A stretch of 38,865 nt of DNA from Klebsiella pneumoniae (GCA_945861225.1 CAMATU010000010.1:1-38865), one strand, 5' to 3'. Shown: positions 1 to 38,865, counted from the stretch's first letter. The notes: a model not told the origin generated them from the sequence alone. Program-made: numbers and translations.

Positions 1-1414
1 GTGCGAGCTCAGGCCGCGCAAGCATATGGGCGGCGCTCAGGGTGAACAATTCCTCCATGATGGGCGCCGGCCCTTTTTCCTTAGCGAGCGCGAGCCCTGT
101 GCGCCAACCCACCAGTGCCAGTTCGCGACTGACAGCACGCGTGAATTCCACCGCCGCTGGCGCGCCGTACTCGATGCGCAGCATGGCCAACGTTGAACCC
201 AGGCCCAGGAAGCCCATGCCGTGGCGTCTTTTACGCAGCAGCTCGGCGCGTTGCGCTGCGAGTGGGAGGCCGTTGATCTCCACCACGTTGTCGAGCATTC
301 GCGTGAAAATCGCAGTCACTTCACGGAACATGTCCCAATCGAAACTGGCTTGGGGCGTGAACGGATCGCACACCATTGCCGCGAGATTTATCGATCCCAG
401 CAAACACGCGCCATAGGGCGGCAGGCCCTGCTCACCGCAGGGATTGGTCGCGCGTATGTTTTCGCAGAACCAGTTGTTATTCATCTCGTTGTAGCGATCG
501 ATCAGTATGAAGCCCGGCTCGGCGTATTCGAACGTCGCCCGCATGATGGCGTCCCATACCTCACAGGCCGGCACTACGCGGTGGATGCGGCAGGCCACCT
601 CGCCCACTGCATTGACCGTATAGCCGGCCTGGGTCGGCCACGCGCGCCAGAGCACCTGGGACGTATCCGCCAGATCGATGCCGCCATCGGCGAGTTCCGC
701 AGCACTCACTGGAAAGACTAGCGGCCACGGACCATCCGCTTTAACGGCCTCCATGAAATCTCGCGTGATTAGTAACGAAAGATTGAATTGTCGCAGACGC
801 CCCGCTTCGCGTTTGGCGCCGATTGCGTCCATTACATCGGGATGCGAGATATCGAAGGTCGCCATTTGCGCACCACGTCGGCCACCGGCCGAGGCAATGG
901 TGAAGCACATGCGGTCGTAGATATCCATGAAGGACAGCGGTCCCGACGTTTGCGCACCAGCGCCGGCAACGTAAGCCCCCTTGGGCCGCAAGGTCGAGAA
1001 TTCATAGCCAATCCCGGCCCCCGCCTTCAACGTCATGCCGGCTTCGTGCAGCTTGCCCAGGATATCGTCCATGGAATCCACCAAGGTGCCCGACACCGTG
1101 CAGTTAATAGTGGAAGTTGCCGGTTTGTGCAGGCGCGCACCAGCGTTCGCGATGATGCGCCCGGCCGGTAGCGCGCCGTTTTGCAAAGCCCACAGGAACT
1201 TGGTTTCCCACTCGGACTGCAGCGCCGTGCTCACCTCCACAGCAGCCAAGGCCCGCGCGAGCCGCGCATAGGTGTCGTCAATTGAACGATCGATGTCCTG
1301 TCCGTCACGCGCGCGCAGGCAGTATTTTTGTCGCCAGATATCAAGGGATGCAGCTTGCAGCGGCACGGCGAGCCGCCCGGGATGGCGCGCGGGAAGCGGG
1401 GCAGTATTCATCAT
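1..1414 (-). CDS. nrdJ: Adenosylcobalamin-dependent (class II) ribonucleotide reductase, N-terminal part
   Basis: This frame is open from an ATG pair at 1414/1411 to the left edge, so the C-terminal part lies outside the window. The enzyme reduces ribonucleotides to deoxyribonucleotides using a cobalamin-derived radical and works without or with oxygen. Seen: an NCTVSG segment near residue 105, the AGAGIGYEFSTLRP block typical of NrdJ, and NPCGEQ near residue 324, which holds the radical-site cysteine of the family. About 471 residues are present, roughly half or more of a usual NrdJ. No convincing Shine-Dalgarno precedes either ATG. No activase or NrdB-like gene is adjacent, which fits a class II enzyme acting alone. 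The start choice (1414 or 1411) is uncertain. The identification is firm. Confidence 0.93.
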   Translation of the reverse strand, partial: MMNTAPLPARHPGRLAVPLQAASLDIWRQKYCLRARDGQDIDRSIDDTYARLARALAAVEVSTALQSEWETKFLWALQNGALPAGRIIANAGARLHKPATSTINCTVSGTLVDSMDDILGKLHEAGMTLKAGAGIGYEFSTLRPKGAYVAGAGAQTSGPLSFMDIYDRMCFTIASAGGRRGAQMATFDISHPDVMDAIGAKREAGRLRQFNLSLLITRDFMEAVKADGPWPLVFPVSAAELADGGIDLADTSQVLWRAWPTQAGYTVNAVGEVACRIHRVVPACEVWDAIMRATFEYAEPGFILIDRYNEMNNNWFCENIRATNPCGEQGLPPYGACLLGSINLAAMVCDPFTPQASFDWDMFREVTAIFTRMLDNVVEINGLPLAAQRAELLRKRRHGMGFLGLGSTLAMLRIEYGAPAAVEFTRAVSRELALVGWRTGLALAKEKGPAPIMEELFTLSAAHMLARPELA

Positions 1415-1561
1415 GTTCAAGCGTGGCCTATCTCGTTAGCTAACCGGGGCATCCATTTTACGCATCTGCCACCTTTTTAGCTTGCGTCAGTCTTGACCCC
1501 TCGCCCGCGAAGCCGCACGCTCAGCCTTAAGGCCTCAATGCCGGGTCCTAAGGTGAGCACC

Positions 1562-2371
1562 ATGTCAAAACCCATCCTGAGTGAAGCGGAGATCGCGCGT
1601 TATCAGCGTGACGGTCAGGTCACGCCGGCGTGGCGACTGTCAGCGGCGCTGCTTAAGCAAATGCAGGGCGCCTTACTAAAACTCTTGGCTGCCCGACCGG
1701 ACCTCCGACCTGATTTCATTCCACTCCCGCATACCCCATGGGCTGATCGCGGCGCGGAACCTATTGCGCGTGAGTTCTTTGGCTTCGTGACCAATCCGGA
1801 ATTGCTTGCACTAGTCGCGCAATTGATTGGGCTTGATGTCATCCTGTGGGCCTCTGCGGTGTTCTGCAAACCCGCCACCACGGGCCTTGAAGTACCCTGG
1901 CACCAGGATGGGCAGTATTGGCCAATTCGTCCGCGCGCGACCGTAACCGTCTGGATCGCGCTCGATGAAGTCACCATCGACAATGGCTGCATGCGCGTGA
2001 TCCCCGGTTCTCACCGGATGGGAGATTTCTCGCACGAGGTCAGCGAACGCGAGGATCTCGTGCTGAATAATGTCGTGAATGATCCACGCCTCGATCTCAA
2101 TCGCGTCTATCACGTGGAACTTGAACCGGGCCAATGCTCGCTCCACGACGTGAACATCGTGCATGGCTCGGCACCTAATCAATCGGGGCGCCGCCGCGCC
2201 GGGTACGCAATTCGCTACATGCCCGCCACTTCTCATTATGATCGTTCAATTCAAATGGGCACCGTATCAGCGCTTTCCGCTCTGGATTTCGCGACGCGGC
2301 CTATTTGGTTATTACGTGGGCATGATCGCTGTGGCAAAAACGACTTCCAGATCGGACACGCCGGCTGGTAG
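1562..2371 (+). CDS. Phytanoyl-CoA dioxygenase (PhyH) family Fe(II)/2-oxoglutarate oxygenase
   Basis: A 269-residue protein with the non-haem iron facial triad of the PhyH family: HQD at residues 114-116 (inside VPWHQDGQYWP), and a distal His in VHGS at 201. Arg residues at 211-218 are candidates for holding 2-oxoglutarate. Members hydroxylate varied small molecules, so the substrate cannot be read from sequence. The start at 1562 (MSKPILSE) is preferred over an in-frame ATG at 1493, because TAAGGTGAG lies at proper spacing and family homology begins there. It is divergent from nrdJ (147 bp between starts) and followed after 5 bp by the small gene at 2377, so the two are probably cotranscribed. 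Confidence 0.88.
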   Translation: MSKPILSEAEIARYQRDGQVTPAWRLSAALLKQMQGALLKLLAARPDLRPDFIPLPHTPWADRGAEPIAREFFGFVTNPELLALVAQLIGLDVILWASAVFCKPATTGLEVPWHQDGQYWPIRPRATVTVWIALDEVTIDNGCMRVIPGSHRMGDFSHEVSEREDLVLNNVVNDPRLDLNRVYHVELEPGQCSLHDVNIVHGSAPNQSGRRRAGYAIRYMPATSHYDRSIQMGTVSALSALDFATRPIWLLRGHDRCGKNDFQIGHAGW

Positions 2372-2376
2372 CCACT

Positions 2377-2562
2377 ATGGGTGACGTGCTCGCCTTTCGA
2401 AAACGACCTGCCGGCGAAAAAGCCCGCGGCAAAACATTGTGCCGTGAGGGCTTCCACAAGTGGGTGGTATGGAAGGACAAACAGTTTGACGTGAAAGCCG
2501 GCAGGCTGGTCACCGTCTATCGCTGCTCACGCTGCGACGCGACGAAGGTGCAGGCGCACTAA
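2377..2562 (+). CDS. Small zinc-ribbon-like hypothetical protein (61 aa)
   Basis: A 61-residue basic protein starting MGDVLAFRKRP. It has C22, H27 and a C50-x-x-C53 knuckle (YRCSRCDATK), a pattern able to bind one zinc. It begins 5 bp after the PhyH stop, so it probably shares that transcript. I recall similar short proteins in Xanthomonadales-like genomes but know of no assigned function. A structural role in nucleic-acid or protein binding is only inference. A short ORF with a coherent metal-site pattern and tight spacing is more likely real than chance. Confidence 0.65.
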   Translation: MGDVLAFRKRPAGEKARGKTLCREGFHKWVVWKDKQFDVKAGRLVTVYRCSRCDATKVQAH

Positions 2563-2613
2563 ATAGTAGCGCGACAGCGGGATCGAAAGAGGAACCCGGA
2601 TAGCCTTTTGGTC

Positions 2614-2716
2614 GTCATCCCGGGCCAAGCGGCGCCAGCCGCGCAGATCCGGGATCCATCAGCGCCTGAACTCCAAGATGGATCCCGGATAAGTGCTGCG
2701 CACTTTCCGGGATGAC
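2614..2716. repeat. Imperfect palindromic intergenic repeat (~103 bp)
   Basis: The outer arms GTCATCCCGG (2614-2623) and CCGGGATGAC (2707-2716) are reverse complements. So are the inner arms ATCCGGGATCCATC (2647-2660) and GATGGATCCCGGAT (2677-2690). The nested arms would fold into a long hairpin. This resembles the dispersed GGATCCCGG/CCGGGATGAC palindromes common between proteobacterial genes. It lies between convergent genes (2377-2562 and 2798-3067) and could also act as a bidirectional transcription end. No other copy is in the window. Confidence 0.75.
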
Positions 2717-2797
2717 AGAGTTGGAGGCTTTCGCTCTCGACACACCGCATCGAATAATGGGTCTGACTCAGATTCAGTACGGGCTATTTAGTTCGCG

Positions 2798-3067
2798 CTA
2801 TTCCAAATCCTGCAAGGTATCTTTCGTGAAGGGTCGGAACGCGACCATCGTGTAGGTATCCACAATGTGCGGAATTCTGTGCAAATCTTCGTTGATGAAG
2901 TGCCCGACATCAATATCGGACGGCAGATGGTATTTCGCGATCAGATCGTACTTGCCACTGATCGAATAGATCTCCGGCAGGTGCGCCTGTCCTTCGTCGG
3001 TTAAGGCATTGGCCACGTCGTAAGTTTTGCCGAGCGCCGTTTTAATCAGAACAAATATCGTGCGCAT
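2798..3067 (-). CDS. Stand-alone Lrp/AsnC ligand-binding (RAM) domain protein
   Basis: An 89-residue protein consisting only of the alpha-beta ligand-sensing domain found at the C terminus of Lrp/AsnC regulators. Recognisable features are the start MRTIFVLIKT, ISGKYDLIAKYHLP in the middle and VDTYTMVAFRPF near the end. There is no helix-turn-helix, so it cannot bind DNA alone. Such stand-alone domains may assemble into rings that bind amino acids or modulate full-length Lrp proteins. The ATG at 3067 is chosen because GAGGAG lies 8 nt upstream and no family homology exists before it. It starts 55 bp after the GST stop on the same strand, so both may share one transcript. Confidence 0.82.
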   Translation of the reverse strand: MRTIFVLIKTALGKTYDVANALTDEGQAHLPEIYSISGKYDLIAKYHLPSDIDVGHFINEDLHRIPHIVDTYTMVAFRPFTKDTLQDLE

Positions 3068-3122
3068 CACCGCTCCTCGCTTCCTCGGCGCGCCGGGCGC
3101 CGAGGAAAGACGAACTCTCCAA

Positions 3123-3773
3123 TTATTTACTCTGCGCCATAAAGGCGGCGAGTGCTGCCTGTTGATCACCGTCAACCTTCTTGGAAGTGGGACGCGCGGC
3201 GACTGCCGCGAGGGCATCCTTCATACCGGGCACGGCTGCAATGATGTCCCAATCATAAATTTTGGTTGTCACCATGTTGGCGTACTGGAACGTATGATAG
3301 GCCACGACGTCGGCATACGTCATTTCAGTTCCACACAAATAGGGCTTCGCGCTTACGAGTTGCGACAACGCACTGACGCCGTTTTGAATCACCGGCTTCA
3401 CTTCTTCAAAAGCGACTTCATTACGCGGGCCGCCGAAAAAGATATGCTGGAAATGACGGCGTGCTGCCAGCTCAATGTAGAGCTCGGTGATGCGCATCAT
3501 TTCGCGCACCTTGGCACGTGCAAAAGAATCGGCTGGATACATGCGCGGCGTCGGCTTAAGTTCCTCCAGGTAATCCAGGATCGCCGCCGTTTCGGACAGA
3601 AAGCCTTGCTCCGTTTCGATGCACGGCACTTTGCCCATGGGGCTCTTGGCCTTGTAATCATTTTCCTGGCTCGGCATAGCCGAGACTTCTTGATAGGCGA
3701 TCCCCTTTTCTTCGAGGGTGAGCTTGACCATATTGTAATAATTGCTGACAGCGAATCCGTAGAGCTTAATCAT
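3123..3773 (-). CDS. Glutathione S-transferase family protein
   Basis: A 216-residue cytosolic GST. The N-terminal thioredoxin-like domain (about residues 1-78) begins MIKLYGFAVSNYYN, carries the cis-proline segment MGKVPCIET and the glutathione-contact pair in FLSETAAILDYLEE. The all-helical C-terminal domain follows and contains the N-capping box MTYADVVAYHTF. The start at 3773 has GGAGG just upstream; the frame stays open further but without homology. Divergent from a second GST-fold gene (162 bp apart) and followed by the Lrp-type domain. Substrate unknown; a detoxification role is inference from family. Confidence 0.88.
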   Translation of the reverse strand: MIKLYGFAVSNYYNMVKLTLEEKGIAYQEVSAMPSQENDYKAKSPMGKVPCIETEQGFLSETAAILDYLEELKPTPRMYPADSFARAKVREMMRITELYIELAARRHFQHIFFGGPRNEVAFEEVKPVIQNGVSALSQLVSAKPYLCGTEMTYADVVAYHTFQYANMVTTKIYDWDIIAAVPGMKDALAAVAARPTSKKVDGDQQAALAAFMAQSK

Positions 3774-3935
3774 CGGAGGACCTCCATAGAGTGGGCGAGA
3801 AATCGTTCGGGCCCGCGGAGTGTGTCGCTGGCGCCAACCGTCGTCAAGCCAACAGCAACAAGGAGTTTCAGCGCGCCGCGCGCTGAGGCACAATCGAACT
3901 CCACCTGCCGCTAAATCTCCCACCAAGGAACAGCC

Positions 3936-4778
3936 ATGACTCAAGAGATTCAATTTTCAGACATCAAAATTCCGTATCTCTCGATCGCCGAAGCGCGCCA
4001 GAAGACGGGCTTAAGGTTAGTCCTCGGCGCCTATCCGGTACCGGGCCCCTGGCGCGAAGCCTGTAAAGGTCTTTTTTATGTCAAGAAAATTCCCTACGCC
4101 TCAGTGGTAACCGCCAGCGCCGGGCGCTCGGATTTGGAGTTTGGGGCAGAGGGCGCTGATCGCGAATTGCTGGAATGGACCGGTCAATCCAGCGCGCCGG
4201 TCGCGATTTGGAATGATGAACGTCCGCGCGCGAGCTGGATTGATCAGCTCAATCTCGCAGAACGCCTGCAGCCGAATCCGCCACTCATTCCGGACGACGT
4301 GGAAGATCGCGCGCTGATGTTTGGCCTGTGTAACGAATTGGCAGGCGAGAATGGTTTTGCATGGACCAAACGCCTGGCGATCATCTATCGCACCTTAGCG
4401 GCACTGCCGGCTGATGATCCGGGCCGCGGATTCTGGCAACACATTGGGGCCAAATATCGCTACACCGATGCCGATGGCGCCGCAGCCGCCGACCGCATGG
4501 CGCGCACCGTGCGGGCCTTAGCGCGCCAACTTGAACGTCAGTACGATGCTGGCCGCACCTACTTCTGCGGTGCGCGGCTCTCAGCGCTCGATATTTATTG
4601 GGCGACATTCGCCACCATGCTGGCGCCGATGCCGCCGGAACTGTGCCCCATGGCAACCGGGTTTCGGGCTAGCTATTCAAACCCGGATCCGGAAGTTCAA
4701 ACTGCGCTCTCGCCGCTGCTGCTGCAACACCGCGATTTTATTTATCGCAGTTACCTTGAGTTGCCAGTAGTGTTCTGA
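3936..4778 (+). CDS. Divergent glutathione S-transferase-like protein
   Basis: A 280-residue protein longer than a normal GST. Residues about 27-110 look like a thioredoxin-type domain (LVLGAYPVPGPW, then a SAPVAIW cis-Pro segment). The C-terminal half is helical with a GST N-capping box (LSALDIYWATF). The ATG at 3936 has AAGGA at good spacing. The usual Ser/Tyr/Cys catalytic position is replaced by a GAYPVPGPW stretch, so glutathione transferase activity is not certain. Its 3' end overlaps the 3' end of the convergent DUF2063 gene by 28 bp. Function unknown beyond the fold. Confidence 0.75.
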   Translation: MTQEIQFSDIKIPYLSIAEARQKTGLRLVLGAYPVPGPWREACKGLFYVKKIPYASVVTASAGRSDLEFGAEGADRELLEWTGQSSAPVAIWNDERPRASWIDQLNLAERLQPNPPLIPDDVEDRALMFGLCNELAGENGFAWTKRLAIIYRTLAALPADDPGRGFWQHIGAKYRYTDADGAAAADRMARTVRALARQLERQYDAGRTYFCGARLSALDIYWATFATMLAPMPPELCPMATGFRASYSNPDPEVQTALSPLLLQHRDFIYRSYLELPVVF

Positions 4779-5557
4779 GGGACTTGCTGCGCGCGACTGC
4801 CGAGCAGCACGTCGCGCGCTCTCAGGCGTTCGAGGATTTCGCGCCCGCCGGCAACCACCGCATCGGGATCCGGATGGGCAAGCTCGAGGGCAATGCGTTC
4901 CAGCAGTCCGCGGCCCGTAATGCCGTGCGCCTGTTGAATCAGTTCGAGTAAGCGGGCCGATACTGGGTTCAGATCAATGAACCCCACTTTATCATCGCGA
5001 TCACGGCATACCACCAGATAAGTCGGAATTTCTGGTGGCGACTCCGGGATGAAGTCCGGACTTATCCTGTGCACGGGATACTGATAGGCGAGCAGGCGCG
5101 CAATTGGATTCAGCACCGGTACTTCTGCCAGTAAATCACCGTCGAAATTCACCCCCGCGCGGTCAATCTCGTGCGGATCGATCGTCACCGCATAATCGAT
5201 TGCTTCGTACTGCACGAGCTCGAGAACGCAGGGCGGATCCTGTGTGAGATCCCGTCCGTGCGCCATGAACTGCACGAACTCCTGCGGCACTTTGGTAAAC
5301 AGACCCGCCCGGCATTGGTGATGCTGAAAGAAATCCTGCACCAGTGCAAACCACGCGTCGTCGGCGGTGATCTTGCGCAACACGGGAAACAGGTTCGCGA
5401 TCATCCGCTCGATATTGCCGTACACCAGCTCACGATAGACGGCCATGCGCGCCGCAGGCACATCGCTCGGCGCGCTCACAGCCGCAGGGGAGCGCAAATG
5501 CTGCGTGAACTGTAACTGCGTGCGCGCGAAGGACCTAATTTGATTGCTGGCGGGCAT
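4751..5557 (-). CDS. DUF2063 family RiPP-maturation partner protein (BufC/HvfC-like)
   Basis: A 268-residue protein with the DUF2063 N-terminal region: R-x-x-VYRELVYGNIERMIANLFPVL followed by a FFQHHQ segment and a VLELVQYEAID helix. These proteins pair with DUF692 (MNIO) enzymes and help recognise or deliver the precursor peptide. The ATG at 5557 lies inside the end of the MNIO gene (23-bp overlap), which is typical translational coupling and is why upstream in-frame codons are rejected. Together with the upstream MNIO and precursor genes it forms an A-B-C operon. No DoxX-like fourth gene (HvfD) follows; the next gene is convergent. Confidence 0.88.
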   Translation of the reverse strand: MPASNQIRSFARTQLQFTQHLRSPAAVSAPSDVPAARMAVYRELVYGNIERMIANLFPVLRKITADDAWFALVQDFFQHHQCRAGLFTKVPQEFVQFMAHGRDLTQDPPCVLELVQYEAIDYAVTIDPHEIDRAGVNFDGDLLAEVPVLNPIARLLAYQYPVHRISPDFIPESPPEIPTYLVVCRDRDDKVGFIDLNPVSARLLELIQQAHGITGRGLLERIALELAHPDPDAVVAGGREILERLRARDVLLGSRAQQVPQNTTGNSR

Positions 5558-6419
5558 GGTCACTGGGGTTCTCCGCGAATTTTGCTTGAATCGCCCGGAT
5601 CTGCGCGACTTCCGGCAGCATGTCGGCCAGTGCCGGCAGATCGAAATCACGTTCAAGCAGGGTTGGAAAGACGCCGAACTCGCGATAGGCGAGTTCGAGC
5701 AATTCCCACACCGGTTCAATGACGTCCGCGCCGTGAGTATCGATAATTAAATCTTCGGCACGTTTAAAATGGCCTGCGATGTGCGCATAGGCGATACGCT
5801 GCCCCGGTAGCGCGCGTAGAAACTCGCCTGCATCAAACCCGTGATTCACGCTATTCACATAAATATTGTTGATGTCGAGATGCAGCAGGCAGTCCGCTTC
5901 TTCGAGCACCGCATTGATGAAATCAATCTCGGCGATCTCTCGGCCGGGTGCCGCGTAGTACGACACGTTCTCGATCGCGATCGGCCGTTCAAGAATGTCC
6001 TGCACTTGGCGAATTCGCGTGGCGACATGGCGCGCCGCTTCCCACGTGAAAGGAATCGGCAATAAATCGTAGAGCTGGCCGTGATCGGCTGAGTAACTTA
6101 AGTGATCGCTGTAATAACGAACTTCATGGATCGCCAGGAATTGCTTGATTCTGCCCACGAAAATTTCATCGATCGGCGCCAACCCACCGAGGTTCAGTGC
6201 GAGGCCATGGCACACCAGCGGGATGCGCTCGGCGATGGCGCGGAACTGTTTACCTCCCCTACCACCGACCTCGATCCAGTTCTCAGGCGCGACTTCCATA
6301 AAACTAATTTGCGCGGGGATCTCAGCGAGTAAGTCATCGAAATGCGCGCGGCGCAGACCAAGTCCGGCTGCGGTGACGGCGTGGTCGCGCGCGACGGTGG
6401 GTTTATTCAGGGAAGCCAT
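5535..6419 (-). CDS. DUF692 / MNIO multinuclear iron oxidase, RiPP-modifying (BufB/HvfB-like)
   Basis: A 294-residue TIM-barrel protein of the DUF692 family. Members bind two or three iron ions and oxidatively modify cysteines of ribosomal peptides. Seen: GLGLRRAHF near the start, SFMEVAPENWIEVGG, CHGLALNLGG, YYSDHLSYS, IENVSYY, LHLDINNIYVNSVNHG, YAHIAGH, DTHGADV and LLERDFDLP. These supply the His/Asp/Glu metal ligands expected of the family. The ATG at 6419 is chosen because CAGGAG lies 9 nt upstream; an in-frame TTG at 6437 has no such site. The start lies 270 bp after the precursor stop, a gap filled by a hairpin and a REP pair. The 3' end overlaps the DUF2063 gene. Confidence 0.92.
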   Translation of the reverse strand: MASLNKPTVARDHAVTAAGLGLRRAHFDDLLAEIPAQISFMEVAPENWIEVGGRGGKQFRAIAERIPLVCHGLALNLGGLAPIDEIFVGRIKQFLAIHEVRYYSDHLSYSADHGQLYDLLPIPFTWEAARHVATRIRQVQDILERPIAIENVSYYAAPGREIAEIDFINAVLEEADCLLHLDINNIYVNSVNHGFDAGEFLRALPGQRIAYAHIAGHFKRAEDLIIDTHGADVIEPVWELLELAYREFGVFPTLLERDFDLPALADMLPEVAQIRAIQAKFAENPSDHARQQSN

Positions 6420-6487
6420 GCCATTGAACTCCTGCAACGAATGAGACCGGGGTGGTATTTATTCACTCGAGGCCAAGCGGCATTTCG

Positions 6488-6549
6488 GTAGGAGCGGCTT
6501 TAGCCGCGAACAGCGTTGAATCGTCCATCGCGGCTAAAGCCGCTCCTAC
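6488..6549. repeat. GTAG-type REP pair (inverted)
   Basis: Two 22-bp arms (6488-6509 and 6528-6549) are perfect reverse complements, each beginning GTAGGAGCGGC when read inward. An 18-bp spacer separates them. The leading GTAG and the internal GGC...GCC palindrome match REP sequences mobilised by RAYT (Y1-type) transposases. A near-identical pair lies at 20836-20897, differing at one position of the arm (TTTAGCC against TTCAGCC). This copy lies between the precursor and the MNIO gene. Confidence 0.9.
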
Positions 6550-6635
6550 GGTTATAAGATCGATACGCGCGTGGCTCATCCTTGTCATGTACCTTAAGCA
6601 AATGTCATTCAACCCAGCTGCATTTTTCGCTACAT

Positions 6636-6673
6636 GCGCCGGTCACCTACGAAGCTTCGTCGGTGACCGGCGC
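6636..6673 (-). other. Long perfect hairpin between RiPP precursor and maturase genes
   Basis: The arms GCGCCGGTCACC (6636-6647) and GGTGACCGGCGC (6662-6673) are perfect reverse complements. The centre ACGAAGCTTCGT is itself a palindrome, so nearly all 38 nt can pair. On the minus strand it begins 16 nt after the precursor stop. No T-run follows, so it is not a classical intrinsic terminator. It more likely protects the precursor mRNA 3' end or lowers read-through into the enzyme genes. Confidence 0.7.
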
Positions 6674-6689
6674 AGGAATCGACTTGAAC

Positions 6690-7052
6690 CTACTTACCGG
6701 CCGAGGCGCAGATGTTGCCGCACTTCGCTACTTCGTGATCTTTTCCATCTGAAGGTTGGGTATTAGGCGCGGCGAGTGCCGCCTGACCACCACAGATATT
6801 GCCGCACTTGGCGACTTCGCCGCAATTGCTGCCGCATTTCACAATTTCGCCCTTATCGCTGAATTTCGGCGCGCCGCCACCACAGATATTGCCGCATTTG
6901 CCGTGCTCTTCGGCCACCATGAAGCCGCCCGAGAGCTCGGTCATCGCAAACGGATTGCCGGCGGCTTGTACCGCGCCAGAGCTGGCCAAGGCCACCACGA
7001 ATGCCGCGCGGATTGCGACCACGCCAGGCTTCTGAGATTTTTCAATTTTCAT
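6690..7052 (-). CDS. HvfA/BufA-type exported RiPP precursor with four CGxxC units
   Basis: A 120-residue protein with a signal peptide (basic N terminus, hydrophobic residues 11-28, probable cleavage after AVQA at 30). A conserved leader-like segment NPFAMTELSGGFMVAEEHGKCG follows in two parts: NPFAMTEL and FMVAEEHGKCG, as in HvfA-like low-complexity proteins. The Cys-rich part has four near-identical units, KCGNICGG (52-59), KCGSNCGE (72-79), KCGNICGG (82-89) and KCGNICAS (110-117). These hold all eight cysteines (C53/57, C73/77, C83/87, C111/115). The usual HvfA core is built of EGKCG repeats, so CGxxC pairing is a variant. The start has AAAGGA 8 nt upstream. The downstream MNIO and DUF2063 genes support this as the modified substrate. 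By family, a periplasmic copper-binding or stress role is inferred. Confidence 0.87.
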   Translation of the reverse strand: MKIEKSQKPGVVAIRAAFVVALASSGAVQAAGNPFAMTELSGGFMVAEEHGKCGNICGGGAPKFSDKGEIVKCGSNCGEVAKCGNICGGQAALAAPNTQPSDGKDHEVAKCGNICASAGK

Positions 7053-7096
7053 GAGTAGGTTCCTTTCAGGGAAGTGACATTGAACTGGTCGCTATC

Positions 7097-7116
7097 GGAG
7101 GTTCTTACGAATCTCC
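7097..7116 (-). other. Small inverted repeat in the precursor 5' region
   Basis: On the minus strand GGAGATTC and GAACCTCC (7 of 8 paired, 4-nt loop) lie 45-64 nt upstream of the precursor ATG, inside the likely leader RNA. It could be a stem in the 5' UTR or an operator. Short and imperfect, so weak evidence. Confidence 0.3.
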
Positions 7117-7132
7117 AATCGCGATGCAGGCT

Positions 7133-7162
7133 AGTTCGGCGCGCTTAGATGCGCGGTTACAT
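7133..7162 (-). promoter_or_regulatory. Candidate ECF-sigma-type promoter for the RiPP operon
   Basis: On the minus strand TGTAACC is followed, about 16 nt later, by CCGAACT, 80-110 bp upstream of the precursor ATG. The AAC-containing -35 and CGA-containing -10 resemble ECF sigma promoters, and related HvfA/bufferin operons are known to be ECF-controlled. No ECF or anti-sigma gene lies in the window. The match is by eye and tentative. Confidence 0.35.
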
Positions 7163-7208
7163 CTTACTCGAAACTTTTTGATGGGCGCGCGGGCCGCGAT
7201 CCTGGCGC

Positions 7209-7778
7209 TCAGTGGTTCATGGCATACCAGATAACCACATAGGCCAGTGCGGCTGCAGTAAACCACCAAGTCGGTCGACGCCTGACGGCAACTTGCGGAC
7301 GGTTCGGTGGTGGCCGTTCGCCGGCCGGGGCAGTGCCTGGCTCGCCCACCAATTCTTCGAATTTCTGGAAAAATTCGCCAGCCAGTTTCTGCGCCGCGCG
7401 ATCAACCAGCGAGCCGCCCAATTGGCCGAGCTTGCCACCGATATCGGCTTTCACGCTGTAGGACAGCACCGTCGCGGCGCCATCCTCTGCCAGATGAACC
7501 TGGGCGCGTACCTTCGCAAACCCCGCCGGGCCACCTTTGCCTTCACCACTCAGGGTGTAACTTTCCGGCGCATGAATATCTGCCAAAGTGACGGCGCCTT
7601 TGAAGCGGGCGGATAGTGGACCGACTTTGGCCGCCACAGTGGCCGTGAATTCGGTGGGCGATAGTGCCGCCAATTCTTCGCAGCCGGGAATGGCCTGCTT
7701 CAATATTTCAGGATCGTTCAAGGCACTGAACACCCGTGTGCGGGGTGCGTTGATGCGGATTTCGTCTTTGAGTTCCAT
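7209..7778 (-). CDS. coxG: CoxG-like SRPBCC membrane-anchoring protein
   Basis: A 189-residue protein: an SRPBCC (START-like) domain at about 1-145, starting MELKDEIRINAP with the family block LNDPEILKQAIPGCEEL, and GPLSARFKGAVTL. A proline-rich linker (PAGERPPPNRP) follows, then a single C-terminal hydrophobic helix (WWFTAAALAYVVIWYAM). CoxG proteins anchor Mo-hydroxylases to the membrane and may deliver electrons to quinones, matching its place after the large-subunit gene. The start at 7778 has a modest GGATGG site; the frame extends upstream into a repeat, which is not homologous. A palindromic repeat separates it from the large subunit, so it may have its own promoter or be expressed by read-through. 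Confidence 0.88.
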   Translation of the reverse strand: MELKDEIRINAPRTRVFSALNDPEILKQAIPGCEELAALSPTEFTATVAAKVGPLSARFKGAVTLADIHAPESYTLSGEGKGGPAGFAKVRAQVHLAEDGAATVLSYSVKADIGGKLGQLGGSLVDRAAQKLAGEFFQKFEELVGEPGTAPAGERPPPNRPQVAVRRRPTWWFTAAALAYVVIWYAMNH

Positions 7779-7827
7779 CGTTCCATCCGTTTTTGGCAGC
7801 TTAGGAAAGGCGAGTACCCGGTATCGC

Positions 7828-7898
7828 ATAGGTCGGATAAGCGTAGCGTCATCCGACGATTGGCGGCGGATGACGCCCTCCGGGCTTATCCGCCCTAT
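7828..7898. repeat. Dispersed palindromic repeat between coxL- and coxG-like genes
   Basis: The left arm 7828-7857 (ATAGGTCGGATAAGC ... CGTCATCCGAC) and the right arm 7865-7898 (GGCGGATGACG ... GCTTATCCGCCCTAT) are near-complete reverse complements with a short loop. The GGATAAG/CATCC composition recalls enterobacterial-type REP/PU repeats. It is a different family from those at 2614 and 6488. It lies inside the Mo-hydroxylase operon and may modulate read-through to coxG. Confidence 0.8.
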
Positions 7899-7924
7899 AA
7901 ATTTCGGTATATCAACGGGCGTGC

Positions 7925-10327
7925 CTATTTGGCGCCGGCTTCCTGCAGCTTGCGCCAAATCACATTCGGCCGAATCGGCAGTTCTGTAATCTCGATATTG
8001 AACGGGCTTAGCGCATCACACAGCGCGTTACACAGTGCGCCAGACACCGCGCTCGGCCTTCCTTCGCCGATCCCACGAGTGCCCAAAGGCGTATGCGGAC
8101 ACGGCGTAGAGGCATAGGTCACTTTGATATCCGGCACGTCGGCCGCCGTCGCTAGTTTGTAATGTTCAAAATCGGCGGTCATTTGTTGACCCTGGTCGTT
8201 GTAGATGAACTCCTCAAAGATGGCATTCGAGAGCCCTTGCACGATTGCGCCATGCATCTGGCCATCCACGATCATAGGGTTGATCACATTGCCCACATCT
8301 TCAGACGTGAGCCACTTCAGGATTTTGAAGTTACCGTTGGCGGTATCCACTTCCACCACGCAGACGTCGGCGTTAAAACAAATCATCGGTTTGGCCGCTT
8401 CGAAGAATGCGGTGGTTTCGAGTCCACCGACCTCCCCTTCCGGCAGATTGACCGGAAACATGATGATGCGCTCGACAATCTCGCGGAATGACTTGCGCTT
8501 TGAGGGATCACGCGAATACACCACTTCGCCATTGGTAAAGGCGAATTCCTCCATCGTCGCGCGTACCCCAAGGTCATGTGCCAGCACGTGCGTGATTTTC
8601 TCGCGCAATTCATCGCAGGCTTTGCGCACCGCGCTCGCGAAATACGAACCCATGCGAGCACCAATGGTGCCTGAGCCGAACGGTGTCGTGCCGGTATCAC
8701 CAGTAGTAATGACGGTATCTTCTGGGCTGATGCCAAAGGTCGCGGCGACGATTTGCGAGATAGTGGTTTCGTGTCCCTGGCCACCGGGCGCATCGCCGCC
8801 GAGGATAAACACTTTGCCGCGCGGGTCGAGACGCACAGTGGCGGCGCCGTAACCCGGTTGATTCTCCATCGGCACCATGAGCTCCGAGGCAACACCAGAA
8901 AGTTCGACCCCACAGCCAAAGCCCATGCCGATGTAGCGCCCCTGCGCACGCGCAGCCGCCTGTTCGCGTCGGAAGCCAGGCAGATCGGCTTGTACCATCA
9001 AGTTATCCCATACCTTTAGAAAGTCTCCGCTATCGTAGTACTCGCCAGTGACCGAGGTGTACGGGAGCTTGGGTACAATATTTTTACGCCGAACATCCGC
9101 GGGCTCGAGGCCGCACTTACGCGCGACCATATCGACCGCGCGTTCCACCGCGAAGCGGGTCGGGAAATGGCCAAACGCGCGACACGGCGTCAAACAGGCC
9201 TTATTCGTAAACACGACCTTTAACTGCACATCCCCTAAGCCCCAGGTATAGGCGTTCGGCATTTCGATCGCGCCGAGGAAGGGCATCACGAAGCCCCAGT
9301 AGACCCCGATCTGACCAGTGCCGACATCTGCCACGCCGCGGTTGCGCAGCGCGAGCAATTTACCGTCCTTGCTGGCGGCCACTTCGAGCGCATTCACCTG
9401 ACCACGTTCCTGACCAATGCTCATCAACCCTTCATAACGCGATTCGATCCAGCGCACCGGCCGGCCGAGTTTGCGCGCCGCATAGGCCACGACCACGCTC
9501 TCGCGATAAAACGGCGCTTTCAGGCCGAACCCGCCGCCCATATCGCGCGGGGCGATTACGCGGACTTTCTCCGCCGGGATATCCAGAATGTCGGCGAAAG
9601 CTAGCCGATCAATGTGTGGCCGCTGCGTCGTGTTATAGACCGTCAGGCCATCCGACGGCGACCACTCGGCGAGCACGCCACGGGTTTCCATCGGCGTGGT
9701 GCCGGTGCGGTGTACACGGAATTTTTCGTTGATGACGATATCCGCGGACTGGAAAATTTTCTCTACCTCTACCTCGTTTTTGCGCTGTTCCTCCGCGGTG
9801 GCGCCGCCCGTGAAGGTCATCTCGAACATGAGGTTGTCGGCTTCTTCGTCGTGCACCTTGGTCGAACCCGGCACCTGTGCGGCGTCCGTGTCGAGCACCG
9901 GCGGCAACTCTTCGTAATCGACAACCACCAACTCGGCGGCATCCTCGGCCACATACTTATCGCGCGCAATAATCATGGCCACCGGATCGCCATGGAACTT
10001 TACTTTGTCGACGGCAAGCCCGTAGTACAGCGGATACTTTGCCGGCAGATTCGGCAGCAACACCGGCTGGCGCATCGATCGACAGTGAGTTTTCATTTCC
10101 TCGCCGGTGATGATCGCGACCACCCCAGGGAGCGCCGCCGCTTCACTGGTATCCACGCTTTTAATGCGCGCATGCGCGTAGTCGCTGCGCACGAAGGCCG
10201 CGTGCAGCATGCCGGGCAGCACGATATCGGCAACATACTTGCCGTGACCGGTGATTAGCCGAAGATCTTCCTTGCGCTCAAGGCGCGCGCCCATCCAGGA
10301 TTGAGTGTCTTTAATATTGGCAGCCAT
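7925..10327 (-). CDS. Molybdenum hydroxylase large (Mo-binding) subunit, CoxL/XdhB family, atypical active-site loop
   Basis: An 800-residue large subunit of the xanthine oxidase superfamily. It binds the Mo-pterin-cytosine cofactor and hydroxylates its substrate with water. Seen: an aldehyde-oxidase-type N-terminal domain (WMGARLERKEDLRLITG), the Mo-cofactor loop DMGGGFGLK (262-270), GDAPGGQGHETT (511-522) and the catalytic Glu755 in GTRGIGEG. At the loop that defines form I (AYxCSFR) or form II (AYRGAGR) CO dehydrogenases it has TPCRAFGHF (380-388). True CO oxidation is therefore unlikely. AGGAGG precedes the ATG by 6 nt. It lies 9 bp after the small-subunit gene. No cofactor-maturation gene (XdhC, CoxD/E) is present here. 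Substrate unknown. Confidence 0.92.
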   Translation of the reverse strand: MAANIKDTQSWMGARLERKEDLRLITGHGKYVADIVLPGMLHAAFVRSDYAHARIKSVDTSEAAALPGVVAIITGEEMKTHCRSMRQPVLLPNLPAKYPLYYGLAVDKVKFHGDPVAMIIARDKYVAEDAAELVVVDYEELPPVLDTDAAQVPGSTKVHDEEADNLMFEMTFTGGATAEEQRKNEVEVEKIFQSADIVINEKFRVHRTGTTPMETRGVLAEWSPSDGLTVYNTTQRPHIDRLAFADILDIPAEKVRVIAPRDMGGGFGLKAPFYRESVVVAYAARKLGRPVRWIESRYEGLMSIGQERGQVNALEVAASKDGKLLALRNRGVADVGTGQIGVYWGFVMPFLGAIEMPNAYTWGLGDVQLKVVFTNKACLTPCRAFGHFPTRFAVERAVDMVARKCGLEPADVRRKNIVPKLPYTSVTGEYYDSGDFLKVWDNLMVQADLPGFRREQAAARAQGRYIGMGFGCGVELSGVASELMVPMENQPGYGAATVRLDPRGKVFILGGDAPGGQGHETTISQIVAATFGISPEDTVITTGDTGTTPFGSGTIGARMGSYFASAVRKACDELREKITHVLAHDLGVRATMEEFAFTNGEVVYSRDPSKRKSFREIVERIIMFPVNLPEGEVGGLETTAFFEAAKPMICFNADVCVVEVDTANGNFKILKWLTSEDVGNVINPMIVDGQMHGAIVQGLSNAIFEEFIYNDQGQQMTADFEHYKLATAADVPDIKVTYASTPCPHTPLGTRGIGEGRPSAVSGALCNALCDALSPFNIEITELPIRPNVIWRKLQEAGAK

Positions 10328-10336
10328 CGTCGCCTC

Positions 10337-10804
10337 CTAGCGCACAGCTTTCGCGGCCGCACGCACGGCGTCCACGATATGCACATAGCCGGTGCAGCGG
10401 CATAGATTGCCGACCAGCCCGTGCCGAATTTCGTCATCGGTGGGATCAGGGTTTTTCTGCAGAAACTCCGTCATGTTCATCAGAATGCCGGGTGTACAAA
10501 AGCCGCATTGCAAGCCATGGTGCGCCTTGAAGGCTTTCTGCAGCGGGGTCAGTTGGTCGCCGTTGGCCAGGCCTTCGACCGTCGTAATGTGATGCCCATC
10601 GGCTTGCACCGCAAGCAGCATGCAGCTCTTGATCGCCTCGCCATCAAGCTGCACCGTGCAAGCCCCACACACCCCCTCATAGGTACAGCTGACATGGGTG
10701 CCGGTGAGCGCACATCGCTCGCGAATGAAATCCACCAGCAGCATGCGCACCGGCACTGCTTCGTCAAACCGCTCGCCATTGATCGTGACTGAAATATTTT
10801 TCAT
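10337..10804 (-). CDS. Molybdenum hydroxylase [2Fe-2S] small subunit, CoxS family
   Basis: A 155-residue electron-transfer subunit with two [2Fe-2S] domains. The plant-ferredoxin-like cluster uses C40, C46, C49 and C61 (HVSCTYEGVCGACTV, later KSC). The second, helical cluster uses C100, C103, C135 and C137 (CGFCTPGILM and NLCRCTGY). The first two cysteines are five residues apart, where the usual pattern has four (for example GCEHGVCGAC). All eight ligands are present. AGGT lies 7 nt before the ATG. Its ends are 3 bp from the FAD-subunit gene and 9 bp from the large-subunit gene, so the three are one transcript and one enzyme. Confidence 0.93.
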   Translation of the reverse strand: MKNISVTINGERFDEAVPVRMLLVDFIRERCALTGTHVSCTYEGVCGACTVQLDGEAIKSCMLLAVQADGHHITTVEGLANGDQLTPLQKAFKAHHGLQCGFCTPGILMNMTEFLQKNPDPTDDEIRHGLVGNLCRCTGYVHIVDAVRAAAKAVR

Positions 10805-10807
10805 GAC

Positions 10808-11680
10808 TTAACCTCGCGCCCGCGCAAACGCGCTGGCCGCCACTTCCCGCCCAAGGGTCCGAATGAGTTGTTGACGGTAGGCCGTATCGGCCCATTGATC
10901 GCTCTGCGCGCTCACCGAAGCGACCACCGCTTCAAGCGCGCGCTCGATGGCGGCAAGGTCACCCACTGAGCCAGCCAGCAAGCGCTCGCCAGCTGGCGCG
11001 CGCTGGGCACCGGCCGCAAGTCCGGCGAGCGCGATCCGCGCCGCCGTGCATTGACCGGCAGCATCCACCGTGACTTTCATACACACACCGACCACCGGCA
11101 GCGCATCCGTCACGAGTCCCCACTTCTTGTAAGCGCTGCCCGTGCGTGGGGCGTGCGGGAAACTGATCGCAGTCAGGATTTCATCCTCCGCGCGCGCCGT
11201 CTCCAGCGGTGCGATAAGAAAGTCGTCCGCCTTTACTTCACGGGTGGCCCCGGCCGAGTTCAACAAATGCATACTGCCATCGAGCCCTAAGGTAACCGCC
11301 GGTAAGCACGACGCCAGATAGTTCCAGCAACAACTGCCACCGATGGTGCCGCGATTCCGCACCTGGCGATCGCCAACATGCTGGGCCGCATCGCGCAGCG
11401 CCGCATAAGCCGGGCCGATCGTGCGATCCTCCGCCAGCTCGACATACCGCGTCATCGCGCCAATGCGCAACACAGGCGTGGTGGTGACTCCCTTGAGTTC
11501 GGTAATCGCCTGCAGATCGACCACGCAGCGCGGGCGCACCAGACGCGATTTGATCGCCTGCATGACGCTTTGGCCGCCGGCCAGGAAGATCGCCTCGCCA
11601 CTCGCAAATTTACTGAGCGCGGCAACTGCCTCAGCCAAGCTACGCGGACGCAAATACTCTTCGATGACCGCTGGATACAT
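10808..11680 (-). CDS. Molybdenum hydroxylase FAD-binding medium subunit, CoxM family
   Basis: A 290-residue FAD subunit that passes electrons from the [2Fe-2S] clusters to an acceptor. The FAD-binding PCMH fold is marked by LAGGQSVMQAIKSRL (about 34-48) and GTIGGSCCWNYLASCLPAV (about 111-129). The second block normally reads TIGGSLAHADPAAELPA, so the flavin loop here is unusual and has three cysteines (two adjacent). A CO-dehydrogenase-type C-terminal domain follows. GAGGAGG precedes the ATG by 9 nt. It is the first gene of the minus-strand operon, divergent from the catabolic operon that starts at 11967. A medium-small-large order is standard for this family. Confidence 0.9.
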   Translation of the reverse strand: MYPAVIEEYLRPRSLAEAVAALSKFASGEAIFLAGGQSVMQAIKSRLVRPRCVVDLQAITELKGVTTTPVLRIGAMTRYVELAEDRTIGPAYAALRDAAQHVGDRQVRNRGTIGGSCCWNYLASCLPAVTLGLDGSMHLLNSAGATREVKADDFLIAPLETARAEDEILTAISFPHAPRTGSAYKKWGLVTDALPVVGVCMKVTVDAAGQCTAARIALAGLAAGAQRAPAGERLLAGSVGDLAAIERALEAVVASVSAQSDQWADTAYRQQLIRTLGREVAASAFARARG

Positions 11681-11966
11681 GAAGCTGACCTCCTCACCGG
11701 GCCGTTAATGATTGCCGCGCTGTGGCTCGCCGCGGGCCGCCATGAAGAGAATGGCATAATATTTTATTTATCGCACGCTTAATAAGCACACAAAAGAAAT
11801 TCCGCCGATTATGGATTAATAGGCGCGAAAAGGCGGCCTGAAAGGTTTTTATTGTCTTCTAATAATCGATCGCTCATCATTAATGTAGTCCTGACGGCAG
11901 AGCGTGGACTACTTTGGAGCTTAGCCACGCGGCGTGGGCGGCGACAGTGCGAACGAGGAAATTGAA
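11681..11966. promoter_or_regulatory. Divergent control region with a GTAGTCC/GGACTAC inverted repeat
   Basis: This 286-bp AT-richer stretch separates the Mo-hydroxylase operon (minus) from the SMP-30 operon (plus), so it must hold both promoters. At 11885-11912 the 7-bp arms GTAGTCC and GGACTAC are perfect reverse complements with 14 bp between. The half-site centres are 21 bp apart, two helical turns, as expected for a dimeric regulator. The TetR gene at the end of the plus operon is the obvious candidate. No -35/-10 pair convinced me. Confidence 0.45.
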
Positions 11967-12881
11967 ATGCATTACACCATCGAGTGCGTGGCGGCGGACG
12001 GCAACGAACTTGGCGAAGGCCCGCTGTGGGACGTGGAGGAAGGCGTTCTCTATTGGGTCGACGGGACCGGTCGTCGGGTGGGCAAACCCTCCATCTGGCG
12101 ACTCGATCCGCGCACCGGAAAAACTCGCCATTGGTCGCTCGATCACGATGTGGGCGCGATGGCGCTGCGGGCCGGTGGTGGTGCCGTGCTGGCACTCGAC
12201 GATGGATTTTATTTCTTCGACTTTGACAGCTCACAGCTGGAATTGATCACGCACATTGATGCGGAACAGCCCCGTTCACGACTCAACGATGGCAAATGCG
12301 ATCGCCGCGGGCGCTTCATCGCCGGGGCCATGGACGATCAGGAGGAGCTGAAAATCTGCGGCCTCTGGCGACTTGACCCTGATCTCAAGGTAACTCAGAT
12401 CGATCGCGACATCATCTGCTCCAACGGTCCCTGCTGGAGCCCCGACGACCGTACCTTCTATTTCGCAGATACCTTCCAACAGACGATGTGGGCCTACGAC
12501 TACGATCTCGCCACCGGTGCCGTCGCGCGCAAGCGTGACTTCGCCTCAACCAAGAACGAAACAGGTTTTTTTGATGGCTCGACGGTGGATGCCGAAGGTT
12601 GTGTATGGAACGCGCTGGTGATTGGCGGCGAACTCATTCGCTACACGCCGGAGGGCGAGATCGAGCGGCGGATTGGGATGCCGGTCAGAAATATCACCAG
12701 CCTGAATTTCGGCGGCCCGAATTTGGATGAACTCTATGTCACTTCGATGGCCCGCGTGCGCCACCCCGCCGTACACGAACATTTTGCCAAACAGGTCAAA
12801 CCGCAATTCGGGGCCGGGAGCCTCTTTCGCATTCGGGGACTTGGCATACAAGGGATCCCTGAACCTCGGTTCGCCGGTTAG
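11967..12881 (+). CDS. SMP-30/gluconolactonase/LRE-family protein
   Basis: A 304-residue six-bladed beta-propeller of the SMP-30 family, which hydrolyses sugar or other lactones using one divalent metal. The metal ligands match the family: E17 (GEGPLW), N153 (SNGPCWSPD) and D203 (FFDGSTVDAEG). RLNDGKCDRRGRF (around 105-117) is the substrate-side signature. The ATG at 11967 has GAGGA 7-8 nt upstream; an earlier in-frame ATG at 11934 lacks homology. It is the first gene of a plus-strand operon (lactonase, HisD-like, decarboxylase-like, SDR, TetR). In this setting it probably opens a lactone intermediate; which one is unknown. Confidence 0.9.
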   Translation: MHYTIECVAADGNELGEGPLWDVEEGVLYWVDGTGRRVGKPSIWRLDPRTGKTRHWSLDHDVGAMALRAGGGAVLALDDGFYFFDFDSSQLELITHIDAEQPRSRLNDGKCDRRGRFIAGAMDDQEELKICGLWRLDPDLKVTQIDRDIICSNGPCWSPDDRTFYFADTFQQTMWAYDYDLATGAVARKRDFASTKNETGFFDGSTVDAEGCVWNALVIGGELIRYTPEGEIERRIGMPVRNITSLNFGGPNLDELYVTSMARVRHPAVHEHFAKQVKPQFGAGSLFRIRGLGIQGIPEPRFAG

Positions 12882-12905
12882 CGCCAACTGCAGAGGATTA
12901 TTCCC

Positions 12906-14192
12906 ATGCTTACTACACTTAAAGCGGGCCGCTCGCTCGCACTCAAAAAAGAGGACGATGCGCAGATCCGCACCACGGTCGAACAGATGCTGGCCGCTAT
13001 CGAAGCCAATGGGGAGGTGGCGGTTCGAGCCTACTCCAAAAAACTCGATGATTGGTCTCCGCCGGCATTTCGACTGAGTGCCGCAGAAATCGCCGCCTGC
13101 ATCAGTTCGCTCCCAGCGCGTACCTTGGACGATATCCGCTACGCGCAAGCTCAGATTCGCCGCTTTGCCCAAATTCAACTGCTAGCGCTGCGCGAGGTCG
13201 AAGTCGAAACCATTCCTGGCGTGGTACTCGGACATAAAAACATTCCCGTGAATTCCGTCGGCTGTTACGTGCCGGGTGGCAAGTACCCCATGGTGGCCTC
13301 TGCGCACATGAGTGTGCTGACGGCTAAAGTGGCGGGCGTGAAGCGCGTGATCGCTGCCACCCCGCCGTACCAGGGGCAGCCTGAGCCCGCGACCATTGCG
13401 GCGATGGCGCTGGCGGGTGCCGACGAAATTTATGTGCTCGGCGGCGTGCAAGCGGTGGCGATGATGGCGCTCGGCACCGAGCAGGTTGCGCCAGTCGATA
13501 TGTTGGTGGGACCCGGCAATGCCTATGTCGCCGAGGCCAAGCGACAACTGTTCGGGCGGGTGGGTATCGATCTCCTGGCGGGACCCACTGAAACCCTGAT
13601 CATCTGTGATGACACTGTGGATGCGGAATTAGTCGCGGTCGATTTGCTTGGCCAAGCGGAGCATGGGCCAACCTCCCCGGCCATCTGCGTGACCACCTCG
13701 CGGCGAATTGCTGAGGCGCTGCCAGCCGCCATTGAGACAGTCCTTGCGCGGCTCGACACCGCACCAGTAGCGCACATCGCCTGGCGCGACTACGGCGAAA
13801 TCATTCTCTGTGATAGCGATGAGGAGATGCTCCTTGAAGGCGAGCGCATTTGTTCGGAGCATGTCCAGGTTATGACTGCCAATCCCGATTGGTTCCTGCA
13901 TCGCATGACAAACTACGGCGCGCTGTTCCTCGGGGCGCGCACCAATGTGGCCTACGGCGACAAGGTCATCGGCACTAATCACACCTTGCCGACGCGCAGA
14001 GCCGGACGCTTCACGGGCGGCCTATGGGTCGGCAAATTCATCAAGACACACACCTACCAACGAATCTTAAGCGACGCAGCAGCGGTCGAGATCGGCGAAT
14101 ACTGCTCACGCCTGTGCGCGATTGAGCACTTCTCCGGGCATCAGGAGCAAGCCGATATTCGCGTCCGACGCCTAAAAAAATCTGGCGATTAG
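12906..14192 (+). CDS. Histidinol-dehydrogenase family NAD-dependent alcohol dehydrogenase (catabolic paralogue)
   Basis: A 428-residue HisD-family protein. All key residues of histidinol dehydrogenase are kept: Zn ligands Q250, H253 (GQAEHG), D352 and H412; catalytic E318-H319 (ICSEHVQV); and H359 in GTNHTLPT. So four-electron oxidation of an alcohol through an aldehyde to an acid is chemically plausible. No other his gene is nearby. Neighbours are a lactonase, a decarboxylase-like protein and an SDR, as seen for catabolic paralogues such as the sulfopropanediol dehydrogenase HpsN. GAGGA precedes the ATG by 8 nt and 24 bp separate it from the lactonase gene. It is probably not the biosynthetic enzyme; the substrate is unknown. 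Confidence 0.88.
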
Positions 14193-14202
14193 GAGATCAG
14201 CA

Positions 14203-15048
14203 ATGAGTTACAGTTTCATTCCAAACGCACGTTATCGCATGCCGACCCATTTCGGTCCGATGTATGGGCCGCGCAATCTCCCTGCGCATATCAAGCTTGA
14301 TCACACGCAATTTCCGGTCTCGACCACCGTGACGTATCGGTTTCTCTCTGACCGTGCAGCGCTTGAAGCCCACTTGCCGCCGGGCTTCGAGCTCGCCGGC
14401 GAGCCGGTGGTCTCAATTGACATCGCCTATGTCACCCAGATTCCGTGGCTCGCCGGGCGCGGCTACAATCTCGCACTCATTTCCTGGCCGGCGACTTTTC
14501 GTGGCCAACGCGATGTGGAAACTGGTCGCTTCGCGGCCGTACTTTTTGAGAATTTTGCCGATCCCATTCTCACCGGCCGCGATGAGCTTGGGCATCCCAA
14601 GATCTATTGCGAGATCCCCCCGCTCATCGTCACCGCTGATGCGTGCATCGCGCGGTTAGCGTGGGATGGCTGCGAGTTTCTGCGGATCGCCGTGACCAAT
14701 TTATCGAGCACCAAACCCAGCGATGCGGATGAGCGATTCCCTACCGGCGGTTGGCTGCAATGGAAGTACATCCCTGGCACGCCTCATACCGCAGGTCCAG
14801 ACGCGAGCTATCCCACTCATTCCCCTGATCCGCTGGCCGCCGAGGTTCACTCAAACATCACGGTCGATGCACGCCATTACGGCGAGGGCCTTCTGACCCG
14901 CCAGCATGTGCGTTGGGAGGACATGCCGACGGTTTTTAATGTTGCCAATGGCATTGCTGATCTGCCGCACTTAGAGCCGCGGCTCGCGGTCGTCACCCGC
15001 ACCCACGGCTGGATTGGGGACGTGGGCGATACGCGGCGCCTGGCTTGA
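14203..15048 (+). CDS. Acetoacetate decarboxylase-family protein
   Basis: A 281-residue protein with the family core FENFADPILTGRDELGHPK (115-133). K133 corresponds to the Schiff-base lysine of acetoacetate decarboxylase, with E116 and R126 close by in sequence. The N-terminal half has the usual LPPGFELAGEPVVSIDIAYV block. The family includes decarboxylases and also Schiff-base aldolase/dehydratase variants, so decarboxylation of a beta-keto acid is likely but not proved. AGGAG lies just upstream of the ATG, 10 bp after the HisD-like gene and 3 bp before the SDR gene, firmly inside the operon. Confidence 0.85.
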   Translation: MSYSFIPNARYRMPTHFGPMYGPRNLPAHIKLDHTQFPVSTTVTYRFLSDRAALEAHLPPGFELAGEPVVSIDIAYVTQIPWLAGRGYNLALISWPATFRGQRDVETGRFAAVLFENFADPILTGRDELGHPKIYCEIPPLIVTADACIARLAWDGCEFLRIAVTNLSSTKPSDADERFPTGGWLQWKYIPGTPHTAGPDASYPTHSPDPLAAEVHSNITVDARHYGEGLLTRQHVRWEDMPTVFNVANGIADLPHLEPRLAVVTRTHGWIGDVGDTRRLA

Positions 15049-15051
15049 ACG

Positions 15052-15801
15052 ATGAGCACCTCCCTGCACGGCCAGGTAGCCTTAGTCACCGGTGGCGCGG
15101 GCGGCATCGGTTCGGCAATCTGCCGGCGGCTCGCGGCTGCGGGCGCTAAGCTCGTCATCACTTTCCGCGAAAATCGGACTAGAGCGGAAGCATTGGTTGA
15201 GCAGCTACCTGGTGACGGACACTGGATCTCCCCTGCTTCCGTGCTGGACAGTCCTGCGCTCGCGGCCCTTGCGAACCAAATCGCGGCGCGGCATGGCCGG
15301 CTAGATGTCCTGGTCAACAATGCTGGCATTACCCGCGTGGTGCCGCACGCCGATTTAGATGCCTTGGACGACATCACGATCGACGCGATTTTCGCGACCA
15401 ACTGGCGCGGCGCGTTTGCCACCACCCGCGCCTGCCGCGCCTTGCTGGCGGCCAACGATGCTGGCGTAATCGTGAATATCTCTTCAATCGCAGGCAACAC
15501 TGCGGTGGGTAGCAATGTGGCCTAGAGTGCAAGCAAAGCGGCGATGGACAACCTGACACGTTCCTTAGCCCGCGCACTGGCACCGCAAATTCGCGTGCTC
15601 TCCATTGCGCCCGGCTGGGTAGCTGGGGAATACGCAACGCGCGCCGATCCGGCGTACCTGCAAACCCAGATCACACGCACGCCGCTCGGGCGAATTGCCA
15701 CGGCGGAGGACGTCGCCGAGGCGGTATTTGCCGCGTGCACGAGTTTACGGTTTACCACCGGCGCAATCATCCCGGTGGATGGTGGCCGCCCATTAAATTA
15801 A
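15052..15801 (+). pseudogene. Short-chain dehydrogenase/reductase, interrupted by TAG at the catalytic Tyr codon
   Basis: The reading frame encodes a 249-residue classical SDR (FabG-like). It has the NAD(P)-binding TGGAGGIG (13-20), NNAG, catalytic Ser in NISSIAG, and the C-terminal PGW...GxxIPVDGG end. At codon 158 (15523-15525) TAG stands where the invariant tyrosine of YxxxK belongs: NVA-stop-SASKAA. The same frame continues intact to the stop at 15801 and keeps the lysine at 162, so one base change explains everything. As written, translation gives a 157-residue fragment without Tyr or Lys, hence inactive. Possibilities are a recent nonsense mutation, a sequencing or assembly error, or amber suppression. 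It starts 3 bp after the decarboxylase-like gene. Confidence 0.9.
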
Positions 15802-15808
15802 ACCGCAC

Positions 15809-16474
15809 ATGAAAGCGGTGGTTAAGCCTGAGCGGCAGCGTTTGGCGCCTGACGCGCGTCAACAGCAAATCCTTGAAGGGGCTATCGCGCACTTCGCTGA
15901 ATTTGGCTTTGAGGGTGGCACCCGTGCGCTCGCGCAGCATCTCGGGATAAGTCAGGCACTGCTGTTCCGTTACTTTCCGACCAAGGCATCCTTGGTTGAT
16001 CGTGTTTACGAAGTGATGTTCCTGAACCGTTGGAACCCCACGTGGAAGGCGCTCCTCACGAACCGCGAGATCGCCCTTGCAGATCGTTTAAAGGCGTTCT
16101 ACAAGGATTACAACCGCAGCATTGATCGCTACGAAGTGATCCGAATTTCCCTGTTCTCTGCGCTGCGCAACGAAACCATCAGTCAACGTTACGTGGCGCG
16201 GATTCGCGAACAATTGATCACGCCAATTGCGGAGGAGTGTCGCGCTTACCTGGGATTGACGACGAGTGACGTGCTGGCGATTCTGCCGCTCGAGGAACAA
16301 TTGGTGTTGAGTCTGCATGCGACTGTCATCTACGGCATCATGCGCAAGCATGTTTTCCACGCGGCGCCCCCGACCGACACCGAGTTCTTAATCGAACTCT
16401 ATGTGGATGGCTTCGTGCGCAACGCCGAGGACGCCTTTAAGCGGGTGCATGCCAGGGTCCAAACGGACCGCTAA
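15809..16474 (+). CDS. TetR/AcrR family transcriptional regulator
   Basis: A 221-residue regulator. The N-terminal helix-turn-helix spans about residues 17-65, with ILEGAIAHFAEFGFEGGT, then the recognition helix region LGISQALLFRYFPTKASL. The C-terminal ligand domain is helical and unassignable. It starts 7 bp after the SDR stop, so it is the last gene of the operon and probably its repressor, perhaps binding the inverted repeat at 11885-11912. No good Shine-Dalgarno is visible; expression may rely on coupling to the SDR gene, whose premature stop could reduce it. Confidence 0.88.
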   Translation: MKAVVKPERQRLAPDARQQQILEGAIAHFAEFGFEGGTRALAQHLGISQALLFRYFPTKASLVDRVYEVMFLNRWNPTWKALLTNREIALADRLKAFYKDYNRSIDRYEVIRISLFSALRNETISQRYVARIREQLITPIAEECRAYLGLTTSDVLAILPLEEQLVLSLHATVIYGIMRKHVFHAAPPTDTEFLIELYVDGFVRNAEDAFKRVHARVQTDR

Positions 16475-16504
16475 CCAGACGGATGAGAGCGACCCCAACC
16501 CTAG

Positions 16505-16533
16505 CCCGTCGCTGCGAGGGCGCAGCCGACGGG
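16505..16533. terminator. Hairpin between convergent TetR and cupin genes
   Basis: CCCGTCG-CTGCG and CGCAG-C-CGACGGG (16505-16516, 16521-16533) pair with one bulge. The position between two convergent 3' ends suits a bidirectional terminator, but neither side has a T-run. Low confidence as an intrinsic terminator. Confidence 0.35.
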
Positions 16534-16564
16534 TGGAGAAAACCCTCGATGTGAACGAGGAGGT

Positions 16565-17257
16565 TTACTTCATCGCTCGACGCGCCACCTTGACCACCGG
16601 CTTAGCCATGGCGCCGCGTCGCTTAGCCACCGCTTTTTCGGGGGCAGTCTTGCTGACTTTGGTCGATACCGTCTTGGCCTTGCGCGCGGGCTTGCCAGCC
16701 AGTAAGCCGGCTGCTTCCAGCACAGTCATCGCTTCCTTACTGAATTCCGCCTGCGGAGCGTCCCCCGAAATCACGAACAGCAAGGTCGAATGAACGTTTT
16801 TCGGGCCTTTGGTGACATTCTCGAAACGTCGAATGCAACCGGGTGGGAAGGAAATCACGTCCAGCGGCGCAAGGTCGAAATAATCGACCTTGCCGTTCGG
16901 TTGCTCCCAGCTCGCGCGCCAGGTGCCGGTGATACAGACAAAGGTTTCGTTAGTATCGTGGTTATGCATCATCGGGCCCTTGCCTGGTAGTGCGCGGCAG
17001 AAGCCTAAGTTAAAGCCTTCCGAAATCTTGACCGCCGCCATGCGCGCGGCCTCAGCGCCGACCGGCGAATGCAGGCCGCCAGCCTCGTCCGGTGGAGGCT
17101 GAAAGCCGATGACGTTGTAGAGCAGACGTTCAGCGCTTGGATGATAACTGTCCGGCAGACCGCCATCCGATCCTTTAAGTGCAGCGAAGCGCGCGACGCG
17201 CTTGGCCATTTCCTTACGCGAAAAATATTTGCGCGGGATTTTTTCTTCGAACTGCAT
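16565..17257 (-). CDS. Cupin-domain protein with a histone-H1-like basic tail
   Basis: A 230-residue protein. A single cupin barrel lies at about 85-165, with motif 1 HNHDTNETFVCITG giving two His and a Glu for a metal, and LDVISFPPGCIRRFEN as the following strand. From about 183 the chain becomes an Ala/Lys/Arg/Val-rich tail (ARKAKTVSTKVSKTAPEKA), low in acidic residues and resembling bacterial H1-like DNA-binding tails. A cupin joined to such a tail is unusual. AAGGAGG precedes the ATG by 6 nt. It is convergent with the TetR gene. Substrate and role unknown; the tail may bind nucleic acid or be disordered. Confidence 0.8.
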   Translation of the reverse strand: MQFEEKIPRKYFSRKEMAKRVARFAALKGSDGGLPDSYHPSAERLLYNVIGFQPPPDEAGGLHSPVGAEAARMAAVKISEGFNLGFCRALPGKGPMMHNHDTNETFVCITGTWRASWEQPNGKVDYFDLAPLDVISFPPGCIRRFENVTKGPKNVHSTLLFVISGDAPQAEFSKEAMTVLEAAGLLAGKPARKAKTVSTKVSKTAPEKAVAKRRGAMAKPVVKVARRAMK

Positions 17258-17324
17258 ACGGCCTCCTTATTAAGTGGTCACGTCTGATTGAAGTTGCTAT
17301 TCGCCATTTTATAAAACAACGCTG

Positions 17325-18167
17325 CTAGGCTCCACCTGGCATTTCAGCGTCGGCGTCGGCTTCGGTTACAAAATTGCGGATGATGACTCCGCCAGATTTC
17401 TCATCGTGCTCAAGGGTGAGTAACTTTCGATTTTCCGCTTCGTCGAGCAAGCGACTAAAAGATCGGAAGCCATAATAGGATTCATTGAAACCGGGTTGGC
17501 GACGCTTGAGTGCCTGCTTGACCATCGAACCCCAAATTTTGTCTTCGGCCCCGCGCTCGGCGAACAGCGCCTCGACGGTTTCCATCACGATATCGATCGC
17601 TTCCTGGCTGCGATCCTGTTCCGCAGTCACGGCCGGGGTTGCGGCGGTGGCTGGCACTGGCGCTTTACGCCGCGGTCGACGCTGCTTTTCGACACGCACG
17701 AGATCATCGTAATAAATGAACTCGTCGCAGTTTGAAATTAATAGATCGGAGGACGACGATTTGATCCCGACCCCGATCACCGTCTTGTTGTTTTCGCGCA
17801 GCTTGCTGACCAGGGGCGAGAAATCCGAATCTCCGCTGATAATCACAAAAGTGTCGACGTGTGACTTGGTGTAGCAGAGATCGAGCGCATCGACAACCAT
17901 GCGGATGTCTGCGGAATTCTTGCCCGAGATCCGCACATGCGGGATCTCGATCAGCTCGAATGCTGCTTCGTGCATTGCGTTCTTGAAATCCTTGTAGCGA
18001 TCCCAATCGCAGTAGGCTTTCTTGAGCACGATGTTACCCTTCAGCAACAGGCGCTCGAGCACCTTACCGATATCGAAGCGCGCGTACTTGGCATCGCGCG
18101 CGCCCAGCGCGACGTTCTCGAAATCGCAGTACAAGGCCATGCTGCGGGTGTCTGTCTGATCTGCCAT
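17325..18167 (-). CDS. NYN-domain (PIN-like) RNase-fold protein with C-terminal LOTUS/OST-HTH domain
   Basis: A 280-residue protein. The NYN domain (about 8-160) has the acidic residues of this nuclease fold: D15 (YCDFEN), D in NSADIRMVVDAL and the SGDSDFSPLV motif, which bind a metal and support RNA cleavage. A linker rich in Ala/Pro/Arg follows. The C-terminal part (about 195-265) has SMVKQALKRRQPGFNESYYG and FSRLLDEAENRKLL, typical of the OST-HTH/LOTUS RNA-binding domain. The arrangement is widespread in proteobacteria (LabA-like proteins) but its target RNAs are unknown. It lies downstream of prkB on the same strand with a hairpin between them. Confidence 0.88.
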   Translation of the reverse strand: MADQTDTRSMALYCDFENVALGARDAKYARFDIGKVLERLLLKGNIVLKKAYCDWDRYKDFKNAMHEAAFELIEIPHVRISGKNSADIRMVVDALDLCYTKSHVDTFVIISGDSDFSPLVSKLRENNKTVIGVGIKSSSSDLLISNCDEFIYYDDLVRVEKQRRPRRKAPVPATAATPAVTAEQDRSQEAIDIVMETVEALFAERGAEDKIWGSMVKQALKRRQPGFNESYYGFRSFSRLLDEAENRKLLTLEHDEKSGGVIIRNFVTEADADAEMPGGA

Positions 18168-18257
18168 CGGTACCTACTTGCGAATTAATTATGCCGTGGA
18201 ATTACTGGGCGAGTGCTTTCGAGTGGAGTTTACTCTGATCTGTGCTCTCGGCGCCGC

Positions 18258-18286
18258 CTGGCCCGTGGCAGTCAGCCACGGGCCAG
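18258..18286 (-). terminator. Perfect 12-bp hairpin at the prkB stop codon
   Basis: CTGGCCCGTGGC (18258-18269) and GCCACGGGCCAG (18275-18286) are perfect reverse complements with a 5-nt loop. The prkB stop codon (18272-18274) lies in that loop. A strong stem at an operon end suggests a terminator or 3' protector. There is no T-run after it on the minus strand. Confidence 0.5.
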
Positions 18287-19156
18287 GGCATGCGTGCGCT
18301 TTTCCATCATTTGCCACAGTAGCGGTGTAAACACCAATTGCAGCGCGAGATCCATCTTGCCGCCCGGACACACGATGGTGTTCGCGCGCGACATGAACGC
18401 GCCCTGCAACATGGACAGCAGATAGGGAAAGTCAATCCCGCGCGGATTCGCAAAACGAATCACCAGGAATGATTCATCCGCGCTGGGAATATGTCGCGCG
18501 ACGAACGGATTGGAGGTGTCCACCACCGGTACGCGCTGAAAGTTGATATGGGTATGCGAGAACTGCGGCACCACATAGTGCACATAATCATGCATGCGGC
18601 GCAGGATGGTATCCGTAACGGCCTCGGTGCTGTAGCCGCGTAGCGCCTTATCGCGGTGAAGCTTTTGGATCCACTCGAGGTTGATCACGGGCGCCACGCC
18701 AATCAGCAGGTCCGGATATTGAGCGATGTTGAGCGCAGGGTTGACGATTCCGCCATGCAGACCTTCATAGAACAGCAATTCGTTAGGTTCTGGTAAGGGC
18801 TGCCACGCAGTAAAAGTGCCTGCGAGTTGCTGATAGGTTGCGGCTTCCGCCTCGCTATGCAGGTAGCGTCGCGCCTGGCCACGGCCTGTTTCTGCATAAT
18901 CGCGGAACAAAGCCTCCAGCTCTGCGAAGAGATTATTTTCCGGGCCGAAGTGGCTGAAATTAGGATTGCCACGATTGATTTCTTCGCGCAATTTTTGCGT
19001 CATTTCGGCACGGTCATAGCGATGGAAGCTGTCGCCTTCGACATAGGCCGCGGCGACCCCTTCACGCCGAAAAATCTGCTCGAAGGTGCGCATGATGGAG
19101 GTTGTTCCCGCACCGGAAGAACCCGTGACTGCCACGATGGGATGTTTTGCTGACAT
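18272..19156 (-). CDS. prkB: Phosphoribulokinase-like kinase (PrkB)
   Basis: A 294-residue P-loop kinase of the proteobacterial PrkB type. Walker A is GSSGAGTTS (12-20), followed by YVEGDSFHRYDR, NPNFSHFGPENN, YEGLHGG and IQKLHRDKALRGYSTE. Phosphoribulokinase makes ribulose 1,5-bisphosphate, but many gammaproteobacteria without RuBisCO have this gene and its role there is unclear. No RuBisCO or other Calvin-cycle gene is in the window. The upstream site is weak. Divergent from the FrnE-like gene (172 bp). Identity is firm, physiological function is not. Confidence 0.92.
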   Translation of the reverse strand: MSAKHPIVAVTGSSGAGTTSIMRTFEQIFRREGVAAAYVEGDSFHRYDRAEMTQKLREEINRGNPNFSHFGPENNLFAELEALFRDYAETGRGQARRYLHSEAEAATYQQLAGTFTAWQPLPEPNELLFYEGLHGGIVNPALNIAQYPDLLIGVAPVINLEWIQKLHRDKALRGYSTEAVTDTILRRMHDYVHYVVPQFSHTHINFQRVPVVDTSNPFVARHIPSADESFLVIRFANPRGIDFPYLLSMLQGAFMSRANTIVCPGGKMDLALQLVFTPLLWQMMEKRTHALARG

Positions 19157-19254
19157 TGCGCAATGCTAAGAGATAAAGGCCGCGCCGTGAATTTGTTTGT
19201 ACGAAACCGTGCGCCGCCGGCATGACTGTCCTCCTCGGATGTGGTACACCTCTG

Positions 19255-19282
19255 ACGGCACCAGGGCAGTCCCTGGTGCCGT
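19255..19282. other. Perfect 12-bp hairpin upstream of the DsbA-family gene
   Basis: ACGGCACCAGGG (19255-19266) and CCCTGGTGCCGT (19271-19282) are perfect reverse complements with loop CAGT. It sits 47 bp before the ATG at 19329, within the divergent prkB/frnE-like spacer. It could be a leader stem or an attenuator. No T-run follows on either strand. Confidence 0.5.
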
Positions 19283-19328
19283 AACCAACGTCTCTTTAAA
19301 ACGCGCCCGGATTCAAGCGAGGAGCGCC

Positions 19329-19976
19329 ATGAAAACCGCCATCAAAATTGACTTCGTCTCGGATGTGTCCTGCCCATGGTGCGTGATCGGCCTGAAATCG
19401 CTGGAGGTTGCGCTGGCCAGCGTAGACCAGGAAATCGTCGCCGATCTCCACTTCCAACCCTTTGAACTCAATCCTCAGATGCCACCAGAGGGTCAAAATC
19501 TGGATGAACATTTGCTCCAGAAATACGGCCGCACAGCAGCGGAATTCGCCGACACGCGCGAAGCCATCCGCAGTCGCGGCGAGGAACTCGGCTTTGCCTT
19601 CGTGATGGACAAGCGTGATCGCATCTACAACACCTTCGATGCCCACCGCTTATTGCACTGGGCCGAAATCGAAGGTCACCAACAAACCCTCAAGCACGCG
19701 TTGTTCCGTGCGTACTTCACGGACGGCGAAGCGCCCTCAGATCACGCGGTGCTTGTGCGACTGGCCGGGGAGTCCGGGCTAGACCCGGCCCGTGCGCAAG
19801 AAATTCTCGAATCAGACACCTATGCCAAAGACGTCCGCGCGCGCCAGCGTCGCTATACCGAAGCGGGCATTCACGCAGTGCCGGCCGTGATTATCAACGA
19901 TCAATATTTGATTCAAGGTGGCCAACCCACGGAAGTTTTCACGCAGGCCCTGCGGGAGATCGCGCAGCGAAAATAG
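19329..19976 (+). CDS. DsbA-family (FrnE-like) thioredoxin-fold oxidoreductase
   Basis: A 215-residue protein with a thioredoxin fold and helical insert. The redox motif is C15-PW-C18 (VSCPWCVIG), and the cis-proline is in HAVPAVIINDQYLI. FNTFDAHRL-type sequence (here YNTFDAHRLLHWAE) and the IQGGQP end are typical of cytoplasmic FrnE-like proteins, which lack a signal peptide. They are linked to redox and oxidative stress tolerance. The ATG at 19329 follows GAGGAGC; a longer in-frame start at 19197 has no homology. The hydroxypyruvate isomerase gene starts 11 bp later, so both are one transcript. Confidence 0.9.
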   Translation: MKTAIKIDFVSDVSCPWCVIGLKSLEVALASVDQEIVADLHFQPFELNPQMPPEGQNLDEHLLQKYGRTAAEFADTREAIRSRGEELGFAFVMDKRDRIYNTFDAHRLLHWAEIEGHQQTLKHALFRAYFTDGEAPSDHAVLVRLAGESGLDPARAQEILESDTYAKDVRARQRRYTEAGIHAVPAVIINDQYLIQGGQPTEVFTQALREIAQRK

Positions 19977-19987
19977 CGACTACCGAA

Positions 19988-20761
19988 ATGCCTCGCTTTG
20001 CCGCCAATCTGTCATTGATGTTCACCGAGGTGCCGTTTCTCGAGCGTTTCGAGGCCGCTGCTCGTGCAGGCTTCACCGCGGTCGAATATCTTTTTCCCTA
20101 TGCGTACCCCATTCCTGAACTGGCGGCGCGTCTCGCGGCCTGCGGTCTCGAGCAGGTTCTTTTTAACGGGCCGCCCGGGGATTTCATCCATGCCGGCGAG
20201 CGTGGCCTCGCCGCCTTGCCGGAGCGCGAGTCAGAATTTCTGGAGGGGCTGTCGCTGGCGCTGGAATACGCGAATGCGCTGCGCTGCCCGCAGCTTCACA
20301 TCATGGCGGGCCTCACCCACCAGGGCGCGAAGCGCGCGACCTTTGTGCGCAACATGCAGCGCGCCGCACGCCTGGCCGCGACCTGCAATGTGCAATTGCT
20401 GATCGAGCCAATCAATACGCGTGACATCCCTGGCTATCTCATCAATCGCACTTCGGAGGCGCTGGCCTTGATCGCACTGATTGGCGAGACCAATGTGCGA
20501 TTGCAATTTGATATCTATCACCGCCAAATCATGGAGGGCGACCTGCTCGCCGCGATCGACGAATTCGGCGCCTATGCCGCCCATGTGCAGATTGCACAGC
20601 CGCCCGACCGTGGCGAACCTGACGATGGCGAAATCGACTACCGCCGGGTGTTCAGCGCCTTGGATACCGTAGGCTACACGGGTTGGATCGGCTGTGAGTA
20701 CAAGCCACGCGGCGATACTGTGGCCGGTCTGTCATGGTTAACCACCCTACTTGGTCCCTAA
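19988..20761 (+). CDS. hyi: Hydroxypyruvate isomerase family protein
   Basis: A 257-residue TIM-barrel enzyme that interconverts hydroxypyruvate and tartronate semialdehyde, or a close relative acting on a related sugar (OtnI type). It starts with MPRFAANLSLMFTEVPF, typical of Hyi. Catalytic glutamates are E140 (LLIEPINTRDIPGY) and E237 (IGCEYKP), with metal-binding D175 and H178 (FDIYHRQ). No glyoxylate carboligase or tartronate semialdehyde reductase is nearby, so the pathway is not fixed by context. It starts 11 bp after the FrnE-like gene. No clear Shine-Dalgarno, suggesting coupled translation. Confidence 0.88.
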   Translation: MPRFAANLSLMFTEVPFLERFEAAARAGFTAVEYLFPYAYPIPELAARLAACGLEQVLFNGPPGDFIHAGERGLAALPERESEFLEGLSLALEYANALRCPQLHIMAGLTHQGAKRATFVRNMQRAARLAATCNVQLLIEPINTRDIPGYLINRTSEALALIALIGETNVRLQFDIYHRQIMEGDLLAAIDEFGAYAAHVQIAQPPDRGEPDDGEIDYRRVFSALDTVGYTGWIGCEYKPRGDTVAGLSWLTTLLGP

Positions 20762-20835
20762 AAGTGTGATGACTCGAATGGCACTTACTAAGGCACATGA
20801 CAAAGCTAAGCCTCACGCGCGTCGATCTTATGACC

Positions 20836-20897
20836 GTAGGAGCGGCTTCAGCCGCGAACAGCCCTGAGTCGCCCATCGCGGCTGAAGCCGCTCCTAC
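20836..20897. repeat. GTAG-type REP pair (inverted), second copy
   Basis: The 22-bp arms 20836-20857 and 20876-20897 are perfect reverse complements, each starting GTAGGAGCGGC, with an 18-bp spacer. Same family, length and spacer size as 6488-6549. The compensating T/C difference in both arms keeps the stem intact. It lies between hyi and the phosphohexomutase gene. Confidence 0.9.
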
Positions 20898-20979
20898 CAA
20901 AATGCCTGCTAGGTCTGGCGTGTCTTCCTGGCGACGCTTAAACCAATGCCTTTTCCCTTAAGTTAAGTGCCATTCTGTT

Positions 20980-22632
20980 ATGACTCTATCTTTGCAATAT
21001 CCCGCAGATTCGCTTGGCGCGGCGCTCAACTACATGCCGAAAGCGCTCAATTTCGGCACCAGCGGTCGCCGCGGCGAGGTGCTCGACCTCACCCAATTGG
21101 AAATCTTTCTCAATGCGCGCGCCGAGCTCGACTACCTTTTAGCCCTTCCACTTGCGCAAGGTGGCATCCGATCTGGCCAGGCGTTTTACCTGGCACACGA
21201 TCTGCGGGCAAGCTCGATTCACTTCGTACCGAGCCAGGGTGGTCGCGGCGAACTCGCGCAGGCGATCGAACTCGCTATTCACGACGCCGGGCTGGTGCCG
21301 ATAAATCTAGGCGAGATCCCGACACCTGCGTTGACGGCGTTTGCGATGTCGAAGGGCAGTGGCAGCATGATGATCACTGGCAGCCATATTCCGTTTGAGC
21401 GCAATGGCTACAAAACGAACAGCGCGCACGGCGAGTTACTCAAAGATGATGAAGCGCCGATTAATCTCCACGTTGAGCGTTGGCGCCAGCGCCTGCTAGC
21501 GGAACCTTTTGCGCACTCTCGATTTGCGGCCGATGGCAGCTTCAAGCACGGACCGCGCAAACTTGTCGCGCCTATGCGCGACGGGCGCGACGCCTATCTT
21601 CGACGCTACCGCGAATTTTTCGGTGCCACCTGTCTGCAAGGACTGCGCGTATTGGTGTATCAGCATTCTGCAGTGGGTCGCGATTTATTGGTCGAGATGT
21701 TGCGCCAAGTCGGTGCGGAGGCGATCCCCGTCGGCCGTAGCGAGACCTTCGTGCCGATCGATACCGAAGCAATCGATGACACGACATTAGCGTTGATTCA
21801 GGGCTTGGCGCACGCGGCAAGCATGAATGGCCAGCGCTTCGATGCACTCGTCGCCACCGATGGCGACAGCGATCGTCCCTTGCTCATCGGGCTCGATTAC
21901 GACGGTTCCACACCACCACAGGCCCAATTTTTTGGTGGCGATCTGGTCGGCATGCTCGTCGCCGAAGCGCTGGGAGCCGATGCTGCGGTCATTCCTATCA
22001 GTTGCAACGATGCGATTGATCGCGGCGCCCTCGCAGCCGTGCTCGAACCCAAAACCCGGATTGGCTCACCCTATGTGATTGCGGGCATGAATCAGGCGCG
22101 TCGTAACGGACGGCAACGAATCTGCGGATGGGAAGCGAATGGTGGCTTTCTAACCGGTTCTGATATTGAGCGTGCGGGCCGAAACCTGCCTGCGCTGCCC
22201 ACCCGCGATGCGTTCCTCCCGATCCTTTGCGTGTTGGCCCGCATGGCTTCGCGGCGCGTGCCTATGCAGGAGCTCTTCGCCGAGCTGCCGCGCAGATTTA
22301 GTCGCGCCGGGCTGTTGCGCAACTTCCCGCGCGCCGCGAGCCAGAAAATTCTCACTGCATTGACCGCATTTTCAAATAACGCACCGCCAATAGAAACTTT
22401 CTTTACGCCACAGGCGGGCTTCGGCAGTCTCACCAAGCTCGACCAAACAGATGGAGTGCGACTGTACTTCTCTAACGGCGACGTGGCGCATGTCCGCCCG
22501 TCCGGCAATGCTGACGAACTCAGAATCTATGCGGTCGCCGACACCCAGGCGCGCGCGGATGAAATAGTGAACCTGGGAGTGGCTGAACCTGCAGGGATAT
22601 TACGGCGCTTATCGAAGGCCTTCGCGGCTTGA
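20980..22632 (+). CDS. Phosphomannomutase/phosphoglucomutase family protein
   Basis: A 550-residue alpha-D-phosphohexomutase. Four-domain signatures are present: the phosphoserine loop MITGSHIPFERNGYK with S135, the Mg loop DGDSDRP (294-300), the sugar-selecting loop GWEANGGF (383-390) and the phosphate-binding loop RPSGNADE (506-513). The loop reads TGSHIP where most relatives have TASHNP. The protein is about 80-100 residues longer than standard ManB/AlgC, mostly in the first two domains. Whether mannose or glucose phosphates are preferred cannot be told. The start at 20980 lacks a good ribosome site; ATG at 21034 (MPKALNFGTSG) is an alternative. Confidence 0.87.
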   Translation: MTLSLQYPADSLGAALNYMPKALNFGTSGRRGEVLDLTQLEIFLNARAELDYLLALPLAQGGIRSGQAFYLAHDLRASSIHFVPSQGGRGELAQAIELAIHDAGLVPINLGEIPTPALTAFAMSKGSGSMMITGSHIPFERNGYKTNSAHGELLKDDEAPINLHVERWRQRLLAEPFAHSRFAADGSFKHGPRKLVAPMRDGRDAYLRRYREFFGATCLQGLRVLVYQHSAVGRDLLVEMLRQVGAEAIPVGRSETFVPIDTEAIDDTTLALIQGLAHAASMNGQRFDALVATDGDSDRPLLIGLDYDGSTPPQAQFFGGDLVGMLVAEALGADAAVIPISCNDAIDRGALAAVLEPKTRIGSPYVIAGMNQARRNGRQRICGWEANGGFLTGSDIERAGRNLPALPTRDAFLPILCVLARMASRRVPMQELFAELPRRFSRAGLLRNFPRAASQKILTALTAFSNNAPPIETFFTPQAGFGSLTKLDQTDGVRLYFSNGDVAHVRPSGNADELRIYAVADTQARADEIVNLGVAEPAGILRRLSKAFAA

Positions 22633-22673
22633 ATTGACCACTTTTTGGGCTCAGAAATACGGGCAGCAAAGAG

Positions 22674-22898
22674 CTGCTGGCAGAGAAGACTGGTCAGAGC
22701 GGGCCTCCTGCGCAAGCGAGCCATGGATGGCATGAGCGCCGCGCGGGCGGCAACGAAGCAATTCAAGGGTGAGCAGCGAAGCTGCGAACGCCCGGTCAAG
22801 GATGACCGGGCCGGACTTTTCCAGCTTTCAGCATGCAGGAGCATGCGCTGGAAAAGAATTGCGCAGTGGTAGCGGCGACCAGTCTTCTCTGCCAGCAG
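22674..22898. mobile_element. 225-bp structured element with 22-bp perfect terminal inverted repeats (MITE-like or ncRNA)
   Basis: The ends 22674-22695 (CTGCTGGCAGAGAAG...) and 22877-22898 (...CTTCTCTGCCAGCAG) are perfect 22-bp reverse complements. Inside are further stems: CCCGGTC/GACCGGG and TTTTCCAG/CTGGAAAA, the latter enclosing a GCATGC/GCATGC pair. No protein is convincingly encoded. It fills the 306-bp gap between the phosphohexomutase and BVMO 3' ends. A non-autonomous transposable element or a folded RNA would both fit. I found no clear target-site duplication. Confidence 0.55.
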
Positions 22899-22938
22899 CG
22901 ATCAGCACGGTGCCAAGTATTTCCGCGCCCCTATCTAG

Positions 22939-24420
22939 TTAGGAACTGAAGACAAAATCCGCCCTTTCCGGGTGCCGCATTTCGCGCTCGAAGCGCTCGA
23001 AACTCCACGGCCACATCGCGGCATTGCCGTGCTTATCCTGATACCAACTCCGGCACCCTGTCACCCACACGGTATTCTTCATCGCTTCCTTAACAGCGAG
23101 ATTAAAGCGCCGGGTGGCGTCTGCCGTAGGCTCGATGGTACGGCATTCGCCAGCACGCAGCGGTGCCAGAAGTTGTTGAATGTAATTGAACTGGAGCTCC
23201 GCGATCAGGATTAATGAAAAATTCCCGATGGGACTATTCGGTCCCACTAATGTGAAAAAATTCGGAAAGCCCGGAATCGCCACCGAACGATAGGCTTGAT
23301 TTCCTGCCGCCCACGCCTCGTTCAACGAGACACCGCTGGGACCCATAATCTCCAGCGGACGCATGAAGGCGTGCCCATCAAAGCCGGTGGCATATACCAG
23401 CACGTCCAGTTCGTGAAGTTCACCGTCTGCGGTGCGCACACCACGCGCTTCAATCTTTTCAATGGGCTGGGTCACCAGACGTGCCGCAGGGTGCTGAATC
23501 GCCGGATAGAAGGTGTCGGACATGATCAGCCGTTTGCAGGCGACCTGGTAATCCGGGGTGAGCTGGTATCTGAGTAAGGGATCTTGCACGTTTTGAAGAT
23601 TCGCCTTGCAGAGCTCTTCGAGCCGCTGCATCTGCTCGCGATCACCAATCACCGCGCGCGCAAAGGTATTTTGAAAACGCTTTCCCCAGAATTCGTAGGT
23701 TTCGCGCATACGCTGATGCGAGTTACGGAAGACATTGCGTTCTTCCTCGGAATACGGCGTGTTGGGCAGGGGCAGTATCCACTGCGGCGTGCGCTGGAAT
23801 AAGGTTAGGCGCTGCACCTTGGGCACCAAGGCCGGCACAATTTGAATACCGGTAGCGCCGGTGCCAATGATCCCAATGCGACGCCCTGCCAAGGGGATTT
23901 CGTGATCCCAGCGCGCACTGTGAAAGCTGGCACCCGCGAATCGTTCGCGACCGGCGATGTCGGGAAACACAGGATGGTGTAACACGCCAGTCGCCGCGAT
24001 TACGACATCTGCACTGTCCTGCAGGCCCTCACGCGTGGTGAGTTCCCATCGCCCCTGCCGAAATTCTGCGCGCACGACTTCCTGACTAAAACGAATCAGC
24101 TTCGGCAGTTGATGTTTAGCAGCGACTTTCTCGAAGTAGGCCCGAATTTCCGCGCCAGGCGCAAAGAATTGGCTCCACTCCGGGTTTAACTCAAACGAAT
24201 ACGCGTAATGATGGGACGGCACGTCGCAGGATAAGCCTGGATAGGTGTTGTCGCGCCAGGTGCCGCCGAGCTGCGCTGCCTTTTCATAGATCGTGAGGTT
24301 GTGAAAGCCTGCTTCTTTAAGTTTGATGCCGGCTAAGATTCCGGACATCCCGGCACCAATCACCACCACCCGCAAATCGCGCGCACCCGCACTCTGCCCC
24401 GCATGCGCCGCTCTAGTCAC
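22939..24420 (-). CDS. Flavin-binding Baeyer-Villiger-type monooxygenase
   Basis: A 493-residue FAD/NADPH monooxygenase. Two Rossmann motifs, GAGMSG (22-27) and GTGATG (186-191), flank the type I BVMO fingerprint FAGASFHSARWD (161-172, FxGxxxHxxxWD). Such enzymes insert oxygen next to a ketone to give esters or lactones; some act on steroids or alkyl ketones. GTG at 24420 is preferred because GGGAGAG lies 7 nt upstream; TTG at 24438 would add six residues. Downstream of the DUF2058 gene on the same strand. Substrate unknown. Confidence 0.9.
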   Translation of the reverse strand: MTRAAHAGQSAGARDLRVVVIGAGMSGILAGIKLKEAGFHNLTIYEKAAQLGGTWRDNTYPGLSCDVPSHHYAYSFELNPEWSQFFAPGAEIRAYFEKVAAKHQLPKLIRFSQEVVRAEFRQGRWELTTREGLQDSADVVIAATGVLHHPVFPDIAGRERFAGASFHSARWDHEIPLAGRRIGIIGTGATGIQIVPALVPKVQRLTLFQRTPQWILPLPNTPYSEEERNVFRNSHQRMRETYEFWGKRFQNTFARAVIGDREQMQRLEELCKANLQNVQDPLLRYQLTPDYQVACKRLIMSDTFYPAIQHPAARLVTQPIEKIEARGVRTADGELHELDVLVYATGFDGHAFMRPLEIMGPSGVSLNEAWAAGNQAYRSVAIPGFPNFFTLVGPNSPIGNFSLILIAELQFNYIQQLLAPLRAGECRTIEPTADATRRFNLAVKEAMKNTVWVTGCRSWYQDKHGNAAMWPWSFERFEREMRHPERADFVFSS

Positions 24421-24507
24421 CCAGCTCTCCCGTCTCAATACAACCTGGAATCAATATTTTTCTGAGCGCGCCATTCCGTGGCTGTCATCCTGCGGCAAAG
24501 ACGCGGC

Positions 24508-25053
24508 TCACCAGCGCAGATCGTCGGGGATCGGGTGCGCCGCATAGGCCGGATCGAGCTCGACCGGCTGAGAGTCCTGGCGCGCGACCACCACGTACTC
24601 GGGCGCCTTAGCGGCAATGCCCGTCGCGGTTAGCGTTGGCACCACTGCATAACGGGTTCGCAGACGTACGATTGCCAATTCGCCGGAAGTAAGTCCCGCA
24701 TGCGTTTCTGCAGTGACATAAATCCGACCGACTTTGGTGCCGTCAACAAAATTGTAGACCTCGTCGCCGTCGTTATGGCGGCGCCGATTCTCCTTAATCA
24801 CCTGCACGATTTCTCGTTCAAGCACGCGGCGCGCTGATTGAGCTTCCTTCTTGAGGGCTACGGGATCGGTCTTGGTCGCCCGGACTGCCGGTGTCGGCGG
24901 GGCGACTTTCGGCGGTGGCTGCGGGATGTTTTTGGTGGGCCGCTTCGTAGGTGCGGCACTCCGTTCGCGCCGCTTATCGCGTGCCACGTCGTCCAGCCGC
25001 TTCTCATCCACCAAGCCGGCCTTCAACAGTTGCTCATGCAGGGCATTACGCAT
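24508..25053 (-). CDS. DUF2058 family protein (YaiL-like)
   Basis: A 181-residue protein of the YaiL/DUF2058 family, described as nucleoprotein or polynucleotide-associated. It begins MRNALHEQLLKAGLVDEKRL, typical of the family, followed by a basic, proline-rich linker (IPQPPPKVAPPTPAV) and a C-terminal domain with EVYNFVDGTKVGRIYV and an ending HPIPDDLRW. The ATG at 25053 has GAGGG 6 nt upstream. Function is not established. It lies between the BVMO and P450 genes on the same strand, probably as its own unit. Confidence 0.87.
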   Translation of the reverse strand: MRNALHEQLLKAGLVDEKRLDDVARDKRRERSAAPTKRPTKNIPQPPPKVAPPTPAVRATKTDPVALKKEAQSARRVLEREIVQVIKENRRRHNDGDEVYNFVDGTKVGRIYVTAETHAGLTSGELAIVRLRTRYAVVPTLTATGIAAKAPEYVVVARQDSQPVELDPAYAAHPIPDDLRW

Positions 25054-25226
25054 GCTTTTCCCTCTTTGGACCAGGTTCGGCGCGACGCGCCCGAGGGCAA
25101 GATTAGCGTGAGCGATGGGGTTTATGCCACCGCTTGTCGCGCAACTTATCGAGATCTGGGATGGTACACGCGCTGGCGCGGGAGCCGTTGAACCAGAGGG
25201 CCAGTCCTGCGCGACCCTTCACCCAC

Positions 25227-26651
25227 TCACCTCCGTCGTTTGAACTTCACCCACAGATTGGTGGGGCTCATGGTGAAGGCGAACAACTCTTCGACCACCT
25301 GCCCTTGATTGGCAAGTTCGACCTCGAAATTGCGGCACAGCATCGCGAGCACCACTTTAATCTCAAGCAACGCCAGATTGCGCCCGGGACAGAAGCGTGG
25401 TCCACCCCCGAACGGAATAAACGCTTTCTGATTGTGGACTCGATTCTCTGGCTGACTTTTCTCAAGCCAGCGATCCAGTACGAATTCGGTGGGACGCGAG
25501 AAGTTCTCTGCACTGGTCGCGATCCGCCGCGACAACAGAATAATCGCGGTACCGGGGGGAATATTCACGCCCGCCACCTCCACCAAGGCCTTGGCCTCGG
25601 AGACCAGAATTGGCGCCACCGGCTTCAGGCGCATGGTTTCATTGGCAAAAGCCTCGATGAGCGGGAAGCGCTGCGCATCCTGATGATGTTCCGGGACTTC
25701 AGCCACGCCCAGCACGCCGTCTACTTCCGTCCGAACGCGCAGGAAGAGATCTGGGAAATCAGTGAAAAATTTAATCGCCCAAGCCAGCGTATTGGCCGTG
25801 GTATCTTCTCCGGCCAACAGCAAGGTGAACACGTTGGCAATGATGTCTGCATCGGAGAACGGCAGGTTCTCCGCTTCTTGGGCAGCGATCATGGCCTCGA
25901 GAAAATTGGTAGGCGCGTGCAGAAGTTCAGGGTTCGCCGCCAAACGCTGACGGCAGCTCGCCACTATCTCGCCGATCTGGTCTTGGATAGCGGTAACGGC
26001 CTGATCCAGTTCGCGATCCTTGGCGAGCCGGACATACCGCCAGTAAGGGAATGGCGCACCTAAACGGCGATTGAGCATCGGGAAAACTTTATCCAGCTGC
26101 TGCTGGATAATGGGGCCATCGGTTTCCAAGGTATTGAAATCGATGCCGAAGGCAAGTTGGGTCGTGATATCCACCGTAAAGCGCATCAATTCCTCACACA
26201 AATCGACCGCCTGCCCGGCATCGGCTGCACGCTCCCAGCGCCGTTGCAAGCGTTGGGTGGTCGCGCGCATTGAGGCATAGAATTCATGCAGATGAGCCGA
26301 GTTCAGCGCAGTAATTACAATCTTCCGTTGCCGCCGCCAATTGTCGTCATCCGCCGAAAACACGCCGTTAAATCCTAGTTCGTCGAAAATCTGTTCAAGG
26401 GCGACCCGCCGGCCGAACAAGTGCGGTCGTTCGCGCAACAGAAAGCTCGCCGCCTCGACATCGCTTACGACCACAAACTGATGGGGCCCGAGCGCGACTC
26501 GATAAACAGCGCCGAATTCCTCCGCCCAGCGTTCAAGCTGGCGGTGAAACTCGCGGAAATCAATTTGAGGGTAGTTGCCGAGGAGCGGCCACCCTTTGGG
26601 GCCAGTGAGATCGGCGATTGAGCGGGGCGCAGCAGTCAGCACAGTCGACAT
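25227..26651 (-). CDS. Cytochrome P450
   Basis: A 474-residue soluble P450 with no membrane anchor. It has the I-helix oxygen-activation motif AGEDTT (280-285), the ExxR pair E338/R341 in NETMR, and the haem loop FGGGPRFCPGRN with thiolate ligand C421. The proline-rich N-terminal LTGPKGWPLLGN is typical. AAAGGAG lies 6 nt before the ATG. Sequence style recalls bacterial CYP102-like/fatty-acid or terpene hydroxylases more than class I camphor-type enzymes, but there is no fused reductase and no ferredoxin gene next to it. The redox partner must be elsewhere. Substrate unknown. Confidence 0.93.
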   Translation of the reverse strand: MSTVLTAAPRSIADLTGPKGWPLLGNYPQIDFREFHRQLERWAEEFGAVYRVALGPHQFVVVSDVEAASFLLRERPHLFGRRVALEQIFDELGFNGVFSADDDNWRRQRKIVITALNSAHLHEFYASMRATTQRLQRRWERAADAGQAVDLCEELMRFTVDITTQLAFGIDFNTLETDGPIIQQQLDKVFPMLNRRLGAPFPYWRYVRLAKDRELDQAVTAIQDQIGEIVASCRQRLAANPELLHAPTNFLEAMIAAQEAENLPFSDADIIANVFTLLLAGEDTTANTLAWAIKFFTDFPDLFLRVRTEVDGVLGVAEVPEHHQDAQRFPLIEAFANETMRLKPVAPILVSEAKALVEVAGVNIPPGTAIILLSRRIATSAENFSRPTEFVLDRWLEKSQPENRVHNQKAFIPFGGGPRFCPGRNLALLEIKVVLAMLCRNFEVELANQGQVVEELFAFTMSPTNLWVKFKRRR

Positions 26652-26811
26652 CGTAATCTCCTTTGAGCACTCAGCGTTCTCCTAATTCTGCACCAGCCAG
26701 TACAGGATGTCTCGAACTCACTGCAACGCAATTTGCGCCAGCATCCAGCATGAGATTGCCGCGCCCACCCTCGTCAAACTCGTCCTCCGCACGCCAGCCG
26801 TCTCACAAAAT

Positions 26812-26827
26812 CCACAGCATATTGTGG
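26812..26827. promoter_or_regulatory. Candidate upstream activator site (palindrome) for the sigma-54 promoter
   Basis: CCACA-GCATAT-TGTGG is a 5+5 bp palindrome about 80 bp upstream of the -24 element of the prkA promoter, a distance usual for enhancer-binding-protein sites. A second short palindrome, CCTAT-ATTCAGG-ATAGG, follows near 26847. Neither matches the NtrC consensus well. The binder is unknown. Confidence 0.35.
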
Positions 26828-26902
26828 TTGAATGTCCAGTTAGCGCCTATATTCAGGATAGGTTGTTCCGTCCTTTGGTATTTTTTTATTGGCCGATGCA
26901 AC

Positions 26903-26918
26903 TGGCATAGGCTTTGCA
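26903..26918 (+). promoter_or_regulatory. Sigma-54 (RpoN) promoter of the prkA operon
   Basis: TGGCATAGGCTTTGCA has the invariant GG at -24 and GC at -12 with 10 bp between, and the TTGCA half of the consensus. It lies 120 bp upstream of the prkA ATG in a 386-bp gap that has no gene. In E. coli the yeaGH operon is also controlled through sigma-54/NtrC, which supports the call. The rest of the gap (26652-26900) holds the P450 promoter region and the palindromes noted; nothing else is recognised. Confidence 0.82.
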
Positions 26919-27037
26919 TTGTCTTAACGCTTAAGGAGGTCATCGCGGCGTTCGGCCGAAGAAGACCCATAAAAATCGGGCACTGGTTGAACTGTCACGA
27001 GGACCCTCACGGTATTTAAACAAGTGAGGCTGCGACT

Positions 27038-28960
27038 ATGACGATTTTCGACAAGTACCAGGCGCGCTATGAGCACGCCCAGGAAACGGAGCTTTCCATA
27101 CACGAGTATCTGGCGCAATGTCGTCAGGATCCGGTTACGTACGCGACGGCTGCCGAACGGATGTTGCTTGCCATCGGGCAACCTGAAGTCATCGATACGC
27201 GTAAAGACGTGCATCTCTCACGCCTCTTCTCCAACAAACTGATCAGAGTCTATCCCGCGTTTCGCGAATTTTACGGGATGGAAGAAACCATCGAGCAAAT
27301 TGTTGCCTACTTCCGCCATGCCGCGCAGGGCCTGGAAGAACGCAAACAAATCCTCTACCTGTTAGGTCCCGTCGGCGGCGGAAAATCCTCGCTCGCTGAG
27401 AAACTTAAATCGCTGATGGAACTGATTCCGTTCTATGCGCTCAAGGGATCGCCGGTTAACGAGTCTCCCCTGGCTCTGTTCTCACCCACCGAAGATGGCG
27501 CGATTTTAGAAGAGGACTATGGCATTCCACGTCGTTATTTAAGCGGGTTGATGTCACCGTGGGCGGTCAAGCGCCTGCACGAATTCAACGGCGATATTTC
27601 GAAATTCAAAATCGTCAAGCGCTACCCCTCAGTACTGCGCCAAATCGGGATCGCGAAAACCGAGCCTGGCGACGAGAACAATCAGGACATCTCGTCCCTG
27701 GTGGGTAAGGTGGATATCCGCATGCTGGAGCATTTCGCGCAGAGCGATCCCGACGCCTATGCCTTTTCCGGGGGGCTATGTCTGGCTAACCAGGGCCTGC
27801 TGGAATTCGTCGAAATGTTCAAAGCACCTATTAAAGTGCTGCATCCGCTACTCACCGCCACGCAGGAAGGCAACTACAAAGGCACTGAGGGACTCTCAGC
27901 GATCCCCTTCGAAGGCATCATCCTCGCCCATTCGAATGAGTCGGAATGGTTGGCGTTCAAAAACAACCGGAACAATGAGGCCTTCCTCGATCGCATCTAC
28001 ATCGTCAAGGTGCCGTACTGCACGCGCGTTTCGGAAGAGGTCAAGATTTATCAGAAGCTGCTGCACAGCAGCTCTTTGGCTGCCACGCCCTGCGCGCCGG
28101 GCACCTTGGAGATGATGGCCCAGTTCGCGGTGTTGTCGCGCCTGAAAGATCCCGAAAACTCGAATCTGTACTCCAAACTGCGCGTATACGACGGCGAAAA
28201 TCTCAAGGACACTGATCCCAAAGCCAAGAGCTACCAGGAGTATCGGGATTATGCCGGTGTCGATGAAGGCATGACCGGGCTGTCCACCCGTTTCGCGTTC
28301 AAGATACTGTCCAAGACTTTTAATTTCGATCACGGTGAAATCGCTGCGAATCCCGTACACCTGATGTACACGTTGGAGCAGGCTATTGAGCGCGAGCAAT
28401 TCGCGAAAGAAGTCGAAGAAAAATACCTGGCCCATCTAAAAGGATATCTCGCTACGCGCTACGCGGAATTGATCGGCAAGGAAATCCAGACGGCCTACCT
28501 GGAATCGTATTCCGAATATGGCCAGAACATCTTCGACCGCTATGTCACCTACGCTGACTACTGGATCCAGGATGAGGATTATCGGGATCCGGACACCGGC
28601 GAGATTTTTGATCGTGGCTCGCTGAACAACGAGCTTGAGAAAATCGAAAAGCCCGCCGGCATCAGTAACCCTAAAGACTTCCGCAACGAAATCGTAAATT
28701 TCGTGCTGCGCGCGCGCGCGAATCACGAGGGGAAAAACCCCACCTGGACAAGCTACGAGAAGCTGCGCGAGGTGATAGAGAAGAAAATGTTTTCAAATAC
28801 CGAAGACCTGCTGCCGGTCATTTCTTTCAACACGAAAGGCTCAGCCGACGAGCAAAAGAAGCACCAGAATTTTGTTTCTCGCATGGTGACCAAGGGTTAC
28901 ACCGAGAAGCAGGTGCGTCTGTTGTGTGAATGGTATTTACGCGTCCGCAAATCGGCTTGA
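27038..28960 (+). CDS. prkA: PrkA family serine protein kinase (YeaG-like)
   Basis: A 640-residue PrkA protein. The N-terminal AAA-type domain has Walker A GPVGGGKSS (110-118), preceded by EETIEQIVAYFRHAAQGLEE. The C-terminal half holds the PrkA kinase-like domain. Start MTIFDKYQARYE and the ISNPKDFRNEIVNFVLRARA segment are highly characteristic. GAGG precedes the ATG. It opens a three-gene operon (prkA, yeaH, spoVR) behind a sigma-54 promoter. In enterics the homologue YeaG is linked to nutrient starvation, persistence and stress adaptation; targets are largely unknown. Gene spacing downstream is 5 bp. Confidence 0.96.
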   Translation: MTIFDKYQARYEHAQETELSIHEYLAQCRQDPVTYATAAERMLLAIGQPEVIDTRKDVHLSRLFSNKLIRVYPAFREFYGMEETIEQIVAYFRHAAQGLEERKQILYLLGPVGGGKSSLAEKLKSLMELIPFYALKGSPVNESPLALFSPTEDGAILEEDYGIPRRYLSGLMSPWAVKRLHEFNGDISKFKIVKRYPSVLRQIGIAKTEPGDENNQDISSLVGKVDIRMLEHFAQSDPDAYAFSGGLCLANQGLLEFVEMFKAPIKVLHPLLTATQEGNYKGTEGLSAIPFEGIILAHSNESEWLAFKNNRNNEAFLDRIYIVKVPYCTRVSEEVKIYQKLLHSSSLAATPCAPGTLEMMAQFAVLSRLKDPENSNLYSKLRVYDGENLKDTDPKAKSYQEYRDYAGVDEGMTGLSTRFAFKILSKTFNFDHGEIAANPVHLMYTLEQAIEREQFAKEVEEKYLAHLKGYLATRYAELIGKEIQTAYLESYSEYGQNIFDRYVTYADYWIQDEDYRDPDTGEIFDRGSLNNELEKIEKPAGISNPKDFRNEIVNFVLRARANHEGKNPTWTSYEKLREVIEKKMFSNTEDLLPVISFNTKGSADEQKKHQNFVSRMVTKGYTEKQVRLLCEWYLRVRKSA

Positions 28961-28965
28961 AGTGC

Positions 28966-30210
28966 ATGAACAATATCGTCGATCGCCGCTTGAATGGCCG
29001 CAACAAAAGCGCCGTAAATCGCGCGCGCTTTGTGCGTCGCTACAAAGCGCAAATTAAGGAGGTGGTCGCGGAGGCCATCAACAAGCGCTCCATTAGAGAC
29101 CTGGAACGGGGCGAAAGAGTCGATCTACCCCGCCAGGACACCGGCGAGCCTTTCTTTCACCACGCACCCGGTGGGCGCCGCGAGGCAGTCCATCCCGGCA
29201 ATCGCGAATACGCGGCAGGCGACCACCTGCCGCGCCCGAGTGGCGGCAAGGGACAGGGAAGTAACGCTAGTGACAGTGGTGAAGGTGAGGATGACTTCAG
29301 TTTCGTCCTCACGCGGGAGGAATTTCTAGGATTCTTTTTCGACGATCTCGCGTTGCCTGATTTGGTGAAGACGCAACTCACAAGGCTCCCGGAATACACC
29401 CGAATTCGCGCGGGCTACACCACCAGCGGCGTGCCGACCAATCTTAATGTGGTGCGGTCGCTCAAGAGTGCCGCCATGCGTCGGCATACCTTGCAGGCGC
29501 CTTATGCGCGCGCGTTGCGCGAGACGGTTGAGCGCCTCGAAGAGGAGGTTGACGACGAACGCCGGGCAGTGCTTGAGCTGGAACGTACGCGCTTGACGGG
29601 GCGGGTTCGCGCCGTGCCGTTCATCGATACCATCGACCTGCGTTACAATCATCGCATCAAACAACCAAGACCAACCACCCAGGCGGTGATGTTCTGCCTG
29701 ATGGATGTCTCGGGATCCATGGACCAGGAACGGAAGGAGATGGCCAAGCGCTTTTTTGCACTGCTCTATTTATTCCTTACCCGGGTTTACGCACGCACTG
29801 AAGTGGTGTTTATTCGGCACCATACACAGGCGGCAGAAGTCGGCGAAGAAGACTTCTTCAGCGCCCGCGATACCGGTGGCACGGTGGTCTCCACTGCGCT
29901 GGCGTTGATGGACGAGATAATTCAGGCCCGCTATAACAGCGGCGATTGGAACATCTACGGCGCCCAAGCATCCGATGGTGACAACTGGCATACCGACTCT
30001 GGCCATTGTCGCGACTTGTTGGCCCAGCAGATCCTGCCCAAAGTCCAGCACTTCGCCTATGTCCAAGTCGGTGCGGCGGAGGAGCAAGGGCTGTGGCAAG
30101 CTTACGCGGAACTCGCCGCCACGAGCCCCAAGCTCGCCTTGCAGAAGGCCCTGTCAGTGGCCGAGATTTACCCCGTGTTCCGGCAATTCTTTGCCAGCAA
30201 GCACGCCTGA
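28966..30210 (+). CDS. yeaH: YeaH/YhbH family protein (DUF444, VWA-like)
   Basis: A 414-residue DUF444 protein. It starts MNNIVDRRLNGRNKSAVNRARF, has a glycine/serine-rich linker (GGKGQGSNASDSGEGEDD) near residues 95-113, and a C-terminal von Willebrand A-like domain with the MIDAS motif DVSGSMD. The ATG at 28966 is 5 bp after prkA; an earlier in-frame ATG at 28930 overlaps prkA and lacks homology. The protein works with the PrkA kinase, and the VWA domain suggests a scaffold. The stop overlaps the spoVR start (TGATG), giving translational coupling. Confidence 0.94.
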   Translation: MNNIVDRRLNGRNKSAVNRARFVRRYKAQIKEVVAEAINKRSIRDLERGERVDLPRQDTGEPFFHHAPGGRREAVHPGNREYAAGDHLPRPSGGKGQGSNASDSGEGEDDFSFVLTREEFLGFFFDDLALPDLVKTQLTRLPEYTRIRAGYTTSGVPTNLNVVRSLKSAAMRRHTLQAPYARALRETVERLEEEVDDERRAVLELERTRLTGRVRAVPFIDTIDLRYNHRIKQPRPTTQAVMFCLMDVSGSMDQERKEMAKRFFALLYLFLTRVYARTEVVFIRHHTQAAEVGEEDFFSARDTGGTVVSTALALMDEIIQARYNSGDWNIYGAQASDGDNWHTDSGHCRDLLAQQILPKVQHFAYVQVGAAEEQGLWQAYAELAATSPKLALQKALSVAEIYPVFRQFFASKHA

Positions 30211-31709
30211 TGAACACGCACCCGATTTCGACCGGTTCTGAGTGGAGCTTCGAGCTGATCGATGCCTATCACCGGGCGATCAACGACGCCGCGCACAAGT
30301 TCAGACTCGAGACCTACCCAAACCAAATCGAAGTCGTCACTGCCGAGCAAATGATGGATGCCTACGCGTCTATCGGCATGCCGATCGGCTACTCGCATTG
30401 GTCCTACGGCAAGGAATTCGTCGCCGTCGAAAATCGTTATCGCCGCGGGCAGATGGGCCTGGCCTACGAGTTAGTGATCAATTCGAATCCGTGTATTGCG
30501 TATCTCATGGAAGAGAACACCATGACGATGCAGGCGTTGGTGATTGCCCATGCCTGCTTCGGTCATAACTCATTTTTCAAGGGCAACTACCTGTTCCGCG
30601 CATGGACCACGGCCGACGCGATCATTGATTACCTGGTCTTTGCGCGGAGCTTTATTCAGGACTGCGAGCAGCGCTACGGCGAAGAAGCGGTCGAGCGTTT
30701 GCTGGATTCCTGTCATGCGCTGCGTAACTACGGAGTGGATCGCTACCAACGTCCGCTCCAACTTTCACTTGATCGCGAAGCCGCCAAACGGCGCGAGCGC
30801 GAGGCGTATCGGCAATCGATAGTCAATGACCTATGGCGCACCCTGCCAACCAAGGGCTCGCTGCCAGCTGCCGAGGGTGAAGCACGCTTTCCGCTCGAGC
30901 CGCAGGAAAATCTGCTGTATTTCATTGAGAAGAACGCGCCCTTACTGGAACCCTGGGAACGGGAGATCATTCGTATCGTGCGCAAACTCGCGCAGTATTT
31001 TTATCCCCAGCGCCAGACCCAAGTGATGAACGAGGGCTGGGCCACGTTCTGGCATTACACCTTGCTGAATCAGTTATACGAGGATGGCTTGGTGGATGAC
31101 GCGTTCATGTTGGAATTTTTGACCTCACACACGAATGTGATACTGCAGCCCGCTTTCGACAGCCCGTACTATCAAGGCATCAATCCTTACGCGTTGGGCT
31201 TCGCGATGATGGGTGACATTCGCCGAATATGCGAAGCGCCAACAGCGGAAGACCGCGCCTGGTTCCCTGGCCTGGCCGGCACTGATTGGGTTACAACCTT
31301 GGATTTCGCGATGCGCAATTTCAAAGACGAGTCCTTTATCGCGCAATACCTGTCACCCAAGCTGATACGCGAGCTACGGCTATTTTCAGTGGTCGATGAT
31401 GATCAGCAGAAAGATTATGAGATCGCGGCGATCCACGACGATCAAGGCTATCGGCGGATTCGGCAGGCGTTGGCGGAACACTACAATTTGGGCAGTCGGG
31501 AACCCGATATTCAGGTGTACGCGGTGGATCGGCGCGGCGATCGCTCACTCCTATTGCGGCATACCCCGCACCAGCGGAAGCCCCTCGGCCAATCTACCGG
31601 CACCGTCCTGGGGCACATCGCGCGCCTATGGGGATTTCCGGTACGCCTCGAAGCGCTGGATGAACACGGCAAATGGGCGTTGATCGGTCACTCGCAACCG
31701 CCGACCTAA
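30210..31709 (+). CDS. SpoVR family protein (YcgB-like)
   Basis: A 499-residue SpoVR/YcgB protein. Characteristic blocks are GMPIGYSHWSYGKEF, NPCIAYLMEENTMTMQ, HACFGHNSFFKGNYLF and QVMNEGWATFWHYTLLNQLY. The conserved His and Glu residues suggest a metal site, but no activity is proven. The ATG at 30210 overlaps the yeaH stop by one base. The prkA-yeaH-spoVR trio is a conserved stress/starvation module in proteobacteria; in Bacillus the homologue affects spore cortex formation. There is no sporulation context here. Confidence 0.95.
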   Translation: MNTHPISTGSEWSFELIDAYHRAINDAAHKFRLETYPNQIEVVTAEQMMDAYASIGMPIGYSHWSYGKEFVAVENRYRRGQMGLAYELVINSNPCIAYLMEENTMTMQALVIAHACFGHNSFFKGNYLFRAWTTADAIIDYLVFARSFIQDCEQRYGEEAVERLLDSCHALRNYGVDRYQRPLQLSLDREAAKRREREAYRQSIVNDLWRTLPTKGSLPAAEGEARFPLEPQENLLYFIEKNAPLLEPWEREIIRIVRKLAQYFYPQRQTQVMNEGWATFWHYTLLNQLYEDGLVDDAFMLEFLTSHTNVILQPAFDSPYYQGINPYALGFAMMGDIRRICEAPTAEDRAWFPGLAGTDWVTTLDFAMRNFKDESFIAQYLSPKLIRELRLFSVVDDDQQKDYEIAAIHDDQGYRRIRQALAEHYNLGSREPDIQVYAVDRRGDRSLLLRHTPHQRKPLGQSTGTVLGHIARLWGFPVRLEALDEHGKWALIGHSQPPT

Positions 31710-31725
31710 CGCCCGGCAGTCAGCG

Positions 31726-31926
31726 CTAACCACTCATCGTCATCTCGAGTGCGGGATCGTCGAAGGCCATGAAGCCGGTATCCAGCAACCCTGCATGGAA
31801 TCCCCCTAAGAAGCGCTGCACCGTACGTTGCAGTCGTTCGGGATCAGGGTTTGCGGCTTGACCTTGCAGGTCACTCGCGCCAGCCTGTGGGTCCAGGGCT
31901 TGGTTTTGAGGATTATCCTTGTTCAT
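31726..31926 (-). CDS. Small hypothetical protein (66 aa)
   Basis: A 66-residue ORF with start MNKDNPQNQALDPQAG, a Gln/Asp/Pro-rich first half and a helical second half (ERLQRTVQRFLGGFHAGLLD). No family recognised, no signal peptide or membrane segment. Its 3' end is 16 bp from the convergent spoVR stop. It is divergent from dinB, about 100 bp from the proposed dinB start. No strong Shine-Dalgarno. The placement between two real genes and a reasonable composition favour a real gene, without proof. Confidence 0.45.
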   Translation of the reverse strand: MNKDNPQNQALDPQAGASDLQGQAANPDPERLQRTVQRFLGGFHAGLLDTGFMAFDDPALEMTMSG

Positions 31927-32028
31927 TACAAATACTCACTGGGTTGTGGAGGCCAGGCATTCGGATCAACAACAGAGCGTATTGTCGAGCGAAAGGACGG
32001 CTGCGAGATTAGAGCGGCCGGGCAGCGA

Positions 32029-33159
32029 ATGTACCCACTGCAAAGATCGCAAAGCGTGACCGCATCGACGTTAAATCCTGAAGGATCTCGCGCAAGCCCG
32101 CTGCGCAAAATCATCCATGTCGATATGGACGCGTTCTACGCCTCGGTGGAACAGCGTGATGCGCCAGCGCTGCGCGGCAAACCGGTGATCGTGGCCTGGC
32201 TAGGCGCTCGCTCAGTGGTGTGTGCTGCGTCGTACGAAGCGCGCAAGTTTGGCATCCGTTCCGCGATGCCAGCGAGCCGTGCTGAACGCCTGTGTCCGCA
32301 GGCGATTTTCGTACCGCCGGACTTTGCGCGCTATCGCGCAGTCTCGCGCCAGCTGCGCGCGATCTTTCACCGCTATACCGAGTTGGTTGAACCGCTTTCG
32401 CTGGACGAGGCTTATCTGGATGTGTCCGTTAACTCGCGCGGGATCTCCACCGCAACGCGAGTCGCGCAAGAGATTCGGCGAGAGATCACGCGCGACACCG
32501 GGTTGACGGCGTCGGCCGGTGTCGCGCCGAACAAGTTTCTGGCAAAAATCGCCTCTGATTGGCGCAAGCCCAATGGCTTGTTCGTGATCCAGCCGCACGA
32601 AGTGCTCGATTTTCTAGCCCCGCTGCCGATCGGGAGACTGCCGGGCGTCGGGCGCGCCACCGAACACCAGCTGCAGTTGCTGGGGATCACTTGCGTACGC
32701 GACCTGCGAGCGCTGCCGCGCGCCGAACTCGCGCAACGCTTTGGCCGCTTTGGCGAACGGCTATACAAGCTTGCCCTGGGCGATGATCCCCATACCGTGG
32801 AACCTAACCGTCCGTTACAGCAGGTATCCGTGGAAGAAACGCTGGAATCTGATCTGCAATTGAGCGAACTCTCGTCGCTCGTGCGCGAGAGCGCTGCCAA
32901 AGCCTGGCTGGCCGTACAGAAGACCGGGCAGACTGGGCGCACGATTGTACTCAAGCTCAAAACCGCCGATTTTCGCGCGCTGACGCGCAGCGTTACGCCG
33001 ACCATCGCACCGCAGTCTGTGGAAGACATCAGCGAATTCGCGTTGGGTTTACTGGCCCGCGTCGACCTTGCACCGACCACGCGTTTTCGTCTGGTCGGCG
33101 TCGGCGTCACTAATTTTCTGGAGGTGAATTCGGCGACTCCCCAGGCCGAACTTTTCTAA
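32029..33159 (+). CDS. dinB: DNA polymerase IV (Y family)
   Basis: A Y-family lesion-bypass polymerase. Catalytic acidic residues are in HVDMDAFYASVEQ and SLDEAYLDVS. The palm/fingers contain VCAASYEARKFGIRSAMP and YRAVSRQLRAIF, helix-hairpin-helix LPGVGRATEHQL, and the little-finger domain follows. The beta-clamp-type tail ends in AELF. Homology begins only at about RKIIHVDMDAF (32107), so the true start is somewhere from 32029 (ATG, used here) to shortly before; an ATG much further upstream is rejected since it would run through the 66-aa gene. About 376 residues, close to normal DinB. No LexA box was recognised. Confidence 0.9.
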   Translation: MYPLQRSQSVTASTLNPEGSRASPLRKIIHVDMDAFYASVEQRDAPALRGKPVIVAWLGARSVVCAASYEARKFGIRSAMPASRAERLCPQAIFVPPDFARYRAVSRQLRAIFHRYTELVEPLSLDEAYLDVSVNSRGISTATRVAQEIRREITRDTGLTASAGVAPNKFLAKIASDWRKPNGLFVIQPHEVLDFLAPLPIGRLPGVGRATEHQLQLLGITCVRDLRALPRAELAQRFGRFGERLYKLALGDDPHTVEPNRPLQQVSVEETLESDLQLSELSSLVRESAAKAWLAVQKTGQTGRTIVLKLKTADFRALTRSVTPTIAPQSVEDISEFALGLLARVDLAPTTRFRLVGVGVTNFLEVNSATPQAELF

Positions 33160-33214
33160 GCAATTTGATGAACCGGACCCTCAAGCCCGGGTACACCGCG
33201 CCGCTAACTTATTT

Positions 33215-33255
33215 GAACGGTGATACCCTCCCCTCCTTGTCTACCGTTCATTTTT
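33215..33255 (+). terminator. Possible intrinsic terminator after dinB
   Basis: GAACGGT (33215-33221) pairs with ACCGTTC (33243-33249), followed directly by ATTTTT. The 7-bp stem and T-run are right for a terminator of dinB, but the 21-nt loop is long. Confidence 0.4.
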
Positions 33256-33287
33256 GGCGGGTCGATCGCGAGGTCGGCCCGCCCTCC

Positions 33288-35525
33288 CTATTCCACCGCT
33301 TCCAAGGCATCGACTCTTTGTAGCCCGCGCGGGAGCATATTGCCGCGTTTAGCGCGTTCGCTGCGGTAGGCATCGAGATCGCGGGATTTAATGGTCACAA
33401 AGCGATTGCCCGCAAACAATTTGAGATTCCAGCCGGCAGGAATAATCGCCACACCACGCACAAACTCTTCGCGCTTTTTGGCTTTAGTGCCGGGAATACT
33501 GATCATCTTGAGACCCTTGCCACGTGGTAGCACCGGCAGCTCGGAAAGCTTAAAGACCAGCAAGTGTCCGGCCGTTGTCACACACGCGACTTCATCATCT
33601 GCAGCATTCATCACCATCGCAGGTGGCAATGCACGTGCCGGGTCAGTCACGCTAAGCAGGGCTTTGCCGGCCTTGTTGCGCACGCTCAGACTTTCCAAGG
33701 TCGCGACAAAGCCATAGCCGGCATCCGAGCTCACCACCACTTGCTGCTCAGCGGCACCCAGCACCACGCCGACGAACGGCACACCATCGGGTGGACTCAA
33801 CTTGCCGGCGAGTGGCTCGCCCATGCCCCGGGCAGAAGGCAAAGTGTGCGCCGGTAGAGAATAACTGCGCCCATCCGCGCCTAAGAACAATGCAAGCTGA
33901 TTACTGCGCCCGCGCGCGGCGGCGAGAAACTGGTCGCCACTGCGAAACCCCAATTCACTCGGATTGATTTCATGCCCTTTGGCCGCACGTACCCAGCCCT
34001 TTTCCGACAACACGACCGTAATCGGCTCGACGGTGACTAAATCCGCATCAGTCATGGCCTGCGCGGGCGCACGTTGCACCAGCGCTGAGCGCCGCTCATC
34101 GCCAAATTCTTCTGCGTCCGCCAGGAGCTCTTCTTTGACCAGTGTCTTCAAGCGACGCGCGGAGCCCAGAATCAGCTCGATACGGTTCCTCTCAGTGTCT
34201 AACGCGTTCTGCTCAGCACGGATCCGCTGCTCTTCCAGCCGCGCCAGATGACGAAGGCGCAAATCGAGCACCGCATTGGCCTGAATCTCGCTCAACTCAA
34301 AGCGCGCCATCAGCGCCGCCTGCGGCTGCTCCTCATAGCGAATGATGCGGATCACTTCGTCGATATTGAGGTACGCAATGAGATAGCCGGCCAGGATGTG
34401 CAGGCGTTCGTTTACTTTGTCCAGTCTGAATTGCAGACGGCGGCGGACCGTTTCCGTGCGGTATTCCAACCACTCGCTGAGCAGACTCTTAAGATTCTTA
34501 ACCCCAGGCAAACCATTCAGCCCGATGATATTGAGATTGACCCGGAAGCTGCGTTCAAGGTCCGTGGTGGCGAACAGATGCTGCATCAGGGATTCGAGTT
34601 CCACCCGATTGGAACGGGGCAACAGCACGATCCTGATGGGTGTTTCATGATCGGATTCATCCCGAATGTCGTCGAGCATGGGCAACTTTTTGGCCTGCAT
34701 CTGCTCGGCAATCTGCTCGATAATTTTGGCGCCGGAAGTTTGGTACGGGAGCGCGGTAATCACGACATTGCCGTTTTCGAACTCGTAACACGCGCGCATG
34801 CGGACTGCTCCATGGCCAGTCTCGTAGATTTGGCGGAGATCCGCCGGCGCGCTGATGATTTCGCCGCCAGAAGGATAATCCGGACCCAACACATAGCTGC
34901 AGAGCTCGGCGATTGAAATGCCGGGTTGCTCAAGCAGCTGCACGCAGGCTTGCACCACTTCGGTTAAGTTGTGCGGCGGAATATCGGTTGCCATGCCGAC
35001 TGCAATGCCTGTTGTGCCATTCAACAGCACATTCGGTACGCGCGCCGGGAGCAAGCGTGGTTCTTCCAAAGTCCCGTCAAAATTCGGCACCCAATCTGCG
35101 GTGCCTTGTTCGAGTTCGCTGAGCAGCGTATCCGCGTAAGGGGTAAGTTTCGCCTCGGTGTAGCGCATCGCGGCGAAGGATTTCGGATCGTCGGGAGAGC
35201 CCCAGTTGCCCTGACCATCCACCAATGGATAGCGATAACTGAAGGGCTGAGCCATCAACACCATCGCCTCATAGCACGCGGAGTCGCCGTGTGGATGGAA
35301 TTTCCCGATGACATCGCCCACCGTCCGAGCGGACTTCTTGTACTTGGCGGTCGCGTTCAAGCTGAGTTCGGACATCGCGTAGATGATCCGCCGCTGCACA
35401 GGTTTCAGGCCATCGCCAATATGCGGCAGGGCGCGATCAAGAATCACGTACATGGAATAATCCAGGTACGCCTGCTCAGTGAAATCCCGCAGAGATCTGC
35501 GTTCTATCGCGGCCTTGTCACCCAT
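33288..35525 (-). CDS. parC: DNA topoisomerase IV subunit A
   Basis: A 745-residue type IIA topoisomerase subunit, the length of ParC rather than GyrA. The catalytic tyrosine is Y122 ([10 protein letters not shown]). The N-terminal DNA-binding domain contains [20 protein letters not shown]. The quinolone region GDSACYE keeps the susceptible-type Ser82 and Glu86 (E. coli S80, E84). The C-terminal beta-pinwheel lacks a GyrA box. TAGGTAG precedes the ATG by about 6 nt. It is 80 bp downstream of parE on the same strand, so the two subunits are made together to decatenate daughter chromosomes. Confidence 0.96.
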
Positions 35526-35605
35526 GGTCTACCTACATTCAAGAAGGCCGCGCGCGGCCCGTGGAGAGGATTTTCAGAAATCTGTGGCGAGCGCCCGATC
35601 GTTGT

Positions 35606-37498
35606 TCAATCGATGATCGCAAGATTGCCCTTACGCTCTAACCAATCGCGGCGATCGCCTGAACGCTTCTTGGCCAGCAACATATCGAGCAGGGCGTCGG
35701 CCGGATGTTCGCTATCCACCGTCAATTGCACCAGCCGCCGCGACTCCGGCGCCATGGTCGTTTCCCGCAGTTGCAGCGGATTCATTTCCCCCAAGCCCTT
35801 GAAGCGCTGGATATTGATCTTGCCGCGGATTTTATCCGCCGTAATCTGCGCGAGCAGGCGCTCCTTTTCGCTCTCGTCCTGCGCGTAGAACACGTCTTTT
35901 CCCGCATCAATCCGATACAGCGGCGGTAATGCTACAAACACATGCCCTGCCGCCACCAAGGAACGAAAATGGCGCTGGAATAGCGCGCAGAGCAAGGTTG
36001 CAATGTGCGCCCCATCCGAGTCCGCATCGGCCAGAATACAGATCTTGCCGTAGCGCAGACCGGCCAGGTCATCGACCCCCGGATCGACCCCCAACGCGAC
36101 CGCGATGTCGTGCACTTCCTGTGAGGCGAGGACCTGTGTTGAATCCACTTCCCAGGTGTTCAGGATCTTACCCCGCAAGGGCAAAATCGCCTGAAACTCT
36201 TTACTGCGCGCTTGCTTCGCCGAGCCGCCTGCCGAATCTCCCTCGACCAAAAACAACTCGGATTCGTCCAGATCATTCGATAAACAATCGGCAAGCTTAC
36301 CGGGCAGGGCCGGCCCGCTGCCTGCGATCTTTTTACGCACGACTGCCTTCGCCGCCTTGAGGCGTGATTGCGCGCGCAAAATGGCGATTTCGGCGATCCG
36401 TTCGCCCGCTTCAACGTGCTGATGCAACCACAAGGTCGTCGCATCGCGCACCGCGCCAGCGACCAACGCCGTACACGCCTGCGACGATAGCCGCTCTTTG
36501 GTTTGTCCCGAGAATTGCGGCTCAGTTAATTTCACCGACAAAATGTAAGTGCAGCGATCAAAGACATCGTCGGCGTTCAATTTGACGCCGCGGGGAATTA
36601 AATTCCGGAAGTCACAGAATTCACGCACGGCGTCCAGCAAACCCTGGCGCAGGCCATTCACATGGGTGCCACCTTGCAGGGTTGGTACTAAATTCACGTA
36701 GCTCTCGGTGATCAGCTCGCCGTCATCGGCGCGCCAATGAACCGCCCAGGTTACCCCTTCCCGCGCATTCTCCAGGGTGCCGGTGACGGCCTCTGGCGGG
36801 AGGAGTTCAGCGTCCGGCAGCGCGGACGTGAGATAGCCTTGCAGACCATTCTCATAGCACCAGCTCACGCGTTCATTCGCCGCAGTATCGTGAAAGGTGA
36901 CCGTCAGGCCAGGGCACAGCACCGCTTTCGCGCGCAGTAGATGCTTCAAGCGCGGAATGGCGATTTTGACGGTGTCGAAATACTTCTGATCCGGCAGGAA
37001 GCGGAGCGTGGTCCCCGAGTTCTGCCGTCCGACCTTGCCCACTTCCGTCAACTCGCTGCGCCGCTCGCCGCCTGCAAAACTCATCACATATTCGGCACCG
37101 TTGCGCCTGACGCGAACTTCAAGGCTAAGCGAAAGCGCGTTAACGACAGACACACCAACGCCATGCAGGCCGCCTGAGAATTTGTAGTTTTTGCTGGAGA
37201 ATTTTCCGCCCGCATGCAGCCGCGTCAGAATCACTTCCACGCCGGATAACTTTTCGCCGGGATGGAGATCGACAGGCATGCCGCGACCGTTATCCGTGAC
37301 TTCGATATAGCCGTCTTCCTGCAGCACCACGTCGATCCGTGAACAGTGGCCTGAAATCGCTTCATCGACGCTGTTATCGACGACTTCCTGAATGAGGTGA
37401 TTTGGACGCGAGGTATCCGTGTACATGCCCGGCCGCTTGCGCACGGGTTCGAGTCCGGTCAGAACTTCAATATCAACCGCGTCGTATCTTGAGCTCAA
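35606..37498 (-). CDS. parE: DNA topoisomerase IV subunit B
   Basis: A 630-residue ATPase subunit of topoisomerase IV. GHKL motifs are present (EVVDNSVDEA, VTDNGRGMP and GGLHGVGVSVVNALS), as are the TOPRIM residues in LVEGDSAGGSAKQ and LADADSDGAHI. The KGLGEMNPLQLRETTM block is typical of ParE/GyrB. The start is a TTG at 37498: the in-frame TAA lies only 11 codons upstream and no ATG or GTG occurs between. A weak GGTGG is 7 nt before it. The length without GyrB-specific insert and the neighbouring parC fix it as ParE. Confidence 0.96.
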   Translation of the reverse strand: MSSRYDAVDIEVLTGLEPVRKRPGMYTDTSRPNHLIQEVVDNSVDEAISGHCSRIDVVLQEDGYIEVTDNGRGMPVDLHPGEKLSGVEVILTRLHAGGKFSSKNYKFSGGLHGVGVSVVNALSLSLEVRVRRNGAEYVMSFAGGERRSELTEVGKVGRQNSGTTLRFLPDQKYFDTVKIAIPRLKHLLRAKAVLCPGLTVTFHDTAANERVSWCYENGLQGYLTSALPDAELLPPEAVTGTLENAREGVTWAVHWRADDGELITESYVNLVPTLQGGTHVNGLRQGLLDAVREFCDFRNLIPRGVKLNADDVFDRCTYILSVKLTEPQFSGQTKERLSSQACTALVAGAVRDATTLWLHQHVEAGERIAEIAILRAQSRLKAAKAVVRKKIAGSGPALPGKLADCLSNDLDESELFLVEGDSAGGSAKQARSKEFQAILPLRGKILNTWEVDSTQVLASQEVHDIAVALGVDPGVDDLAGLRYGKICILADADSDGAHIATLLCALFQRHFRSLVAAGHVFVALPPLYRIDAGKDVFYAQDESEKERLLAQITADKIRGKINIQRFKGLGEMNPLQLRETTMAPESRRLVQLTVDSEHPADALLDMLLAKKRSGDRRDWLERKGNLAIID

Positions 37499-37579
37499 TT
37501 TAAACCACCGCTGTACTCGCCGCGCTTAGCGCTTGCCCGCCGCAACCGGCGCGGATGTTGGTGCAAGCAGTGCACCGCG

Positions 37580-38185
37580 TCAAGCAAGGTCGGCAAGCAG
37601 CGAATCGCGAGTAGCAGCCGGAATTTCAGCCATTTGGAATTGATAATACGGATGATCGATGCCGATTGCGATTGCACCGCCAGTGCGGGCGGTCGCGATC
37701 TGCACCGCGGTCAACGGGAAGCGGAGAAAATGCACCGCAGAAGTCTTACCTTCACGGCTGCGATCAAGATCTTCATCGGCGATCCCGAACACTGGCGGAT
37801 GCTGCCCAATCTTTACCCACACGCGATGCTCAACTTCGACGAGATTGGCGAGCGCTATCCGTCGCTCCTCGACCTCCTCGTATTCAATCAGCATTGTCGC
37901 TTTCCAATTGTCACCATCCGGGATCAATGGATTGTAGGCTGCCAGTTCTTCGTCGATTGCTTCGGCTTCAAAGATTCTTTCCACCCGCAGCATTTCTTGT
38001 ACTTGATACTGCACTGTCAGGGCGTCTTCGAACAACAGGGTGATGTGTGCACCTAACGGCACTTGCCGCGCAGCTTTGTGCGCGAGCACTTTGCTTTTAA
38101 ACGCCGTGCGCTCAGCGTAATAGCGCTCTAAGGACATTAAATCAGCACGGGTTAAGGCGCGCGAAGCCATGCGGTTAGATGCCAT
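37580..38185 (-). CDS. DUF3501 family protein
   Basis: A 201-residue protein of the DUF3501 family. Seen: LTRADLMSLERYYAER, VPLGAHITLLFEDALTVQYQVQEMLRVERI and NPLIPDGDNWKATMLIEY. These proteins typically occur beside a rubrerythrin and an HdrD-like Fe-S protein; function is not known, though the set is thought to be related to redox or peroxide defence. The ATG at 38185 follows TAAGG and overlaps the upstream Fe-S gene by 11 bp; ATG at 38170 is an alternative. parE starts about 80 bp downstream, so it may be in one transcript. Confidence 0.85.
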   Translation of the reverse strand: MASNRMASRALTRADLMSLERYYAERTAFKSKVLAHKAARQVPLGAHITLLFEDALTVQYQVQEMLRVERIFEAEAIDEELAAYNPLIPDGDNWKATMLIEYEEVEERRIALANLVEVEHRVWVKIGQHPPVFGIADEDLDRSREGKTSAVHFLRFPLTAVQIATARTGGAIAIGIDHPYYQFQMAEIPAATRDSLLADLA

Positions 38186-38865
38186 ACGCGCGCCTTAGCA
38201 GCGCAAAGGCCGAGCCAGTGCGCGGGCGCGCCACACCTTGTTCGATTAATTCTCCAGCCATCGGACAATCACTCAGATAGTGATCAAACTCGCCGTCCTC
38301 GATGCGCTTCACCACCGGGCGACAGATTTTTTTGGCCAACGCATAGTTCTCGACTTTCACTGCGTAAGTACCGTCGTGCCCCGAGCAGCGCTCGATCGCG
38401 GTGACTTCGGTATTCGCGACCAGCTCAAGCACCTCTTTTGTTTTTAGCCCAATGTTCTGCACGCGTTGGTGGCAGGGTACGTGGTAGGCAATCTTGCCCA
38501 GGGACTGCTGAAAATCCTGTTTAAGCAGTCCGGCCTTGTGCCGCAGCATCAAGTACTCAAAGGGATCGAAGAAGGCCCTTTTTATGCGCTGCACCCGTGC
38601 GTCCTCAGGAAACATCAAGGGCAATTCCTGCTTGAACATCAGCACACAGCTCGGGATCGGCGCCACGAGATCGAAACCCTCGTCTACCAGCGCCATCAAT
38701 TGAGCCGCATTCGCTTCCTTCAATTTTTCCACTGCGCGCAGATCACCGAGCTCAAGTTTAGGCATGCCGCAGCATTGATTCGCCGCCGCCACGCGGACCT
38801 CTAGCCCGTTATGGCATAGCACTTCATAAAGATCTTCGACGACTTGCGGCGCGTTTTTATCCCCG
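38175..38865 (-). CDS. CCG-domain (HdrD/GlpC-like) Fe-S protein, C-terminal part
   Basis: The frame is open to the right edge, so only the C-terminal ~229 residues are present. It has the CCG-type cysteine motif twice in its spread form: NQCCGMPKLELGD, then AYHVPCHQR followed by IERCSGHDGTY, and a later DCPMAG. Such domains bind an unusual [4Fe-4S] cluster in heterodisulfide-reductase-like and glycolate-oxidase iron-sulfur proteins. The N-terminal ferredoxin part would lie beyond the window. The 11-bp overlap with DUF3501 is the conserved gene pair; a rubrerythrin gene is expected further upstream outside the window. Confidence 0.85.
   Translation of the reverse strand, partial: GDKNAPQVVEDLYEVLCHNGLEVRVAAANQCCGMPKLELGDLRAVEKLKEANAAQLMALVDEGFDLVAPIPSCVLMFKQELPLMFPEDARVQRIKRAFFDPFEYLMLRHKAGLLKQDFQQSLGKIAYHVPCHQRVQNIGLKTKEVLELVANTEVTAIERCSGHDGTYAVKVENYALAKKICRPVVKRIEDGEFDHYLSDCPMAGELIEQGVARPRTGSAFALLRRAYGI

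Follow-up and report, generated by a model that had tools for sequence, protein, structure and literature searches.

A probable captophorin operon with tightly paired core cysteines and a SigF-type promoter

The window (the whole 38,865-nucleotide stretch of DNA analysed here) carries an operon that probably specifies a SigF/NrsF-controlled captophorin with a compacted di-cysteine core, in which both cysteines of each core unit would be converted to 5-thiooxazoles and the product would bind Cu(I). This reading draws on gene content, the identity of the HvfB- and HvfC-type enzymes, the leader, the grid of cysteines, the monophyly of the Asp260-bearing maturases, and a promoter match that is reused at sigF-nrsF. 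By its enzymes and leader the precursor belongs beside HvfA, and would work likewise, even though the HvfA core model fails to recognise it.

Gene layout and maturation enzymes

The three genes are encoded on the minus strand in the order precursor, MNIO, and HvfC/DUF2063 partner:

6690-7052, minus strand: HvfA-like precursor, 120 aa with eight Cys, unmatched by Pfam or the HvfA NCBIfam models
6636-6673, minus strand: 12-bp perfect hairpin directly after the precursor stop (fold of 6410-6700)
6488-6549, strand unassigned: REP-like inverted repeat in the precursor-MNIO interval, with GTAGGAGCGGCTTTAGCCGCGA on both strands
5535-6419, minus strand: MNIO (HvfB-type) maturase, 294 aa (PF05114, 2e-100, 336 bits)
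5640-5642, minus strand: Asp260 of the MNIO (ERDFD), which marks the CGxxC clade in a comparison of MNIO columns
4751-5557, minus strand: HvfC/PME-type 1 partner, DUF2063 plus NGO1945 C-terminal domain (Pfam matches PF22106 and PF09836)

The enzyme assignments made in the first-pass annotation, i.e., a DUF692 enzyme and an overlapping DUF2063 partner behind the precursor, were borne out. The MNIO passes the NCBIfam PRK05409/HvfB model (409.7 bits, cut-off 360), and fails those for BufB (MNIO_BufB, 259 bits against a cut-off of 310), the methanobactin equivalog MbnB (TIGR04159, 35 bits against 325), ApyH, and ChrH; its nearest solved structure is 3BWW, an MNIO from Histophilus somni (PMC13097082). 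The partner likewise passes the HvfC model NF050145 (270.4 bits, cut-off 142). Its mechanical ORF spans 4751-5719, with the ATG at 5557 being the likely start, from which the gene overlaps the MNIO end by 23 bp.

Between precursor and enzymes, the hairpin is a possible stabiliser or attenuator. The z-score of -7.1 for the intergenic fold (6410-6700) describes the entire stretch, hairpin and REP-like repeat jointly; a second GTAGGAGCGGCTTTAGCCGCGA pair of this repeat lies at 20836-20897. No DoxX gene was found near the operon, nor any above cut-off in the whole genome (88% complete). The earlier remark that a DoxX-type HvfD is missing thus holds as an observation, but it is not distinguishing because the characterised fon cluster is also without DoxX (PMC13097082), and its absence was dropped as an unusual trait.

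A shared leader and a cysteine step of four

The precursor can be divided as follows:

6960-7052, minus strand: putative Sec signal peptide, residues 1-31, judged by eye (basic start, hydrophobic AAFVVALASSGAVQA)
6912-6956, minus strand: leader segment NPFAMTELSGGFMVA, residues 33-47, including NPFAMTEL, from conservation across precursors
6876-6899, minus strand: core unit 1, KCGNICGG, both Cys invariant in five species
6816-6839, minus strand: core unit 2, KCGSNCGE, Cys kept in five species
6786-6809, minus strand: core unit 3, KCGNICGG, Cys kept in five species
6702-6725, minus strand: core unit 4, KCGNICAS, Cys kept in five species

All elements first described for this gene, i.e., a secreted 120-aa product (signal putative), NPFAMTEL, and four units holding all eight Cys, are present within 6690-7052. 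A Sec-type N-terminus followed by an NPF...G(Y/F)MVA leader is an HvfA feature, and this leader is common to CGxxC and EGKCG-side precursors, with NPF in 34/35 and both G(Y/F) and MVA strongly conserved. A search against the HvfA/BufA families, proposed at first pass, marks the core as distinct: the precursor has no match in Pfam, hence none to DUF2282, and none even at E<=1 to NF050137 (KCGExKCG core) or NF050188 (equivalog). The CGxxC precursor from another family (G198) is also unmatched by both HvfA models. Three EGKCG relatives do match the HvfA models, two of them (L021 and L061) over the NF050137 cut-off, and the EGKCG copy from the window's own genome scores 17.3, just below the cut-off of 19.5. 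With a shared leader, HvfB and HvfC over cut-off, and no HvfA model match, the view of an HvfA-like precursor of an MNIO RiPP operon that departs from EGKCG is upheld. That no HvfA model matches the core is counted against the captophorin reading. AlphaFold gave the precursor a mean pLDDT of 32, too low for the model to be used.

All eight Cys fall within exactly four C-x3-C units; at least four i,i+4 pairs would arise with p ~7e-4 were eight Cys placed randomly in the 88-aa mature chain. Five species, drawn from two families, share the spacing 4-16-4-6-4-23/24-4 and all eight Cys. Within pairs, the step is 4 in 20/20 units of the five CGxxC precursors, whereas among 29 EGKCG-side relatives it is 5 in 70 cases and 4 in none. 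With leader and enzymes common to both types, it is the core that has changed. The original claim that CGxxC pairs replace EGKCG survives in part: the step of 4 is distinct, but pairing itself is not new, because the cysteines of canonical EGKCG cores come in pairs too (KCGEGKCG, step 5). Only the step is new relative to canonical cores, and even the CGxxC core may already stand in a published table, given that NVCGG is listed among commonly occurring 5-mers (PMC13097082).

CGxxC precursors were found in five of ~780 genomes searched: that of the window; one of the same genus (G004), with a sequence identical to L030 from a groundwater gammaproteobacterial MAG; two of the same family (G010 and G018, corresponding to L032 and L031); and G198. 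An MNIO gene follows in all five, and the partner follows that in G004, G018, and G198. A scan of 398 genomes of the phylum for the CGN(I/V/M)C DNA pattern returned chance ORFs only, the window itself excepted, and therefore no further independent origins; a search for a plasmid-borne homologue found none. The window's genome carries two further MNIO systems, namely a canonical EGKCG HvfA system with its own MNIO, apparently split over contigs C120 and C209, and a system with a two-Cys precursor on contig C4.

Cys pairs by themselves can bind Cu(I). One could accordingly picture a Cys-rich periplasmic peptide that stays unmodified and has a metal or redox role, the adjacent MNIO serving another substrate; bufferin-type precursors without an adjacent MNIO do exist (PMC12452194). 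We regard this as highly improbable, as the precursor carries an HvfA leader and the precursor-MNIO-PME1 order is kept in five species of two families while the surrounding gene neighbourhoods differ among species.

A SigF-type promoter

7131-7160, minus strand: SigF-type ECF promoter, GTAACC-N16-CGAACTAG, ~80 bp ahead of where the precursor starts

This element agrees exactly with the SigF consensus of Caulobacter, GTAACC-N16-CGAA. Among the members of the Caulobacter regulon are DUF2282-DUF692-DUF2063-DoxX genes that respond to chromium and cadmium with induction; bufferin operons are driven by Caulobacter SigF under metal stress (PMC3511200). Bufferin 1 (Caulobacter, DUF2282) resembles the present operon in having this motif before an MNIO-DUF2063 operon and an NrsF anti-sigma factor in the genome, but its precursor is of another family and the operon here has no DoxX gene.

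A single NrsF is encoded in the window's genome, its gene immediately preceded by one for an ECF sigma factor, and the same motif starts 45 bp before this sigF. Both G010 and G018 have the motif, as GTAACC or GTAACT, ahead of the precursor and again near sigF-nrsF; it is found in addition before msrAB in G010, and in G018 before a pair encoding cytochrome b561 and a molybdopterin oxidoreductase (Oxidored_molyb). NrsF is present in all three motif-bearing genomes (the window's, G000, together with G010 and G018). Over whole genomes the SigF pattern is about as frequent as a reversed-pattern control, and the regulon argument therefore rests on motif position, not number. So read, the promoter positions would make the operon part of a SigF-driven envelope-stress regulon in three of the species. 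Neither NrsF nor a SigF motif upstream of the precursor was found in G004 and G198, and the missing motif is counted against the captophorin reading.

Oxazolin/HvfA of Haemophilus influenzae (NF050188, NF050137) shares with the operon a Sec signal, an HvfA-type leader, HvfB and HvfC partners, and an ECF-sigma stress regulon; unlike it, the operon has a C-x3-C core (KCGNICGG) in place of KCGExKCG, matches neither HvfA model, and is without DoxX/HvfX. In H. influenzae, the genes under RpoE2 control include msrAB and a DoxX gene cluster with a homologue in Neisseria (PMC7907618), a cluster that we take to be hvf.

Maturation of the paired cysteines

The CGxxC MNIOs retain the RR and catalytic D residues of the Lys-Cys group, with F in 4/5, and in a maximum-likelihood tree of 40 MNIOs they group as a single clade (99/93) that branches from within the EGKCG enzymes. 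One column fully splits the two types, having Asp260 in 5/5 CGxxC and Asn in 33/33 EGKCG enzymes; His180 was dropped as a diagnostic residue, being present in four EGKCG enzymes and in 3BWW. The ERDF motif places Asp260 two residues past the catalytic Asp (FonB D249), adjoining the counterpart of FonB F250, for which contact to the substrate Lys and Gly was modelled (PMC13097082). Covariation of Asp260 with the CGxxC core is a lead, short of statistical proof, and could be drift, because the five MNIOs represent one evolutionary origin.

Characterised MNIO-PME1 pairs install 5-thiooxazoles, with a loss of 4 H per Cys, and their products bind Cu(I) (PMC13097082, PMC12538549). In most contexts FonBC requires that Cys be followed by Gly or Ala, the sole residues accepted in a double-variant panel (PMC13097082), and this substrate rule is satisfied by 40/40 Cys in the five species (Gly 31/40, Ala 9/40). 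The chemistry is thus probably the known captophorin chemistry: given the characterised MNIO-PME1 reaction, the Gly/Ala rule, and the single modification of an NVCGG variant by FonBC, up to eight paired 5-thiooxazoles would be expected as Cu(I) sites.

Under this preferred reading, metal or oxidant stress would free SigF, and the precursor would then be transcribed from GTAACC-N16-CGAA. The DUF2063 partner (HvfC/PME1) would bind the NPF...MVA leader and present the precursor to the MNIO, which would turn Cys into 5-thiooxazole with a loss of 4 H per residue. Modification would probably reach both members of every CGxxC unit, giving up to eight rings (-32 H). The product would be exported by Sec and would bind Cu(I), with a bidentate thiolate site at every C-x3-C pair.

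The main rival to an all-eight-ring product is a half-modified captophorin, in which the first Cys (Lys-Cys-Gly) becomes a 5-thiooxazole and the second stays a free thiol, yielding a mixed thiooxazole/thiolate copper site or a disulfide. The first Cys follows K/Q/R in 20/20 units, as in EGKCG, whereas the second follows I/F/V/N/M. FonBC modified NVCGG once only and was impaired by Phe before Cys (PMC13097082); as Phe takes this position in three CGxxC relatives (CGTFC, CGNFC), the second Cys might be modified poorly. The second Cys is, however, equally invariant, and Gly or Ala comes after it in every case, as one would expect of a substrate but not of a mere thiol ligand; moreover, FonB F250D gains activity on Phe-before-Cys substrates (PMC13097082), and the CGxxC clade is altered at the very next residue (N to D). 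Half-modification hence appears unlikely, if worth weighing.

FonBC acts on a 5-residue register (PMC13097082), from which the step of 4 departs, a point that is counted against the captophorin reading. It also bears on the first-pass proposal that a CGxxC pair could give a different modification, and on a rival reading in which the MNIO would link or doubly oxidise the pair (as a bridged bicycle, thioether, or other structure) to a product distinct from 5-thiooxazole. The step, the clade-specific Asp260 beside a substrate-contacting residue, and the chemical diversity of the MNIO superfamily (PMC12452194) would fit such a product, though only indirectly. It is nonetheless improbable, and the proposal found no support: the enzyme scores as an HvfB equivalog and branches among EGKCG enzymes, RR and D are kept, all eight Cys obey the Gly/Ala rule, and all characterised MNIO-PME1 pairs yield 5-thiooxazole (PMC13097082). 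That CGxxC and Asp260 together define a maturation other than eight thiooxazoles (one heterocycle and one unmodified thiolate in each pair, or a bridge between the two Cys), and with it a new type of bidentate copper site, is doubtful.

An undescribed kind of system, as first suggested, is not supported either, since paired modified Cys of KCGEGKCG cassettes are known to bind Cu(I) in bulbicupramide (PMC12538549). Bulbicupramide (Microbulbifer mmrABC) has two-Cys cassettes with paired thiooxazoles that bind Cu(I), as predicted for the present operon, but its cassettes are KCGEGKCG-like (Cys40/Cys45, step 5). Fontiphorin (Fontimonas thermophila fonABC), among the captophorins, has the same minimal A-B-C cluster without DoxX, the RR and D-F residues, and a small residue after Cys; it differs in having seven EGKCG-type sites at step 5, and EGKCG-type enzymes carry Asn after the Phe where the operon's MNIO has Asp. 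The operon's product, in comparison with fontiphorin, is a prediction from genes.

The SigF promoter, which recurs before sigF-nrsF, would connect the SigF/NrsF stress response of gammaproteobacterial MAGs with a probable captophorin that does not belong to the DUF2282 family. Captophorins rank with the most abundant RiPPs, and at stake are the determinants of their substrate register and metal-site geometry. The operon offers a natural enzyme-substrate pair in which the Cys step has gone from 5 to 4 and one residue beside the catalytic Asp has been swapped, with the canonical HvfA system of the same genome as an internal control, thus making possible a direct swap test of MNIO specificity.

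Genes and repeats in and around the operon

Within the CGxxC precursor operon, beside it or farther off in the window lie the following features:
3936-4778, plus strand: GST-C domain protein
7209-11680: CoxG-like protein and molybdenum hydroxylase gene set
Two facing pairs of a REP-like inverted repeat (GTAGGAGCGGCTTTAGCCGCGA), one at 6488-6549 and the other at 20836-20897

The GST-C gene is convergent with the DUF2063 partner gene and overlaps its end. The hydroxylase genes, which by sequence are CoxL/CoxS/CoxM-like, are also adjacent in the same-genus relative G004 (L076). The first REP-like pair sits between the CGxxC precursor and the MNIO.

Canonical HvfA and SigF-NrsF systems

The same genome also encodes a canonical EGKCG HvfA system (L004:1142-1447, with L003), the MNIO of which is apparently split by a contig break (C120/C209); GTAACT-N16-CGAA lies upstream. 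In uncultured gammaproteobacteria (loci L083, L120, L121, L095 and L092), a SigF-NrsF (sigma/anti-sigma factor) system is itself preceded by the SigF motif, which also lies upstream of msrAB and of a cytochrome b561/Oxidored_molyb pair.

Other MNIO precursors

In relatives (L019, L027 and L137), HvfA-like leaders are joined to cores whose Cys are sparse or divergent, such as EKSCGGG...MTCGAS; the L137 MNIO carries Ala at the position of FonB F250, a Fontimonas thermophila MNIO residue modelled to contact substrate (PMC13097082).

A second conserved MNIO precursor family occurs in the same bacterial family, at L002:1132-1440 (C4 of the same genome), L131, L132, L138, L139, L141, L142 and L029. 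Its members, of 102-107 aa with only two Cys, follow the pattern NPFQMVEFG...DMQGNKV.INDETGF.YGGD...KDPAVCGTFSGSSCSM.HL, and the adjoining MNIOs have Glu (ERDE) at the FonB F250 position. The L002 precursor had no matches in Pfam or NCBIfam; this two-Cys family is possibly undescribed.
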